DNA from: Candidatus Angelobacter sp. Gp1-AA117
GTDB taxonomy: Bacteria; Acidobacteriota; Terriglobia; Terriglobales; Acidobacteriaceae
Length of the DNA stretch: 64,000 bases
Assembly: GCA_003223515.1 (NCBI GenBank)
Contig: QHVI01000047.1
Location: forward strand, 1-64,000
Direction of reading: 5' to 3'
This document shows positions 1 through 64,000 of this stretch, in pieces. The notes beneath the pieces were generated by a model that did not search any database, was not told the origin of the DNA, and saw nothing but the letters and a program-made list of their open reading frames with translations. How positions within the stretch are numbered: the stretch's first letter is position 1; every line of letters starts with the position of its first letter. Made by a program: the position numbers and the translations under genes.

Positions 1-234
1 GTCCGCTGGGCATTGAGCTTACAGATCGCTCCCTAGCCGCTGCCGCAGCGGCCTAAAAATGTAGAAACTCCAGAGACGGTGCTGAGCACCGTCTCTACGG
101 CAATCATTCCTTTACGCTTTCTGAAAGAAACTCACAGGCCAGGGCGCCTCCACCCCAACATGCGCAACACCGGCGCATGTTGGCGGCTGCGCTCCATAAA
201 GATTCGAATGGTATAAAGTACGTCTTAGCAAGCC
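1..234. other. Left-edge non-coding stretch with hairpins
   Basis: No gene is supported here. It holds a short GC hairpin near 35-51 (GCCGCTG / CAGCGGC), the palindrome described at 72-96, and a perfect 11-bp inverted repeat at 155-165/173-183 (CCAACATGCGC, 7-nt loop) ending about 50 bp before the first gene. The last could sit in that gene's 5' leader. A reverse-strand ORF overlapping this stretch is a shadow of the first gene. Confidence 0.5.
72..96. repeat. REP-like palindrome AGAGACGGTGC family
   Basis: AGAGACGGTGCT is followed after a single base by its reverse complement, giving a near-perfect 25-bp palindrome. A second copy with one arm mismatch lies at 35389-35413 directly behind the ABC exporter gene. 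There is no T-tract, so a repetitive extragenic palindrome is more likely than an intrinsic terminator. Confidence 0.65.
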
Positions 235-1446
235 ATGTCCACTACCTTTGAGAGCGCGATTCGTGAAAAAGAGATACCGGCGGCAGGGCTGCCGCAACGC
301 CTGCAGGCGCTCGATGTTTTTCGCGGCCTGACGATTGCCGGCATGATCTTGGTGAATGATCCGGGCACGTGGAGCGCGATGTACTGGCCCCTGGCGCATG
401 CCGATGAACTGATGAGCGACCACCCAGCGGGCTGGTATCCGGGCAAGCACTGGGTCGATATGAACGGCTGGACACCCACCGACCTGATCTTTCCTTTCTT
501 CCTGTTCATTGTAGGCATATCGATGGTGCTCTCGTTCGAGGCCCGGCTGGCACGCGGAGACTCGCGCCGCGACCTGCTCAGGCACACCGTGCGACGGAGC
601 GCGCTGATCCTGCTGATTGGCTGGTTCATTCATCTGCAGCCTTATTTCGATTTTGCGCACATGCGGTTTCCTGGTGTGCTCTCGCGCATTGCCGTGGTGT
701 ATCTGTTTGCTGCGTTCATTACTCTATTTACTAAGACGCGCGGGCGCATTGCATGGATCATCAGCCTGCTGGCTGGCTATTACGCGGTATCGCGCTTTGT
801 TCCCGTCCCCGGATGCGACCCTTCTTTATGGATGACCCAGCATTGCAGCGTAGCCGGATGGCTGGACCGGTTGCTGATGCCGGGCCATCTCTACCGCAAA
901 GATTTCGATCCTGAAGGACTGCTCAGCACCTTTCCGGCAATCGCCACCTCGCTGCTGGGAACACTCGTCGGGCAGTTCCTGCGCAGCAGCGGCCCGCTGA
1001 ATCGCAAGCTGCGTGTGCTGGCATTCGCGGGTATTGCAGGCGTTGTCGCGGGGTATCTGTGGCATCCGTTCTTCCCGATCTACAAACCGCTGTGGACGAG
1101 TTCTTACGTGCTGTTCACCGCCGGGGCAGGCTGTCTTCTGCTGGCAGTGTGCATGTGGCTGATCGATGTCCGTGGCTGGCGGGCGTGGGGAGCGCCTTTC
1201 CTGTGGCTTGGGTCGAACGCCATCCTGGTTTATTCACTCTCAACATTTTTCGCCAAGGAAGGCTTTATCTTCAAAGTAGCAGATCGCGGACGGATGATCG
1301 GCATACAGGGATGGATTTATAACCACTGGTTCGCGCCGTTCGCCGAACCGAAGAATGCGTCGCTGGCATTCGCGCTCTGGTATGTGGCGGTGTGGATGCT
1401 GCTGGCGTGGGTGCTGTACAGGAAGAAGATATTCGTGAAGGTCTAA
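235..1446 (+). CDS. DUF5009 / heparan-alpha-glucosaminide N-acetyltransferase-like membrane protein
   Basis: A 403-residue polytopic membrane protein of the DUF5009/acyltransferase (YeiB/NagX-like) group. The family signature LDVFRGL is near residue 26, followed by WTPTDLIFPFFLF around residues 80-92, and roughly ten hydrophobic segments follow. Relatives are thought to transfer acetyl groups across the membrane onto amino sugars; the substrate here is not deducible. The ATG at 235 has no clear Shine-Dalgarno, so the start is not certain. The gene converges with the GNAT gene, 11 bp away. Confidence 0.85.
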   Translation: MSTTFESAIREKEIPAAGLPQRLQALDVFRGLTIAGMILVNDPGTWSAMYWPLAHADELMSDHPAGWYPGKHWVDMNGWTPTDLIFPFFLFIVGISMVLSFEARLARGDSRRDLLRHTVRRSALILLIGWFIHLQPYFDFAHMRFPGVLSRIAVVYLFAAFITLFTKTRGRIAWIISLLAGYYAVSRFVPVPGCDPSLWMTQHCSVAGWLDRLLMPGHLYRKDFDPEGLLSTFPAIATSLLGTLVGQFLRSSGPLNRKLRVLAFAGIAGVVAGYLWHPFFPIYKPLWTSSYVLFTAGAGCLLLAVCMWLIDVRGWRAWGAPFLWLGSNAILVYSLSTFFAKEGFIFKVADRGRMIGIQGWIYNHWFAPFAEPKNASLAFALWYVAVWMLLAWVLYRKKIFVKV

Positions 1447-1457
1447 AAGGCTGAGTA

Positions 1458-2450
1458 CTATCCTTCCCACACAAACGCATCAAATCGGCGTTTGATCTCG
1501 AATCCCAGGCGATGGTAAAGCGAGACGGCTTTGGTGTTGGATTCCGTTACCGTCAGGCTCAGGGCGTTGAAGTTGCGGCTGCGGAGTTCGTGGGTGGCCA
1601 GGGCGATGAGGGATTCGCCGATGTGGCGTCCGCGATATTCGGGCAGGATACAGACCTGGGTTACGTGGCCAACATCTTCTCTTACACGCGAACACAACAG
1701 CACGCCAATCACGGCGCGGGTGAGGCGGTGGACGGCCACGAACGAAGCATTGTTGTCGAACACGCCGCATCCGGGGAAGCGGACGATGTTGTTCAGAAAG
1801 CGCAGTGAGCCATGCAGGCTGCGGTACTGATCATTGATGTCAGAATCGATGTGCCCGCGGTAGGCGGCGGTGATGACGCTGGCTGCGGGCTGGAAGTCCT
1901 GCTCGCCCCAGCGGCGGAACTCGATTTCCGGAGTAGAAGAAATCTGAATCTGCGGGCGCGTCTTCAGGGGCAGCACCATGAAAAGGCGCGGATACTGCCT
2001 GAATCCTTCCTGAACGAAAGGCTCCTGCACCGCTCCTGACTCATGCGGCAGAAGCTGGGCCTCAATGCGATGAATGCCGGGAGATTGCTGCAGGGTCTCA
2101 ACCACATGGGTGGCCAGCAGGCGCTCGACGCTGCTGCCGGGGATGCGGATGCTCTGGTCGGCATAGAGATCGCCCACCACGCCTTTGCTCGATTCATAGA
2201 CGAAGAAGGCGTAGCCGCAGACGCGTCCGTTTTCAACCGCCGCATACCCGGGAAGAATCTTGGAATCGATATAGCGCAGGATCATCTCGGCGGAGGAGCG
2301 GTAGTCCCAGGACATGAGGTTGGCCCATGTGCGGGTCTCGTGCTCCAGCAACGGCCGCAGGTGATGCGAGCTGAAATGCCGCAAATCGAGGATTTCCACG
2401 CCTGAAGGCTGGGGAGTCCTTTGCGGTTCTATGTGGGTATGCAGGCCCAT
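1458..2450 (-). CDS. GNAT family N-acetyltransferase (two-domain)
   Basis: A 330-residue protein. The C-terminal half is a recognisable GNAT domain: the acetyl-CoA pyrophosphate-binding loop is RGRHIGES near residues 273-280 after CILPEY, and the NTKAVSLYHRLGF segment is typical of motif B. The N-terminal half (about 1-170) also looks like a degenerate GNAT fold, giving a tandem arrangement such as in mycothiol-synthase-like proteins. The acceptor is unknown. It is transcribed alone, convergent with the DUF5009 gene. Confidence 0.85.
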   Translation of the reverse strand: MGLHTHIEPQRTPQPSGVEILDLRHFSSHHLRPLLEHETRTWANLMSWDYRSSAEMILRYIDSKILPGYAAVENGRVCGYAFFVYESSKGVVGDLYADQSIRIPGSSVERLLATHVVETLQQSPGIHRIEAQLLPHESGAVQEPFVQEGFRQYPRLFMVLPLKTRPQIQISSTPEIEFRRWGEQDFQPAASVITAAYRGHIDSDINDQYRSLHGSLRFLNNIVRFPGCGVFDNNASFVAVHRLTRAVIGVLLCSRVREDVGHVTQVCILPEYRGRHIGESLIALATHELRSRNFNALSLTVTESNTKAVSLYHRLGFEIKRRFDAFVWEG

Positions 2451-2580
2451 GAAGATCTCTAACGTCCGCTATGCAGGGGGAGACAGCGGGGCGAGGTAAA
2501 AGTCTATTATTCTCCAGGGGATTTGGCAAAGATTCTCTGCCCCGGAACCAAGGCAGTAGGAACCCATCCCGTAACCGCCC

Positions 2581-4182
2581 CTATCTGGTTTTGGATACCA
2601 GAAAGTACTCAAGATGTTGTGGGGGAAGACCGCCAATCCGGCGCACGGTGCGGTCGCCTACCAGGGCTTTCACCGCATCTTCGCTGCCTTCCTTGGCGAT
2701 GACCACGTGATTTCTGGGCGGCACACCATCCCTTTCGTAACGGTTGATGGGATGGTTGCGGTAAAAGTTCAATCCGTATTCGACCTCGCGTTTCACATTG
2801 AAGACCGCCAGTGATGGAGCAGGAATTCCGAAGCTTTCCAGTTGGGCATTCACGACGCGGGCCGATGTGACCTGATCGAGAATGCCAGCCGAAGGACGCA
2901 ATAGAAACCCTATCGCCAGAACTACCGGCACGAGCGTGACGAAATGCAGGGCGCGCAACCCTTTCTGAAACACCAGCAGAAGCACAATCAGAGTCACAGT
3001 AATGGCGGTGACCACCGCCCACAGTTCAACCTTGAGCGGCGGATGCTGCCGCAGCATGCGCCAGGGTGCGAACAGTGCGCCTCCAATGATGGCCCCGCAG
3101 AGGATGGCATGCACGATGATGCGCCAGCGGGAGAGAGCCTTGGCGCTGCGATGAAGATAGCTGGCGGTCAGCACGGCGGCAGGTGGAACCGCGGGCAGGA
3201 TGTATCCGGGCAGCTTGGAGCGCGAGATGCTGAAAAAGATGATGGGAATGAGAATCCAGAGCAGGAGAAAGATTTCCAGCCAGTCTGGCGCTTCGTTTTC
3301 AGCGACGCGGTTGCGGAACACCTGAATGCTCTCACGGATGCTTTTCACCAGCGCGGAGAGGCTGAACACCGTCCAGGGCAGCACGCCCAGGGCGAATACG
3401 GGAATGTAAAACCAGAAAGGCTGCTTATGCTGGTAGAGATTGGTGCCGAAGCGTTCAAGATTGTGCTCGATAAAGAAGACGCGGAAGAACTCCGGGACTT
3501 TGATCTGCACTGCGATATACCACGGCAGCGCAATCACCAGGAAGATCACTATTCCCAGCCACCAGATGGAGCGCCAGAATATTTTTCCATCACGGCGCAC
3601 TAAGGCATACACGCCCACGATCAGCACAGCCAGCGCCGGGGCAACCGGACCTTTGGCCAGCGTGCCGACGGCGAGCAGCGCATAAAACGCCGCCAGCCAC
3701 AGCTTTCTGCCGGTTTCATGCCAGGCCCACCAAGCCAGCATGGCCATGCAGAAAGGCGCGGCGAGCAGCATGTCAGTCGATGCGCCGCGGGCAAAGCCAA
3801 TCACGCCGAAACAGGAGACGGTGACCAACGCGGTATCCAGCTCGGCGCCGGGACGAAAACGACGCATGAAAAAAAATACCGCAAGCACCAGCACGGTGGC
3901 GTGCATGGCCGAAGGAACGCGCGCCGCCCAGTCGGTGACGCCAAAGATGGAATAGCTGACCATGTCCTTCCAATAGAGCAGGACGGGCTTTTCCAGCCAG
4001 GGCTGGCCATTCAGCGTAGGAACGATCCAGTCATGGCGGTGGAGCATCTCGCGGGCGATCTGAGCGTAGCGAGGCTCGTCGGCCCCGACGAGACCAAAGG
4101 CTCCAAGGCCAAAGAAAAACATGAAGGCGCAAACAGCGAGAATCAGCGCAAGCTGCAGGAGAAGTCTGGTGCGTGGGTTCAT
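2581..4182 (-). CDS. GT39 family glycosyltransferase (ArnT/PMT-like)
   Basis: A 533-residue integral membrane protein. The first periplasmic loop carries the family acidic motif DEPRYAQIAREML at residues 35-47, matching the D-E pair that binds the polyprenyl-phosphate sugar donor in ArnT and protein O-mannosyltransferases. About eleven hydrophobic segments follow, then a soluble C-terminal domain from about residue 440. Predicted to move a sugar from a polyprenyl-phosphate carrier to lipid A, protein or another envelope acceptor in the periplasm. No arn genes are adjacent, so the ArnT name is not justified. Confidence 0.85.
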   Translation of the reverse strand: MNPRTRLLLQLALILAVCAFMFFFGLGAFGLVGADEPRYAQIAREMLHRHDWIVPTLNGQPWLEKPVLLYWKDMVSYSIFGVTDWAARVPSAMHATVLVLAVFFFMRRFRPGAELDTALVTVSCFGVIGFARGASTDMLLAAPFCMAMLAWWAWHETGRKLWLAAFYALLAVGTLAKGPVAPALAVLIVGVYALVRRDGKIFWRSIWWLGIVIFLVIALPWYIAVQIKVPEFFRVFFIEHNLERFGTNLYQHKQPFWFYIPVFALGVLPWTVFSLSALVKSIRESIQVFRNRVAENEAPDWLEIFLLLWILIPIIFFSISRSKLPGYILPAVPPAAVLTASYLHRSAKALSRWRIIVHAILCGAIIGGALFAPWRMLRQHPPLKVELWAVVTAITVTLIVLLLVFQKGLRALHFVTLVPVVLAIGFLLRPSAGILDQVTSARVVNAQLESFGIPAPSLAVFNVKREVEYGLNFYRNHPINRYERDGVPPRNHVVIAKEGSEDAVKALVGDRTVRRIGGLPPQHLEYFLVSKTR

Positions 4183-4266
4183 GTGGGAAGTATTTTAGCA
4201 GTCGGCAATCAGCCCCTGAACATCCTTCCATACCGAAAGTTCTACACCCAGGACAGATAAAGCTTT

Positions 4267-4357
4267 ACCGCAGAGATCGCAGAGAAGAATAAGGAAAAGA
4301 AGCATGAAGAGAATTTATCAATAGAATATTTTTCAGCTCCTCTGCGCTCTCTGCGGT
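4267..4357. repeat. CTCTGCG-family inverted repeat
   Basis: Two 18-bp arms, ACCGCAGAGATCGCAGAG (4267-4284) and CTCTGCGCTCTCTGCGGT (4340-4357), are inverted copies with one mismatch, separated by 55 bp of A-rich sequence. They belong to the dispersed family also seen near 19543, 19730, 26145, 33284, 44486 and others. The element lies between the GT39 gene and nrnA. Confidence 0.75.
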
Positions 4358-4425
4358 TGATTAAGACTTGTCTTACATATTGAACATGCGGTGCTAAAAA
4401 TATTTAAGATTGAGTGTTGAATCCT

Positions 4426-5373
4426 TCAGGCTACCTTGGCCCGGAGTTCGACGACGACGCGATCGATGGCTGCGGAGACTGGCCCTTCCACGGAGAAGCC
4501 GCTGGCGCATTCGTGTCCGCCGCCGCCGAAGGCTTCAGCCACTGTTGCAACATTGATTGCGCCCTTGCTGCGGATGCTCACACGCACGCGATGATCGGCA
4601 ATTTCGCGGAAGAACATCGCCACCTCTACCCCGGCGATGCCCAGCGCGTAGTTGACCAGGCCTTCGCAATCCTCTTCGAGCGCACCGCAGCGGTCCATGT
4701 CTTCGCGGGTGACGGTCATCCAGGTAATGGGCCCTTCGCGGTGCAGCGTGGAAAGAGCCGCTCCCAGAAGACGCATCTTCGAGGTCGGATTGGAGAAGTA
4801 GACGTTCTGGGCGACACGCGCAGGATCGGCGCCATGCTCCACCAGGCGGCGCGCCAAGTCAAAGGTGTGTGCATTGGTGGGTGCATAGCAGAAAGATCCG
4901 GTATCGGTAAGCACGGCCGTATAGAGACAGGTGGCAATCTCAGGCGTGATTTGCACTCCGGCAGCGATAGCGAGGCGGAAGATCATCTCAGCGGTGGCGC
5001 AGGCGCTGGTGTCGATCCAGTTCACATTGGCAAAAGGCTTGGAGCTGTGATGGTGATCGATGTTGATGAGGAAGTGCTGTTCCAGTCCCTGGATGCGGGT
5101 GCGCTGCACGCTGTCACACTCCAGGATGATGGCAGCCTCGTATTTACCGTTGACCTGCAAAGCATGCACGATGGTGTCAGAAAACGGGAGCGGCTTATAG
5201 ATCACAGGAACGTAATCGCTCATCACGATCTCAGCCGATTTGCCCATCTTCTGCAAAATGCCGGAAAGAGCCAGCAGCGAGCCAATGGCGTCGCCATCAG
5301 GACGGGCGTGGGAGGTGAGCACAAATTTTCTGCGCTGCTCAACGTGATGTAAGACCTGCTCCAGTTGGTCCAT
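4426..5373 (-). CDS. nrnA: Bifunctional oligoribonuclease/PAP phosphatase NrnA (DHH)
   Basis: A DHH/DHHA1 phosphoesterase that degrades nanoRNAs and may dephosphorylate 3'-phosphoadenosine 5'-phosphate. From the chosen start, motif I (HARPDGDAIGS) is at residues 22-32, ECDS near 85 and the DHHH motif at 106-109; the C-terminal DHHA1 loop GGGGHECASG binds substrate. The frame is open to 5421, but the ATG at 5373 gives the usual N-terminus, has AGGA upstream and starts 4 nt after the rbfA stop. Last gene of the rimP-nusA-infB cluster, a common association. Confidence 0.9.
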   Translation of the reverse strand: MDQLEQVLHHVEQRRKFVLTSHARPDGDAIGSLLALSGILQKMGKSAEIVMSDYVPVIYKPLPFSDTIVHALQVNGKYEAAIILECDSVQRTRIQGLEQHFLINIDHHHSSKPFANVNWIDTSACATAEMIFRLAIAAGVQITPEIATCLYTAVLTDTGSFCYAPTNAHTFDLARRLVEHGADPARVAQNVYFSNPTSKMRLLGAALSTLHREGPITWMTVTREDMDRCGALEEDCEGLVNYALGIAGVEVAMFFREIADHRVRVSIRSKGAINVATVAEAFGGGGHECASGFSVEGPVSAAIDRVVVELRAKVA

Positions 5374-5377
5374 AGCC

Positions 5378-5746
5378 CTATTTCCTGGTCCGTCTTCTAA
5401 TTCGCCCCAGCAGCTCGTCAATCCTCGCTCCGTACTCCTCGGAGCGGTCCAGCAGAAACGTTAATTCCGGCACATGCCTCACGCCCAGGCGCTTCAGCAA
5501 TTCGCGACGAATGTAACCTTTGGCGGCTTCGATAGCTTTAATTGTCTGCTTCGCTTCCTGCTCGTCTCCCTGTACATTGATGAAGACCCGTGCGCTTTTC
5601 CCGTCAGGAGACAGTAAGACTTCTGTGACGTGGCACAGGGCAATGCGGGGATCGCCGAGTTCGCCCTCTATAATCGCGCCGATCTCGTCTTTCAGGGCTT
5701 CCCCGACGCGCTCGCGATGATATTGTCTTCCACGTTGCTCAGGCAT
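5378..5746 (-). CDS. rbfA: 30S ribosome-binding factor RbfA
   Basis: A 122-residue protein with the single KH-like RbfA fold: DPRIALCHVTEVLLSPDGKSARVF (split over residues 32-55) matches the conserved core, and the tail ends in basic residues. RbfA helps 16S rRNA 5' end maturation and 30S assembly. It lies between the DUF503 gene and nrnA, as in many bacteria, and is translationally close to nrnA. Confidence 0.95.
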   Translation of the reverse strand: MPEQRGRQYHRERVGEALKDEIGAIIEGELGDPRIALCHVTEVLLSPDGKSARVFINVQGDEQEAKQTIKAIEAAKGYIRRELLKRLGVRHVPELTFLLDRSEEYGARIDELLGRIRRRTRK

Positions 5747-5880
5747 AGAAAAGCAGGTAGACGAAAACCTATAAGGATATCAGAGATGATGCGGGAAGCG
5801 GCGTACCTGTTGCGCAACAGTTATAGACGGTTGACTATTCAGGATTTCACCACACCGGACGCTAAGTAACAAAGTAGCTT

Positions 5881-6177
5881 TCAGGTTTCCAGGTAGTCCA
5901 AAAATGAGTCCACTACTTCAGCTCCAACATTATTGGCCAGCTTCACGGCTGTGCGCTCTACATTCTGCATCAGGCCTTGAAGGTAATCACGGGAACCGGA
6001 AATGCTCACGATGCCAATCGTGGCACGCTGCCATAAGTCAGTCACTTCGATTTCGGCTACCGAGATGTTGAAGGTGTTGCGCAGGCGGTCTTTGACGCTG
6101 CGGACGACCTGGCGCTTGTCTTTCAGGGAATGGGCTGACTCGATCCGCAGTTCCAGTGTGAGATATGCAATCGGCAT
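5881..6177 (-). CDS. DUF503 (YlxP-like) protein
   Basis: A 98-residue DUF503 protein. The N-terminus MPIAYLTLELRIESAHSLKD, then KDRLRNTFNISVAEIE, is typical of the family. Members of this small alpha/beta family usually sit between infB and rbfA, as here, and are linked by context to ribosome assembly; the biochemical role is unknown. The 141-bp gap to infB carries a large inverted repeat, unusual within this operon. Confidence 0.9.
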   Translation of the reverse strand: MPIAYLTLELRIESAHSLKDKRQVVRSVKDRLRNTFNISVAEIEVTDLWQRATIGIVSISGSRDYLQGLMQNVERTAVKLANNVGAEVVDSFLDYLET

Positions 6178-6197
6178 GATCGCAAAGAAAAGATTTG

Positions 6198-6314
6198 ATT
6201 GGGTAAATGGGTAATTTGGTAAATGGGTAAATGAAAACCGGGTAACGATTGGCTATTCATGGAACCCACAAATTAGCTCAATTTACCCAATTACCAAATT
6301 ACCCATTTACTCAT
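6198..6314. repeat. GGGTAAAT-family inverted repeat between infB and DUF503 gene
   Basis: A 36-bp arm (6198-6233) built from GGGTAAATGGGTAATTTGG-type units is followed 44 bp later by a near-exact inverted copy (6278-6314). Folded, it would give a long AT-rich stem of roughly 33 bp. Related arms occur at 41829-41908 and 55043-55080. It begins 5 bp beyond the infB stop codon, so it lies in the operon transcript. Confidence 0.8.
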
Positions 6315-6318
6315 TTCT

Positions 6319-9300
6319 TTAGGCGACTCCGATTTCGGCGGCGACCTTCACGATCACAAACGCTTCGATTACATCGCCTTTCTTTATATCATTGAAGTTG
6401 GCAATGGCGATGCCGCACTCCATGCCGTTGCGGACTTCGCTGGCGTCATCCTTAAAGCGTTTGAGTGAGCTGATCTTGCCTTTGTACACCTGCACGTTAT
6501 CGCGCACTAGGCGCACGTCGGAATCACGTTTGATCTGGCCATCAAGCACGTAGCAACCGGCAACCGTGCCCACCTTGGGAACTTTGAAGGTGTCGCGGAC
6601 TTCAGCGCGTCCCAGGTAAGTTTCCTTGATGATCGGCTCAAGCAGTCCGGCCATGGCTTTCTTGATCTCATCCTGTAGCTCATAAATGATCGAGTGCAGG
6701 CGGATATCAACTTTTTCCTGCTCGGCCAGTTCCTGGGCTTTGCGCTCGGGCCGCACATTGAATCCGATGATCACCGCGTTGGAAGCCGAAGCCAGCAGCA
6801 CATCGTTTTCGTTAATAGCGCCCACACCGGTATGCAGGATTTTGATCTTGACTTTGGCCGTGGAGAGCTTGGCCAGGGTATCTGCCAATACTTCGGCGGA
6901 GCCCTGCACATCAGTCTTGAGAATGATGGGCAGCTCTTTCACGCCGGCAGCCTTGATCTGTTCCGCAAAACCTTCCAGCGAAAGTTTTGTGCTCTTGGCC
7001 AGGGTGGCTTCGCGGGCCTTCTGCTCGCGGAATTCCGAGACCTGGCGGGCCTTTTCGCGTTCGGCCACAACCAGCAACTGGTCTCCGGCCTGCGGCAGTC
7101 CTTCCAGTCCCAGCACTTCAACCGGGGTGGATGGCGGAGCTTCTTCCACCACCTGCCCGCGATCGTCAAACATGGCGCGAACTTTGCCGAAGGTGTTGCC
7201 CAGGATGAAGTTATCGCCAATGTGCAGCGTGCCGTTTTGCACGAGAACAGTGGCTACCGAGCCGCGTCCGCGGTCAATCTTGGCTTCCACCACAGTGCCA
7301 CTGGCTGGACGGTCAGGATTGGCCTTAAGTTCACCCAGATCAGCCACCAGGCAGATCATCTCCATCAGCAGGTTGAGGTTGGTGCGCTCCTTGGCCGAGA
7401 CATCCACGAAAACCGTAGTGCCGCCCCAGTCTTCCGGCATGAGACCCCGGTCGGCGAGTTGCTTCTTCACGCGGTCCGGCAGAGCGTCAGGCTTATCGAT
7501 CTTGTTGACAGCCACAATAATCGGCACCTTGGCTGCCTTGGCGTGGTCCATTGCTTCCAGGGTTTGCGGCATCACGCCGTCATCAGCGGCGACAACCAGG
7601 ACGACGATATCCGTGACCTTGGCTCCACGCGCACGCATGCGGGTAAAAGCTTCGTGACCAGGGGTGTCGAGGAAAACGATCTGGCGGCCGTAGGCAGGTG
7701 AATCTTCCTTAGTGATCTTCACCTTATACGCGCCAATGTGCTGAGTGATGCCACCGGCCTCGCCTCCGGCAACATTGGTTTCACGAATCGCGTCCAGCAA
7801 TGATGTCTTTCCGTGATCAACGTGGCCCATGATCGTGACTACCGGTGGACGCGTTACGGCTAACGTCGTGACAGCTTCCTGCGAAGCGCCCGTCATTTGC
7901 GCCATTTCCTTGGCGGCCTGATCTTCAAAGCTGATGACTTCCACGTCAGCGCCGAAATGCCGGGCCATGTCTTTGGCCAGTTCAAAGTCCAGGGTCTGGT
8001 TCACAGTGGCCATTGCACCCTTCATCAGCAGGCGGGCAATCAGATCTTTGGCGCGAATGCCGAGCTTTTCTGCCAAGTCTTTTACGCTTATGCCTTCCGT
8101 GATCGTAAGGGTGCGTGTAATCGGCAGCGGCTCGTTCGACAGCGACATGCGTGGCGGTGGAACAAAGCCCTTCATGGGGCCTTCTTTAGGCCCTTGTGCG
8201 TAACGCTGCCCTGGACGCCGTGAAGGTGCGCCTGCACGGCCTGTAGGCTTGCTCGGCCCCTGGGGCGGTCCGCCCGGCCCTACGCCCATTCCGGGGCGTG
8301 GCGGGTATCCCATACGGTTGGTGCTGGTGGGGTGCGGACCACGGCGCTGCTCGCCGGGGCGACCACCGAACTGCGGACGACTACTGGGGCCACCGCCGCC
8401 CGGACCACCCTGGCTGGGGCGCGGGCGCTGGAAGATTGGCTGCCCGCGAACCACGCCACCTTGCGGACGTCCGCCGGGACCACCCTGCATGGGGCGGCCA
8501 CCCATAGGACGGCCACCCTGGCCCTGCATGGGGCGGGTGTGCTGCTGTCCCTGCGGTGGCATTGGTGGACGCTGCGGCTGTACCGGAGCCTGATAAACAG
8601 GACGCGGACCAGTTTGCGGCGTAATCATACGGCGCTGCGGAACGATAGGCTGTTGCGAAGGTGGCTTGACCACTACCACAGGCGGCTGCTCTGCCGGAGA
8701 AGCTGTATTGGCGGCAGGCGGCGGAGTTGCAGGCGCTTTTGGCGGCGCAACTGAAGGCATTGAGGAAGGAGCAGTATTCACTGGAACCTGAGGTTGTTGC
8801 TGTGGCGGTGTAACCACCACGGCTGGAGGATTCGCGGGTTTCTCGGCAGCCGCCGGCGGCTGGGCCGGAGCTGCGGGTTTTTCCGCAGGTGGAGTTACCA
8901 CGGCAATCTTTTCAACCGGAGGCGTAACTCTGGCCACAGGCATCTGCGGTTTGATGAACCGGGGCTGGTACTCCTGCTGTGCAGGAGGAGGAACCGTGGG
9001 TGGAGCCGGCGGTTGCTGCGGTGGCTTGGGAGCAGCGCTGGGCGGAGCAGTCGCGACCGGCGCGGTCGGGCGCGGCTGCACGGGCGGATGCTGCTGTTGC
9101 TCTTTTTCCTTGAGCAGTCTCAGCACGTCACCGGGCTTGGAGATTTTGGAGAGATCGATCTTAGGCTTGATCTCGCCGGACGCGGACCTCTCCCTTTGAG
9201 CCGCAGAGCCGGATTTCATTGCAAAATGCTTCCTGACTTTTTCCGCTTCATCAGACTCGATAGAACTTGAATGAGTTTTCTTTTCGGTAATGCCGCATTC

Positions 9301-9372
9301 CTGCAAGACATCGAGAATGGCTTTGCTCTTTACCTCAAGCTCTCTGGCCAGATCATTAATTCGAATTTTCAT
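6319..9372 (-). CDS. infB: Translation initiation factor IF-2
   Basis: A 1017-residue IF-2, the GTPase that delivers initiator tRNA to the 30S subunit. It begins with an IF2_N helical domain (1-55), then a very long Pro/Gln/Gly-rich linker (about 90-410), a second IF2_N-like domain (about 411-450), the GTPase domain with G1 GHVDHGKT near 514, G3 DTPGHEAF and G4 NKID, then domains II, III and IV. The length is at the high end because of the linker, a pattern also known in myxobacteria and actinobacteria. A GGAGG lies about 13 nt before the ATG. Confidence 0.97.
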
Positions 9373-9448
9373 CCGCTCTGCGTTTCCTCCAAGTACCCGT
9401 TACACGATCATGATGACCTCACGGTTTAAACTCACTTGTCCGTAAAAA

Positions 9449-10960
9449 TTATTTTTCTTCGGCCTGCTTTTCCTCTGCCGGCTCTTCCGGCTCGGGAACT
9501 TCAGGCGCTGCAGTTTCTTCAGTTTGCCCTTGAGTATGGACTGCGGCTGCCTCGTCCGCTTCAGCGGCGAACTCTGCCTCGGCAGTTTGGCCAGTCTCCT
9601 GAACTTCTGAACTCAGGCTCTCATCCTGCTGCGCATCAGCATTAGCACTTGCACCAGCTTCTTCCGCCGCAGGGGCCTGACCGGCATCCAGACTGGAGAA
9701 GTAATTATTCACTGCAATGCTGATTTTTTCTACTGTTTTCGGGCCGACGCCGGGCAATTCTTCCAACTGCTCTGGAGTCATGTCTGCCAGGGCCTCAACC
9801 GTAGTGATACCAGCCTCATTCAGCTTCTGAATGAGCTGCTCGCCCAGATCAGGAACGCTCTCCAGCGGGGTGGCCTGCTGGGTGACCAGGCTGGCCATCT
9901 GCTGCTCGACTTCCTGGCGCTTCTCTTCTTCGCTCTTGATATCGATCTTCCAGCCCAGCAGCTTGGCCGCCAAGCGGACGTTCTGGCCCTTTTTGCCAAT
10001 AGCCAGCGAGAGCTGGCTGTCATCTACCACGACTTCCAGATGCTTCTGGCCAGGATCAACCACCGTAACGCGGCTCACCTTGGCGGGTTGCAGGGCTTTC
10101 TCGGCGAAGACCACCGAGTCTTCGTGGTATTCGATGATGTCGATCTTCTCGCCGCGCAGTTCACGAATGATGGACTGCACACGCATGCCTTTCATGCCCA
10201 CACAGGCGCCCACGGCGTCCACGTCTTTGTCTTTGGACATGACTGCGATCTTGGTGCGCTCGCCCGCCTCGCGGGCGATAGCGCGAATCTGCACCGTGCC
10301 GTCGTAAATTTCAGGCACTTCTGTCTGGAAGAGGTTCTGCACCAGCTCCGGCGCAGCCCGTGAAACGATCACGGCCGGGCCTTTGGAATTCTTATCCACA
10401 CGCGACAGCACCACCCGGACGCGCTCGCCCATGGCAAATGACTCCAGCCGCGATTGCTCTTTCCTGGGCATACGCGCTTCGGCCTTGCCGATGTCGAAGA
10501 TCACCTCGGGGCCTTCGATGCGTTTCACAGTTGCGTTCAGAATCTCGCCCACGCGGTTGATGTACTCTTTGTAGATGGTCTCGCGCTCGGCCTCGCGCAC
10601 CTTCTGGAAGATGATCTGCTTGGCGATTTGCGCGGAGATGCGTCCCAAACCCTCGGTTGATTTCAGGAAGCGCACTTCCCCGCCGACCTCGGCGTTCTCG
10701 TCGATGGTCTTGGCTTCTTCCAGCGAGATTTCAAGCTGGGGATCTTCAATGTCGTCTTCAGACGGAAGAATGCTCTTCACCGCGTAGACACGGATCATGC
10801 CGCTGGTCTTGTCCAACTCGCCAATGAGATTTTCCTGGCTTTTGTCCTTCTTGCGGGTGGCGGCCACAATGGCGTCCTCCACCGCGCTGACGACAATCTG
10901 CGGATCAATCCCTTTTTCGCGACTCAGCGCATCAATGACGTTGTAAATCTCGCTTGCCAT
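9449..10960 (-). CDS. nusA: Transcription termination/antitermination factor NusA
   Basis: A 503-residue NusA: N-terminal RNAP-binding domain, S1 domain (about 135-200), two KH domains (about 210-345, including VGMKGMRVQSI and AIGKKGQNVRLA), then a helix-hairpin-helix/SAM-like segment (ESVPDLGEQL, LPGVGPKTVEKI) and a low-complexity Ala/Glu-rich acidic tail from about 435. It modulates RNA polymerase pausing and termination. The usual neighbour ylxR is not present in the 76-bp gap to infB. Confidence 0.96.
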   Translation of the reverse strand: MASEIYNVIDALSREKGIDPQIVVSAVEDAIVAATRKKDKSQENLIGELDKTSGMIRVYAVKSILPSEDDIEDPQLEISLEEAKTIDENAEVGGEVRFLKSTEGLGRISAQIAKQIIFQKVREAERETIYKEYINRVGEILNATVKRIEGPEVIFDIGKAEARMPRKEQSRLESFAMGERVRVVLSRVDKNSKGPAVIVSRAAPELVQNLFQTEVPEIYDGTVQIRAIAREAGERTKIAVMSKDKDVDAVGACVGMKGMRVQSIIRELRGEKIDIIEYHEDSVVFAEKALQPAKVSRVTVVDPGQKHLEVVVDDSQLSLAIGKKGQNVRLAAKLLGWKIDIKSEEEKRQEVEQQMASLVTQQATPLESVPDLGEQLIQKLNEAGITTVEALADMTPEQLEELPGVGPKTVEKISIAVNNYFSSLDAGQAPAAEEAGASANADAQQDESLSSEVQETGQTAEAEFAAEADEAAAVHTQGQTEETAAPEVPEPEEPAEEKQAEEK

Positions 10961-11116
10961 ACGCTTCCTTGAAAAAATCTATAAATGCGTGACCGCACTG
11001 ATCTGCGGCATATAAATGTCTTCGCTCACGTTTCCGTAACTCTCGCACTCGTCACTCGCATCAATGATCAGGGCTGAGTGCTAACCTGTCCCGGCTTGCT
11101 GTGGACTGCTGAGTGC
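10961..11116. other. Spacer between rimP and nusA
   Basis: 156 bp without an ORF. GCTGAGTGCT occurs twice (about 11073-11083 and 11109-11117) in otherwise unremarkable sequence. No terminator or promoter was clear; rimP and nusA are probably co-transcribed. Confidence 0.4.
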
Positions 11117-11611
11117 TTAGATTTCCGGCACCAGATTGGCCTTTTCTATGTTGGCCAATTCAACTTCAACTTTCTGTCCCTGGGGAGCATGGCCGGGCTT
11201 AGGCTTCTTCTTGCCGCTTACGGTTTCGAGCGACAGCCTGCCGTTTTCAACACTCTCCAGCCGTCCATCAAAATGGCGGTTGCCATTGACCGGCTCGCGC
11301 GTCATCACTTTGATGCGGCTGCCGATGAACCGCGGATAATCCTGCGGTCGCAGCGTGCGATCCAGCCCCGGAGAAGAAACCTCCAGCGTGTACGAACCGC
11401 CAGGAACGGCATCCTCCACGTCGAGCACCGTAGAAACTTCACGGCTGACGTTGGCGCAATCCTCGTGGGTCACGCCTTCCGGCTTATCAATGGTGATTCG
11501 CAGCGTGCGGGCCTTGCCTCCGCCCTTCAGTTCCACTTCAACAAGTTCAACACCGTGAGTGGTGGCTACCCGCTCGGCGATATTACGGATTGTTTCGAAC
11601 TCTCCGGCCAT
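11117..11611 (-). CDS. rimP: Ribosome maturation factor RimP
   Basis: A 164-residue RimP for 30S assembly. GVELVEVELKGGGKARTLRI near residue 19 and the DCANVSREVSTVLD stretch with LEVSSPGLDRTL are family hallmarks. The frame is open to 11641 with a TTG start, but the ATG at 11611 places GVELV at the usual distance from the N-terminus. First gene of the nusA-infB operon. The C-terminus is Lys-rich (KKKPKPGHAPQGQ). Confidence 0.92.
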   Translation of the reverse strand: MAGEFETIRNIAERVATTHGVELVEVELKGGGKARTLRITIDKPEGVTHEDCANVSREVSTVLDVEDAVPGGSYTLEVSSPGLDRTLRPQDYPRFIGSRIKVMTREPVNGNRHFDGRLESVENGRLSLETVSGKKKPKPGHAPQGQKVEVELANIEKANLVPEI

Positions 11612-11642
11612 TGAAACGAAACTGAAGGTGGCATTCTGCAAC

Positions 11643-11671
11643 CCAAAAATAAAGTGGGCCTTTCGCCCACT
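11643..11671 (-). terminator. Intrinsic terminator/attenuator-like hairpin upstream of rimP
   Basis: On the minus strand AGTGGGC - GAAAG - GCCCACT (11671-11653) forms a perfect 7-bp stem, directly followed by TTATTTTT. The geometry is that of a rho-independent terminator. It ends about 30 nt before the rimP ATG, so it would stop or attenuate transcription arriving from upstream. Confidence 0.55.
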
Positions 11672-11987
11672 GGTATGCCCGCCACGGATTTGGGACTACA
11701 AACCCACCCCAAGTCGCTCCTACAGACTTGAAGCCGAACCAGTTACAACACTTAATGATACGCCCAAACAGAGGCAATTAGCAATTCAAAGAACTCTGGT
11801 TCTGGTGCACTGATGATTAGATGTGGTAGCCGTGGGCGATGATTCAAGCTGTAACCGCAAATGACGCTCAGGGCGCAAACATGACGCAGAAACCACTCCG
11901 CTGTAAGTAGATGTCAGGCAAAGAGTTCTCACTCTATCAAAGGCTGCTGTTCTGCTTTATCATTTCCAGCCACCAGGAGGGGTTCGT
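11672..11987. other. Non-coding gap between rimP and mscL with REP-like sequence
   Basis: About 316 bp without a convincing gene. The minus strand of 11672-11740 contains CTGTAGGAGCGACTTGGGG and a conserved-looking stretch running into the terminator hairpin. The small ORF across it (starting at 11777) looks like translation of a dispersed acidobacterial repeat rather than a protein. 11855-11890 has a degenerate CGCAAATGACGC repeat. No tRNA cloverleaf could be drawn on either strand. Confidence 0.4.
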
Positions 11988-12413
11988 ATGTTCAAAGGAT
12001 TTCGCCAGTTTGTGATGCGCGGCAACGTGATGGATCTGGCAGTGGCCGTAGTCATCGGCGCTGCTTTTGGCGCGGTGGTCACCTCTTTTGTTACGAGCAT
12101 TCTTACGCCGCTGATCGCCGCTATTATCGGCAAACCGGATTTTTCCGCTTTTAATGTGACCGTGAATGGCGCAGTGATCTCGTACGGCATTTTTCTGAAC
12201 GCGCTGATCAGTTTCCTGCTGGTGGCTGCCGCCGTGTACTTCTTTATGGTTGCTCCCATGAATGCCTGGAAAGCACGTGCCGCCCGCAGCGCCGTGCCTG
12301 CCGATCCAACCACGAAGAAATGTCCGGAGTGCGCCACCGAAATCCCGATTGCCGCGCGCAAATGTCCCTTCTGCACCTCCGTAATAGGTCAGGTGCAGAA
12401 CACACCTGCATAG
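11988..12413 (+). CDS. mscL: Large-conductance mechanosensitive channel MscL with C-terminal zinc ribbon
   Basis: A 141-residue MscL. The N-terminus FKGFRQFVMRGNVMDLAVAV and the TM1 pore helix VVIGAAFGAVV are canonical; TM2 is about residues 62-85. Instead of the usual cytoplasmic helix bundle, residues about 103-133 form a Cys4 zinc ribbon (CPECATEIPIAARKCPFC). The channel opens on hypo-osmotic shock. AGGAGG lies 8 nt upstream of the ATG. The zinc-ribbon tail may act in assembly or gating; its role is unknown. Confidence 0.93.
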   Translation: MFKGFRQFVMRGNVMDLAVAVVIGAAFGAVVTSFVTSILTPLIAAIIGKPDFSAFNVTVNGAVISYGIFLNALISFLLVAAAVYFFMVAPMNAWKARAARSAVPADPTTKKCPECATEIPIAARKCPFCTSVIGQVQNTPA

Positions 12414-12841
12414 CGCTTCAGGGCTCGATATGCAGCACGTCGCCCTCTGCCGGGAGTTCGCGCGAATGCTTGCCTAAGGGCGAGAGCGTCACATGGTTCT
12501 GCCGAGAGCACTGGAGCAGGAACAACAGGCACGCTGAGCCGGGGCTGCAAAGATTGCACTGCTTAAAATATGTTCCGTTGGATACGAATGCGGTGGCCAA
12601 TTGCATGCCGATATCTGTTTGACCCAACTTTTCCTAAAATGTTATAAAGATTAGTTTTAGCTTGGCTTGGGCCGACTGGCAGAATGCTCGATCCAGTTGA
12701 ATTCTGTCGGTTCTGGCGCAGGCAAGCAGTTCCGACGCGGCCAAACCTCAACCATCGTTCTTGATGTGGAAGCGCGTTTCCGGAATACGTTGACGCAGTT
12801 AAACCAAAGTCCACAATTTTTTAGTTTTTCGGAGGATTTCT
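12414..12841. other. Gap and long leader upstream of the pyrophosphatase gene
   Basis: 428 bp. It contains the promoter at 12619-12648 and, after it, a leader of about 187 nt with no recognisable riboswitch. A reverse ORF at 12418-12627 (69 codons) ends next to the mscL stop; its sequence (ending AEGDVLHIEP) is not random-looking but I do not recognise it, and it could be a gene remnant. AGGA with good spacing precedes the downstream ATG. Confidence 0.4.
12619..12648 (+). promoter_or_regulatory. Sigma-70-type promoter for hppA
   Basis: TTGACC (12619-12624), an 18-bp spacer and TATAAA (12643-12648). It is the best -35/-10 pair in the gap and points at the pyrophosphatase gene, predicting a start near 12655. 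Confidence 0.5.
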
Positions 12842-15436
12842 ATGCACACCTCAACGGGCCGTGTTGTTGCTCCTGTGCGCCGCATGGTTGTGGCGGTGGC
12901 AGCAATATTGATGATGATGGCGTGTGTTGCGCCATTGGCCCTGGCTCAACCGCAGGGGCAAAATACCCAGCCACCGCCGACCCAGCAGCAACCCGGCTCC
13001 ATTACCAATCCCCAGCCGGGAGCCATCACCCAGGAACACGTGGCCAATCCTCCCGGGAACGCTCCCGCCCATGAAGCCGGCGGCGAGGCCAATCTCAAGT
13101 TGCCTGACCTGTCTCGCGTCTCATTTCTGGACGGCAGGATTGACGGCTACAAGTTGCTCTCCATCGGCCTGATCTTCTGCGCGCTGGGCGGGCTCTTCGG
13201 CCTGATGATCTACATGCAGTTGAAAAACATGGCTGTACACCGCACCATGCTGGAGATCTCTGAACTGATCTATGAGACCTGCAAGACCTATCTGGTCACG
13301 CAGGGCAAGTTCATCCTCATCCTCGAGGCATTTATTGCAGTCATTATTGCGTTGTATTTCGGCTTCCTGCTCAAGTTCGAGGCGATGCGCGTCATCATTA
13401 TTCTGCTGTTCAGCCTGGTAGGCATTGCCGGCAGCTATGGCGTGGCGTGGTTTGGAATCCGGGTGAATACGTTTGCTAACTCGCGCACCGCTTTTGCCGG
13501 ACTGCGTGGCAAGCCTTATTCCATTTATGCCATTCCCTTGAAGGCGGGCATGAGCATTGGCATGTTGCTGATCAGCGTGGAATTGCTGATTATGCTCTGC
13601 ATCCTTTTATTCATTCCGCGCGACTATGCCGGCCCGTGTTTCATCGGGTTCGCCATCGGAGAATCGCTGGGCGCGGCGGCACTGCGCATCGCCGGTGGCA
13701 TCTTCACCAAGATCGCCGATATCGGCTCTGACTTGATGAAGATCGTCTTCAAGATCAAAGAAGATGATGCCCGCAACCCTGGCGTCATCGCCGACTGCAC
13801 CGGTGACAATGCCGGCGATTCGGTCGGTCCGAGCGCTGATGGCTTTGAAACCTACGGCGTGACCGGCGTGGCGCTGATTACCTTCATCCTGCTGGGAGTA
13901 AGAAACCAAACCATCCAGGTGGAACTACTGGTGTGGATCTTCGTGATGCGCATCATGATGCTGGTGGCCAGCGCTGTCTCTTACTTCGTGAACGAAGCCA
14001 TTGCCAAAGCAAAGTACGCAAACTCTGATGAGATGAATTTCGAAGCGCCATTAACGTCGCTGGTATGGATCACTTCATTCGTCTCCATCATCCTGACCTT
14101 CATCGTCTCCAAACTGATCATTCCCGATCTCGGTGGGGACGGGACCCTGTGGTGGAAGCTCTCGACCATCATCTCCTGCGGGACGCTCGCCGGCGCGATC
14201 ATTCCCGAACTGGTAAAGGTCTTCACTTCTGTAGAATCGCGGCACGTGAAAGAAGTGGTCACTTCGTCAGAAGAAGGCGGGGCCTCGCTGAATATTCTTT
14301 CCGGACTGGTTGCCGGTAACTTCTCAGCTTTCTGGCTGGGAATCAGCATTGTCGTCCTCATGGCTACGGCCTATTACGTAAGCACATTGGGCCTGGGAAA
14401 TCCTGGTCCGCAGCAATGGATGCTGGCGCCCGCGGTCTTTGCTTTCGGCCTGGTGGCCTTCGGCTTCCTGGGCATGGGCCCGGTGACCATTGCCGTGGAC
14501 TCCTACGGCCCCGTCACCGACAACGCTCAGTCGGTCTACGAACTGTCGCTGATCGAAAACGTTCCCAACGTGCAGCAGGAAATCAAGAGAGACTTCGGCT
14601 TTGACGTGAAGTTCGAACGGGCCAAGCACCTGCTGGAAGCCAATGACGGTGCGGGCAACACCTTCAAGGCCACGGCCAAGCCGGTGCTGATCGGCACCGC
14701 TGTAGTAGGCGCCACCACCATGATCTTTTCCATCATGATGGCGCTTACCGATGGCTTGACCCGCGATACCGTAAACCTTTCGCTGCTGCACGCGCCCTTT
14801 GTGCTGGGGCTGATCAGCGGTGGCGCTATCATCTACTGGTTTACCGGAGCATCTATCCAGGCAGTAACCACCGGAGCCTATCGCGCCGTGGAGTTCATCA
14901 AGAAGAACATCCGCCTCGAAGGCGTGGAAAAAGCGTCAGTCGAGGACAGCAAGAAGGTAGTGCAGATATGCACGCAGTACGCTCAGAAAGGCATGTTCAA
15001 TATCTTCCTGACGGTGTTCTTTGCCACTCTGGCCTTTGCCTTTGCCGAGCCTTACTTCTTCATCGGCTACCTGATCTCCATCGCCGTGTTCGGCCTCTAC
15101 CAGGCCATCTTTATGGCCAATGCCGGCGGCGCGTGGGACAACGCCAAGAAAGTAGTGGAGGTGGAACTGAAGCAGAAAGGCACGCCCCTTCACGATGCGA
15201 CTGTCGTAGGCGACACTGTGGGTGATCCGTTCAAGGACACCTCTTCGGTGGCGCTGAACCCGGTCATCAAGTTCACCACGCTGTTTGGCCTGCTGGCGGT
15301 GGAACTGGCAGTGAGGCTTACCCGCGAGCAGGGCGTTACCACCAGCCATATCCTTGCCCTGATCTTCTTCGCGATCTCTGTGACGTTCGTGTGGAGGTCC
15401 TTCTACTCTATGCGCATCGGCGCACAGAAAGCATAG
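12842..15436 (+). CDS. hppA: Membrane-bound proton-translocating pyrophosphatase
   Basis: An 864-residue ion-pumping pyrophosphatase that couples PPi hydrolysis to H+ (possibly Na+) export. Catalytic motifs are present but divergent: DIGSDL near residue 293, EDDARNPG, IADCTGDNAGDSVG near 315, DSYGPVTDNA and GDTVGDPFKDTS. GNTFKAT near 605 has Lys where K+-dependent enzymes have Ala, suggesting a K+-independent type. Unusually, the protein starts with a signal peptide (cleavage after ALA, about residue 35) and a Pro/Gln-rich segment (36-75) before the first channel helix. Strong ribosome site (GGAGG). Single gene with its own terminator. Confidence 0.94.
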   Translation: MHTSTGRVVAPVRRMVVAVAAILMMMACVAPLALAQPQGQNTQPPPTQQQPGSITNPQPGAITQEHVANPPGNAPAHEAGGEANLKLPDLSRVSFLDGRIDGYKLLSIGLIFCALGGLFGLMIYMQLKNMAVHRTMLEISELIYETCKTYLVTQGKFILILEAFIAVIIALYFGFLLKFEAMRVIIILLFSLVGIAGSYGVAWFGIRVNTFANSRTAFAGLRGKPYSIYAIPLKAGMSIGMLLISVELLIMLCILLFIPRDYAGPCFIGFAIGESLGAAALRIAGGIFTKIADIGSDLMKIVFKIKEDDARNPGVIADCTGDNAGDSVGPSADGFETYGVTGVALITFILLGVRNQTIQVELLVWIFVMRIMMLVASAVSYFVNEAIAKAKYANSDEMNFEAPLTSLVWITSFVSIILTFIVSKLIIPDLGGDGTLWWKLSTIISCGTLAGAIIPELVKVFTSVESRHVKEVVTSSEEGGASLNILSGLVAGNFSAFWLGISIVVLMATAYYVSTLGLGNPGPQQWMLAPAVFAFGLVAFGFLGMGPVTIAVDSYGPVTDNAQSVYELSLIENVPNVQQEIKRDFGFDVKFERAKHLLEANDGAGNTFKATAKPVLIGTAVVGATTMIFSIMMALTDGLTRDTVNLSLLHAPFVLGLISGGAIIYWFTGASIQAVTTGAYRAVEFIKKNIRLEGVEKASVEDSKKVVQICTQYAQKGMFNIFLTVFFATLAFAFAEPYFFIGYLISIAVFGLYQAIFMANAGGAWDNAKKVVEVELKQKGTPLHDATVVGDTVGDPFKDTSSVALNPVIKFTTLFGLLAVELAVRLTREQGVTTSHILALIFFAISVTFVWRSFYSMRIGAQKA

Positions 15437-15454
15437 CTCTGGTTTGCAGTTGAG

Positions 15455-15490
15455 GAACGCCCGCCGGAAACGGTGGGCGTTCTTGTTCTT
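15455..15490 (+). terminator. Rho-independent terminator of hppA
   Basis: GAACGCCCGCC (15455-15465) pairs with GGTGGGCGTTC (15472-15482) through an 11-bp stem with one G-T pair and a 6-nt loop, followed by TTGTTCTT. It lies 18 bp after the hppA stop. Confidence 0.8.
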
Positions 15491-15535
15491 AGCGTTGGCT
15501 GATAGAAGCAGTCTTGGGGTAAACTGAAGGACATT

Positions 15536-15988
15536 ATGTCAAGCAATTTCGACATTATCGTGCGCAAAGAGGACACAAAAGAAATTCAGTTGATCTGTGA
15601 AGTTAAAGTGCTTCGGAACCAGTTGGACGATGCTGAGATTCAGTTGAAGAAATCAATGGCCGGGCTTTCATGCCCTTTGGGGCTTTTGGTCACACCCGAT
15701 GTTCTCAGGGTCTATATGGATCGTTATACTTCAGATAATCCGGCTCAATCAGTGGAGCGGATAGGTGAGTTCGATGCACGACCACTCTTCCGTCACATGT
15801 ACACTGCTAAGAAAATCGAATCAGAGCCTGATTTTGAAGCGGTAGTGCAGCATTGGCTTGAGAGTCTGCCACAAACATTTTCATCGGAGCACATGGACGA
15901 TAAGCGCCTTGCTGCAGTTCTAGGCACTTTCATTCTTCCCGCAATCGCAACCGGTAGCGTGAGTGCAGCGGCCCCTCGATACGTCTAA
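15536..15988 (+). CDS. Putative PD-(D/E)XK nuclease-like protein
   Basis: A 150-residue protein I do not recognise by name. FDIIVRKEDTKEIQLICEVKV has the spacing of the PD-(D/E)XK core (Asp6, then Glu-Val-Lys in a hydrophobic strand near 23-25), and LSCPLGLLVTPDVLRVYMDRY resembles the following strand of type I restriction R-subunit N-terminal domains. Size fits a stand-alone nuclease domain. AAGGA precedes the ATG. It is translationally coupled to the PIN-like gene. Codon use looks more AT-rich than the flanking genes, suggesting transfer. Function as a toxin, defence nuclease or repair enzyme is open. Confidence 0.55.
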   Translation: MSSNFDIIVRKEDTKEIQLICEVKVLRNQLDDAEIQLKKSMAGLSCPLGLLVTPDVLRVYMDRYTSDNPAQSVERIGEFDARPLFRHMYTAKKIESEPDFEAVVQHWLESLPQTFSSEHMDDKRLAAVLGTFILPAIATGSVSAAAPRYV

Positions 15989-15989
15989 C

Positions 15990-16643
15990 GTGGCTAAGCA
16001 TGTCTTTGTAGAAACTAACTGGGTAGTAGATTACTGCGCTCCAGCACACTTTAAGGTGCCTGAAGCTGTGGAACTGCTGGACAAAGCGCAAAACGGCGAG
16101 TTCACTTTGCACTTGCCTAGTATCTGTATCACCGAAGCCAGAAATGTAATATCCAGAAGATTTGATCCCGTTAAGCAGATCACGTCTTTTCGTAAATATC
16201 TGAAATGGGCTAAAGCAAAAGGCGCAGTGGCTACTGAGGATGAAGAAGCTGTTCGAAGAGTGCTCGATATCTATCAGAAAACCGCCGAAGCGGAATTCGT
16301 GAACCTTGAAACTGGTCTTAAAAAGCTTTTTCAAACTCCACAACTTCAGGTTTTTGCATTGAATGAAGCAATGCTGGCCCAAGCCGTACTCCTTGCCGGC
16401 GAACAACTGGATTTGCATGCCTTTGATATCTCAGTGCTTGCCGCTGTGCTGGTCAGGTCTGGTGAGCTCAGAATGCAGGACCGGAATGCGGAGCTGTTCT
16501 TCTGTGAATTGGACTCCGATCTGCAGCCTTGGGCCAAACGGGGAAGTTATCGTCCGCAGTTGCGAAGTCTTTATGACGCGGCTCGCGTCTGGGTATATGG
16601 AGATTACGAGATCCCCCGATCACCGGATCACCCGATCTCCTAG
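15990..16643 (+). CDS. PIN-domain-like putative ribonuclease
   Basis: About 217 residues from the GTG at 15990, one base after the previous stop; an overlapping GTG at 15963 is possible. The N-terminus HVFVETNWVVDY matches the first PIN strand (Glu for the usual Asp), LPSICITEARNVI gives the second acidic position, and FDISVLAAVL with DRNAELFFCELDSDL the C-terminal ones. PIN domains are Mg2+-dependent RNases, often toxins. The last about 12 codons run into a GATC-rich repeat. Convergent with, and 4 bp overlapping, the next gene. Confidence 0.6.
   Translation: MAKHVFVETNWVVDYCAPAHFKVPEAVELLDKAQNGEFTLHLPSICITEARNVISRRFDPVKQITSFRKYLKWAKAKGAVATEDEEAVRRVLDIYQKTAEAEFVNLETGLKKLFQTPQLQVFALNEAMLAQAVLLAGEQLDLHAFDISVLAAVLVRSGELRMQDRNAELFFCELDSDLQPWAKRGSYRPQLRSLYDAARVWVYGDYEIPRSPDHPIS
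16608..16640. repeat. GATCACCCG-type palindromic repeat
   Basis: A 33-bp segment of GATCNCCCG/GATCACCGG units, nearly palindromic overall (GAGATC ... GATCTC at the ends). It encodes the final residues of the PIN-like protein and covers the overlap with the convergent gene. Confidence 0.55.
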
Positions 16644-17056
16644 AAGTTTCCCGGCGTCCTCGGAATATTAACTGGCGGCGGTTCGGTGTGTAACGGCTTG
16701 CCGGTCCCCTCTCTCATCTTTTCTTTTACTTTTTTGGCCAGCTTCTCCACCTCTTCCGCCTTGCGGACTACATCCAGTGATAGCATGTTCTCGTTGCTTT
16801 TATCAACTGCATCTTTGAGTTCACTGGCGAGTTGGTAGAGCTTTTGGGTGTCTTCTTTTATCTCGTCCTGCCGCTTTTTGTTGGCCGCCTTCTGCATGCG
16901 GTCTTCCATTTCCTGCTGTTGTTCCGTGGTGCGCGTTCCCGGTATCGCTTGGGAAGAAGCAGAGCGCAGAGCAGGAACACAGGCAAGGATGAGCACCGCG
17001 AAGGCCAGAAAAATTCCAGACAGAAAAATGACTTTGCGCACATCGACCTCTTGCAT
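16640..17056 (-). CDS. Hypothetical exported coiled-coil protein
   Basis: 138 residues. A hydrophobic segment at about 7-27 ending in a Cys and then SSQAIPG suggests a signal peptide, perhaps a lipoprotein signal (LILAC). The rest is highly charged and helical (EEVEKLAKKVKEKMRE), typical of a coiled coil, with a Pro-rich tail PPPVNIPRTPGNF. I know no characterised homologue. Divergent from the MscS gene, about 56 bp apart. Confidence 0.7.
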   Translation of the reverse strand: MQEVDVRKVIFLSGIFLAFAVLILACVPALRSASSQAIPGTRTTEQQQEMEDRMQKAANKKRQDEIKEDTQKLYQLASELKDAVDKSNENMLSLDVVRKAEEVEKLAKKVKEKMREGTGKPLHTEPPPVNIPRTPGNF

Positions 17057-17112
17057 GTAAGTATCCCGATTATAACCAGTCCTGTTGCTCAGATATAATC
17101 CGCTTCGAGGAC

Positions 17113-17988
17113 ATGGAAGACAAGTTCACCAATCTCTGGCAGGACTGGCACCAGGATCTCATCCGCTTTGCCCGGTATGACGTTCCCAAGCTGCTGGCCA
17201 TTCTTCTGCTGGCGTTCATCCTGATCCGGCTGCTGAGCATTATCACCCGCAAGCTGGTGGAGATCAGCAAGAGAAGCTCGACCGGAGGCGCAGTCCGGGC
17301 GCAGCAGATCAGCACCGTTGTAGGAGTCATACGCAGCTTCGGCGTATTCCTAATCACCCTGGTCGCCATCATGCAGGTGCTGCAGGTCTTCAACATCAAT
17401 ATAGCCCCGCTGCTGGCCAGCGCAGGCATTGCGGGATTGGCAATCGGCTTTGGAGCACAGACGCTGGTCAAAGACGTGATCAATGGTTTCTTTATCCTGG
17501 CGGAAAATCAGTTCGAGGTGGGCGAGAGCATACGGGCAGCGGGAGTGCAGGGCACGGTGGAGGAGATCACGATGCGGCGTACCATCCTGCGGGACCTGGA
17601 TGGCACCATCCATGTGATTCCCAACAGCAAGATTGAGATCGTAAGCAATATGACCCGCGACTGGTCGCAGGTCCGCCTGCATATTTCCACCGACTATAAC
17701 GAGAACAGTGACAAGGTGATCCAGGTGCTGCACGAAGTGGCTCAGGAGCTTTACAACGATCCGGCATTCCATGATTATCTGGTGGCCGAGCCGGAGGTGC
17801 CGGGCATCGAGCGTGTCACCGGCAACGAGGTGGACTATCTCATGCTGGCCAAGGTGCGTCCTGGAAAGCAGTACGAGGTAGCGCGTGAGCTGCGGCGGCG
17901 CATCAAGCAGTGCTTCGAAAAGAACAAAATCAAAGCGGGCGCGCCCACGCAGGTGATTGTCGGGCAACTGCCTGCTCCTCAGAAATAA
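17113..17988 (+). CDS. Small-conductance mechanosensitive channel (MscS family)
   Basis: A 291-residue MscS-type channel: three hydrophobic segments in the first 125 residues, the pore helix SAGIAGLAIGFGAQTLVKDV near 115-134, then the beta domain (FEVGESIRAAGVQGTVEEI) and cytoplasmic alpha/beta vestibule. It opens under membrane tension to release solutes. The ATG at 17113 follows GAGGAC. A second osmotic valve in this window besides MscL. Followed after 10 nt by the SDR gene. Confidence 0.92.
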   Translation: MEDKFTNLWQDWHQDLIRFARYDVPKLLAILLLAFILIRLLSIITRKLVEISKRSSTGGAVRAQQISTVVGVIRSFGVFLITLVAIMQVLQVFNINIAPLLASAGIAGLAIGFGAQTLVKDVINGFFILAENQFEVGESIRAAGVQGTVEEITMRRTILRDLDGTIHVIPNSKIEIVSNMTRDWSQVRLHISTDYNENSDKVIQVLHEVAQELYNDPAFHDYLVAEPEVPGIERVTGNEVDYLMLAKVRPGKQYEVARELRRRIKQCFEKNKIKAGAPTQVIVGQLPAPQK

Positions 17989-17998
17989 CAGGAGGCTT

Positions 17999-18787
17999 AT
18001 GGATCTGGGATTGAAAGGCCGGGGTGTGATTGTAGCTGCATCCAGCGAAGGCATTGGGAGAGCGGCGGCAGAAGCGTTCGCGCGTGAAGGCGCTCAGGTG
18101 GCGATGTGCGCGCGAACGGAGCAGACCCTGCTTGAGGCCGCAGAGCAGATTCGCAGTGAAACTGGTGCAGAAATCTATGCTCATGCTGTGGATGTGACTG
18201 ACGCCGGGGCGGTCCAGAAGTTCGTCGAGCAGGCGGCCAAGCAGTTTGGCAGGGTAGACGTATGTGTCGCGAATGCAGGTGGCCCACCGGCCAAGAATTT
18301 CCTGTCCATTACGACCGATGAATGGCGCAAAGCCCTCGACCAGAATTTCATGAGCGTCGTCCATCTGGCCAAGGCCGCAATTCCCTATATGCAGCGGCAC
18401 CGCTGGGGACGCATCATCACCATCACCTCGGTCACGGTAAAACAGCCGCTCGCCGATCTGATCCTGTCCAACGCCGTGCGGGCCGCCGTGGTGGGGCTGA
18501 TAAAGAGCATTTCCAATGAGTTTGGCAAAGATGGAATTCTGGCCAACAATGTGGCCCCGGGTTTTACCACGACTGAGCGGCTGAAGGAACTGGCCGGTAC
18601 GCGTGCACTGGCGGCCGGGGTACCGGCGGAAAAAATCTACGAACAATGGGCGGCGGAGACTCCGGTAAAGCGTCTTGCTGAGCCTAAAGAAGTTGCGGAC
18701 GCGATCCTGTGGCTCGCATCAGAGCGCGCCTCCTATATCACCGGGCAAACGGTTCTGGTGGATGGTGGAATTTATCGCGGGCTGTGA
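17999..18787 (+). CDS. Atypical short-chain dehydrogenase (BKR-like SDR)
   Basis: A 262-residue Rossmann-fold SDR resembling beta-ketoacyl-ACP reductase. The start at 17999 has AGGAGG 5 nt upstream. The cofactor loop is AASSEGIG instead of TGxxxGIG. At the catalytic tetrad the Ser is kept (ITSV) but the Tyr and Lys positions, aligned as S-x12-Y-x3-K, read Ser and Arg (LILSNAVRAA). This fits the known SDR subgroup lacking a perfect catalytic motif. Activity as an oxidoreductase is therefore uncertain. Overlaps the next gene by GTGA if that starts at 18784. Confidence 0.85.
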   Translation: MDLGLKGRGVIVAASSEGIGRAAAEAFAREGAQVAMCARTEQTLLEAAEQIRSETGAEIYAHAVDVTDAGAVQKFVEQAAKQFGRVDVCVANAGGPPAKNFLSITTDEWRKALDQNFMSVVHLAKAAIPYMQRHRWGRIITITSVTVKQPLADLILSNAVRAAVVGLIKSISNEFGKDGILANNVAPGFTTTERLKELAGTRALAAGVPAEKIYEQWAAETPVKRLAEPKEVADAILWLASERASYITGQTVLVDGGIYRGL

Positions 18788-19488
18788 GCCGGGGGGAACA
18801 TCTAAGGTCCGTGGAAAGGCATCTTAAATTGCGGATGCTTTTTCTGCTTGTCTCTCTCCTGATCGGCGCACTTCTCTCCGGAGTCTGGTATTGGCTTTCC
18901 GTACGCCATAACCGTCGTAAGGCTGTGCAGGTATTGCGCTGGATTGAAGCCGCCCTGGCCGGACAAGGTCATGTGGTTGGCATCCGCTGGCTGGCGCCCT
19001 CGCGCTTCCGCGTTCCATTACGGCTTACCTCAGGGGTCTTTAACCGGGCCTGGGTCTCAGTCGAGCTCACGCCCTGCGAGATGCCGCTGCGCTGGCTGCT
19101 CAGCAAGATCAGAAAACAGCAGGATGTAATTATTTTTCAAGCGGACCTCGACCTGCCGCCCGCATTTAGCCTGGACGTACACAATTTCCGCTGGTTTGCA
19201 CGCAGCAGCCGGAAGACATCGTCTGACGCGTCGCGCTGGACCTTTGAACAGACCGGGCCGTTCGTCGTGAGTTCCCGCATGAGCTGGCAAAAAGAAATTG
19301 CCTGCACCATGACATCTCTTTCCAGCAACACCAATCGTGATTTTTCGAATATCAGCTTTCAGAAAGACTCGCCGCACTTCTCCGTGACTTTTCCAGTAGA
19401 GACGATCTCCCCCACCTCGCCCATCCGCAACTACATGTTTGAGAGCGTGCGCGAGCTGGCCTCGAGTTCGTCAGCATCGTTGTACTAA
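18784..19488 (+). CDS. Hypothetical membrane-anchored protein
   Basis: About 234 residues from the GTG overlapping the SDR stop; GTG 18811 (AAGG upstream) or ATG 18835 are alternatives. One N-terminal hydrophobic segment (FLLVSLLIGALLSGVWYWLS) anchors a soluble domain of about 190 residues rich in beta-strand patterns. I recognise no family. The overlap with the SDR suggests co-expression. The frame is open further upstream into the SDR gene, which is a shadow. Confidence 0.6.
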   Translation: MSRGEHLRSVERHLKLRMLFLLVSLLIGALLSGVWYWLSVRHNRRKAVQVLRWIEAALAGQGHVVGIRWLAPSRFRVPLRLTSGVFNRAWVSVELTPCEMPLRWLLSKIRKQQDVIIFQADLDLPPAFSLDVHNFRWFARSSRKTSSDASRWTFEQTGPFVVSSRMSWQKEIACTMTSLSSNTNRDFSNISFQKDSPHFSVTFPVETISPTSPIRNYMFESVRELASSSSASLY

Positions 19489-19766
19489 ACCTCCTAGAAA
19501 CATTTGCCGCAGAGCGGCGGAGCCGCAACCAAAAACCCTCTTAACCGCAGAGGCCGCAGAGGAAGAAAAAGTGATTGATGTGTACTTAATTGGTCATGGT
19601 CTTGCCCCCTCAGGAATTCTCGGGCGCCAATATTTGGATTTGCGAGGGGCAAGAGCCGCATTAATCTGCACAGGAAAACAAGAATTTCGGATATAGCAAT
19701 GCAGAGAGCGCAGAGGATTTAATTCTATTCCTCTGCGGACTCTGCGATCTCTGCGGTTAAAGATTT
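19489..19766. repeat. CTCTGCG-family inverted repeats between genes
   Basis: A 278-bp non-coding gap. TTAACCGCAGAGGCCGCAGA (19541-19560) and the inverted triple unit CCTCTGCGGACTCTGCGATC... (19730-19760) face each other about 170 bp apart; a further partial copy lies at 19701-19715. The right arm abuts the nifJ stop codon. Nothing else was seen. Confidence 0.65.
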
Positions 19767-22700
19767 TTATACCCCGATCTTCATGCCGGCCCATGCCTCA
19801 TAAATCTTCCAGCGGTTGAGCACGTCCTGCTGGGCTTCTTCGAGCAGCTTCTTTGCCTCCTCAGGATGACTTTGCTTCAGCATAGTGTAGCGGCCTTCGT
19901 TGTAGAGGTAATTTTCCAGCGGAATGGAAGGCGGTTTGGAATCCATCTGCAGCGGGTTCTTGGCTTTTGCAACCCGCCGGGGATCGAAACGGAATAAGGG
20001 CCAGTGACCGGACTGGACCGCCAGTTTCTGCTGGTCGAGTCCGTGCACCATGTCATAGCCATGGGCAATACAGTGAGAATAAGCAATGATGAGCGAGACT
20101 CCCTGATAAGCCTCCGCCTCAAGAAATGCCTTCAGTGTCTGCATGTCACCGGCCCCCATTGCTACCCGGGCCACGTATACGTTGCCGTAATTCATGGCCA
20201 TGAGAGCAAGGTCTTTCTTGGCGGTAGACTTGCCGCCTGCGGAAAACTTCGCCACTGCGCCGCGGGGCGTGGATTTGGAAGTCTGGCCTCCAGTATTGGA
20301 GTAGACCTCGCTATCGAGCACCAGGATGTTCACATTGCGCCCCGAGGAAAGGACGTGATCGAGCCCTCCATATCCGATGTCATAGGCCCAGCCGTCGCCG
20401 CCGACGATCCACACCTCGCGCTTGACCAGGGAATCGGCAACCATCAGCAGATCGCGGCTGTCGGATGAAGCACTGCCATTCAGGCTTTGGAGCTTCTGCT
20501 TCAGCACTGCGACCCGCTCGCGTTGCGCCTGAATTCCGGCTTCGTTGGACTGGTCAGCCGCAAGCAGCGACTGCGCCAGATCTTCTCCCACCCGGCTTGC
20601 CACACGGCTGAGCAACTGCCGCGCATACTCTCTCTGTTTTTCCTGCGCCAGGTGGATACCCAGTCCAAACTCGGCATTGTCTTCAAACAATGAATTGGAC
20701 CAGGCGATGCCCCGGCCGTCTTGGTTGAACGTGTACGGCGTGGTAGGCAGATTGCCGCCATAGATCGAAGAGCAGCCGGTTGCATTGCTCACGATAGTGC
20801 GGTCGCCGAAGAGTTGCGAGAGCAGCTTGATATAGGGCGTCTCACCGCAGCCTGAGCACGCTCCGGAGAACTCGAATAAAGGCTGGAGCAGTTGCACGTC
20901 TTTCACCTGTCCCATGGAAACCCTGGTGCGGTCGAACTCAGGCAGTGTGAGGAAGAACTCCCAGTTGCGCGACTCACGTTCGCGCACCGGCGGCTGCGGG
21001 ATCATGTTCACGGCTCTGTGACTGGGATCAGTCTTGCTCTTGGCGGGGCAGACTTCCACGCACAGCTTGCAGCCGGTGCAGTCCTCAGGCGAGACCTGCA
21101 GCGTGTACTTCATTTGCCCCATATCTTTCCAGCGGGCCGGAGCGGAAAGGAAACTCTCGGGCGCGCCTTCCAGCTTTTCATCGTCATAAACTTTGGCTCG
21201 GATCACCGAATGCGGACACACCAGCACGCATTTGCCGCACTGGATACAAAGTTCCTTGTCCCATTCCGGAATTTCCAGGGCAATGTTGCGCTTCTCCCAC
21301 CGGGCCGTGCCGCTCGCATAGGTGCCGTCTACAGGCAGCTTGCTGATGGGCAGGAAATCTCCTTCACCGCTGATCATGGGCCCCAGCACATCGCGGACGA
21401 AAGCGGGCGCCGCCGCAGGCACCGGCGGACGCAGATCAAACGTGCTGGTCACATGGTCAGGCACGTTGACCTGGAAAAGCCGGTCGAGCGCCTTATCCAC
21501 AGCATCAAAGTTTTTCTGCACCACGGCTGAGCCGCGCTTGCCATAGATCTTCTGAATCGAACGGTTGATGGCGGCAATGGCCTGCGTGCGCGGGAGCACG
21601 TTGCTGATGGCAAAGAAGCAGGTCTGCATGATGGTGTTGATCCTGTTACCCATGCCGGTCTCACGCGCCACGCTGTAGGCATCGATCACATAGAAATTCA
21701 GCTTCTTTCGGATGATCTCCTGCTGCGCGGTGCGCGGCAGATGATCCCATACGTCTTCCGGTCCATAAGGGCTGTTCAGCAGGAACGTTGCGCCCTCCTC
21801 GGCGTACTTCAGGACGTCCATGCGCTCAAGAAAGGCAAACTGATGGCACGCGACAAAATTCGCCCGTGAGATCAGGTAGCTGGAGCGAATGGGGTTCGGG
21901 CCGAAGCGCAGATGCGAAGTAGTCAACGAGCCTGACTTCTTTGAGTCGTAAACGAAATATCCCTGCGCATAGAGATCGGTATCCTCGCCGATGATCTTGA
22001 TGGAATTCTTGTTTGCTCCCACCGTGCCATCGGCACCCAGACCATAAAACAGAGCCCGCACCGTGGCCGGGTCTTCGGTGGAAAACTCCGGATCGTAATC
22101 GATGCTGGTGTGGGTAACATCGTCATGGATACCGACCGTGAAGTGGTTCTTGCTCTCGTCCTTCTGCAGTTCAGCGAAGATACCGGCGACCATCGCTGGA
22201 GTGAATTCTTTGGATGACAGGCCGTAGCGTCCGCCGATGATCTTGGGTAGAGGCTGAATCACGTGCTTCGCGCGGGCAATCGCTTCGCTGAAAGCAGTGA
22301 CCACATCTGTGTAGAGCGGCTCGCCAACGGCTCCCGGCTCCTTGGTACGGTCAAGCACTGCAATCGCTTCTACCGAAGATGGCAGGGCGGCAATGAAATC
22401 CTGAACGGAAAAAGGCCGGTAGAGCCTCACCTTGAGCACGCCGAATTTCCCGCCATGCTGGTTGAGATGATCCACCACTTCCTGCACCACCTCGGCGCCT
22501 GAACCCATCAGCACGATCACATCTTCCGCATCCGGCGCACCGTAATACTCAAATACGTGATACTGGCGCCCGGTGAGCCGCGCAAACTTATCCATGGTGT
22601 TCTGCACGATGGCAGGCAGCGCCAGGTAATACGGATTTGCAGCTTCACGCGCCTGGAAATAGACATCAGGGTTTTGCGCTGTGCCGCGAATAAAAGGATG

Positions 22701-23333
22701 ATCGGGCGAGAGCGCTCGCTCGCGGTGCTTTCTGACCGGATCTTCATCGATCATGGCGCGCATGTCTTCCGCAGTCAGTTGCTCTACTTTGGAAATTTCA
22801 TGCGAGGTGCGGAAGCCATCGAAGAAGTGAAGGAAGGGCACCCGCGCCTCCAGCGTGGCTGCCTGGGCGATCAGGGCAAAGTCCATAGCCTCCTGCACGG
22901 AGTTCGAGGCCAGCATGGCCCAGCCGGTCTGGCGGACAGCCATTACATCCTGGTGATCGCCAAAAATGGAGAGCGCCTGCGCCGCCAGGGCGCGTGCCGC
23001 CACGTGGATCACCGCCGGGGAAAGTTCCCCGGCTATCTTGTACATGTTGGGAACCATCAGCAGCAGGCCCTGCGCCGAAGTAAACGTGGTAGCCAATGCC
23101 CCGCCCTGGATCGCACCGTGCAATGTCCCGGCGGCGCCCGCTTCGCTTTCCATCTCGATGACCTGCGGAACGGTTCCCCAGATATTCTGGCGGCCTTCTG
23201 AAGACCACTGGTCTGACCACTCGCCCATGGCAGATGACGGAGTGATGGGATAAATGGCGATGACTTCATTGGTTTTGTGGGCAACGTAAGCAGCCGCCTC
23301 GTTGCCATCGATAGTGACTTTGGGCCGGTTCAT
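19767..23333 (-). CDS. nifJ: Pyruvate:ferredoxin (flavodoxin) oxidoreductase
   Basis: A 1188-residue single-chain PFOR that oxidises pyruvate to acetyl-CoA and CO2 and reduces ferredoxin or flavodoxin. All domains are present in order: pyruvate domain with YPITPSSAMGEWSD near the N-terminus, gamma domain, two [4Fe-4S] sites CIQCGKCVLVCP (about 691) and CTGCKLCVEVCP (about 751), a proximal cluster CSGCGETPY (about 823), and the thiamine-PP site GDGWAYDIGYGGLDH (about 977). The start at 23333 (MNRPKVTIDGNEA) is the family start; the frame is open to 23384. A CRP/FNR-type palindrome lies just upstream. Suggests fermentative or low-oxygen capability. Confidence 0.96.
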   Translation of the reverse strand: MNRPKVTIDGNEAAAYVAHKTNEVIAIYPITPSSAMGEWSDQWSSEGRQNIWGTVPQVIEMESEAGAAGTLHGAIQGGALATTFTSAQGLLLMVPNMYKIAGELSPAVIHVAARALAAQALSIFGDHQDVMAVRQTGWAMLASNSVQEAMDFALIAQAATLEARVPFLHFFDGFRTSHEISKVEQLTAEDMRAMIDEDPVRKHRERALSPDHPFIRGTAQNPDVYFQAREAANPYYLALPAIVQNTMDKFARLTGRQYHVFEYYGAPDAEDVIVLMGSGAEVVQEVVDHLNQHGGKFGVLKVRLYRPFSVQDFIAALPSSVEAIAVLDRTKEPGAVGEPLYTDVVTAFSEAIARAKHVIQPLPKIIGGRYGLSSKEFTPAMVAGIFAELQKDESKNHFTVGIHDDVTHTSIDYDPEFSTEDPATVRALFYGLGADGTVGANKNSIKIIGEDTDLYAQGYFVYDSKKSGSLTTSHLRFGPNPIRSSYLISRANFVACHQFAFLERMDVLKYAEEGATFLLNSPYGPEDVWDHLPRTAQQEIIRKKLNFYVIDAYSVARETGMGNRINTIMQTCFFAISNVLPRTQAIAAINRSIQKIYGKRGSAVVQKNFDAVDKALDRLFQVNVPDHVTSTFDLRPPVPAAAPAFVRDVLGPMISGEGDFLPISKLPVDGTYASGTARWEKRNIALEIPEWDKELCIQCGKCVLVCPHSVIRAKVYDDEKLEGAPESFLSAPARWKDMGQMKYTLQVSPEDCTGCKLCVEVCPAKSKTDPSHRAVNMIPQPPVRERESRNWEFFLTLPEFDRTRVSMGQVKDVQLLQPLFEFSGACSGCGETPYIKLLSQLFGDRTIVSNATGCSSIYGGNLPTTPYTFNQDGRGIAWSNSLFEDNAEFGLGIHLAQEKQREYARQLLSRVASRVGEDLAQSLLAADQSNEAGIQAQRERVAVLKQKLQSLNGSASSDSRDLLMVADSLVKREVWIVGGDGWAYDIGYGGLDHVLSSGRNVNILVLDSEVYSNTGGQTSKSTPRGAVAKFSAGGKSTAKKDLALMAMNYGNVYVARVAMGAGDMQTLKAFLEAEAYQGVSLIIAYSHCIAHGYDMVHGLDQQKLAVQSGHWPLFRFDPRRVAKAKNPLQMDSKPPSIPLENYLYNEGRYTMLKQSHPEEAKKLLEEAQQDVLNRWKIYEAWAGMKIGV

Positions 23334-23369
23334 AACCCTAATATCATCGGCTCTCAGGTCACAGTTGGA

Positions 23370-23385
23370 TGTGACAAGGGTCACA
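23370..23385 (-). promoter_or_regulatory. CRP/FNR-family operator upstream of nifJ
   Basis: TGTGACAAGGGTCACA is an exact TGTGA-N6-TCACA palindrome, the consensus of E. coli CRP. A further GTCACA half-site lies at 23358-23363. With a possible -10 GATATT (minus strand, about 23346-23341) the operator centre would sit near -41, as for class II activation. Confidence 0.6.
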
Positions 23386-23461
23386 CTGCACCTGGATCAC
23401 GGAATGACGCCAGCTACCTGGGAATAAGTCATTAGGATTCAGAAGAGTAGCAATAAGGGCT

Positions 23462-24733
23462 TCATCGCTGGCCTGTCTGGCTCGGCTGTTGGGTAACAGC
23501 CAGATTTTGCTTCAGAAATTCCAACACTTTAGGTGTTGCATCGATGGAAGACTGGGCATTGCCTTCCACGCTGCCACCCAGGTTCACCTCCCGTCCTGAG
23601 AGTGGATGCCTGAGCCTTCCATGCCATGCGGGAGTGATGCCGGGGTGTCCTGATGTATGGCCCGCGTGCGGATATCTCAGGTGCTCAACCGAAAACTGGA
23701 AGTGATTTGACTTCAGGCGATCTACCACCTCCTTGCACATGCTGCTCGACTCCCACACTCCATCATCTTCACCGGAAATCAGCAGCAGCGGACCGCGCGT
23801 GTATTCGACCTGAATGGCCGCTTCCCGCTCCACTTCCGGATTTCGTCGTCCATACGTAAATGACAGCGGCTTAGCCTGCCACGTCCATGCATAAGGAACC
23901 CGGTTATCGCCACAACAGGCAGCATGCCGTGTATTTGCGGGAACATAGGCCACTACCGCTGTAACCTGGGAATACATTGATCCCAGTTGCAGCGCCAGTT
24001 CTCCGCCGCGTGAAGTGCCCATCACCGCTATATGATTGGCGGAAATCTCCGGGCGCTTCGCCATCCAGGCGAGCGCGCTGCCAAAATATTCCAGTGGAAT
24101 GGCTTCAAGCTTTTCCGGCAAATCTTCGTAGCGGAAATAGGCCAGAGCGAAAGCCGCGAACCCGTGCGAAGCGAGCCATGCCGCCTGGCGGAGAGGCAAG
24201 CCGCCATTCGAACCACCCAGCACCAGTACAGCCGGGTGCGGCACTCCCGTAGCAGGTTCAAAGAGCACACCATGAAGCGTGCCTCGGACATCAATGCGAT
24301 GGACATCTTCACTGACTGCCAATTGCTCCAGCCGCGCGCTGCCCGCTGCTTGGCCCTTACGCAGTAGCCGGAACTCAATCATCTGGGGCGCAAGCTCCTT
24401 CGGAGGAACATAAGCCTGCGCCTTCTTGTCTGTAGGCATCATGGACCAGATCAGGCCCATGGGAGACACATGCTTGTAAGATCCGCTCACCGGCTCCCGA
24501 ACAGAAAGATCAACCACGCCCTTTGTATCAGCCAGGAAATCCGCTGAGGATTCCCAGCGTACATCTTCCCCATCGACCAGCTCAGCACGAAGTGTTATGC
24601 GTTCATTGGCTTCGAGACCGGCGACTCGGATGATTGCGGGTTCGTCGGTGAGCACCCGCGCGGGCGAAACTTCCAGCGTTTGCGCCGCAAGCATCTGGCT
24701 AAACAACAACGTCATGCACAGCAAGACTTTCAT
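23462..24733 (-). CDS. Exported BAAT/acyl-CoA thioester hydrolase-family protein
   Basis: A 423-residue alpha/beta hydrolase with the bile acid-CoA:amino acid N-acyltransferase architecture: signal peptide (1-18, LLFSQMLAAQ), an N-terminal Ig-like thioester-hydrolase domain (about 20-150), then the hydrolase domain with nucleophile elbow GTSRGGE (Ser), an acid near GEDDGVWES and His in HAGHTSG. Family members hydrolyse acyl-CoA or related esters; an exported copy probably acts on a different ester or lactone. The start overlaps the stop of the upstream APC gene by 4 bp, so the two are co-translated. Confidence 0.85.
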   Translation of the reverse strand: MKVLLCMTLLFSQMLAAQTLEVSPARVLTDEPAIIRVAGLEANERITLRAELVDGEDVRWESSADFLADTKGVVDLSVREPVSGSYKHVSPMGLIWSMMPTDKKAQAYVPPKELAPQMIEFRLLRKGQAAGSARLEQLAVSEDVHRIDVRGTLHGVLFEPATGVPHPAVLVLGGSNGGLPLRQAAWLASHGFAAFALAYFRYEDLPEKLEAIPLEYFGSALAWMAKRPEISANHIAVMGTSRGGELALQLGSMYSQVTAVVAYVPANTRHAACCGDNRVPYAWTWQAKPLSFTYGRRNPEVEREAAIQVEYTRGPLLLISGEDDGVWESSSMCKEVVDRLKSNHFQFSVEHLRYPHAGHTSGHPGITPAWHGRLRHPLSGREVNLGGSVEGNAQSSIDATPKVLEFLKQNLAVTQQPSQTGQR

Positions 24734-26061
24734 TCGTTCTTCGCAGCCAACGGTTGCGTAGTCTCAGTCTTTCTTCCGAATGCGAAATAGGAGATCACGC
24801 CCAGGGCCATCATTGCAAGACCAAGCGTGAGCGCGCTGATGTGGCCTAGTTGTTCGCTGCGGTTTTTGACCAACGCGATTGCCAGCAGGATGGTAGGCCC
24901 CACGCCAATGAGGATCGCTATAGGCAGTCCTCCGGGAATTCTAAATGGCCGGTGCAATTCCGGTTCGCGAATTCGCAGGAGGATCAACGCCAGGAATTCC
25001 AACACCAGGCTCGCGCCATAGAGCAGGATGTCGAGCATGATGAGACGCTCGAAACTCAATCCTAGCGACAGGCCCCAGGCGGTTCCAAGCACCAGGATCG
25101 CTACCCACGGCGCGCCATTGGCCAGTTTGCTGGCAAAGAGGCCCGGCAGATGGCCGTCTTCCGCCATCGCCACCGGCAGCCGGGAATAAGACATCACCAG
25201 TGAATTAAACGTTCCGAAAGTGCTGACCATGGCGGCGGCAACCAGGGCCACGCTCAACCAGGGACCGACCACGACTCCAGCAATGCTGGCCCAGCTTCCT
25301 TCACTCCAGTTTTCAGGCTGGAGGTGCGTGTGCCAGACCGCAGCCACAGGCACGATGTACGAGAGCATGATGGCAACCAGCGCGAGCATCATGACCCGGG
25401 GATAGGTACGCTGTGGATTTTCCACCTCATTGGCTACGGTAGAAGCGTTGTCCCAGCCCATGTAGTTCCACATGGCCACCAGCACCCCGGTCAGGAAATC
25501 CCCTTTGTTGAGGGTGGAAGGGGCGACATTCAGGTGGCGCACCAGTGCGACCACGGTAATCGCCACAAAAGGACTCAGCAGCAGCACGCCCATGAACATT
25601 GAGCCGTCGCCTACTGCCTTCGCGCCATAAAGGTTCCAGAGAATGCAGAAGGCAATCATGACGATCATGATCAATACACCATTGTGTCCCTGCCCTGCGG
25701 GACGCCATAGTCTTGCCAGATACCCAACGAAAAGCGTGGGATAGAGCGCCATATCAAAAATGCTGGCAGCCAGCGAGAGCCAGGCTTCCTGAAAGCCCCA
25801 GAACGGTCCCATGGCCCGGCGCACCCACACATAGAAACCACCTTCCTCGGGCAGAGCGGCGGAAAGCTCACCCACCATCAGGCTGGTAGGCAGGCTCCAG
25901 ACAAGCGGGGTAAGAAAAAGAATGAGCAGCGCCAGCTTGTAGCCGGAGTCCTGTACGAGTGTCTCGATCCCATAAGGGCCGCCGGACACCATAAAGTAAG
26001 TGGCCGCAGCCAGGGGCAATACCGTGAGCTTGCGGCCAGAAAAAGATGAAATCTTGGGCAT
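24730..26061 (-). CDS. APC-superfamily amino acid/amine permease
   Basis: A 443-residue transporter with about twelve hydrophobic segments. TM1 carries the unwound-helix motif MVSGGPYGIE near residues 24-33, matching the G-G/S-G substrate loop of APC carriers, and GGFYVWVRRAMGP near 74-86 is typical of the TM3 loop. Substrate not assignable: amino acid or polyamine. It forms an operon with the BAAT-type hydrolase (4-bp overlap). Confidence 0.88.
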   Translation of the reverse strand: MPKISSFSGRKLTVLPLAAATYFMVSGGPYGIETLVQDSGYKLALLILFLTPLVWSLPTSLMVGELSAALPEEGGFYVWVRRAMGPFWGFQEAWLSLAASIFDMALYPTLFVGYLARLWRPAGQGHNGVLIMIVMIAFCILWNLYGAKAVGDGSMFMGVLLLSPFVAITVVALVRHLNVAPSTLNKGDFLTGVLVAMWNYMGWDNASTVANEVENPQRTYPRVMMLALVAIMLSYIVPVAAVWHTHLQPENWSEGSWASIAGVVVGPWLSVALVAAAMVSTFGTFNSLVMSYSRLPVAMAEDGHLPGLFASKLANGAPWVAILVLGTAWGLSLGLSFERLIMLDILLYGASLVLEFLALILLRIREPELHRPFRIPGGLPIAILIGVGPTILLAIALVKNRSEQLGHISALTLGLAMMALGVISYFAFGRKTETTQPLAAKNE

Positions 26062-26144
26062 CGACGAGATGTGAATATAACACCTCGCGCGCGTTTGTAA
26101 TAAGAGTTCAGATTCTGTGAGTTACCGTTTCTTGCTTCAATCTA

Positions 26145-26175
26145 CTCTGCGTTCTCTGCGCACTCTGCGGTTAAA
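26145..26175. repeat. CTCTGCG-family repeat
   Basis: Three tandem units TCTGCGTTC, TCTGCGCAC and TCTGCGGTTAAA lie in the 168-bp gap between the divergent APC and kynureninase-like genes. This single arm has no inverted partner nearby. It may overlap the promoter region of one of the two genes. Confidence 0.65.
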
Positions 26176-26229
26176 TCGCCTTTCATTAAAGATGCAAACC
26201 ACTCCGAAATGAGGGAGAATGTTCAGGCC

Positions 26230-27405
26230 ATGACAGACGACTTACTCCGCTTCCGCAACGAATTTCCCATCCTCGAGCGCACCACTTACATGATCAGCAA
26301 CTCGCTGGGCGCCATGCCTCGCGGCGTCTATGACTCCATGCACTCCTACTGCGACACCTGGGCGACACGTGGCGTGCGTGCCTGGGAGGAAAACTGGTGG
26401 ATGCTCTCGCGCGAAATCGGCGATGAGATCGGCGCAATCATGAACGCGCCCGCAGGATCGGTGAGCGTGCACCAGAACGTAACTACCTGCCAGGCGATTG
26501 TGGCCAGTTGCTTTGATTTCAGCGGACGCCGCAACAAGGTCGTCTATAGCGACATGAATTTTCCTTCTGTCATGTATTTTTGGGAGGCACAGCAGTCGCG
26601 TGGTGCGCGCGTGCAGATGGTCAGGACGGATGACGGCATCCACGTGCCTACCGAACGCCTGCTCGATGCCATAGATGAGCAGACCCTGATCGTGCCTATC
26701 TCTCATGTGGTTTTCCGCAGCTCGTACATCAAAGATGCCAGGGCCATCATCGAGAAGGCGCACAAGGTCGGCGCTCATGTTCTGCTCGACACATTTCAGT
26801 CTCTCGGCAATGTCCCTGTGGACGTGCAGGCGCTGAATGTCGATTTCGTCACCGGAGGCGTTCTGAAATGGCTGTGCGGCGGGCCGGGCACCGGTTATCT
26901 CTACGTGCGTCCTGATCTCGGCAAGAAGCTGGAGCCGAAATTCACTGGATGGTTCGCCCACGAGAATCCCTTTGCCTTCGAGGTTGGAGCCAACAAATAT
27001 GGCGAGCCGCCTTACCGCTTCATGCAGGGAACAGCTAACATTCCCGCACTCTATGCGGCGCGTCCGGGACTGAACATCATTCGTGAGGCGGGAGTGGATC
27101 GCATCCGGGAGAAGTCAAAAAAGATGACGGCGCACCTGATCGAACTGGCCGACCAGCGCGGCTGGAAGGTGAACGCGCCCCGCGATCCTGAGCGCCGGGG
27201 CGGAACCGTAGTGATAGATATGCCCAATTCTAAAGAGGTCTGCCAGGAACTGCTGCGCCGCGACGTGCTGGTGGACTGGCGGCCCAAAGCGGGCGTCCGC
27301 TTCTCCCCGCATTTCTACAACACCATGGAAGAAATTGACCGGGCCATCCAAACCGTGGATGAGATTCTGAGCCAGATGGGAGTGGCCGCCGGAGCCGCCC
27401 GCTGA
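26230..27405 (+). CDS. Kynureninase-like PLP-dependent enzyme (class V aminotransferase fold)
   Basis: About 391 residues. The N-terminal block TTYMISNSLGAMPRGV and later GVLKWLCGGPG (PLP-lysine) and TGWFAHENPFAF match kynureninase landmarks, so hydrolytic cleavage of kynurenine or a similar C-C lyase reaction is the best guess. No other kynurenine-pathway gene is in the window, and related class V enzymes (cysteine desulfurase, isopenicillin epimerase type) cannot be excluded. ATG 26230 has AGGGAGA 10 nt upstream; ATG 26209 is the alternative. Divergent from the APC operon. Confidence 0.75.
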   Translation: MTDDLLRFRNEFPILERTTYMISNSLGAMPRGVYDSMHSYCDTWATRGVRAWEENWWMLSREIGDEIGAIMNAPAGSVSVHQNVTTCQAIVASCFDFSGRRNKVVYSDMNFPSVMYFWEAQQSRGARVQMVRTDDGIHVPTERLLDAIDEQTLIVPISHVVFRSSYIKDARAIIEKAHKVGAHVLLDTFQSLGNVPVDVQALNVDFVTGGVLKWLCGGPGTGYLYVRPDLGKKLEPKFTGWFAHENPFAFEVGANKYGEPPYRFMQGTANIPALYAARPGLNIIREAGVDRIREKSKKMTAHLIELADQRGWKVNAPRDPERRGGTVVIDMPNSKEVCQELLRRDVLVDWRPKAGVRFSPHFYNTMEEIDRAIQTVDEILSQMGVAAGAAR

Positions 27406-27456
27406 GAACCGTATCCTCTCCGGTACCTGAATTGACACCACTGCGTATTTTTTCTG

Positions 27457-27485
27457 TTGACGCTTCGCCTTTTATTCGCTTAAAT
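27457..27485 (+). promoter_or_regulatory. Candidate lexA promoter
   Basis: TTGACG (27457-27462), a 17-bp spacer and TTAAAT (27480-27485). The predicted start (near 27492) is only a few bases before the lexA ATG and there is no Shine-Dalgarno, so the transcript may be leaderless. No SOS box of the E. coli or Bacillus type was seen. Confidence 0.4.
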
Positions 27486-27494
27486 GTGAATTGC

Positions 27495-28127
27495 ATGGCT
27501 ATCACGAAGCGTCAACGGCAGGTATATGACTTTATCCATGATTTTGTGCAGGAGCATGGATACTCGCCTTCATTCGAAGAAATCGGTTCCGGCATGGGGC
27601 TAAGTTCGCTGGCAACCGTTCACAAGCATGTCTCCAACTTGGAGAAAAAGGGGCTGCTCAAGCGCGACTATAACCGCAGCCGCTCCATTGATGTGCTGCC
27701 CGTGCGCGGCCTGCTGCGCAAGCAGCCACGGCCAATGCCGCCTCCACCGTCGGAAATGGCGCTGCCTCTGCTCGGCCGCATTGCTGCCGGCCAGCCCATT
27801 GAGGCTGTGCAGACTCCGGAGAGCATCTCGCTCGGCGACATCACCCGCTCCAAAGATGTCTTTGTGCTTCAGGTGAAAGGCGAGAGCATGAAAGACGAGC
27901 ACATCGTGGATGGTGACTACGTGCTGGTGGAGAAAGCCAACACCGCTCGCGATGGTGAAATCGTGGTCGCTCTTGTGGAAGGATCTGACGCTACGCTGAA
28001 ACGTCTCTACCGTGAAGGACCAAAAATTCGCCTGCAGCCTTCAAACATCGCCATGCCGCCGATTATCGTTCCGGCAAAATCAGTGCAGGTGCAGGGTAAA
28101 GTGATTGGCGTGCTGAGGAAGTACTAG
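27495..28127 (+). CDS. lexA: SOS repressor LexA
   Basis: A 210-residue LexA. The winged-helix DNA-binding domain is at 1-65 (TKRQRQVYDFIHDFV, YSPSFEEIG), followed by a Pro-rich linker. The self-cleavage site is Ala98-Gly99 (RIAAGQP), the nucleophile Ser131 (VKGESMKD) and the general base Lys169 (ATLKR). It represses DNA-damage genes until RecA* triggers autocleavage. The ATG at 27495 (MAITKRQRQ) gives the family length; the frame is open further upstream. Convergent with the threonine dehydratase gene, 9 bp apart. Confidence 0.96.
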   Translation: MAITKRQRQVYDFIHDFVQEHGYSPSFEEIGSGMGLSSLATVHKHVSNLEKKGLLKRDYNRSRSIDVLPVRGLLRKQPRPMPPPPSEMALPLLGRIAAGQPIEAVQTPESISLGDITRSKDVFVLQVKGESMKDEHIVDGDYVLVEKANTARDGEIVVALVEGSDATLKRLYREGPKIRLQPSNIAMPPIIVPAKSVQVQGKVIGVLRKY

Positions 28128-28136
28128 CCCCAGGTA

Positions 28137-29120
28137 TTAGTTCCATCGCAGATGGCGGATCTGCTCCAGGTTCACATTGCCTCCGCTGAGCACACACGCA
28201 ACTTTGGAACCGGCAGGTGCCTTGACCAGGCCTTGCAGCAACGCAGCGACAGGGGCTGCGGCAGCGCCCTCGACCACCAGCTTGCAATGCGACATGATCC
28301 ACACCATCGCATCAAAGATGTCTGTATCCGGCAGGGTAACGATGTCATCCACGTAGTGCTGCACAATGCGGAAGGTGTGCTCCCCTACGCGCTTTACACG
28401 TAATCCATCAATGATGCAGTCAATCTTGTCGAGGGTAACCACGCGTCCGGCCTCGACGCTGCGCTTCATTCCCGGGCCGTCAGAAGATTCCACGCCAATG
28501 ATCTTGATCTTCGGATTGCAGGCTTTCAAGGCCGTGGCCACGCCGGAGATCAATCCACCGCCACCGATGCCCACTACGGCAACATCCACATCAGGAAAAT
28601 CCTGGTAAATCTCCAGCCCCAGGGTTCCCTGCCCGGTAATGAGTTGGATATCGTCGAATGGATGAATGTACGTCAACCCGCGCTCCTGGGTAAGCTGTTT
28701 GGCTTTTTCATTGGCTTCGTCCCAGATCATGCCATGCTGCACCACTTCTGCTCCGTAGGCGCGAGTGGCGTCTACTTTGGACTGCGTGGCGTTGGTAGCC
28801 ATCACCACTACAGCATTCACCTTGTTGAAGGCTGCAGCGAGCGCCACGCCCTGGGCGTGATTGCCGGCCGAGGAACAGATCACTCCTCTTTCCCGCTGCT
28901 CAGGCGTCATATGATGAAATTTATTGAGCGGTCCCCGTAATTTGAAAGAGCCCCCCTTCTGAAACATCTCCGCCTTGAGCCGCACGTCAAAGCCGGTGCG
29001 CTCATTGAGTAGTCGGGAGGTAAGCAGAGGTGTGTGGTACGCGAAAGCATGCACGACTTCAGCGGCTTCCTGAAAATCCTGCAAAGTAATCTGGGGGACG
29101 GCGGCAACTTCGGTAGTCAT
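28137..29120 (-). CDS. Catabolic-type threonine/serine dehydratase
   Basis: A 327-residue fold type II PLP enzyme converting L-threonine (or serine) to 2-oxobutyrate (pyruvate) and ammonia. The PLP lysine is Lys60 in GGSFKLRG, the phosphate loop is GIGGGGLISG and SSAGNHAQGVA is the substrate loop. It lacks the C-terminal ACT regulatory domain of biosynthetic IlvA, so a TdcB-like or serine-racemase-like enzyme is likelier. It follows a threonine aldolase gene on the same strand, 121 bp downstream, suggesting linked threonine catabolism. Confidence 0.88.
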   Translation of the reverse strand: MTTEVAAVPQITLQDFQEAAEVVHAFAYHTPLLTSRLLNERTGFDVRLKAEMFQKGGSFKLRGPLNKFHHMTPEQRERGVICSSAGNHAQGVALAAAFNKVNAVVVMATNATQSKVDATRAYGAEVVQHGMIWDEANEKAKQLTQERGLTYIHPFDDIQLITGQGTLGLEIYQDFPDVDVAVVGIGGGGLISGVATALKACNPKIKIIGVESSDGPGMKRSVEAGRVVTLDKIDCIIDGLRVKRVGEHTFRIVQHYVDDIVTLPDTDIFDAMVWIMSHCKLVVEGAAAAPVAALLQGLVKAPAGSKVACVLSGGNVNLEQIRHLRWN

Positions 29121-29241
29121 AATATTCCTTTAGGCTGATTACGAATGAGGTAGTTCATAGAGCGTAAACGCACATTTTACCGCATAGATATTGCTGTTTA
29201 GCGTCCTTTACTCTCTGTGATAAAAACGGGAATAGCTGGTT

Positions 29242-30324
29242 TCAACACATCCCGCGAATAATTACAACAGTTTGCAGGCATTGTTCGCGGCTTACATCCT
29301 TGTGTGTGACCAGGCGCATATGGTCGGGGCTGATGGCGTTTGCCAGCACGTTTTTATCCGCCAATTTCTGATTGAAATCATAAGCATTCATCCCGGTACT
29401 ACTTACCTCAAAGACCAGGATGTTGGTTGGAACCTTTTTCGGGTCGATTTTGATTCCGCGAATCTGGGCCAGGCCTTCAGCCAGAATACGGGCGTTCTCG
29501 TGGTCTTCTTTCAGGCGCGGCGGCATCTTTTCCAGCGCTACCAGACCGGCGGCCGCCAGCACTCCTGCCTGGCGCAGTCCACCGCCCATGGCTTTGCGGT
29601 ACATGCGTGCCTTATTGATGAAATCTTTGCTGCCCAGCAACATGGAGCCTACCGGAGCGCCCAACCCTTTTGACAGGCAGAACATGACCGAATCGAATTT
29701 GCGGCTGAGTTCGGCAACCGTTTTGCCCGTAGCTGCAGCGGCGTTGAAGATGCGTGCTCCATCGAGATGAACGGGAATTCCTTCCTGATGCGCTTTATCG
29801 CAAATCTCGTCAGCAAGAGCCTGCGGAAAAATCGTGCCTCCGGCGAGGTTCAGGGTGTTTTCCAGCACGATCAGCCCGGTCTGAGAACGGTAATACACGC
29901 GCGGAGCAATGCGCTTTTTGATCTGCTCCCAGGTGATTACGCCATCTTCCCCATAGATAGGGCGGGGCTGGCATCCGGAGAAAGCTGCCAGCGTGGCCGA
30001 TTCAAGATTGATGATATGGGCACGCTCTTCGCAGATCACTTCCTGCCCATGGTGCGTGTGGTTTTTGATGGCGATCTGGTTGCCCATAGTGCCGGTGGGA
30101 ACAAAGATGGCGGCTTCCCGCGCGAAAATCTCCGTTGCCCGCTGTTCCAGGCGGTTCACGGTGGGATCTTCGCCATAAACATCGTCACCAACCTCAGCTT
30201 CGGCCATGGCGCGGCGCATCTCCGGCGTTGGCTTGGTAACCGTGTCGCTGCGCAAATCGATGGGCACTACAGGATTGTGCTTCTCTGGGGTGGAGCGTTC
30301 GAGTTCAGTCAGTTTGGTTGGCAT
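29242..30324 (-). CDS. ltaE: Low-specificity L-threonine aldolase
   Basis: A 360-residue PLP enzyme cleaving L-threonine/allo-threonine to glycine and acetaldehyde. [19 protein letters not shown] near residue 22 is the family N-terminus; HLDGAR (187-191) and the PLP lysine Lys219 ([11 protein letters not shown]) are conserved. It starts 5 nt after the hemW stop, so the two are probably co-transcribed. Symbol given by family. Confidence 0.92.
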
Positions 30325-30329
30325 AACAA

Positions 30330-31520
30330 TTACCTGGAAAGCACTGTGCTGGCCGGCTCCTGAATGAATTTTTCGAAGACCTCATTGGAGAGCAACCGTC
30401 CACGCGGAGTCAATTGAAGCACATTTCCGGTTTGCAGCAACAACCCCTCACCGGCAAGCTCGGTAATAATTGGCTTATATCGATTGAGCTCCGGGCCAAA
30501 CTGTTCGTGAAGCTGGTCGAGGTGGACCCCGCGATTCAGGCGCAAGCCCAGGAAGAAGCTCTCTTCCAGGGCCTCTGCCGCACTTACGCGAACGGCTTTG
30601 ATTTCAGCCTCTACGAAAAAGTGCTCGAAAGAATCTGTGGTTGCCAGGCGCACGCTTTCAGCGCCTTCCGTCGCAGGCAGCATGGAATGCGCATCTACGC
30701 CGAAACCCAGATACGGCTGGCGCGTCCAGTATTTCAGGTTGTGCTGCGATTCGAAGCCGCGGCGCGCAAAGTTCGAGATTTCGTATTGCTGGGCTCCGTT
30801 GGCATTCAACCACGTGCAGGCAGTCTCATAGAACTCTGCGGTAAGATCATCCTCGGGCACGAAATGGGCGTGATACTTCGTGCCTCCGGCAATGAGTTCG
30901 CGTCCGAGGCGGGAATCTTCATCCACCTCCAGAATGTAGACGCTTAGGTGCGGAACTCCTGTAGCAATTGCCTGCTGCAGTGATTCGTTCCAGCTTGCGC
31001 GGGTCTGGTGCGGCAGTCCCGCAATCAGATCGAGGTTGATATTGCGGATGCCTGCGCTGCGCAGCCGCTCGATGTCCGCCAGGGTCTTCTCTCTTGTATG
31101 CAGCCGGGCCACAGATGCAGCTTCTTTATCGATGAATGACTGCACACCCAGGCTTACCCGGTTTACCCCGCATGCAACCAATGACTGAACGATGGGTTCT
31201 GTAAGAGTACCGGGAGCGCATTCCACGGTAATCTCGGCCTGCGGAGCAATATTGAACTGCTGCGCAATTGCGGCAAACAGTCTGGTCAATTGGTCAGGAG
31301 GAAGCAGGCTGGGAGTGCCTCCACCGAGATAGATGGAATCGACAGGATCCGGCGCCACGGCACGGTGGTCTGTGGCAACTTTGCGAATCTTTACAATATC
31401 AGTGCAGATTCGATCCACATAGTGGCCCATGTGAGTGTTAGAAAAGACACCGGAGGCAAAGTTGCAATAGGTGCATTTAGAGCGGCAAAACGGAACCGAG
31501 ATGTAGATTCCCAGCGGCAT
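30330..31520 (-). CDS. hemW: Heme chaperone HemW (radical SAM, HemN-like)
   Basis: A 396-residue radical SAM protein. The [4Fe-4S]/SAM cysteines are at 12, 16 and 19 ([10 protein letters not shown]), GGGTPS is at about 67, and the HemW heme-binding HNxxYW motif is present as HNLKYW. It lacks the extra N-terminal cysteine region of HemN, which supports HemW (heme insertion) rather than coproporphyrinogen III dehydrogenase. Upstream gene of the threonine aldolase. Confidence 0.92.
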
Positions 31521-31556
31521 GAAGGCATTGAACCTGCCTCATTATAGAATCCTTCT

Positions 31557-32804
31557 ATGCTCAGACGTGCAGTCATCACCGGCTTAGGTGTGGTCAGCCC
31601 CAATGGAATTGGTAAAGCAGCCTTTTGCCGCGCCATCCTCGATGGTAAAAGCGGGGTAAAGCCGATCACCCGTTTCGATACCTCCGAACTTCCTACAAAG
31701 ATTGCCGGGGAGATCCAGGATTTTAATGAGCTTGACTGGATCGACGCGCTGGACCGCAAACATGTTTCTCGTGCAGTGCCCCTGGCCATTGCTGCCTCCA
31801 CAGAGGCATTAGCGGATGCCGGGATCGATGCGCAGAAGTTGTCGCTTGATCAGAAGCGTGAAATCGGCGTGGTGCTGGGCACCGGCGGAGGCGCTTATGA
31901 TTTCACTGACCACCAGTACGAACTCTATTACGCAGGCAAAGTAAAGCAGGTCAGCCTCTTCACCATTCCCAGTGGAACCATGGGCACGATGGCCAGCGAG
32001 ATCAGCATGAAGTTCGGTTTCCGCGGCCTCAGCCACATCATTACTACCGGCTGCACTTCGTCTACGGATGCGCTGGCCTATGCGTTCCGGCAGGTGCAGC
32101 TTGGCGTTCTTCCGGTAATGCTGGTGGGTGGAACGGATGCGCCACTGGCCTTCGGCATCATGAAAGGCTTTGCCCTCCTGAAGATCATGACCGACTCATG
32201 GAATCACACACCGGAGCGTGGCTCGCGTCCTTTCAACCTCGACCGTGATGGATTTGTAATTGCCGAGGGTTCATGGATGTTCGTGGTGGAAGAATATGAA
32301 CATGCCCGCGCCCGCGGCGCGCCTATTTATGCCGAGATCGCCGGATACGGCTCAACCTGCGAGGCCTTTCACCGGGTGCGGCTGGAAGAATGCGGAGAAG
32401 AGCCTGCCCGGGCTATTCAAATTGCGATGCGCGAAGCTGGCATTTCCGCAGGCAATGTGCAGTACGTGAACCTGCATGGCACCTCCACGCAGCTGAATGA
32501 CCGCATTGAGACCCGGGCTCTGAAGCTGGCATTGAATGGCCATGCTTACAAAGTTCCCATGTCAGCGTTGAAGTCGCAGATTGGGCATCCGCAGGGAGCA
32601 TGTGGGGCCGCAGGCGTGGCCGCGACTCTTATCGCCATGAAGCACCGGCAGCTACCGCCGACCATCAATCTGGAAAAACCCGATCCGGACTGCGACCTGG
32701 ATTATGTACCCGACGCAGGCCGCAAAATCGAAATTGAACACGCCGTCTGCAATTGCATCGCTTTCGGGTCAAAGAATTCTGCGCTGGTTTTGCGAAAGAT
32801 CTAA
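31557..32804 (+). CDS. Beta-ketoacyl-ACP synthase, FabF-like
   Basis: A 415-residue thiolase-fold condensing enzyme. The active-site Cys is Cys166 (TTGCTSSTDA), with His in NLHGTSTQLND and KSQIGHPQGACG; canonical FabF has GHLLGAAG there, so this is a somewhat divergent paralogue. It would elongate acyl chains from malonyl-ACP. No acpP or fab genes adjoin it, so it could be a housekeeping enzyme or one for a specialised lipid. Divergent from hemW, 36 bp apart. Confidence 0.88.
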   Translation: MLRRAVITGLGVVSPNGIGKAAFCRAILDGKSGVKPITRFDTSELPTKIAGEIQDFNELDWIDALDRKHVSRAVPLAIAASTEALADAGIDAQKLSLDQKREIGVVLGTGGGAYDFTDHQYELYYAGKVKQVSLFTIPSGTMGTMASEISMKFGFRGLSHIITTGCTSSTDALAYAFRQVQLGVLPVMLVGGTDAPLAFGIMKGFALLKIMTDSWNHTPERGSRPFNLDRDGFVIAEGSWMFVVEEYEHARARGAPIYAEIAGYGSTCEAFHRVRLEECGEEPARAIQIAMREAGISAGNVQYVNLHGTSTQLNDRIETRALKLALNGHAYKVPMSALKSQIGHPQGACGAAGVAATLIAMKHRQLPPTINLEKPDPDCDLDYVPDAGRKIEIEHAVCNCIAFGSKNSALVLRKI

Positions 32805-32922
32805 AACAAAACCTTCGTGGGCCGCAGCCACTGGTGATATATCGAGTCACCGTCCACAAGTCCCACTTCGCCCACATAAAGCCCGGAAGGAATTAAATTT
32901 ACACCTGAATTCCTGAATTAGC

Positions 32923-32951
32923 TTGACATTGTAATAGTTTTACTATATTAT
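32923..32951 (+). promoter_or_regulatory. Strong orphan promoter with internal dyad
   Basis: Consensus TTGACA (32923-32928), a 17-bp spacer and TATTAT (32946-32951). The spacer contains ATAGT-TTT-ACTAT, a perfect dyad that could bind a dimeric repressor. No gene begins within about 500 bp except the Cys-rich mini-ORF, so the transcript is unknown. Confidence 0.55.
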
Positions 32952-33283
32952 TGATATTGATCGCCGGAGTGCGGCTGAAAACACTATGACTCAAGCTATG
33001 ACTGGAATCTGCCTTGGCTCAGGATATTCGTCCGCCTGCCTGCATGTTTTTGTTGCTCGTTGCTGCTGCCGGAACGAAAAATTAGCCCTGACAGCCCTGA
33101 CGCCCTGACAACCCGCATGTTTATTGGGTTTTCCTGCAAAGTTCCCGTCAGGCCTGTTGGCCACTTCCCTGACAAAACAGAGTCCGGGATCGCTGGTGTG
33201 GCACAGCCGCCAATCCAGCTTTGGCGACCGAAAAAGTCTTAAGGAACTGAAATAGTGCCAGATCAGATACACATAAACTTACT

Positions 33284-33352
33284 TTTGCTTCCTTTGCTTC
33301 CTCTGCGTCCTCTGCGGTAAAAGGTTTTTGGTTGTGGCTCGCCACGCTGTGG
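33284..33352. repeat. CTCTGCG-family repeat with GGTTGTGGCTCGCC tail
   Basis: Units CTTTGCTTC, CTCTGCGTC, CTCTGCGGTAAAAGG are followed by TTTTTGGTTGTGGCTCGCCA and CGCTGTGGTAAA. The same order of units and tail recurs at 44486-44560, so this is an extended element of about 70 bp, not just simple repeats. Confidence 0.75.
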
Positions 33353-33450
33353 TAAATCCGGAGGTCGCATCTGCTCGGATTGCTTTTCTGCACCCGGCAT
33401 CGTCTCTGGAGCATCTTCTATACAATATTCCTTTAGGGACACCGATCTGA

Positions 33451-35373
33451 ATGCAGGAAGAAGAGGTACTAGGGAAAGCATATGACAGCCGGTTGATGAA
33501 GCGGCTGCTCGGATATCTCCATCCCTACAAATGGCAGGTAGTGATTGCGCTGGCGGCCATCATCTTTAAGGCTGGGGTCGACATAGTGGGGCCATACCTC
33601 ACCAAGGTCGCCATCGATAAATACCTCTCAAGCGCACCCGGCCGGCCGCACAGTTTTCTTGATTCCTGGCTCAGCTACGATCCCCTGGCTGGCATCGGCC
33701 AGATTGCCCTGATCTATGTAAGCGCGCTGGTAATCAGCTTCGGCCTCGAATATACCCAAACCTACCTCATGCAGTGGACCGGTCAAAAGGTCATGTTTGA
33801 CCTGCGCAGCCAGATCTTCCGCCACCTGCAGAACATGCACATCGGCTTCTATGACAAAAACCCCGTGGGGCGGCTGGTCACGCGCGTAACCTCTGACGTT
33901 GACGCACTGAACGAGATGTTCACCGCCGGCGTGGTCTCCATCTTCGAGGACATCTTCGTGCTGGTGGGAATCATCGCGATCATGCTGCGGATGAAATGGT
34001 GGCTGGCGCTGATTACCTTTGCCGTGCTGCCGCTGATCTTCTGGGCCACCCTGGTCTTCCGCAAGGCGGTGCGCGATTCTTACCGGCGAATCCGCACGGC
34101 CATTGCCCGCATTAATGCCTACCTGCAGGAGCACGTAACCGGCGTGGTGGTGCTGCAGCTTTTCAACCGCGAGCAGCGCGCCTATGAGAAGTTCGAAACC
34201 ATCAACGCGCAGCACATGGACGCCTACAAAGACGCCATCATGGCTCACGCCATTTACTACCCGGTGGTGGAAGTCCTCTCCACGATTGCCATCGCCGCGG
34301 TGTTCTGGTTTGGCGGCGTGCGGGTGATCTGGGGCACTGTGACCCTGGGCATTCTGGTGGCCTTCATGCAGTATGCCCAGCGCTTCTTCCGTCCGATTCA
34401 GGATTTGAGCGAAAAGTACAACATCCTGCAGGCAGCCATGGCCTCCAGCGAACGGATTTTCAAATTGCTGGATACTCCCCCGGAGATCGTCTCACCCGCG
34501 CAACCGGTCCATGCCGGGGGCCGCGGGCTTATCGAGTTTGATCATGTGTGGTTCGCCTATCGCAAGATCGAAGCCGGTCAGGATGCAAATCACGCCGGAG
34601 TAAGCGGCAATGGCGCTCATGCCTCAGCAGTCACAAACGATGATGAGTCGGCCTATGACTGGGTGCTGCGCGATGTCTCGTTCACCATTGAACCGGGTGA
34701 AACGATTGCCATTGTAGGACACACCGGCGCCGGAAAAACCACCATCATCTCGCTGCTGTTGCGGTTTTATGACATTCAGCGCGGCTCCATCATGATTGAC
34801 GGCGTAGACATCCGCAAACTCGATCTCAAAGATTTACGCCTGCGGTTTGGCGTGGTGCTTCAGGACCCGTTTCTGTTCAGCGGCACTATTGAGAACAATA
34901 TCCGCCTGGGCTCTGACTGGGTGGCGGATGAACAGGTGGAATCGGCCGCAGAAAGCGTAAACGTTGCGGACTTCATCCGTGGCCTGCCGCAGGGGTTCAA
35001 AGAACCGGTGCTGGAACGCGGCAGCACGCTGAGCACCGGGCAAAAGCAGCTCATCTCCTTTGCCCGCGCACTGGCACATAATCCTGAAATCCTGGTGCTC
35101 GACGAAGCCACTTCCAGCGTGGACACCGAGACCGAACTGCGCGTGCGCGATGCGCTCACACGCATGGTGGAGGGGCGCACCTCGGTCATTATTGCCCACC
35201 GGCTTTCAACCATTCAGCGCGCCGATAAGATCATTGTGATGCACAAGGGGCACGTGCGCGAAATCGGTAATCACCAGGAACTGCTCAGCCAGCGTGGCAT
35301 CTACTGGAAGCTCTACCAACTCCAGTACAAAGACCAGGAGTTTGGCGTACCGCAGGTCAGCGCCGACGATTAG
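33451..35373 (+). CDS. ABC exporter, fused permease-ATPase (MsbA/MDR-like)
   Basis: A 640-residue half-transporter with an ABC type I exporter membrane domain (about 20-310, six helices) and an ATPase domain (about 355-620): Walker A GHTGAGKTT near 423, signature LSTGQ near 527 (LSGGQ is usual), Walker B ILVLDEATSS and H-loop AHRLST. An extra hydrophilic insert of about 25 residues (GQDANHAGVSGNGAHAS) precedes the A-loop. It probably acts as a homodimer exporting lipid or drug; lipid A flipping is possible but not shown. A REP-like palindrome follows the stop. Confidence 0.92.
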   Translation: MQEEEVLGKAYDSRLMKRLLGYLHPYKWQVVIALAAIIFKAGVDIVGPYLTKVAIDKYLSSAPGRPHSFLDSWLSYDPLAGIGQIALIYVSALVISFGLEYTQTYLMQWTGQKVMFDLRSQIFRHLQNMHIGFYDKNPVGRLVTRVTSDVDALNEMFTAGVVSIFEDIFVLVGIIAIMLRMKWWLALITFAVLPLIFWATLVFRKAVRDSYRRIRTAIARINAYLQEHVTGVVVLQLFNREQRAYEKFETINAQHMDAYKDAIMAHAIYYPVVEVLSTIAIAAVFWFGGVRVIWGTVTLGILVAFMQYAQRFFRPIQDLSEKYNILQAAMASSERIFKLLDTPPEIVSPAQPVHAGGRGLIEFDHVWFAYRKIEAGQDANHAGVSGNGAHASAVTNDDESAYDWVLRDVSFTIEPGETIAIVGHTGAGKTTIISLLLRFYDIQRGSIMIDGVDIRKLDLKDLRLRFGVVLQDPFLFSGTIENNIRLGSDWVADEQVESAAESVNVADFIRGLPQGFKEPVLERGSTLSTGQKQLISFARALAHNPEILVLDEATSSVDTETELRVRDALTRMVEGRTSVIIAHRLSTIQRADKIIVMHKGHVREIGNHQELLSQRGIYWKLYQLQYKDQEFGVPQVSADD

Positions 35374-35388
35374 AGATTCCTGTGCTGT

Positions 35389-35413
35389 AGAGGCGGTGCT
35401 CAGCACCGTCTCT
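35389..35413. repeat. REP-like palindrome, second copy
   Basis: AGAGGCGGTGCT next to CAGCACCGTCTCT, the same element as at 72-96 with one arm mismatch that would be a G-U pair in RNA. It lies 16 bp after the ABC gene and between convergent genes, so it might also help end transcription. Confidence 0.65.
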
Positions 35414-35460
35414 GAGACGCGCAGTTGCGCGGCTCACATCGAATGATTGCGCAACTCTGC

Positions 35461-38400
35461 TTACTCCAGCCCTGCTACCTGGTATTTCTGCAGCAAACTA
35501 TTCAGTGAAGCGACCTGCTCGGCTTTGACCTTCTGCCACTGGGCCTGCACTCTTTCGAGCGAAGCAAGCTTATCCTGGGCTGCTGCAACCATGGGTGCGG
35601 TAGGCTGGGCATCGCCTTCTTCCAGCATGAGGGCCAGGCGCGCGAGCTCCCGGTTCAAAACGCCGTAACCCGGAGCATCGCCGTTTCCGGTCTGCAGTGA
35701 ATCGAGATTCTTTGCGAATTTCTGCAGAGCATCATTTGCGTCTTTTGCTCCGGAATTCTGCTCCAGTGCCTTCTGGCGTTCAGATACTTCCTTTTTCATT
35801 GCGGCCACGTCGTTATAGCGGGCCACGGTCTCTGCCAGCGCATCGTCAACCTGGCGCTGCAACTTGAATTGCTCCACAAGATCGCTCTGCGAAGCTTTGA
35901 CCCGCGGGTCCATGGCAATGGTGATCGCCTGCCGGTAGGTCTTGCCATTCACGTTCAGCACGGCCTCGTACTGCCCCGGAACTGCCAGCGGCCCTGGCAC
36001 CATTTCTCCGGACGTATGTCCGGGAACCGCGCCATTGGTCAGCGTGAACTCCTGGTATGCAAGTTTCTCGCCGAAATATCCGTAGCGCAGTGCCGGAGGG
36101 GCTGGGTAGCGAAGGTTCCATACGAAACGATTCAACCCCTGCTTCACCGGCAACACGGCAGGCGGTGCCAGCCAGTAATCGGGGACATTTTTCGGCATGT
36201 CGTCTTTCGCCGGCTCAGCTTTACTCGAATACCGCTGGACAACATTTCCCTGTGAATCACTGATGGTCAACGCGATTTCGCTAGCCGGTACCGACTTGAG
36301 GTAGTAATCCAGGATTGCTCCGTCGGGCGGATTGTCTCCGGTGGGGACTTCAGGCGGCAAAGGCGTTTCCTGATTGTTGTCCCAGCGCCAGCGCAGCGCC
36401 TGTGCTGGACGGAAGAAGTAAGCCTCGCTGCTTGTAACCTCCGGCGCAAACTGGCGCAGAGGGCTCAAATCATCGAGCACCCATAGAGCGCGTCCAAAGG
36501 TCGCGGCTACCAGATCGTTTCCATGAATTGCCAGATCACGCACGGAAGCTGTGGGTAGGTTCAACTGCAGGGAGTTCCAGTCATCGCCATCGTTGAATGA
36601 AACGTAAACGGCATTCTCCGTACCTGCATACAGCAGTTGCTTGCGAACAGGATCTTCACGAATCACGCGGGCGAACGTGGAATCCGGCAAACCCCTGGCA
36701 ATGAGTTGCCAGCTCTTGCCGGCATCGTGGGTGCGATAGAAATACGGGTGATCGTCATTTCTCGGTTTAGTCACCATGTACGCCGTAGCGGCGTCATAAT
36801 GCGAACTCTCGATCATGATGATCGTCGTCTCTTTAGGAAGTCCGCCCGGGGTGGCATTCGTCCACGTAGCGCCGGCATCACGGGTGAGTTGGACGAGTCC
36901 ATTGCTTGTGCCTGCCCATATCAAGCCTTCCTGAGCAGGTGAGAGCGACAAGGCAGTGATCCTGCGATTTCGTGCCGCAGCCGGCGACTCCTCCTCCTCG
37001 CCTCCCTTGTCTTTGTCCTCTTTGCCATCGCTCTTCCCGGTCTCGCTGCTCTTTACTCCTTTTGCCGTCAAATCAGGACTGATCTCTTTCCACGCCATGC
37101 CGCCGTCAGAGGTTTTCAGGATTAAATGCGTTCCTATGTAGAGGGTGTGCTTGTCCTGTGGAGAAAACTGCATGGGCGGCTGATTCGAGCGGGCCTTGTC
37201 CGGCACAAATACTGTGTTGATCTGGCCAGTCGTCTTGTCGAAACGCACCACGGTGCCAAACCAGCCGGTGGCATACACCAGGTTGCTATCCTGTGGATCA
37301 GGAGCTATGTACCCGAATTCAAACCCGCCCACTGAGAACCAGTCGCGGTAGCTGATACGTCCGTAATCGCTGCGGCTGGGGACAGCCACGGTTCCGCTGT
37401 CCTGCTGCTCGGCATAAGCCACGTATGGAAACTGGTTGTCGGTAGTCACGTGATAGAACTGCCCCGTGGACTGGTTAAACCAGGGCGAGAATGTCTTTCC
37501 GCCATCCAGGCTGATGGTCGCGCCCTGGTCAACGCCCAGGATGATCCGCTGCGAATTGGTTGGATCAATCCACATGTGATGATAGTCATCACCGCCGGGA
37601 GCGCCCCGGAAAGCTGCGAATGTCTTTCCTCCATCGGTGGAGCGATAGAGCGACGTCTGCATCACATACACGATGTCCGGGTTCTTCGGATCGGTAAAGA
37701 TACGCGAGAAATACCAGTTCCCGACAATGCGCGGATCGGTGGTAATCCGCTGCCAGGACGCGCCTGCATCATCGGAGCGAAACAGGCCCTGATCCATAAT
37801 GGCGAAGACGCGACGGCCTTTCTTCCCTGGCGCAACTACCAATCCAATTCTGCCCATTTGACTGGCAGGAAGTTCTCCTCCGGAAAGCCGTTTCCAATTC
37901 TTGCCTTGGTCGGTCGACTTATAGACGCCGGATCGATCTTCTTTCTTCTCAGTAGTCTTTGGTGTTGGCGGTTCCGGGATGCGCCACATTGCCGCATACA
38001 GGACTTTGTGATCATTGGGATCAGTCACCAGGTCGGTGAGGCCCGTTCTGTCATCGATGAAGAGCACCCGCTCCCAGTTTTTGCCTCCATCGGGAGTTCG
38101 ATACACGCCGCGCACGCTGCTGGGTTGCTGCCCTCCGGATACCCCCACCAGTACAACGTTGGGATTTTGAGGATCGACCACGATGGAACTGAGGGTTTTC
38201 GCGTCACGCAGTCCGATGTTTGCCCAGGTTTTTCCGGCATCGGTGGATTTGTAAACCCCATTGCCGTCGGTTTGCTCGCCGGTCGCGACATAAATGATAT
38301 TAGGATCGGAAGGAGCAAGCGCCAGGGCTCCAATCGATGCCACATGCGTATCATCGAAAATAGGTTTCCATACAATCCCGCCATCCGTCGTCTTCCACAC

Positions 38401-38637
38401 GCCGCCGCCGGGTGTACCCATATAGTAGGTAGTTGCATCGCCGGGAATGCCAGCCACAACGGTAACGCGTCCGGCGCGGAACGGCCCAATCAGCCGCCAT
38501 TGCATGCCCGAATAGAGCTTCTCGTCAAATTGCTGCGCCGCGGCAGGAGCAGCCACAAGCTGCAACGCAAAGGCAAGCGCAAGAATCTGCGTGATGACAC
38601 AGCAGAATGTAAATAGCTTTCTGGAACTACGTATCAT
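35461..38637 (-). CDS. Exported sortilin/VPS10-type BNR-repeat protein
   Basis: A 1058-residue secreted protein: signal peptide (1-34, ending AAPAAAQ), then a beta-propeller region with about eleven Asp-boxes (for example STDAGKTW, TPDGGKNW, STDQGKNW, SDDAGASW, STDGGKTF, THDAGKSW) between residues 75 and 680, and a C-terminal helical part (about 930-1040) that looks coiled coil. Family members are annotated as sortilin-like or glycosyl-hydrolase-like; the enzymatic function is unproven. Long paralogues of this kind are common in Acidobacteriota. Divergent from lpxB, with only 33 bp between. Confidence 0.88.
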   Translation of the reverse strand: MIRSSRKLFTFCCVITQILALAFALQLVAAPAAAQQFDEKLYSGMQWRLIGPFRAGRVTVVAGIPGDATTYYMGTPGGGVWKTTDGGIVWKPIFDDTHVASIGALALAPSDPNIIYVATGEQTDGNGVYKSTDAGKTWANIGLRDAKTLSSIVVDPQNPNVVLVGVSGGQQPSSVRGVYRTPDGGKNWERVLFIDDRTGLTDLVTDPNDHKVLYAAMWRIPEPPTPKTTEKKEDRSGVYKSTDQGKNWKRLSGGELPASQMGRIGLVVAPGKKGRRVFAIMDQGLFRSDDAGASWQRITTDPRIVGNWYFSRIFTDPKNPDIVYVMQTSLYRSTDGGKTFAAFRGAPGGDDYHHMWIDPTNSQRIILGVDQGATISLDGGKTFSPWFNQSTGQFYHVTTDNQFPYVAYAEQQDSGTVAVPSRSDYGRISYRDWFSVGGFEFGYIAPDPQDSNLVYATGWFGTVVRFDKTTGQINTVFVPDKARSNQPPMQFSPQDKHTLYIGTHLILKTSDGGMAWKEISPDLTAKGVKSSETGKSDGKEDKDKGGEEEESPAAARNRRITALSLSPAQEGLIWAGTSNGLVQLTRDAGATWTNATPGGLPKETTIIMIESSHYDAATAYMVTKPRNDDHPYFYRTHDAGKSWQLIARGLPDSTFARVIREDPVRKQLLYAGTENAVYVSFNDGDDWNSLQLNLPTASVRDLAIHGNDLVAATFGRALWVLDDLSPLRQFAPEVTSSEAYFFRPAQALRWRWDNNQETPLPPEVPTGDNPPDGAILDYYLKSVPASEIALTISDSQGNVVQRYSSKAEPAKDDMPKNVPDYWLAPPAVLPVKQGLNRFVWNLRYPAPPALRYGYFGEKLAYQEFTLTNGAVPGHTSGEMVPGPLAVPGQYEAVLNVNGKTYRQAITIAMDPRVKASQSDLVEQFKLQRQVDDALAETVARYNDVAAMKKEVSERQKALEQNSGAKDANDALQKFAKNLDSLQTGNGDAPGYGVLNRELARLALMLEEGDAQPTAPMVAAAQDKLASLERVQAQWQKVKAEQVASLNSLLQKYQVAGLE

Positions 38638-38670
38638 GAAGCCTCCGAAAAGTGGAGTGTATCATCGGAT

Positions 38671-39795
38671 ATGCAACTGCTGCTCTCGGCCGGTGAGGCT
38701 TCCGGCGACAACTACGGCGCACAACTCGTCCAATCATTCCGTCAATTGCTGCCGGGGATTGCCTGCTTCGGCATGGGCGGCGAAAAAATGCAGGCTGCGG
38801 GATGCGAACTCCTGGTTCATGCAAAGGAAGTTGCAGTCGTCGGGTTGGTTGAAGTGGTCACCCATCTCCCTAATATCCGCAGGAAATTCCATCATCTGGT
38901 GCAGCAGGCGAAGCAGCGCAGGCCGGATGCCGCAGTGCTGATCGATTTTCCCGACTTCAACCTGCGCCTCGCCCGCGAGCTTCACAAGCTCGGCATCCCT
39001 GTTTTTTATTTTGTAAGTCCGCAGGTGTGGGCATGGCGCTCAGGCCGCGTGAAGCAGATACACAAGTACGTCCGCAAGATGATCGTCATCTTCCCATTTG
39101 AGCAGGACTTTTATAAATGCCACGGAGTGAACGTCAGCTATGTCGGTCATCCACTGGCCTATGCGCCGGAGATACTGGTGTCACGGGAAGAATTTGCCGC
39201 GAAATACGGTTTGGACGCCGCGAAGCAATGGATTGCACTGCTGCCCGGTAGCCGCCAGAAAGAGGTCAGAATGAACCTGCCGCCCATGCTGGCCGCAGTC
39301 GCGCAGCTTGGCAATAGTTACGAATGCGTTCTTCCGATTGCCTCCACCCTGGATCGTGACTGGCTGCAGCAGCAACTCGGCTCTGCCTCTGTAAAGCTCA
39401 CGGAGAATGCGTGCACCACAGTGAAGCATGCACGTGTGGCAGTCGTGGCCAGCGGAACGGCTACGGTTGAGACTGCTCTGGCGGGCACGCCTTTCGTAGT
39501 CGTTTATCGTCTAGCGTCCCTTACCTGGCTGTTAGGACGCCGCCTCGTCAAGCTGGACACCTTCGCCATGCCTAACCTGATCGCAGGCCGGCGGATCGTG
39601 ACCGAATTAATCCAGCATGACTTCATGCCCGAAAACATCGTCCGGGAATTAAAGGCGATCCTGCCGGATGGGCCACGGCGGGAGCAGATGATAAGGGACC
39701 TGCGCGAGGTGCAGGACCGCCTTCGTGATCGGAACGGTGGTGAGGAGCCAGCCATGCGGGCCGCACGGGAGATTCTGCAAAACTTGGCGCAATAA
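38671..39795 (+). CDS. lpxB: Lipid-A-disaccharide synthase
   Basis: A 374-residue GT19 enzyme that joins UDP-2,3-diacylglucosamine and lipid X to make the lipid A disaccharide. SAGEASGDNYGAQL at 6-19 and FYFVSPQVWAWRSGRVKQI near 112-130 are family signatures, and SGTATVETALAGTPFVVVYR near 253-272 forms the nucleotide-sugar site. Peripheral to the inner membrane. Shows that the organism makes lipid A. The other lpx genes are outside the window. Confidence 0.95.
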   Translation: MQLLLSAGEASGDNYGAQLVQSFRQLLPGIACFGMGGEKMQAAGCELLVHAKEVAVVGLVEVVTHLPNIRRKFHHLVQQAKQRRPDAAVLIDFPDFNLRLARELHKLGIPVFYFVSPQVWAWRSGRVKQIHKYVRKMIVIFPFEQDFYKCHGVNVSYVGHPLAYAPEILVSREEFAAKYGLDAAKQWIALLPGSRQKEVRMNLPPMLAAVAQLGNSYECVLPIASTLDRDWLQQQLGSASVKLTENACTTVKHARVAVVASGTATVETALAGTPFVVVYRLASLTWLLGRRLVKLDTFAMPNLIAGRRIVTELIQHDFMPENIVRELKAILPDGPRREQMIRDLREVQDRLRDRNGGEEPAMRAAREILQNLAQ

Positions 39796-39992
39796 ACCCA
39801 CGCGGCCACGTTCTTATACAGTTGCTTTCAATGGGTTATCTGCGTTTATCAGTTTTAGGTCAGCGGCCAAAGCTTTCTGCTTTTAAGACGGCCAGATCTG
39901 AGGGTAAGTTGAAGGTCTTGGGTGGTGCAAACGCATCTTTTCTGCAACAATTTACATCTATATTTTATCGCCAGCAGCTCTGGAGAGTTTTC

Positions 39993-41824
39993 ATGCTAAT
40001 TGCACGACGGCCCCTGCGACGTGCCTGCCTTTACTTTGGCCTGCTTTCCTCTCTCATTCTTCCGGCTCTGGGTGCTGAGAAGTCCCGAGTTAGAGCCGAA
40101 GATTATGTGATTGATGCAGAGATCGTCCCGCGTACCCATCATCTATCCGCGCGCGCCAAAGTCAAGTTCGCCGCCCTTGATGACACCAATTTCGGCACGT
40201 TCGAACTGAACAATGGCCTGCGTCTCACCCGCGTGACAGACGGTGCCGGAAAAACGCTTTCCGCCGAACGCGTCAGCCAGGATAATGCCGTGCGCGTTAC
40301 CTTCCCCAGTGGCATAGCCAAAGGGGCCTCCGGAACGCTGATCTTCGAATACGAAGGAACTCTGGCTACCGCTGATGACAGGTCGGCAGCGGCGGCGGTA
40401 CCGGCAAGATAGGCGCCTCAGGCAAAGCCGTAGCGACGTTTGCATGGCAGAAACCCAGCTTCCCCGGAACCATTGTTGCCGGTCCCTTCACCGAGACCAC
40501 CGGCGCCAACGGCAACATCAAGGTTTATACCGAGGCCAATAAGAAGCAATACGCGGCTGCTTACGCCGATACCGCCGCCAGGGAACTTGAGTATTTTTCA
40601 TCCATCTATGGCCCTGCCCCTTCCCCCATTTTGAAAGTCGTTGAGTTGCCCGATGACACCGTTCCTGCATGGTGGGGGCCAGAGGTTGCCGCCATTGCCA
40701 GCCGCGATATCAGCGAGAAAGTCAATTACCGCCTGCTGTCCGATACCATCGGACACCAATGGTGGGGCGTTTCCACCAGCGCTGCCAGCAAAGATGACTG
40801 GTGGCTGGTAGACGGCGGAGCGCGCGATTCCGAGATGCGCTACGTGCAGAACATCGCTGGGGAACAGGCCTTTGAAGAAGCTACTCGCGATATGTCCGTG
40901 GGCGCTCTTGCCTATGACACCCAGCCGCTCTCGGCCATCGGCAAGCTCGATACCTTCTCTCCTGAATTTCAAGCCCTCGTGACCGACAAGGGCGGCATGA
41001 TCTTCCACATGCTGCGCTGGGTCATCGGCGATGCAGCGTTTGATAAATCCATCAAGGAATTCCTGATTACCTTCAACGGCAAATCGGCCAGTGTGAGTGA
41101 CCTGCAGGCGATTGCTGAAAAGAATTACGGCGAAAAACTGACCGCCTTCTTCTCCCAGTGGGTTGATGGAACCGGAGCGCCCGAATTCAAGATGAAATAC
41201 ACGGTTTTCCGGGTGAAGAAGGGCTTTCGCATCGTGGGCCAGATCACTCAGGATCTCGATTTATTCAAAATGCCGCTGGAGTTAAAAGTGGATACCGATG
41301 GCCAGAGCGAGATGAAGCGCATTGAAGTCGTCGGGACATCATCTTCGTTCACCGTTGAAACTTTCGGTAAGCCGCGCCGCCTGGTGCTCGATCCCAATAA
41401 CTGGGTGCTCAAGAACTCAGCCGATTTGCGTGTGCGCGTCGCCATTCGCCGTGGACAGGAACTGACCCAGGCCGGCAATCTCGCCGAGGCGCTCAGTGAG
41501 TTCAACAAGGCTCTTGAAGTAAATAAAAACAGCTCGCTGGCGCATTACCGCATTGCTGAGGTGTTCTACCTGCAGCGCAACTACCAGTCGGCTGCCAATG
41601 AATACCGCGAGGCGATTTCCGGAGATCAGGATCCCCGCTGGACTGAAGTCTGGAGCCATGTGATGCTAGGCAAGATCTTTGACACTACCGGACAGCGTGA
41701 CCGTGCAGTCAACGAATATCGCCAGGCCATCCAGACCAACGACAACACCCAGGGCGCCCTCGATGAGGCGCGCAAATACCTGGGAGCCCCATACACGCGG
41801 GACAGGAAACAGAACGGACAGTAA
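39993..41824 (+). pseudogene. Broken M1-peptidase-like gene with TPR tail
   Basis: Two frames together make one protein. Part 1 (39993-40412) has a signal peptide (MLIARRPLRRACLYFG... to about 27) and the M1 N-terminal beta domain up to FEYEGTLATADD. It then runs into a TAG at 40410. Part 2 (another frame, open from 40379 to 41824) starts GSGGGTGKIGASGK and continues through an M1 catalytic-like domain to three TPR repeats (about the last 120 residues). Roughly 55-60 residues expected between the parts are missing, an out-of-frame deletion. The zinc motif is also degenerate: DTIGHQWWG for HExxHQW and VDGGA for NEGFA, so no peptidase activity is expected. GGAG precedes the ATG. Confidence 0.75.
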
Positions 41825-41828
41825 CCAG

Positions 41829-41908
41829 ATTGGGTAAATGGGTAATTTGGTAAGTGGGTAATTGAGATTCAAAAAGCAAATTCCCAATTTACCAAATTAC
41901 CCATTTTT
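41829..41908. repeat. GGGTAAAT-family inverted repeat
   Basis: Arm 1 (41829-41861, GGGTAAATGGGTAATTTGG units) and its inverted copy (41881-41908) are separated by about 20 bp. It lies exactly between the stops of the convergent M1-like and permease genes and could work as a bidirectional terminator-like hairpin. Confidence 0.75.
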
Positions 41909-41924
41909 CGTTCGTGGCTTACTC

Positions 41925-43166
41925 TTATTCGTATCGTAGTGCCTCAATGGGATCCAACCGTGCCGCGCGAATGGCTGGCAGCATTCCACTCACAATCCCC
42001 ACCAGCGTCAGAATGCCTGTTGAAACCATAAGATTCGTCGGCGAGATAATCAGCCGGATGTCTCCTGCATCGGCGTTCTTAGCTACCGCGCTGTAGAGCG
42101 TCAGCGAGCCTGCGCCCCACGAGATGAGATAGGCCAGCGCAATTCCCAGCAATCCCCCCAGAAAGGTAATCGCCATTGCTTCAGCCAGGAACTGAAACAG
42201 GATGTCGCGCCTGCGTGCGCCCAGGGCTTTCTCAATCCCAATTTCGCGGGTGCGCTGGGTCACGGAGACCAGCATGATGTTCATCAAACCAATGCCGCCA
42301 ATGCCCAGTGTGAGCGTGCCGATGAAGGCCAGCAGCACCTGAAGTCCGAGCGTGATGATCTCAAACGTGTTTACCTGCTTCATGGCGTTGAAGATAAAGA
42401 TGGCGCGGCGGTCGGATGGCTGGAAGCCGTGCAGGGCAGCCAGCGTATCGCGAACCTCGCCCTCGATCTTCTCGTATTGCATGCTCTCGTAATCCATCCA
42501 GATGCCATCCAGGTAGCGCGTATCTTTGAGATCGCTCATGGTGCTGAACGGGACATAGATCACGCGATTGATGTTGTCATCGCCCTCCTGCATCTTGGGC
42601 TGAAGCACGCCAATCACCTGGAAGCTCAGGCCGTTCACGCGCACGGAGTCTCCGATCGCGTATTGTCCGGAAAAGAGTTTTTCTTTCGCTTCTGAGCCGA
42701 TCACGGCCACGCGGGCGCGCTGCATCTCGTCGCCCAGGTTGTAGAAGCGTCCATCGGCAACTTTGAGTGCGCGGATGGATTGCCCATGCGAATTCAGGCC
42801 ATCCACCGGCATCTCAAAAGAGCGGTTCTCGTGCTGCACATTGGCCTGCAGTGAGGCTTCCGGACTGATATGCCGCACCAGCGGAACAAAGGTGCTGATG
42901 CGGTCCACGTCATCAAGAGTGAAACGTACCTCAGTACCGGCTTTTGATCCTCCGGCCTGCAGAGACGTGCGCCCGGGAAAGACGCCCATGATCTGCATGC
43001 CGAAGTTGGAAAAAATATTGCGGACAGCGCGCCCGAACCCGGCGCCATAGGCAAGCAGCAGCACCACGGTAGCGATGCCCCAGGCCATTCCCAGCATAGT
43101 GAGGGCGGTGCGCCGCCGGTTGTGGCGCATGGCCTGAGATGCCTGTCCTAATAAATCGCGAACCAT
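41925..43166 (-). CDS. FtsX/MacB-type ABC transporter permease
   Basis: A 413-residue permease: TM1 at about 22-42, a large periplasmic MacB_PCD domain (about 45-245), then three TM helices with the FtsX signature (GIGGIGLMNIMLVSVTQRTREIG near 290-312). Such permeases work with an ATPase in mechanotransmission or efflux. It starts 2 nt after the stop of the upstream permease, forming a two-permease operon. No ATPase gene or membrane-fusion protein is adjacent. Confidence 0.88.
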   Translation of the reverse strand: MVRDLLGQASQAMRHNRRRTALTMLGMAWGIATVVLLLAYGAGFGRAVRNIFSNFGMQIMGVFPGRTSLQAGGSKAGTEVRFTLDDVDRISTFVPLVRHISPEASLQANVQHENRSFEMPVDGLNSHGQSIRALKVADGRFYNLGDEMQRARVAVIGSEAKEKLFSGQYAIGDSVRVNGLSFQVIGVLQPKMQEGDDNINRVIYVPFSTMSDLKDTRYLDGIWMDYESMQYEKIEGEVRDTLAALHGFQPSDRRAIFIFNAMKQVNTFEIITLGLQVLLAFIGTLTLGIGGIGLMNIMLVSVTQRTREIGIEKALGARRRDILFQFLAEAMAITFLGGLLGIALAYLISWGAGSLTLYSAVAKNADAGDIRLIISPTNLMVSTGILTLVGIVSGMLPAIRAARLDPIEALRYE

Positions 43167-43168
43167 AT

Positions 43169-44341
43169 CTACTCTTTTCTCAATGCCTCCACCGGCGTGA
43201 GCATCGCGGCCTTGCGCGCAGGATAGAGCCCGGCAACAATCCCCGCGAGCGAAAGCGAAATCACGGCCACAGCGGCCGATGTAGGCACCAGGCGCGGCGT
43301 GTCAAAACCCGGTGGCGACGGTAATGTGGCCAGGGCGCCCATCAATCCTGCGGCAGCGGCAATTCCCAGCCCGCCGCTGATCAGCGTGAGAAAGGCGCCT
43401 TCAAAGAAAAACTGCATCAGGATATTGCGGTTGGTCGCGCCCAGGGCCTTCATCAGCCCGATCTCGCGGGTGCGCTCGCTCACCGAAACCAGCATGATGT
43501 TGATGATTCCAATAGCTCCGAGCGAAAGCGTGACCATGCCCACCCCGCCCAGGAACATGTCCATGGCTGTAAAGATCTTGCCGACCATCTCATGCGTCTG
43601 GATCGTGTCCCACTCCTCGAAAGCTTCCTTGTTGCGGAAGTCGAAATCATGATTGCGGGCGATGATCCGGTGAACCTCATCGATGGCCTCAGCATGTTTG
43701 TCGCGGCTCACCGGCTGGCAGTTCATGAAAGAGATATCGTCAGCGGTCTCGGCATTCTTGATCGGAAAGTAGGTGCGCATCACGCTGTAAGGCACATAAA
43801 CGCGGAAATTGGTTGAGTTATTTTCATTGCGGCCCACAGTGTCCAGCACTCCCACGATCTCAAACCGCACTCCATTGAGTAGAATCGTGCTGCCCACGGC
43901 CGGACGCCCAGGGAACAGATTGCGGGACATCTCGTGGCCGAGTACCGCTACGTTCCTGCGCTGCTGGTCATCCAGATCGTTGAGCCAGCGCCCCTGCCCC
44001 ATGGGCAGATAACGAATCTGGTTGAAGACCGGAGCAATGCCGGTCACCTGGCCGTTGCTGGTGGCAAAGTCGCTCACGGCGCGGATATCACCTCTTTGCA
44101 GCACTGGAGAGACATTGCGCACCAGTTTGGCCTCTTTGCGGACATCAAGATAATCCTGGTAGGTGAGCGCGTACTGCTTCATGCCCTGGCGCTGGCCCTC
44201 GACGGCTGGAATACGGCCGGGAAAGATGAACAGGATGTCCTGGCCCATGGTTTCCAGTTGACGCTGGTTGCCGGAGCGAAAACCCTCGCCCAGCCCCACC
44301 AGCAGCAGCAAAGACCCGACACCCCAGGCAATGCCGAACAT
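43169..44341 (-). CDS. FtsX/MacB-type ABC transporter permease, start region damaged
   Basis: 390 residues from the first in-frame ATG, same architecture as its neighbour (MacB_PCD domain, GAIGIINIMLVSVSERTREIG). The conserved N-terminus before this ATG is still encoded in frame to about 44401 (GIFGQTLRTLWAHKLRSFLT), but no ATG, GTG or TTG precedes it before the stop at 44447-44449. Two ATGs at 44409 and 44415 are out of frame by what one missing base would explain. Either a frameshift, a sequencing error or a rare start codon. Confidence 0.8.
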   Translation of the reverse strand: MFGIAWGVGSLLLLVGLGEGFRSGNQRQLETMGQDILFIFPGRIPAVEGQRQGMKQYALTYQDYLDVRKEAKLVRNVSPVLQRGDIRAVSDFATSNGQVTGIAPVFNQIRYLPMGQGRWLNDLDDQQRRNVAVLGHEMSRNLFPGRPAVGSTILLNGVRFEIVGVLDTVGRNENNSTNFRVYVPYSVMRTYFPIKNAETADDISFMNCQPVSRDKHAEAIDEVHRIIARNHDFDFRNKEAFEEWDTIQTHEMVGKIFTAMDMFLGGVGMVTLSLGAIGIINIMLVSVSERTREIGLMKALGATNRNILMQFFFEGAFLTLISGGLGIAAAAGLMGALATLPSPPGFDTPRLVPTSAAVAVISLSLAGIVAGLYPARKAAMLTPVEALRKE

Positions 44342-44476
44342 GGTCAGAAACGAGCGCAGCTTGTGCGCCCACAGGGTACGCAGCGTCTGCCCGAAGATTC
44401 CAGTACCATCCGCATGGCTAAAGAGGAATACGCAATCAGGGGAAAGTTAGTTCCATGGGGTTCAGACTCTAGGCAA

Positions 44477-45112
44477 CTACTCTGTTACCTTTGCGTCCTT
44501 TGCGTCCTCTCCGGTAAAAGGCTTTGGTTGTGGCTTCGCTACGCTGTGGTTAAGGCTTTTGGACGGATGCCGTGCTTCAGTAACCATTACCTCTTTGCCC
44601 ATCCGCCGTCCCACTTCGCTACAGGCGGCAATGGTTGCATCGTCCGTCTCCGGGGTACGCACCAGTTCTACTTGCTGTTCAAAGAACCGCATCCCCACAC
44701 ACTTGCTTGCGCGGTAAGTCACAGAGGCGATTTCACAAATGCTGAGTGAGGCGCTGTTCGAGGCCAGAATGGTATCCGGCTTACAGATTTTGTCGAGCAG
44801 GATAAAAATCTCCAGCTTCGACTCCAATTCGTCAGGAACGGCTTCTATGACCAGGTCGGCCTGTCTGGCTGCCTCTTCGACGGTAGCGGCATACTCCAGC
44901 CGCGCGAAGGCAGCTTCGGCGTCCTCTTTTCTGATCTTGCCCTGCTCTATGGCCTGGTCGAGATAAGAACGAATCTCGCTTTCGGCTTTCCTGAGACTGG
45001 CCGGAAGGATGTCCTCAAGAATCGTCCGGTAGCCGCCCAGCGCTGCCAGATGGGCAATGCCCCTGCCCGTGGTCCCAGCGCCGATCACGGCAACCGCGCG
45101 GACCTCCGCCAT
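44477..45112 (-). CDS. 3-hydroxyacyl-CoA dehydrogenase NAD-binding domain, C-terminally truncated
   Basis: A 211-residue protein. The Rossmann fold with GAGTTGRGIAHLAALGG at 11-27 and the AVPDELESKLEIF / ILASNSASLSICEIA blocks is that of 3-hydroxybutyryl-CoA dehydrogenase, which oxidises 3-hydroxyacyl-CoA with NAD+. Full-length relatives are about 280-310 residues with a second helical dimer/substrate domain. Here homology stops at GKEVMVTEA (about 180), where DSPGF is expected, and the remaining residues (KPQPKPFTGEDAKDAK) are translation of a dispersed repeat. Probably non-functional or regulatory. It starts directly after the 62-aa gene (TAAATG). Confidence 0.8.
   Translation of the reverse strand: MAEVRAVAVIGAGTTGRGIAHLAALGGYRTILEDILPASLRKAESEIRSYLDQAIEQGKIRKEDAEAAFARLEYAATVEEAARQADLVIEAVPDELESKLEIFILLDKICKPDTILASNSASLSICEIASVTYRASKCVGMRFFEQQVELVRTPETDDATIAACSEVGRRMGKEVMVTEARHPSKSLNHSVAKPQPKPFTGEDAKDAKVTE
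44486..44560. repeat. CTCTGCG-family repeat encoding the end of the dehydrogenase gene
   Basis: Units CTTTGCGTC, CTTTGCGTC, CTCTCCGGTAAAAGGC are followed by TTTGGTTGTGGCTTCGCTAC and GCTGTGGTTAAGG, the same element as at 33284-33352 with a few changes. It supplies the stop codon region of the truncated 3-hydroxyacyl-CoA dehydrogenase gene. Confidence 0.75.
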
Positions 45113-45301
45113 TTATTTGAGCTTCTCCATGGTCTCCACCATGGCCATAAAATTCGGGTCTGACTTTCTCATGTATTCCGCGAGGCGCTTGCGTTCCTCA
45201 TCAGTCATGGTTGGAAGGCCCGCCTGGATGCGGCGCAGAGTGGCTGCGATATCGTCGACATAATTCATCATCCGTATGAGTTCACCGGTAACGATTGACA
45301 T
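45113..45301 (-). CDS. Small helical hypothetical protein
   Basis: 62 residues, mostly charged helix (TLRRIQAGLPTMTDEERKRLAEYMRKSDPNFMAMVETME). GGAG lies 8 nt before the ATG. Its TAA is immediately followed by the ATG of the dehydrogenase gene, so translation is coupled. I recognise no family; it may be a partner or antiterminator-like helper, or an unrelated small protein that outlived damage to its neighbour. Confidence 0.6.
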   Translation of the reverse strand: MSIVTGELIRMMNYVDDIAATLRRIQAGLPTMTDEERKRLAEYMRKSDPNFMAMVETMEKLK

Positions 45302-45424
45302 GCGTGCTCCTGTTCCGAATCATTTATTGTGGATTGTCCCGCTGAATTAGTAAAGCCGCGTCACTTCCAGTTTTCGTCTACTCACATTGCTGCATCTAAG
45401 TTTCAGGGAAGTCTCTGTCTCTAA

Positions 45425-48400
45425 ATGCGAGCCAATCCAGCTACTCTCATCACGGAATCGAGCGGCATCTCCGAGTGCCTTGACCGGCTGGCCGCGCACA
45501 AGCATACCGCCCGCCCGCTTTCAACGTATCGTCTGCAGTTTAATGCGCACTTCCGGTTTGAAGATGCCCGCCGGCTGGCAGGTTATCTCCATGCTTTGGG
45601 AGTTTCCCATGTGTACGCTTCGCCCATTCTTCAGGCGCGCGCAGGCAGCCTTCATGGCTATGACATTACCGACCACAACTCCCTGAACCCGGAGATCGGC
45701 ACTTATGAGGAATTCCAGTCTTTTGTTCGCGAACTGAAAAACTACGGCATGGGACAGATTCTTGATTTTGTTCCTAACCACATGGGCGTGGGAACCAACT
45801 CCTGGTGGCGGGACGTGCTGGCCAACGGCCGTGCCTCAGAGTTCGCAGAGTTCTTTGACATTGACTGGAATCCGCTCAAACCTGAGCTGCACAATAAACT
45901 GTTGCTGCCCATCCTGGGTGACCAGTACGGTGCAGAGCTTGAGGCCGGGCATATCAGCCTTGTGCCGGGCGAGAAGAGTTTCGAAATAAAGTATTATGAC
46001 AACCGGCTGCCGGTCGATCCACAGACGATTCCCCTGATTTTTGAATCTGTAAATCAAGATATCCATCATCAGGAGTTGCGCAGCGTGCTCTCCGGCCTGC
46101 GTAATCTGCCTCCTCACACCACCACGCAGGGTGAACTGGTGCGGCAGCGCCAGCGCGCCATATCCCCGCTGACTGAAGCGCTGCAAAGCCTCATTCGCGA
46201 ACATGCGGAGGTGAAGCAGCTTACAGAAAAGGCCCTGGAACATTCCAATGGCAGGCCGGGAGAGCCGCACAGCTTTGCCTACCTGCACCGATTGCTGGAA
46301 GCCCAGGTTTACCGGCTGGCCCACTGGCGTGTTTCGGGTGAAGAAATCAATTACCGCCGGTTCTTCGATATCAATGACCTGATCGGCCTGCGGATGGAGA
46401 ACCCGCGCGTCTTCGCTGCCACCCACCAGCTCTTGCGCAAGCTGCTGGCTGAAGATGAGATCCAGGGGCTGCGCATCGACCACTGCGATGGACTGTTGAA
46501 TCCCGTGCAGTACCTGGTGCGCCTGCAGATACTGTTTGCGGCCAGCCAGTGCTCAGGCCCAACCCCCAAGCCTCCGCTGGCTGAGAATGGCATTGAAACC
46601 GAAGTGCTGCAGGTATTCGGCCAGCATGACTGGATGAACCTCCATGCTCCGCTTTATGCGGTAGTAGAAAAAATTCTGGAGCCCGGCGAAGATATGCCTC
46701 CAGCCTGGCCAGTGGACGGCACCTCTGGCTATGACTTCACCACCCTGGTGAATGGCATTTTTATCGAGCGGCGCAACGAGCGGACCTTCACCAACCTGTT
46801 TCATCGTTTCACCGGCGCTTCCTACGATGTGGATATGCTGATCTATAACAGCAAGAAGCTCATCATGCATGCTTCGCTGGCCAGCGAGGTCAACGTGCTG
46901 GCCCACATGCTTGATGAAATCTCCTCCAGCGACTGGTATGCCCGTGACTTCACCCGCAAGGCCTTGCGTGATGTGATTCGCGAAACGATTGCCTGCTTCC
47001 CGGTTTACCGTACTTACATCGACGAACGCGGACAGATGACCGATCTGGACCGTGCCCACATCAATACCGCCATCGTCCATGCCAAGCGGCGTAATCCGGA
47101 TAAAGCCCCGGCCAGCTTTGATTTTCTGCGCGACATCCTGCTGCTCCAACGGAGAGACGGACACGATGAACCGGAATTGCACAAGAAGAAGCTGTATTTC
47201 ACGCTGAAATTCCAGCAGCTCACCGGCCCGGTGATGGCCAAAGGGCTGGAAGACACGACCTGCTATGTCTACAACCGTTTTATTTCGGTCAATGAAGTCG
47301 GCGGCTCGCCCAAGCAGTTCGGAATATCCGTCAATGAATTCCATGAAGGCAATCTGAAGCGGGCGCAACACTGGCCTTTCTCCATGCTGGCCACCTCCAC
47401 GCACGATACCAAGCGCAGCGAAGACGTGCGCGCGCGGCTCAACGTGCTCTCAGAGATGCCCAAGCAGTGGGCTTCACAGGTCTTCAAATGGAGAAAGCCC
47501 AACCGCACCCGCAAACGCGTGCTGGCCGATGGCCGCAGCGTGCCCGACCTCAACGAAGAATATCTCCTGTACCAGACGCTGGTAGGCTCCTGGCCTTTTG
47601 AATTCCAGAAAGAAGTGCCGGATAAGACTTACATCGAACGCATCAAGCAATACATGACCAAAGCCGTCCATGAAGCCAAGGTCAACCTGAGCTGGATCAA
47701 TGACGATCCTCAGTATGTTGAGGCGCTGCAGCTTTTCATCGAAAAGATTCTCGTCCCGGGCCCGCGCAGCCGTCCTAATTCATTCCTGGAGCAGATCATG
47801 GCATTCGTGCCCACGGTGAGCTTCTTTGGCGCCATTAATTCGCTGGCCCAGCGGCTGCTCACCATCACCACTCCTGGCAATCCTGACATCTACCAGGGCA
47901 CGGAGCTGTGGGATTTCAGTCTGGTTGATCCTGACAATCGCCGTCCGGTGAACTATGAGTTACGGCAGCAACTGCTCACAGAATTAGATCGGCGATCGGA
48001 AGCGGGTAATCTGACGCAGCTTTGCGCTGAATTGCTGGAAAAATATAAGGATGGACGGATCAAGTTGTGGACAACCATGCAGGCACTGCGTTTTCGCCGT
48101 GACCGCCGCGAATTGTTTCAAGTGGGACGCTATATTCCTCTCTACGCTACTGGAGCGAAACGCGATCACCTGGTGGCTTTTGCGCGTGAGCACCAGAACC
48201 ACGTGGCCATTCTGGCCGTGCCCCGGCTCAGCTACATTCTTGCCGGTGGTGTTATGCGTCCGCCCCTGGGCGAACTCTGGCAGGATACAGAACTGCCTGT
48301 GCCCTCGCGCACATCGGAATTTCTGGAAAATGCTTTTACCGGGGAAAAAATCAAGGTCACGCCGCAACGCACGCTGCTAGGCCGCGAACTCTTCCGCCAT

Positions 48401-48430
48401 TTCCCGGTTGCTTTGCTGGCCGGCGCCTGA
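45425..48430 (+). CDS. treY: Maltooligosyl trehalose synthase
   Basis: A 1001-residue GH13 enzyme that isomerises the reducing-end glucose of maltooligosaccharides to a trehalosyl unit. N-terminal STYRLQFNAHFRFEDA and LHALGVSHVYASPIL are typical of TreY, followed by ILDFVPNHMGVG, GLRIDHCDGLLNP (nucleophile Asp), VEKILEPGE (acid Glu) and STHDTKRSEDVRARL. Length is slightly above the usual 700-900. The partner trehalohydrolase treZ is not in the window. Converges with malQ and overlaps it by 54 bp. Confidence 0.95.
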   Translation: MRANPATLITESSGISECLDRLAAHKHTARPLSTYRLQFNAHFRFEDARRLAGYLHALGVSHVYASPILQARAGSLHGYDITDHNSLNPEIGTYEEFQSFVRELKNYGMGQILDFVPNHMGVGTNSWWRDVLANGRASEFAEFFDIDWNPLKPELHNKLLLPILGDQYGAELEAGHISLVPGEKSFEIKYYDNRLPVDPQTIPLIFESVNQDIHHQELRSVLSGLRNLPPHTTTQGELVRQRQRAISPLTEALQSLIREHAEVKQLTEKALEHSNGRPGEPHSFAYLHRLLEAQVYRLAHWRVSGEEINYRRFFDINDLIGLRMENPRVFAATHQLLRKLLAEDEIQGLRIDHCDGLLNPVQYLVRLQILFAASQCSGPTPKPPLAENGIETEVLQVFGQHDWMNLHAPLYAVVEKILEPGEDMPPAWPVDGTSGYDFTTLVNGIFIERRNERTFTNLFHRFTGASYDVDMLIYNSKKLIMHASLASEVNVLAHMLDEISSSDWYARDFTRKALRDVIRETIACFPVYRTYIDERGQMTDLDRAHINTAIVHAKRRNPDKAPASFDFLRDILLLQRRDGHDEPELHKKKLYFTLKFQQLTGPVMAKGLEDTTCYVYNRFISVNEVGGSPKQFGISVNEFHEGNLKRAQHWPFSMLATSTHDTKRSEDVRARLNVLSEMPKQWASQVFKWRKPNRTRKRVLADGRSVPDLNEEYLLYQTLVGSWPFEFQKEVPDKTYIERIKQYMTKAVHEAKVNLSWINDDPQYVEALQLFIEKILVPGPRSRPNSFLEQIMAFVPTVSFFGAINSLAQRLLTITTPGNPDIYQGTELWDFSLVDPDNRRPVNYELRQQLLTELDRRSEAGNLTQLCAELLEKYKDGRIKLWTTMQALRFRRDRRELFQVGRYIPLYATGAKRDHLVAFAREHQNHVAILAVPRLSYILAGGVMRPPLGELWQDTELPVPSRTSEFLENAFTGEKIKVTPQRTLLGRELFRHFPVALLAGA

Positions 48431-49921
48431 GACTTGCGGCGTCCGGTCAGAAACTGTGGTGATGGCCGCCAGCTTTTCTATCAGTTCACGCTTTAGGGCT
48501 TTAGGTTGGTAGCGCCAGCCCCAGTTGCCATCCAGCCGCGAGGGCGTGTTCATGCGGCTGTCGCTATCGAGTCCCAGCACGTCCTGCAACGGCACCACAG
48601 CCAGCTTGGCGACCGAGTTGAAGGCCGTGCGAAGGAAGGCCCAGTGAATGCCGTCCTCCGCTTCTCCTACGTAGGCGGATGCATGCTTCTTCTCTTCCGC
48701 AGTCGCAGAGGACCTCCACCAGCCTACCGTCGTGTCATTGTCATGGGTTCCCGTGTAGACCACGCAGTTCGGTTCGAACTTATGAGGAAGATAAATATGC
48801 GCGCCCGGATCGCCGAAACCGAATTGCAGCACCTTCATGCCGGGAATTCCCAGGCGTTCACGCAGCGCGGTCACTTCAGGCGTGATCAATCCCAGGTCCT
48901 CGGCAATGAAGGGAAGATCGCCCAGGCGGGAGCGCAGCACGTTAAAGAGATCATCGCCGGGACCGGGCACCCACTTTCCATGAACGGCAGTCGGCTCGTC
49001 CGCCGGAATCTGCCAGTAAGCCTCGAATCCGCGGAAGTGGTCCAGGCGGATCATGTCACAATTCTGCAACGCCCATGACATGCGCTTGATCCACCAGTCA
49101 TAGCCACGCGCTTTATTCGCCTCCCAGTTGTACAGCGGATTGCCCCAGCGCTGTCCGGTAGCGCTGAAGGCATCCGGAGGCACACCGGCCACATAGATCG
49201 GCTGCAATTTGTCATCGAGATAAAACAGCTCGGGATTGCGCCATACATCGGCGCTGTCATAGTTCACAAAGATGGCTACATCGCCGATGATCTTGATCGC
49301 AAGCTGGGCGCAGTAGGCCCGAAGCGCCCGCCATTGCTCAAAAAAGGCAAACTGCACGACCCGCTCGACCTCCAGTCGGCGCTGGTACTCCAGCCCGAAT
49401 TTACGCAGCCCTTGTGGTTCGCGCCGGGCAAGCTCCCTTGGCCATTCGCTCCACATCTTGTTGTCGTGTACCTCACGCATGACCTCGAAGAGAACAAAAT
49501 CGTCCAGCCACCAGTCGTTCTCGCTCTTAAAGGCTTCAAACCTGCGCCGGTCGCCGTTGCTGCCCTCCAGAAAACGCTGGGCGGCCTGCCGCAGCACCGG
49601 CAGCTTGGCTGCCTTTACCTCTTCGAAATTGATCCGGCTGTTGAATTTCAGTTCGGGCAGCTTGTCTTTGCTGAGCCAGCCCCGGTCGGCAAGTCTCTCC
49701 AGGCTCACGAGCAGGAGGTTCCCGGCAAAAGCCGAAATTGCAGAATAGGGAGAGTTCCCCATTCCCGGGGGAGAGAGCGGCAGTATCTGCCAGAGACTCT
49801 GGCCCGCCTCCGCCAGGAAATCAGCAAAGGCATAAGCCTCCGGCCCGAGATCGCCAATGCCACATTGGGAAGGCAGCGAGGTGGGATGGAGAAGAATTCC
49901 GGCAGAACGTTCAAACGACAT
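48377..49921 (-). CDS. malQ: 4-alpha-glucanotransferase (amylomaltase)
   Basis: A 514-residue GH77 enzyme transferring alpha-1,4-glucan segments between acceptors. Family blocks are intact: PLSPPGMGNSPYSA near 50, IGDVAIFVNYDSADVW near 215, MIRLDHFRGFEAYW (nucleophile Asp), FIAEDLGLITPEV (acid Glu) and YTGTHDNDTTVGWW. Together with treY it suggests turnover of glycogen or maltodextrin toward trehalose. Its 3' end lies inside the treY coding region on the other strand. Confidence 0.95.
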   Translation of the reverse strand: MSFERSAGILLHPTSLPSQCGIGDLGPEAYAFADFLAEAGQSLWQILPLSPPGMGNSPYSAISAFAGNLLLVSLERLADRGWLSKDKLPELKFNSRINFEEVKAAKLPVLRQAAQRFLEGSNGDRRRFEAFKSENDWWLDDFVLFEVMREVHDNKMWSEWPRELARREPQGLRKFGLEYQRRLEVERVVQFAFFEQWRALRAYCAQLAIKIIGDVAIFVNYDSADVWRNPELFYLDDKLQPIYVAGVPPDAFSATGQRWGNPLYNWEANKARGYDWWIKRMSWALQNCDMIRLDHFRGFEAYWQIPADEPTAVHGKWVPGPGDDLFNVLRSRLGDLPFIAEDLGLITPEVTALRERLGIPGMKVLQFGFGDPGAHIYLPHKFEPNCVVYTGTHDNDTTVGWWRSSATAEEKKHASAYVGEAEDGIHWAFLRTAFNSVAKLAVVPLQDVLGLDSDSRMNTPSRLDGNWGWRYQPKALKRELIEKLAAITTVSDRTPQVSGAGQQSNREMAEEFAA

Positions 49922-50184
49922 AATTTAGCTAAGATGCAGGATTCCAGCCGTGGTTTGATATATCGGCTAGAAACCCATTATAGGGAACGGAGCAGACGGG
50001 TGCACGCCAGCTTGAGGTGTACTGATGAGGGAAACGCGATCACCCCGCAAAAACTGTTCGGGGGGCACCAGCAGTTTACGTCAGCAAACACCTGAAATAG
50101 TTACCTCAAATAACTCAACAGCTTAAATCTGTAAACGAAAGTAACGTTGTTTTCCCGGCTGCTTGCTCTGATACTGAATCAGTT
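49922..50184. other. Gap upstream of the PilZ gene
   Basis: 263 bp shared by the divergent malQ and PilZ genes. No ORF, repeat of the dispersed families or cyclic-di-GMP riboswitch core was recognised. Weak AT-rich stretches near 50100-50160 probably contain the PilZ promoter. Confidence 0.35.
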
Positions 50185-50556
50185 ATGCAGCCTAATGAAA
50201 GCCGCCCTTTGCCTGCTCCCAGTGCGACTGCTGTCCCGGTTGACCCACGGCGCGAAAAACGTCTGCATGTTGCTGTGCCCGTAAAGCTTTTCCTGGATCC
50301 CAGCAGTACGACCCCGCAGCTTTGCTGTACGTATGAGATTTCCATGGTGGGAGCGCGCCTTGTAACGGTCTCCGGCATTACCAAAGTCGGGCAGGATATC
50401 TGGCTGCAGCGCCACAACAAGCGCGCCAGGTATCGCGTGATCTGGATTGGCCAGCCGGATACAGCACAGGCCGGCCAGATCGGCGTCGAGGTGCTCGAAC
50501 CCGCCAATATCATCTGGGAAAACGAGCTGCGCATCCGCATTATGCAGATGAAATAA
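50185..50556 (+). CDS. PilZ-domain protein
   Basis: A 123-residue single-domain protein. RREKRLHVAVPV near 24-35 provides the RxxxR cyclic-di-GMP motif. The second motif, normally D/NxSxxG, reads EISMVG near 52-57, with Glu for Asp. The remaining strands (RARYRVIWIGQPD, IGVEVLEP) fit the PilZ barrel. Likely a cyclic-di-GMP-binding effector; binding with the Glu variant needs testing. The only other cyclic-di-GMP protein in the window is the HD-GYP protein. Confidence 0.8.
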   Translation: MQPNESRPLPAPSATAVPVDPRREKRLHVAVPVKLFLDPSSTTPQLCCTYEISMVGARLVTVSGITKVGQDIWLQRHNKRARYRVIWIGQPDTAQAGQIGVEVLEPANIIWENELRIRIMQMK

Positions 50557-50667
50557 GCCGTTAGCCATTAGCTCATTTTGCTTCCTTTGCTCCCATCAGG
50601 AATCTTGAAATCGTGCTTTTTTCGTACAAATTTCCGGGGACACCCTAAGTCTGGTTTTCAAAATTCT

Positions 50668-50699
50668 GGCAATTACAAATTATGGCAATTTGGCAATTC
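50668..50699 (+). repeat. GGCAATT-family direct repeat, copy 1
   Basis: GGCAATTACAAATTATGGCA followed by ATTTGGCAATTC. A near-identical copy in the same orientation lies at 51103-51143. The two bracket the 64-aa gene. The 262-bp gap holding copy 1 also has a decayed CTGCGTTGCCGTCC repeat near 50727-50760. Confidence 0.7.
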
Positions 50700-50818
50700 T
50701 GCGGGGCTGCTTGGCTGCGGCTCTGCTGCGTTGCCGTCCTTTGCGGTGAAAAGAGGTACCCGCATCAGCAAAGTTACTTAGTGCAACCCGCCGATTTAGG
50801 GCACACTATGGCAACTGT

Positions 50819-51013
50819 ATGAGCAAGAATTATCCCTACATCGTCCGCTGCAACGAATGTGAATTTGTCAGCGAGGTCTTTCTTGACGAAAAGCTGGCGC
50901 TCAACGAACGCGACTTCCACTGCCTGGAAAAGCTGCACGCTGCCTCCATCTGGCGCTACGCCTGGGAAAACTGGACCCTGGTAACCGAACTGTCAGGCGT
51001 CGAACTCCACTAA
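50819..51013 (+). CDS. Small hypothetical protein with Cys pair
   Basis: 64 residues, soluble, with CNECEF near residues 11-16 and a conserved-looking aromatic C-terminus (SIWRYAWENWTLVTELSG). The Cys pair might bind a metal, but no second pair is present apart from one Cys at 35. I recognise no family. It lies between two direct repeats. No strong ribosome site, so moderate confidence. Confidence 0.5.
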   Translation: MSKNYPYIVRCNECEFVSEVFLDEKLALNERDFHCLEKLHAASIWRYAWENWTLVTELSGVELH

Positions 51014-51102
51014 GTCTTATGCCCGTCGAGGGCTCTCATTGCAAATGCGTCCTTGCCACACCCGTGCCGAAGTGTCTAAACCATTCTGACCGGCTGAGTC
51101 AC

Positions 51103-51143
51103 TCAATTATGGCAATTACAAATTATGGCAATTTTGGCAATCC
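51103..51143 (+). repeat. GGCAATT-family direct repeat, copy 2
   Basis: CAATTATGGCAATTACAAAT, then TATGGCAATTTTGGCAATCCC. It matches copy 1 at 50668-50699 almost exactly and has an extra 5' unit. The 211-bp gap between the 64-aa gene and the carbonic anhydrase gene holds nothing else I can identify. Confidence 0.7.
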
Positions 51144-51224
51144 CGGAAAGGTCTGCACACTTCACGTTCTCTGCCTTCATTGCCGCTGGCTGCGGCTGCG
51201 TGTTACCTTCTAAGTTTCTGCTCT

Positions 51225-51749
51225 ATGATCCGTTCTTATCAGGGAATTACGCCTCGCATTCACCAGTCCTGCTACGTCGATGAATCCGCACAGATCATCG
51301 GCGACGTGGAGATCGGCGAAAACTCCAGCGTCTGGATGAATGCCGTCATTCGCGGAGACGTCTTTGCCATCCGCATCGGCAAGAACTCCAACGTGCAGGA
51401 CTGCTCCGTACTCCACGGTATGCGCTACAAGTACGGCGTTATCATGGGGGACTTTGTCACCGTGGGCCATTCCGTCACCCTGCACGGCTGCACCATCGGC
51501 AACCACTGCCTGATCGGCATGGGAGCTGTCATCCTGAACAATGCGCAGATTGGCGAGGGCTGCATTATCGCCGCAGGAACCGTAATTCCAGAGAACACTG
51601 TCATTGAGCCGTTTTCTCTATGGGCAGGCGTGCCCGGCAAGTTCAAGAAGAAGATCGATGACGAAACCAACCAGCAGATGATCCTGCAGTACGCAAAGAA
51701 TTATCTCGACTACCGGGAGCAATATCTGAAGGAGCTTTCAAAGAAGTAA
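51225..51749 (+). CDS. Gamma-class carbonic anhydrase-like hexapeptide-repeat protein
   Basis: A 174-residue left-handed beta-helix protein of the YrdA/PaaY/gamma-CA group. The predicted zinc histidines lie in DCSVLHGM and in VGHSVTLHGCTIG, at the usual spacing in hexapeptide coils. A CO2/bicarbonate role is inferred; many homologues are inactive or act as acyl-CoA thioesterases. The ATG at 51225 gives the family start (MIRSYQGITPRIHQS); the frame is open upstream. Its TAA overlaps the hisS ATG (TAATG), so the two are co-translated. Confidence 0.88.
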   Translation: MIRSYQGITPRIHQSCYVDESAQIIGDVEIGENSSVWMNAVIRGDVFAIRIGKNSNVQDCSVLHGMRYKYGVIMGDFVTVGHSVTLHGCTIGNHCLIGMGAVILNNAQIGEGCIIAAGTVIPENTVIEPFSLWAGVPGKFKKKIDDETNQQMILQYAKNYLDYREQYLKELSKK

Positions 51750-53041
51750 TGGCAGGCTCAATCAAAGCCGTGCGCGGCACCCGCGACCTGCTGCCGCCGG
51801 AAACCGAAACCTGGAACTTTGTAGAAGCCGTTGTTCGCGAGGTCTTCCGCGTCTACAACTTCCATGAGATTCGCACGCCCATTCTCGAAGACTTGCAGCT
51901 TTTTCAGCGCTCCGTGGGCGAAGAGACCGACATTGTTTCGAAAGAGATGTTTGCCTGGGAAGACCGGGCCCGCGCTCAAAGCGAAAAAGGACAATGGCTT
52001 GCCCTCCGTCCTGAAAACACCGCCGGAGTCGTGCGCGCCTACATTGAAAACAAGCTGTGGGAGCGTCCCGGCTTGCAGCGCTTTTACTACATCGGCCCGC
52101 AGTTCCGGCGCGAGCGTCCGCAGAAAGGCCGCTATCGCCAGTTCTACCAGATCGGCGCCGAGGTCATCGGCCCGCCTACAGCAGGCAGCGAATCTCCTGC
52201 CGTCGATGCAGAAGTGCTGGAGATGCTGGCTACGCTGCTCGATCGCCTCGGCATTCAGCACTGGATCTTGGAATTGAACTCCGTGGGCTGCGCCGCCGAC
52301 CGCCAGCGCTTCAATGAAGCTCTGCGGGCAGCGCTGAAAGACGTGGTCCACAAGATGTGTGCCGACTGCCAGCGCCGCGCCGTAACCAATCCTCTGCGCG
52401 TGCTCGACTGCAAAGTGCCGGAAGATCAGCCTATCATCGAGAGCCTGCCCAAGATGAATGAGTTCCTCGATGAAGGTTGCCGCGCCCACTTTGAGGAAGT
52501 GCGGAAGATATTGACTGCTGTGGGTGTTCCCTTCAAGATCAACAACCGCCTGGTGCGGGGACTGGATTATTACACCCGCACCGCCTTCGAGTTCACTCAC
52601 GGCGGGCTGGGTGCGCAGAATGCCATCCTGGGCGGTGGACGCTATGATGGCCTCTCAGAATCCCTTGGCGGCCCTGCTGCTCCGGGTATCGGCTTCGCCA
52701 TTGGTGAAGACCGACTGGTGATGACCCTCCAGGAGACCGCAGGGACAGCCGCCCGTTCCGTGGATATCTACATTGCACCCCTGGGCACAGGCATGAATGT
52801 AGAGGCGGCACGACTGGCCCGTGAGCTTCGCCGAGAGAGTGTTTCAGTGATCGTCGGCGACGACAGCTTCCGTCTGAAGAAGTCTCTGGAAACCGCCAGC
52901 AAGACCGGAGCCCGTTACGCGCTGATCGTCGGCGAAAACGAGATCAGCTCCGGCCAGTTCGCGCTCAAGAACCTGGGCACGGGCGAGCAGATCACAGTAG
53001 CCCGCAACGAAATCCCAAGCAAAGTGCTGCCTGCAAAATAG
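51749..53041 (+). CDS. hisS: Histidyl-tRNA synthetase
   Basis: A 430-residue class II synthetase charging tRNA-His. Motif 1 region (EIRTPILEDLQLFQRSVGEETDIV), motif 2 (RPQKGRYRQFYQIGAEVIG) and the His-specific block RGLDYYTRTAFEF near residue 270 are intact; the anticodon-binding domain fills the last 90 residues. The start overlaps the stop of the carbonic anhydrase-like gene. Confidence 0.97.
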   Translation: MAGSIKAVRGTRDLLPPETETWNFVEAVVREVFRVYNFHEIRTPILEDLQLFQRSVGEETDIVSKEMFAWEDRARAQSEKGQWLALRPENTAGVVRAYIENKLWERPGLQRFYYIGPQFRRERPQKGRYRQFYQIGAEVIGPPTAGSESPAVDAEVLEMLATLLDRLGIQHWILELNSVGCAADRQRFNEALRAALKDVVHKMCADCQRRAVTNPLRVLDCKVPEDQPIIESLPKMNEFLDEGCRAHFEEVRKILTAVGVPFKINNRLVRGLDYYTRTAFEFTHGGLGAQNAILGGGRYDGLSESLGGPAAPGIGFAIGEDRLVMTLQETAGTAARSVDIYIAPLGTGMNVEAARLARELRRESVSVIVGDDSFRLKKSLETASKTGARYALIVGENEISSGQFALKNLGTGEQITVARNEIPSKVLPAK

Positions 53042-53082
53042 CGATGTGAAGTGATGGGTTTAAACGACCCAATCTCAAATTT

Positions 53083-53165
53083 TCCTCCGTGCCTCCGTAT
53101 TTCCGTGGTGGGTTTTTCATCTGCGTGAATCAGCGTAATCTGCGTCATCAGCGGTAAGGTTTTAT
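53083..53165. repeat. Degenerate CTGCG repeat ahead of aspS
   Basis: CCTCCGTGCCTCCGTATTTC, then ATCTGCGTGAATCAGCGTAA and TCTGCGTCATCAGCGGTAAG, an imperfect tandem of CTCTGCG-like units ending GGTAAGGTTTTATAAT. The end forms a -10-like TATAAT (53163-53168) upstream of aspS. Confidence 0.55.
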
Positions 53166-53220
53166 AATCATTGTTCCGCCAGGTAACTTTTCTTGGCTAT
53201 CCCACAGTAAGGAATCTCCT

Positions 53221-55038
53221 TTGCAGCTCGACTTTTTAGGTGATCTTCGGCGCACGCACATGTGTGGAGAGCTTCGCGCTCAGAATGCAGGTGAACAGGT
53301 TGTGCTCATGGGCTGGGTCAATCGTCGCCGCGATCTCGGCAGTCTGATCTTCATCGATCTCCGCGACCGCACCGGCACAACTCAGCTCGTCTTCGATCAC
53401 AGTGCCAATCCTGCTCTGCACGATAAAGCCGGCAGCCTACGCTCGGAGTTCGTAGTGGCGGCCATCGGCAAGGTGCGCCGCCGTGATGAGGAGACCATCA
53501 ACAGGAACATTGCAACCGGTGAAGTTGAGGTAGCAATCAGCGAACTCCGGCTGTTGAATGAGTCCAGGCTGCCACCTTTTCTACCCAGCGAAACCGGACC
53601 GCTGAATGAAGAGGTGCGCCTCAAATACCGCTACATCGACCTGCGCCGCGAGCAGATGCAATTCAACATCGAATTGCGCCATAAGGTTGCGCTGGCCATC
53701 CGGCAGTATCTCTCCAGCCAGGGCTTCCTTGAAATCGAGACTCCGTTTATGACCCGCTCCACGCCTGAGGGGGCGCGTGATTACCTGGTGCCCAGCCGCG
53801 TGCATCCGGGATCGTTCTATGCGCTACCGCAATCGCCGCAGCTCTTCAAGCAGATCCTGATGATTTCCGGGTTCGACAAGTACTTCCAGATTGTCCGTTG
53901 CTTCCGCGACGAGGACTTGCGCGCTGACCGCCAGCCGGAATTCACCCAGATCGACCTGGAGATGACCTTTCCGCAGCCTGACCGCGTCTATGAAGTAGTC
54001 GAAGGTTTCTTGAAAGCCGCCTTCAAAGCTGCCGGACATGAACTGAAGACGCCCTTCCCACGCATGACGTACGACGAAGCCATCCGCCAGTATGGCATCG
54101 ATAAGCCCGATCTGCGCCTGCCGAAGATGGCCGGCATTCGCGCAGCATTCACAGAGGAAGACCTCACGGCACTGAACATCGACGGATCGATGAACATGGT
54201 CGCCATCCGTATTCCCAAAGTCGGCAAGCTGTCAGACCGTGAGAAAAAGGAACTCCGCACGCTAGCCGAAGATATTGCCAAGCGTAATAAAGATTTTGTC
54301 GGTGTTTTCTACGATTTCGTGCAGTTGGAAAAGAAGCGTCCCGAAACAGCAGCTAAAATTCGTGAACTATGTTCCGCTGAGGCGGATGATCTGATTGTGC
54401 CCGTCGTCGGCATTGCGGGGAAGAGCTTTTCCGAGAAGAATAAGCGGGCGCAATACATCGCCGCCGGTGAAGGACGTCTGGAACTGGCCCGCAAGTATGC
54501 AGACCGCCACGACGCATTCAAGCGCACCGGCGATCCTGATAAGGATTTCAAGTGGCTGTGGGTCACGGATTTTCCCATGTTCGAGTATGACGACAAGGAG
54601 AACCGCTGGTCAGCCGCGCATCATCCCTTCACCTCGCCGCACGAGCGCGATATGGATAAGCTGGAATCCGATCCGGGAGCGGTGCGGGCGCTGGCTTATG
54701 ACGTGGTGCTCAACGGCACGGAACTGGGCTCGGGCTCGATTCGTATTCACCGCCAGGACATCCAGAAAAAGATCTTCCATGCCCTGGGCATGACCGAAGA
54801 AGAGGCCCGCTCGCGTTTTGGGTTTTTCCTGGAGGCGCTCGAATATGGCACTCCGCCCCATGGTGGAATTGCTCTGGGACTTGACCGCATCGCGATGATC
54901 CTGGCTGGGGCAGACAGCCTGCGCGAAGTCATTCCTTTCCCCAAGACGGCCAAAGCAATCGATATGATGGTCGACGCGCCCACTCCGGTGAACGAAGCCC
55001 AACTGAAGGAACTGGGAATTCAAGTGCGGAAACAATAA
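53221..55038 (+). CDS. aspS: Aspartyl-tRNA synthetase
   Basis: A 605-residue class II synthetase of the bacterial type: OB-fold anticodon domain (WVNRRRDLGSLIFIDLRDRTG), motif 1, motif 2 (FRDEDLRADRQPEFTQID), the GAD insertion domain, and motif 3 (GLDRIAMILAG). The TTG at 53221 is favoured because AAGGA lies 7 nt upstream and the N-terminus up to RTHMCGELR matches the family; ATG 53260 would cut into it. Could be discriminating or non-discriminating; not resolved. Confidence 0.96.
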   Translation: MQLDFLGDLRRTHMCGELRAQNAGEQVVLMGWVNRRRDLGSLIFIDLRDRTGTTQLVFDHSANPALHDKAGSLRSEFVVAAIGKVRRRDEETINRNIATGEVEVAISELRLLNESRLPPFLPSETGPLNEEVRLKYRYIDLRREQMQFNIELRHKVALAIRQYLSSQGFLEIETPFMTRSTPEGARDYLVPSRVHPGSFYALPQSPQLFKQILMISGFDKYFQIVRCFRDEDLRADRQPEFTQIDLEMTFPQPDRVYEVVEGFLKAAFKAAGHELKTPFPRMTYDEAIRQYGIDKPDLRLPKMAGIRAAFTEEDLTALNIDGSMNMVAIRIPKVGKLSDREKKELRTLAEDIAKRNKDFVGVFYDFVQLEKKRPETAAKIRELCSAEADDLIVPVVGIAGKSFSEKNKRAQYIAAGEGRLELARKYADRHDAFKRTGDPDKDFKWLWVTDFPMFEYDDKENRWSAAHHPFTSPHERDMDKLESDPGAVRALAYDVVLNGTELGSGSIRIHRQDIQKKIFHALGMTEEEARSRFGFFLEALEYGTPPHGGIALGLDRIAMILAGADSLREVIPFPKTAKAIDMMVDAPTPVNEAQLKELGIQVRKQ

Positions 55039-55042
55039 ACAA

Positions 55043-55080
55043 GAATGGGTAAATGAGTAAATTGGTAAATGGGTAAATTG
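55043..55080. repeat. GGGTAAAT-family repeat, single arm
   Basis: GAATGGGTAAATGAGTAAAT and then TGGTAAATGGGTAAATTG, related to the arms at 6198 and 41829. No inverted partner was found here. It is 4 bp past the aspS stop. Confidence 0.7.
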
Positions 55081-55159
55081 AACCAAGCTCTACCTGCGAT
55101 TGGCATTCAGGCCCGCGTTACAGCACGCCGATAAAAAAGGGCCTCATCTCCGGTAAGAT

Positions 55160-56461
55160 TCATGCACGCTTGGCGACGTCCCGCGCGATGCTCCTTGATC
55201 CCAGCCACAACACCAGAGCCAACGCCAGCGAGAGAATGGGAATTGCCAGCATGGCCTGCTGCAACCCAATGGCTTTAAATGGCTCCGTCACGGTGGACGA
55301 TCCGGCCAGAGCTGCGGCGCGCTGCGCCCAGCGGTCGCTCAGCTTGCCGATAATGACCGTTCCCCAGGAAGCGCCGCCCAGGTACATCGCCAGGAAATAG
55401 ATGGCCATGCTGGTGGCGCGCAACGAGGGGGCGACAATATCCTGAATCGAGGCATAGACCAGCCCGTAATACATGTTGAGCAAGCCATAGGTTAATGTGA
55501 GCAGCGGTATCGCGATGGCAAGAGCGCCAAAAGTCTGGTGAATGCCGAAGTAAGCCAGCGGAGCAGCCGCCAATGCGGCCACTGCTGCAATCATCATGCG
55601 TCCGCTGGGGTTGCGGCGGACAACGCGGTCCCCCCAGATTCCCGCAACCACGCCGCCAATAAGCCCGCCGATGGCATAAACAATTCCAGTGATAATCCCC
55701 GCTCTGGCGACGTTTACATGGTGGATGCGGCTGAAGAATGCAGGAAGGAACGTGCCTATCGCATAGAGATTGAAATTCACCAGCGCGCCGGAGATCACGA
55801 TCCACCAGAAGGTAGGAATGCCCAGCACCTGCCACAGTGAACCCGCAGGAGGAGGTGTGCCACGTTCCGAGGCCCCGCGCTCCGGTTCATCCAGCAGCAG
55901 CAACACCGGAACCAGCAGCAGAGCCGGCAGGGCGGCCATGATCATGGCTATCCGCCATCCGTAGCGCAGTGCGATAGGTCCGCTGAAAAAGAAGCTCAGC
56001 GCGCCGCCTACCGGCACGCCCAGCATAAACAAAGCCAGGGGCTTGGACCGGCGATGAGCAGGGTAAAGATCGCCAATCCAGCTTGTAGCCGTGGGAGCAC
56101 AGGCCGCTTCGCCCACTCCCAGTCCCAGGCGCGAGAACATCAGGAATGCATAGCTACTTGCCCACGCGGCTGACGCAGTAAGCGCTGCCCATACCGTAAC
56201 ACCCACAGCCAGCAGCTTCTTGCGGCTGACTTTGTCAGCCAGCCAGCCGAGCGGAAGTCCGATCAGGCCATAGAGCACAGTAAAGGCAGTGCTGAGCCAG
56301 CCGACCTGGGTGTCAGAGAGGCCAAACTCTTTGCGTACCGGTTCAACCAGCGCGCCCGCCACGTGGCGGTCATAAAAGTTCAGGACATTGATGGCGATGA
56401 GTACGGCCAGTGACCATCGAGCGAACCGATCAGAAGTGACAGCCTGCGCCTGTGTAGCCAT
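55160..56461 (-). CDS. MFS transporter (spinster/sugar-phosphate-like)
   Basis: A 433-residue transporter with twelve predicted helices. The family loop 2-3 motif is GLPLGWLADKVSRKKLLAVG near 65-84, and FSRLGLGVGEAACAPTATSWIGD (residues about 110-132) matches the spinster/glycerol-3-phosphate-like MFS groups. Its substrate cannot be read from the sequence. Transcribed alone; aspS converges. Confidence 0.88.
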   Translation of the reverse strand: MATQAQAVTSDRFARWSLAVLIAINVLNFYDRHVAGALVEPVRKEFGLSDTQVGWLSTAFTVLYGLIGLPLGWLADKVSRKKLLAVGVTVWAALTASAAWASSYAFLMFSRLGLGVGEAACAPTATSWIGDLYPAHRRSKPLALFMLGVPVGGALSFFFSGPIALRYGWRIAMIMAALPALLLVPVLLLLDEPERGASERGTPPPAGSLWQVLGIPTFWWIVISGALVNFNLYAIGTFLPAFFSRIHHVNVARAGIITGIVYAIGGLIGGVVAGIWGDRVVRRNPSGRMMIAAVAALAAAPLAYFGIHQTFGALAIAIPLLTLTYGLLNMYYGLVYASIQDIVAPSLRATSMAIYFLAMYLGGASWGTVIIGKLSDRWAQRAAALAGSSTVTEPFKAIGLQQAMLAIPILSLALALVLWLGSRSIARDVAKRA

Positions 56462-56933
56462 GACCGGAAATCATAGCACTCATCGGCTATTGGCTCTTGG
56501 CTCTTGGCTTTTGGGTAAGTCTTCTAGCCGCGAAGGAAATGGGGTATTTGTTTAGCGTGTTTCGCATAATGGAATCAGTAACTTACAAAGCACCATCCGA
56601 CATTAGCAGGTGATTTCTGGTACGGCGGCTTCTTGGAAATCACGAAAACATTGGGAAATTGACAATTCGCACCCTCCAATAAGGGCGAAAACACGCTAAA
56701 CAAATACGAAATGGGTAAGTGGGAAAGGGATAAATGAAGAAAAACTTATCGTCGGATCTTGCCGAAACAAAGATGCTCGTGATGATAGAGATCCCTTCTC
56801 GCTTTGCTCGTCGGGATTAGTCGAGAGCTTTGTTCGTCGGAATAGATAGAGAGCTTGGCTCGTCGCGATGGAAGCAACTAAAAAGCAGGGCCGGGCGGCC
56901 CTGCTTTTCTCCCCCTGTTTTCGCTCACTCATT
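56462..56933. other. Repeat-rich gap right of the MFS gene
   Basis: 472 bp without a gene. Contents: TTGGCTC/TTGGCTTTT tandem units (56484-56513), a decayed GGGTAAGTGGG copy (about 56709-56730), GAGAGCTTTGTTCGTCGG and GAGAGCTTGGCTCGTCGC direct repeats (56822-56867), and the terminator at 56881-56908. Confidence 0.55.
56881..56908 (-). terminator. Intrinsic terminator after the 135-aa exported protein gene
   Basis: AAAAGCAGGGCC and GGCCCTGCTTTT form a perfect 12-bp stem with a 4-nt loop. On the minus strand it ends in TTTTTAG, 26 nt after the stop of the upstream minus-strand gene; on the plus strand TTTTCTCC follows, so it may act in both directions. Confidence 0.8.
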
Positions 56934-57341
56934 TCAATGACGTTCAACTGTGCCCTTGAGGATCATCATGCTCGAAGGTGTACCAGGCTTTACGCTATCT
57001 TCCGCAGTGACGAAGATGTCAAAGTCTTTGTACGTGGTTGCTGCCTTCAGGTGTCCTTCAAGATCTTCGTTGACCCGCAACAAACCCAGCACCTCAGGAT
57101 CTTTCCCGCGTGGCTGGATCCACACTATATAGTTGGTCTTGGCCGGCGTCAGTGATTGTGGCGCCGCCATGTGTTTCACTTCAACATCTATCCCGGTATT
57201 GCCGTTGCGATCGTTATCGGTCGTGACCTTGCCCATCGCTGCCGGAGCAAGACCGGTGTTGGTCAGCTTATCTTCGCGTCCCCAGGCTGCAACTGTAAGC
57301 AGAAAACTGAGAATGACAATCAGAGCAATGCGTGGCTTCAT
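56934..57341 (-). CDS. Exported protein resembling the anti-sigma-K (RskA) periplasmic domain
   Basis: 135 residues with a signal peptide (1-20, LSFLLTVAAWG). The core YIVWIQPRGKDPEVLGLLRVNEDLEGHLKA and FDIFVTAEDSVKPGTPS resemble the YQVWL...G.. / VTxEPxGGSxxPTG blocks of RskA-type periplasmic domains, but no transmembrane segment or cytoplasmic anti-sigma region is present. Perhaps a secreted stand-alone domain. No sigma factor gene is adjacent. Followed by a strong terminator. Confidence 0.65.
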   Translation of the reverse strand: MKPRIALIVILSFLLTVAAWGREDKLTNTGLAPAAMGKVTTDNDRNGNTGIDVEVKHMAAPQSLTPAKTNYIVWIQPRGKDPEVLGLLRVNEDLEGHLKAATTYKDFDIFVTAEDSVKPGTPSSMMILKGTVERH

Positions 57342-57712
57342 GCTCTTACCTCCCGCCGTGAATTATTGATTAGGATGAGAGACTACAAACAGATGTTGTC
57401 GATCCTGTTTCTGAAATCGCGAGCGCAGCGAGGGATTACTATTGTCAAATTGATGTACACGGAGCAGAACAGCTCAATCGTGCAATTCGGAATAGACGAG
57501 CATCTCTGGCCAGCAGTACCTCACGTTTACAATGCATGTATCCATGCAGTCTGTCTTCCTGAGAGGCATGTCTTTTTGCAGTTGCAACGTGGTCAGTATT
57601 CAACACGATACCCTCCACGCCTGTCATTCTGAACGCAGCGCCGCCATGTTCTTTTCCGCAATGGATTCTAGAGCGCGAAGCGAAGAACCCCGAGAATATT
57701 TCCTCTGCCATA

Positions 57713-57763
57713 CAGCATCAGGGAGTTCTCACAATGCATTTTTGTTGAAATTCCCTGATGCTG
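57713..57763. repeat. 12-bp inverted repeat with 27-nt loop
   Basis: CAGCATCAGGGA (57713-57724) and TCCCTGATGCTG (57752-57763) are perfect reverse complements. No T-tract follows; it is probably a small palindromic repeat rather than a terminator. Confidence 0.6.
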
Positions 57764-57882
57764 CATGATGGTTCCGAATCACTTCGGGGTCTTTCGACTG
57801 CGCTCTCCCTCCTGCGTCGGTCGAGCTTGCTCAAGATGACAGCGGGACAAGTTTTGGATCTCGTACGTCGATCGAATACAAA

Positions 57883-57912
57883 AACGAGCATCTCTGGCCA
57901 GAGATGCTCGTT
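57883..57912. repeat. Perfect 30-bp palindrome (GAGATGCTCG family)
   Basis: AACGAGCATCTCTGG at 57883-57897 is followed with no spacer by its exact reverse complement at 57898-57912. One half with flank recurs at 57495-57512, and AAGATGCTCGTGATGATAGA at 56770 is related. It is located about 100 bp past the end of the DUF1501 gene. Confidence 0.75.
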
Positions 57913-58011
57913 GCCATAGAGATTTCTCGCTATGCTCGAAATTCACAAAGACCAGAGATGCTGGTTGTGAGAAGGCTTCCTCGCTGCCGCTCGGAATGTT
58001 AAGTGCGGAAC

Positions 58012-59274
58012 TCACCCCAGGTATTTCAGGAAGTTCCTGGGTGAGGCCTTGTCGAATCCTGGAAACACCTTCTCTAAATCCTTGTTGCCGAGATGCTGGT
58101 ACACGGCTTCGCTGAGTACCTGCCGAAAGTCGGTGGTCACGGCCAGGTCACGGCCTTCGTAGAGCTGCTCGGTCTGCAACCCGGGCCAGCGGCCATAAAC
58201 CTTGCCGCCTTTGACTGGGCCGCCCAATACGAACATCACGTTGGCATGTCCGTGATCGGTGCCGCGGTTGCCGTTCTCGCGTGCCGTCCGCCCGAACTCT
58301 GACATGGTCACAATGACCGTGTCTGCCCCAAGGTCGCCCAGATCAGTCCAGAAGGCCGCAATCGACTGCGAGAGCTCACGCGTGAGGTTGGCAATCTGTC
58401 CCTGGATGCTGCCTTCGTTTACGTGGTGATCCCAGCCGCCGATATCGGCAAACGCAACCTCTACGCCCAGGTTGGCCTTAATGAGCTGCGCCACCTGCCG
58501 CAGGCTGTCACCAAAGCGTCCGCGTGGATAGTTCGCCCCCGGAGCCGGTGTGTACTTCTCCGGATCGGCCGAACGCAGCATCTTCACTGCTTCAAATGTC
58601 TCATTGCCGGTGCCATGCAGCACCGTGTCCACCGACTGCTCGTACATGGCTTCAAAGCTATTGCTGGCGATGTTGCCTCCCGGGCCGCGTCCACCCACGG
58701 TGAACTCGCGAATGTTGCCCATGCTCACCGCCGGAATAGAGCCGGCCAGGGTACGTGGCAGAGCGCCTCCCATAGCCACAGCGCGGAAGGGCGAGGCTGC
58801 CGGCTCCTTCATGCCTGCCAGGGCGCGATTCAGCCAGCCGTCTTCCGTGGCTTTCATTCCGGGTGTGCCGGATTCCATGTAGTCCTGGGCGTCAAAGTGA
58901 GAACGGGTGTTGTCCGGCGATCCGGCTGCGTGAACAATGGCCAGGTGCCCTGCATCCCATAGCGGCTTGAAGTCCGCCATCGAAGGATGCAACCCAAAGA
59001 AGCCATCCAGATCAATCGCGCCGTTATTGCCCTTCGGCCGGGGTATGGCAATGCTGGGCCTCATCGAGTAATAAGCTGCCTCCGCGTGAGGGATCACGAT
59101 ATTCAATCCATCCGCAGCGCCGCGCTGGAAGAGCACCACCAGCCGCTTCTTGCCCGTGCCCGCTGTTGCCGTCTCTGCCGCATAAACGGCACGCGTGAGG
59201 AAGCTCGGGATCACACTGGTTCCCACAATGGCCAGCGCCCCGCCTTTCAGGAATACTCTGCGAGTAATCGCCAT
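58012..59274 (-). CDS. DUF1501 exported protein (Tat substrate)
   Basis: A 420-residue DUF1501 (sulfatase/alkaline phosphatase-like fold) protein. The N-terminus TRRVFLKGGALAIVG is a twin-arginine signal (Arg5-Arg6). MSEFGRTARENGNRGTDHGHAN is the family's conserved C-terminal block with putative metal-binding Asp/His, and VLFQRGAADGLNIVIP the N-terminal one. The enzymatic function is unproven. It lies 10 nt behind the DUF1800 gene; the two families nearly always occur as a pair, suggesting a joint periplasmic or surface role. Confidence 0.92.
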   Translation of the reverse strand: MAITRRVFLKGGALAIVGTSVIPSFLTRAVYAAETATAGTGKKRLVVLFQRGAADGLNIVIPHAEAAYYSMRPSIAIPRPKGNNGAIDLDGFFGLHPSMADFKPLWDAGHLAIVHAAGSPDNTRSHFDAQDYMESGTPGMKATEDGWLNRALAGMKEPAASPFRAVAMGGALPRTLAGSIPAVSMGNIREFTVGGRGPGGNIASNSFEAMYEQSVDTVLHGTGNETFEAVKMLRSADPEKYTPAPGANYPRGRFGDSLRQVAQLIKANLGVEVAFADIGGWDHHVNEGSIQGQIANLTRELSQSIAAFWTDLGDLGADTVIVTMSEFGRTARENGNRGTDHGHANVMFVLGGPVKGGKVYGRWPGLQTEQLYEGRDLAVTTDFRQVLSEAVYQHLGNKDLEKVFPGFDKASPRNFLKYLG

Positions 59275-59284
59275 GACTCTCTCC

Positions 59285-61318
59285 TTAACGTCTCTGGAAT
59301 TCGGGTGACCCCATGATTAACCCGGCAATTGCGCCATAGTTGGGGGGCTTGGCGGGATCGTCGAGCCGGCGCTGTGCAACCTGGGGATCGCTGAGCTGCT
59401 TCTCGATCACCGCATGCGTCTGCGCAGAAATATCACCTGCCAGCAATGTGTTCTCCAGCGTGGCCACCGCGGCATTCGTGTCCGACGGATTTTCGCCGTG
59501 CAGCATGGCCTGCGGATTGGGTGTAAGACCGGGCAGCCGTCCGACTCCCAGCGCCAGCGCAAAGTTCATGCGGTTCACCAGCGCAGAAGAGTTCACCCAG
59601 GTTTCCGCTTTCATGGAATAGCCGGTTGGCGGCTGCATCGCGTAAAGCGGCATGCCCATCTTGTTGAGCTGCTGCACCAGCGGCAGCGCGTTCTGCACGT
59701 CCACGCCCGAAGCACGCACCGCAGAAGCCACGAACTCCAGAGGCGTTTTCACCTTGGCCCGGTAGGCATCGGCGGCCCAGAACTCCGGCGAACGAAACAT
59801 GGTGCGCAGCACCTCGCGGATGTCGCCATCCTTCTTCAGGAATGTCTCTGTCATCTTGTCAATCAGGCTTTGGGGAGGCGTATCAGAGACAAAGCGCATG
59901 GCCAGCTTCTTCGAGATAAACTTTGCGGTGGAAGGATGATGCGCCAGGATGTCGAACACCTGCATGGCTTCATCCTGCCCATGCTCTTTGATCTCGTGGC
60001 CAAGCACATGCTTTGTGCCCGGCTCATGGGCGCGCTCGTTGTAGAAGAAATCACCGCCGCGTTGCGGCTGCTGGATGCTCCATCCGGTCAGCACCTTGGC
60101 CAACTCAGTCACGTCTTTCTGCGTGTAGCCGCCATCCACGCCCAGCGTGTGCAACTCCATGATCTCCCGGGCATAGTTTTCGTTGAGTCCGCTGGGCCGG
60201 TTCTTATTATTGGCCTGTGGCCTTGGCGGAGGCTGCATGCCAAAGCGCCGGAACCGCTTCTGCGCTCCCGGCCGTTGCGGTCCATATTTGGCTAAATCGG
60301 AATCCGGCCCCACGCTCTGCCAGTTATCCAGGTAGAACAACATGGCTGGACTTTTGGCGGTTGCCACCAGTAGGTCTCTGAATTTGCCAAAAGCGTGTTC
60401 GCGGATCACGTCCCGCTCGTAGGCGGTGACCATGTAGCGATCCGGGCCTTTGTTGATGAACACATTGAAGTGGTTGAACCAGAAGTCGGTCATTACCTCT
60501 TCAAGCTGGCGCTCGCTGTAGATGGCGCGCAGCACCTTGGCCTGCGCCAGTTCGCCGCCCACCACCAGTTGCGGCTGCAGGATCGCCTGGATCGTTTCAC
60601 GCTGCTCAGGCTTCATGCCGTCTACCAGTTGCATCGCTTCCGGCCCTTTCACGGCGCGAGCCAGTTCCACCCGCTCTTCCGGCGTCATCTTCAGAATATT
60701 GTTGTAGCGCTGCTCCGGAGGCATCTGCAGCAACTGCGCCGAATCGATATCGGCAAACATGCGCGCCTCGCGATCTTTCTGGCGGGCATTGCGCTGCTCG
60801 GGCGTCATTTGCTCATCGCCCTGCGCATCCGTCTTCATGTCTGCATCGATGGTCTGTTCTTTCTTTTGCTGTCTCTGTTCATAGGCGGCCATACGCGACT
60901 CATAGATGGCGCGTTTACCGGGATCGGAAGGCAGCGACATGCGGCCGTTCTCCAGCGCCCGCACTACCTGCGGCGGAGGAAAGTTTTCCACCATTTCGGT
61001 GGTGCTCATTTTCAAGGTGCGGAAAGGCGCCAGCCTGGCCTCTAACTGGCTGTTATCGATCTTGTCAGGATGAAGCTGCTGCTCAAACCACTTATCCAGT
61101 CCCTCGGCGCTGACTTTCTCCACGTCGCCAGGATGCGGGCCAAAGGTAAGACGGTTCAGCGCATGGAGGATTTTTTTGTTTTCCTCCATCTGCGCTGGGC
61201 CGGCGGCCCGAGCTTGTTTTGATTTGGATTTTGACTGTTTGTCGGCTGCAAGCAGCGCGAAAGCAGAAGCCAGTACTGCAATGATCATCAGGATGACCAA
61301 TTTGCGAGTGGCACGCAT
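59285..61318 (-). CDS. DUF1800 exported protein
   Basis: A 677-residue DUF1800 protein. The ATG at 61318 (MRATRKLVILMIIAVLASAFA) starts a signal peptide and has AGGAG 8 nt upstream; the frame is open to 61384. Family blocks: LNRLTFGPHPGDVEKV near 75-90, WFNHFNVF, and GLNENYAREIMELHTLGVDGGYTQKDVTELA. An insertion rich in Glu/Gln (about 140-200, YEQRQQKKEQT) lengthens it. Function unknown; paired with the DUF1501 gene. Confidence 0.92.
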   Translation of the reverse strand: MRATRKLVILMIIAVLASAFALLAADKQSKSKSKQARAAGPAQMEENKKILHALNRLTFGPHPGDVEKVSAEGLDKWFEQQLHPDKIDNSQLEARLAPFRTLKMSTTEMVENFPPPQVVRALENGRMSLPSDPGKRAIYESRMAAYEQRQQKKEQTIDADMKTDAQGDEQMTPEQRNARQKDREARMFADIDSAQLLQMPPEQRYNNILKMTPEERVELARAVKGPEAMQLVDGMKPEQRETIQAILQPQLVVGGELAQAKVLRAIYSERQLEEVMTDFWFNHFNVFINKGPDRYMVTAYERDVIREHAFGKFRDLLVATAKSPAMLFYLDNWQSVGPDSDLAKYGPQRPGAQKRFRRFGMQPPPRPQANNKNRPSGLNENYAREIMELHTLGVDGGYTQKDVTELAKVLTGWSIQQPQRGGDFFYNERAHEPGTKHVLGHEIKEHGQDEAMQVFDILAHHPSTAKFISKKLAMRFVSDTPPQSLIDKMTETFLKKDGDIREVLRTMFRSPEFWAADAYRAKVKTPLEFVASAVRASGVDVQNALPLVQQLNKMGMPLYAMQPPTGYSMKAETWVNSSALVNRMNFALALGVGRLPGLTPNPQAMLHGENPSDTNAAVATLENTLLAGDISAQTHAVIEKQLSDPQVAQRRLDDPAKPPNYGAIAGLIMGSPEFQRR

Positions 61319-61383
61319 ACTCACTCCTAGTCCTCTATATTCTCCAATATTAACCCCTTGAGGAAGAAAAGTTGCTGGATTCA

Positions 61384-61475
61384 CCGCAAACGACGCTAAG
61401 GGCGCAAAGGTAGCGAAAACGGCCCACTTGGAAGTTCAGCTGCCTTGTTACCTTTGCGTCCGTTGCGCCCTTTGT
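61384..61475. repeat. Inverted GCGCAAAGGTAGCG-type repeat
   Basis: CGCTAAGGGCGCAAAGGTAG (about 61395-61414) faces TTACCTTTGCGTCCGTTGCG (61448-61467), an imperfect inverted pair of the CTTTGCG-type repeat. It fills the gap between the DUF1800 and HD-GYP genes. Confidence 0.6.
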
Positions 61476-61484
61476 TCAGGATAG

Positions 61485-62774
61485 CTATGTATGTGAGAAG
61501 GTGCGGCCCCGGTTCAACCGGCGGTTCATCTCTGAGGCTAGCAGGTCTATATCGGTGGGCGCTATATTGCATGCAATTTCCGGATCAAGGAAGGGCTTCC
61601 TCGATTTACCTTCGGCTGCTGCCCAGGGACGCGGGGGGGTGATGAGTCCCACGGCATCCCTTCGAAGCTGTATCAGCAGAGCCTGCACTACATCCGCATC
61701 CAGCTTGGCTGGGGCCAGCCAACTGATCTGCGCCGCTACCTCGCCCAGTGACAACCTTTTTCTATACGGGCGCTCGCTGAGCATGGCATCAAACGTGTCC
61801 GCCACGGCCACAATCTTTACCGGCATCGAGACCTCATCGTTACCCAGGTGGTCAGGATATCCGGAACCATCCGCCCGCTCGTGATGCGAGCGCACCACCT
61901 CAGGAATATTTGGCCAGGGGAACTGCACGGTAGAGACAATCTGATGCCCTACCACAGTGTGGTCGCTCATCTCACGGAACTCTGTGGGCTCCAGCGCGGT
62001 GGCTTTGCTGAACAGTCGTTTGTCCACATTCACCTTGCCGATATCATGCAGGTAGCCTGCGGCCCGCAGCTCGTTGATCTCATTCAGGCCCATGCTCAGT
62101 GCTTCAGCTATTCCAGCAGCATAGCGGCCTACGCGTAACGAATGGCCGTGCATGTAAACATCTTTTGCGTCGATAGTGGCGGCAAAGGCTTCCAGAGCGT
62201 TGTCCCAGAAGCCGTGGGCTGAAGCTACCAGGCGCAGGTTCTCAGCGGTGCGTTCCTGCAGAGTCATCATCAATTGGTGATTGTGAATCGCCAGCGCGAT
62301 GAACGGGGCAACCTCGCCCATCTGCCGCAACAGCTCCGGTGGATATTCAGAGCCGCCTTCCCGCTCGCCCAGCATCAATGCCCCAATCAGTTTGCCGCGA
62401 ACTTTCAGTGGGACCAGACACTTGAACCAGACGGTTGAGATATTTCCTGTGGAACTCAGGAAAATGTCGCAGCGCTCACGGCACAGCTTCTGCGGAATAT
62501 TGACCTGGCTGAGCGCATGTATGTGCTTGGGCAGCAGCGGAAATACCGCCGTTTGCGGAAACAATGGGAAGCCCAGCGCCGCCACAGAGGCCAGCATCGG
62601 CGGGCGCTCCTGGAAACGAAACAGGGCGCCGGATTTGGCGTGAGCGGCCAGCAGAACAATTTCCAGGGCCGCCATGGCAGTGTGATGGAGGTCGCGTTCG
62701 CCAGCAAGCACCAGCCCCAGATCGGCCAGGATCTGCGAGGCATCCAACGAGGGTCTTGTGAGAGAGTTCGTCAA
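61485..62774 (-). CDS. GAF-HD-GYP cyclic-di-GMP phosphodiesterase-like protein
   Basis: About 429 residues from TTG 62774 (an earlier TTG at 62852 is possible but lies in repeat sequence; neither has a strong ribosome site). A GAF-like sensor domain (about 20-170) is followed by an HD-GYP domain: HDIGK near 240 and HHERADGSGYPDHLG near 295-309 with the GYP triad, and KIVAVADTFDAMLSERPYR. Predicted to hydrolyse cyclic-di-GMP in response to a GAF ligand. No transmembrane segment or receiver domain. Confidence 0.88.
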   Translation of the reverse strand: MTNSLTRPSLDASQILADLGLVLAGERDLHHTAMAALEIVLLAAHAKSGALFRFQERPPMLASVAALGFPLFPQTAVFPLLPKHIHALSQVNIPQKLCRERCDIFLSSTGNISTVWFKCLVPLKVRGKLIGALMLGEREGGSEYPPELLRQMGEVAPFIALAIHNHQLMMTLQERTAENLRLVASAHGFWDNALEAFAATIDAKDVYMHGHSLRVGRYAAGIAEALSMGLNEINELRAAGYLHDIGKVNVDKRLFSKATALEPTEFREMSDHTVVGHQIVSTVQFPWPNIPEVVRSHHERADGSGYPDHLGNDEVSMPVKIVAVADTFDAMLSERPYRKRLSLGEVAAQISWLAPAKLDADVVQALLIQLRRDAVGLITPPRPWAAAEGKSRKPFLDPEIACNIAPTDIDLLASEMNRRLNRGRTFSHT

Positions 62775-63074
62775 GTGAATGACGAGAACTCCAGAGCAAG
62801 TTAGAGTAGCAGCTAATTTCCCGCGGCGGAAGGAAGGGTACTTAAATAGCAAATAGCAATTAGCAGCTAGCAGAAGAGCTTTTGGCTTTTTGTTCTTGGC
62901 TTTTTGTTCTTGGCTTTTGGCTCTTGGTTCTTAGCCAGGCTCCTTATCTTTTGTCATTCTGAGGCGCGCTCTTTGCGCCGAAGAACCTATGCATTTCCTC
63001 TGCGGGTGAATCAATCTGCCAATCTGCGGTAAATCCGAGTCATCCGGCGTAATCAGCAGTAGGTTTTAGTTTTG
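62775..63074. repeat. TTGGCTTTT / CTAGCAATTAGC low-complexity repeats
   Basis: A 300-bp gap. 62845-62872 has AGCAAATAGCAATTAGCAGC units; 62880-62934 tandem TTGGCTTTTTGTTC units ending TTGGCTCTTGGTTC; 62955-63065 a CATTCTGAGGCGCGCTCTTT element and a decayed CTGCGG repeat (ATCTGCCAATCTGCGGTAAA). No gene or RNA was recognised. Confidence 0.6.
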
Positions 63075-64000
63075 CTAATTGCTATCCGCTTGTTTCATGC
63101 ACCACTCTATATGCTTCTCCAGAATAGCGAGCGGCATCGAGCCGCTACCCAGAAAGCAATCGTGGAATTTCCGGATATCGAACTTATCACCAAGCTGGTG
63201 CTGGGCCTCTTCACGCAGTTTCCAGATTTTCCGGCTTCCCAATTTGTAAGCCAGTGCTTGCGCAGGCACGTCCACGGAATACCGCAATGACTCGCTCTCG
63301 ATCTGCGCTTCCGAATCCACCCCATGCTCCTTCATGTACGCCATTGCCCGCTCGCGGCTCCAGCCCATAGCGTTCATTCCGGTATCGACCACCAGACGGA
63401 TGGAGTGGCGCATGTCTGTCATCAGCATGCCATAAACATCATAGAAGTTCTCGTAAACACCCATCTCCCTACCTAGAGCAGAACTGTAGTTGGCCCAGCC
63501 CTCGGTGTACGCGAGATGGATAGAGGAGCGCCGAAAGGCCGGTAATGCAGTGTTTTCTTGTTGCAGGTTTGCCTGGAGGTGGTGTCCGGGAATGAGTTCG
63601 TGCAGCAATAGAGCGCCCGCAGTCAGCAACGAGCGCTCATTCAGGTGTGAGCCGTTGTAATAGTAGATGCCGCGCGGCTCAGTCGCTGTAGGCAGTTCGT
63701 AATGCCCAAACGTCTGGCCAGCTTCCAGTCCGGGTGGAAGCCGCTTGATACCATACGGCGCTTTGGGCACATGCAGGAAATACTTCGGGACCACACGCAG
63801 TACACGATTCAGGTATTCATTGAGCCGGGCTTCAATATCTTCCGGCGATTTTGGAAAGAACCTGGGTTCGGTCTTCAGGTAATGATGGAACTCTTCCCGC
63901 GTGCCCTTAAACCTAAGTTCGCGGCGCACTGCCGCCATCTGCTCTTCCGTGTGCTGCACCTCTTCCAACCCAATGCGGTGAATCTCTTCAGGTGAAAGAT
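63075..64000 (-). CDS. DUF885 family peptidase-like protein (partial, cut by window edge)
   Basis: The C-terminal 308 residues of a DUF885 protein; the frame stays open to the window end (SPEEIHRIGLEEV upstream of the first candidate start), so the N-terminus is missing. The zinc-site motif HELIPGHHLQ (near 63573-63602) and YTEGWANYSSALGREMG are family landmarks, related to M32/M3-type metallopeptidases. Probably a metallo-carboxypeptidase-like enzyme, usually with a signal peptide. Substrate unknown. Confidence 0.85.
   Translation of the reverse strand, partial: LSPEEIHRIGLEEVQHTEEQMAAVRRELRFKGTREEFHHYLKTEPRFFPKSPEDIEARLNEYLNRVLRVVPKYFLHVPKAPYGIKRLPPGLEAGQTFGHYELPTATEPRGIYYYNGSHLNERSLLTAGALLLHELIPGHHLQANLQQENTALPAFRRSSIHLAYTEGWANYSSALGREMGVYENFYDVYGMLMTDMRHSIRLVVDTGMNAMGWSRERAMAYMKEHGVDSEAQIESESLRYSVDVPAQALAYKLGSRKIWKLREEAQHQLGDKFDIRKFHDCFLGSGSMPLAILEKHIEWCMKQADSN

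Follow-up and report, generated by a model that had tools for sequence, protein, structure and literature searches.

An AT-rich hairpin downstream of infB in Candidatus Angelobacter consists of two facing copies of a dispersed short-period repeat

Introduction

The STRR heptamer repeats of cyanobacteria are short tandem units located in intergenic DNA. Repeats built on the heptamers GGGAATC and GGGGA(C/T)T occur in Xanthomonas and Nostoc, and the available portion of the report on them gives their function as unknown (PMC4692102). As that portion describes them, the Xanthomonas elements are intergenic and mostly composed of four short units, in which some positions are fixed and others variable; they lie mostly less than 50 bp from a stop codon when on the coding strand, or from a start codon when on the non-coding strand (PMC4692102). 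They form 70 and 75 convergent pairs in two genomes, 83% of them occupy the same place in Xcc and Xac, and only a few pairs are described from Nostoc; a G-quadruplex has been proposed for the GGGAATC repeats (excerpt of PMC4692102). Judging by our analysis and by this excerpt, the Xanthomonas heptamer repeats appear to be the closest known kind to the elements reported here, being alike in layout, placement, and unknown function.

Here, we describe a hairpin located between infB and a DUF503 gene in Candidatus Angelobacter sp. Gp1-AA117 and the repeat family from which it is built. The starting material, called the window throughout, was the stretch of 64,000 nucleotides at positions 1-64,000 of contig QHVI01000047.1 (GCA_003223515.1), in which a sequence-only reading had pointed out the hairpin. 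A literature search with the literal letters of the repeat returned unrelated papers only.

Results

The infB hairpin is built from two copies of a dispersed 38-nt repeat that face each other, and an 8-nt internal period runs through both arms (Table 1). With its edges taken from the family consensus, the element at 6198-6315 lies entirely within the gap between the stop codon of the gene that we take to be infB (IF-2) and the DUF503 start. A repeat search returned inverted arms of 33 nt (6200-6232 and 6281-6313) that are 94% complementary and 48 nt apart, and RNA folding gave z scores of -8.8 on the + strand and -9.0 on the infB sense strand, with 0 of 200 shuffles equally stable. The sequence and the folding thus bear out the earlier description of a long, stable AT-rich hairpin with a stem of about 33 bp. 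Because two arms in one gap face each other, a transcript running through them can, on the evidence of folding, form a long stem.

The window holds further copies. Allowing two mismatches or fewer, GGTAAATGGGTAA matched it 16 times as compared to 0.66 expected from shuffles; no Rfam match in the window reached the gathering score. The sequence-only reading had listed related elements at 41829-41908 and 55043-55080. The former is a true facing pair, which extends to 41913 and folds with z of -5.7 and -6.3. The latter, after aspS, does carry an arm of the family but not a hairpin, as it is a single arm at 55044-55081 (z -0.7). Facing pairs of other short-period families are given in Table 1. An imperfect 26-nt inverted repeat with a 7-nt loop (CATACAGCATCAGGGAGTTCTCACAA) at 57709-57767 does not belong to the 38-nt family. 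At 41925-44341, the window carries two adjacent genes, presumably ABC-permease-like, the first of which has 89 related matches in its own genome.

Table 1. Coordinates of the repeat elements and flanking genes (positions refer to the window unless a locus is named)
Feature	Position	Strand	Description	Basis
Whole element	6198..6315	-	pair of facing 38-nt arms with an unrelated loop in the infB/DUF503 gap	sequence, repeat search, consensus edges, folding
infB-proximal arm	6278..6315	-	3 nt past the infB stop; G-rich strand is the infB sense strand	sequence, consensus edges
Arm on the DUF503 start side	6198..6235	+	G-rich strand on +	sequence, consensus edges
infB (IF-2), presumed	6319..9372	-	stop codon at 6319-6321	ORF, relatives; name from the sequence-only reading
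DUF503 gene	5881..6177	-	start at 6177	ORF; matched in 9/9 genus genomes; name from the sequence-only reading
Second facing pair	41829..41913	.	between two convergent stops	sequence, repeat search, folding
Single arm	55044..55081	+	5 nt past the aspS stop, without hairpin	sequence, folding; gene name from the sequence-only reading
Facing pair, other short-period family	4268..4356	.	CGCAGAG unit	repeat search
Facing CGCAGAG arms	19541..19760	.	extra + arm inside; convergent gap	repeat search
Facing pair	61385..61474	.	CGCAAAGG-type family	repeat search
Single arms within a longer CAGCACTCAGCCCCTGAACTGATTG...TGCCTTGAACCAAGC repeat	L197 ~19490, L205 ~8340, L206 ~11520, L231 ~8750			

To follow the family through the 6.48 Mb genome, we searched with GGGTAAATGGGTAAWTTGGTAA and found 195 sites at two mismatches or fewer as compared to 4 for the reversed control. 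At three mismatches or fewer the counts were 321 and 70, the control being weak at this setting because the arm reads almost the same in reverse. Eight relatives of the same genus contain 0-20 sites each (two mismatches or fewer); altogether, the pattern matched in 11 of 61 genomes searched, including its own, and outside the genus in just 3 of 52. An exact scan of named genomes with GGTAAWTKGGTAAWTKGGTAA returned at least 109 stretches. Among the 80 loci listed, most are from Chloroflexi, some from Acidobacteria, and a few from other phyla; two-arm clusters at these loci in other organisms are facing in 43 cases, back to back in 1, and on the same strand in 10, and of 18 single arms no more than 60 nt from a gene, 12 point away and 6 toward it.

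The anatomy of the family was derived from 80 stretches and the window (1.62 Mb of the 6.48 Mb genome), with genes called by our own simple caller instead of a standard one. Family density in this sample is biased upward because some stretches were picked for pattern hits. We found 106 elements, comprising 42 pairs and 64 single arms (33 minus and 31 plus). Their 148 arms compare with 1 arm in one Markov-1 simulation of 0.40 Mb of intergenic sequence; this single simulation replaced reversed-sequence controls, which gave many hits as the arm is nearly its own mirror image. Alignment of 127 of the 148 arms yielded a 38-nt consensus, A.TGGGTAAATGGGTAATTTGGTAAATGGGTAAATGAA, with sharp edges, and the flanks and loops outside it carry almost zero information. 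Conservation is column-specific, strong in the GGTAA core and weak at the sixth letter of the unit. The arm has tracts of two to three Gs, one tract of the consensus being GG. By a loose window count, 120 of the 148 arms span four to five units; the unit is 8 nt long here and 7 nt in the pairs of other genera.

Loops measure 14-46 nt in 31 of the 42 pairs and are unrelated to each other: for the 18 of 42 that were long enough, a 10-mer was common to 3 of 153 comparisons. A search for decayed partners of the single arms detected a hidden partner within 500 nt in just 1 of 64. Some single arms in divergent gaps are enclosed by a longer repeat, CAGCACTCAGCCCCTGAACTGATTG-like before and TGCCTTGAACCAAGC-like after the arm (Table 1), and therefore the 38-mer is not always the whole unit.

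Elements of the family are tied to gene ends. Three of the 106 fall within called genes and 2 at the ends of stretches. Convergent gaps contain 30 of 101 elements, more than their 17.5% share of intergenic bases (p 0.002), and divergent gaps 13 of 101 for a share of 22.8% (p 0.017). Of the 88 elements in tandem and convergent gaps, 52 have a stop codon no more than 30 nt away, as compared to 32.0 +/- 3.1 expected for random placement in the same gaps. The earlier suggestion of a dispersed family associated with stop codons was upheld.

Orientation follows a rule as well. All 42 pairs in the 1.62 Mb face each other, and near genes the arms mostly have a fixed strand, pointing outward: of 43 single arms at most 60 nt from a gene, 40 point away and 3 toward it, and those farther out are split 9:9, without direction bias. 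Over all single arms with two called neighbors, 49 point away and 12 toward.

The 38-nt family (A) belongs to a broader class of repeats with a short period (7-9 nt), which gather in intergenic DNA by gene ends. For single arms within 60 nt of a gene, the ratio of away to toward was 38:15 in family B (CGCAGAGGA; 30:32 farther away), 38:19 in family C (CGCAAAGGA; 32:32 farther away), 17:0 in family D (GGTGATCK), 24:2 in family F (AGCTTTTGGCTCTTGG), 10:0 in family I (CAGCACT), 8:2 in family E (GATAAACGCT), and 1:1 in family H (CACGGAGA), families B and C partly overlapping. According to the p values calculated for A, B, C, D, F, and I, the outward bias near genes is common to family A and five others. 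Neighboring arms within 400 nt in the eight families are facing in 88 cases, back to back in none, and on the same strand in 31, a count in which B and C partly overlap. Families without runs of three Gs, such as CGCAGAGGA and AGCTTTTGGCTCTTGG, carry the near-gene bias in this genome, and therefore quadruplexes are not required for the layout. We dropped stop codons in all frames as a cause of orientation, since family A alone has a recurring TAA in its G-strand. Different families can also be nested within a single gap, as around 5,100-5,320 of contig C197, which fits repeated layering.

Next, we compared the infB 3' end among relatives. Within the genus, related GGTAATTG pairs are present in G001, G002, G007, and G008 (whose loop contains two N); by eye, G003 has an imperfect GGTAATTG-related pair, G006 has one arm before its contig ends 69 nt past the stop, and reading of G004 revealed no element. 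G005 had no infB match. In other genera, the site carries TCTCAGTTC arms (G012), CAGTCGC arms (G011), GTCGTTG arms (G014), a weaker GTAATTTG pair that was a near miss in the strict test described below (G013), or one-strand arrays (G009 and G046). GTTCTCA, the unit at the G012 site, occurs in 21 overlapping matches in G012 and in 119 in G014; for GTCGTTG, the unit at the G014 site, the counts are 86 in G014 and 41 in G011. Neither unit matches in the genome of the window (G000). Thus, hairpins of the same build and unrelated letters stand at infB in some related genera, which indicates that place and layout can recur with the sequence swapped.

A strict automated test was applied to 24 of the 27 infB loci, two pieces of G010 and G042 being left out. 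It accepted elements in 4 of 7 relatives of the same genus. Among the family members from other genera it accepted 3 of 7, with unrelated 7-nt units, as compared to a background of 6/227 (p 6e-4 for this comparison, relatedness not corrected); this infB end was the one gene end tested and was picked because G000 carries the element there. The sample behind this background consists of 279 gene ends (6 hits) taken from G011, G012, and G014, the infB end of G011 included; 50 nt or more were free at 227. The same test accepted 22 of 1022 ends in G000 (778 free) and 0 of 127 in G007 (102 free). At infB it was negative in G003, G004, G006, G009, G013, G015, and G016, and in all 9 order-level genomes.

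The infB gene is adjacent to DUF503 in G000; in G008 (L270, L339), a 700-nt stretch resembling an open frame stands between the infB hairpin and DUF503; and in seven other genomes of the genus (L268, L269, L271-L275), the infB C-terminus was not found within 1.5 kb upstream of DUF503.

At the aspS 3' end, we identified by eye a GGTAATTG pair in G002, CACAGAGG-type pairs in G001 and G003, and one such arm in G007, and none in G005, G006, or G008. In G004 (L308), a long palindrome, GTGGCACAGGCACTCCTGCCTGTG...CACAGGCAGGAGTGCCTGTGCCAC, occupies the place where other relatives have short-period arms. The element at 41829 was absent in 7 of 7 relatives read. From coordinates alone (two mismatches or fewer), arms lie 8-40 nt past a frame that we take to be cysS in G004 and about 97-118 nt past it in G003, and none was detected near the presumed purB or nadA in genomes of the same genus.

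The sequence-only reading had proposed that the hairpin attenuates, stabilizes, or processes the mRNA. In 39 of the 42 pairs, the arms differ at 6.62 of 32 positions as compared to 6.60 for permuted partners (p 0.55), and non-consensus bases common to both arms number 26 for 25.2 expected. Arms in pairs are not better kept than single arms (27.7 and 27.1 of 32; p 0.70). Runs of four or more Ts past the stem occur in 3 of 48 sense exits, which is no excess over the background of 4.9%, although T as such is commoner there (4.3 vs 3.0 of 12 positions). Without pair covariation, better conservation of paired arms, or an excess of T-runs, the stem looks like a consequence of two facing copies. Against the proposal, the arms do not covary, single arms without a partner obey the near-gene rule, and the T-run is missing. 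Speaking for some role, most relatives of the same genus keep an element at the infB end and some other genera have an analogous hairpin; the 41829 element is absent in all seven relatives and the aspS element is kept only partly. Concerted evolution of the infB arms within species was not supported, likeness within and between species being not clearly different. Fold energy alone proved unspecific as a marker, with G015 reaching z -5.1 after infB without short-period arms.

Discussion

Our results are consistent with an explanation in which dispersed short-period arms accumulated at gene ends and the infB stem arose as a by-product, a reading for which we see about an even chance. Copies would have been laid down repeatedly by a putative factor acting in trans; gene ends, above all the sites just past stop codons, would be preferred or tolerated targets, and older families would be replaced by newer ones at the same sites. 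The reading of 20 Y1 transposase loci revealed no mobilizing gene for the 38-nt family. If pairs inserted as one unit, loops without homology would be odd, yet pairs are far commoner than independent arms predict. As a by-product, the stem in the infB mRNA may still shield or mark an RNA 3' end, while not being maintained by base-pair selection.

Selection for a hairpin at this place could equally account for the recurrence at infB. An RNA hairpin selected to block 3' exonucleases, or to fix where the mRNA is processed or attenuated between infB and DUF503, would keep its place and shape while its sequence drifts and is replaced, and we consider it a minority option of appreciable weight. It agrees with the stable fold (z -8.8/-9.0), with occupation of the infB site in 4 of 7 readable relatives of the genus (by eye, imperfectly in G003 and by one arm in G006), with the hairpins of unrelated units in 3 of the 7 genomes tested from other genera, and with the enrichment of T after the stem. 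However, the arms of 39 pairs show no covariation, 64 of the 106 elements are single arms, and the infB arms within the genus are not clearly more alike within species than between them; furthermore, the strict test was negative in seven named relatives and all 9 order-level genomes, and the recurrence was examined at one gene end picked for its element. A lasting role at infB is possible, resting on that one gene end. A stem past stop codons that is in excess in convergent gaps (30 of 101 elements vs 17.5%; p 0.002) would also suit an intrinsic transcription terminator, but T-runs at background level in 3 of 48 sense exits and an AT-rich stem with long loops, which is atypical, make this highly improbable. 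A terminator scan had no match at the site; its loops were limited to 3-8 nt, so that it could not have found the infB-DUF503 stem.

Arms might instead be sites for a putative sequence-specific DNA- or RNA-binding protein that insulates genes. If each arm were read singly, position and orientation rules would follow without covariation, and the column-specific conservation, with its strong GGTAA core and weak sixth letter, the orientation relative to gene edges, and the position kept at infB point in this direction. Yet several families coexist in one genome, each of which would need its own reader, and the pair at 41829 is missing from all 7 relatives read, which leaves binding sites distinctly unlikely. 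Still less probable is a REPIN-type element moved by a REP-associated tyrosine transposase (RAYT or TIRYT), a reading that was already disfavored. Inverted doublets and singlets do occupy extragenic space, and a Y1 transposase matched in 18 of 21 genomes. Nevertheless, an arm array is present at only 1 of 20 Y1 loci, in G007, where it lies about 1.2 kb beyond the gene; terminal repeats at 12 of the 20 include several GC-rich palindromes and not one short-period arm (for G000, 1 of 5 matches was read). The consensus lacks a GTAG or CGTC tag, the arm is not self-palindromic, no loop is common to the pairs, and paired arms are conserved like single ones (27.7 vs 27.1 of 32, p 0.70). Linkage of the 38-nt family to RAYT genes was therefore not supported by the 20 loci. 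The G-quadruplex suggested for the GGGAATC repeats (available portion of PMC4692102) would account for an arm with G2-3 tracts and a layout like that in Xanthomonas. As families without runs of three Gs share the near-gene bias, and GTTCTCA and GTCGTTG pairs occupy the infB end in other genera, a quadruplex does not set the layout, and we give this explanation hardly any credence.

What is new here is a layout without need of G-runs and a family swapped at one gene end. We tentatively raise a wider proposition, unlikely as we judge it at present: gene ends in several phyla may carry outward short-period arms that persist in place and orientation longer than in sequence, so that a lineage swaps its family and the layout stays. 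If true, it would imply that some machinery writes arms at the ends of genes, or else that any periodic arm can serve a boundary function. Unrelated units with the same near-gene placement in one genome separate layout from sequence and make the question of origin testable. Moreover, if copies mark gene boundaries, they could mislead the annotation of terminators and small RNAs in environmental genomes.

As excerpts of two reports describe them (PMC3116915, PMC3733652), REPIN/REP-RAYT and TIRtron systems resemble the present elements in their inverted doublets and singlets, extragenic location, many copies, and downstream and convergent bias. Set against REPIN/REP-RAYT in the same excerpts, our elements lack the GTAG/CGTC tag, a palindromic arm, RAYT linkage, a fixed spacer, and compensatory changes, and their pairs are not better conserved than singles (PMC3116915, PMC3733652). 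Separately from the 38-nt family, the Y1 transposase genes of L169, L171, L174, L175, and L176 lie between GC-rich palindromic terminal repeats, and these palindromes recall the TIRtrons of Acidobacteria, as far as the excerpt shows them (PMC3733652). The TAACTGA direct repeats of Beggiatoaceae and others, in the portion of their report available, are likewise short-unit intergenic arrays with stops in all frames of one orientation and a patchy distribution across phyla; in contrast, those of the main genome lie forward and mostly just upstream of start codons, with one inverted repeat in 170 sets (PMC4679880).

Compared with the Xanthomonas repeats, as far as the excerpt describes these, convergent pairs are the rule here (42 of 42), and 40 of 43 singles within 60 nt of a gene edge are directed away from it; four G3 tracts, however, are not found, the consensus arm having one GG tract (PMC4692102). 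The present repeats further differ from that description in their 8-nt AT-rich unit, in several coexisting families, some without G-runs, in unrelated families at one gene end across genera, and in the negative result for arm covariation (PMC4692102).
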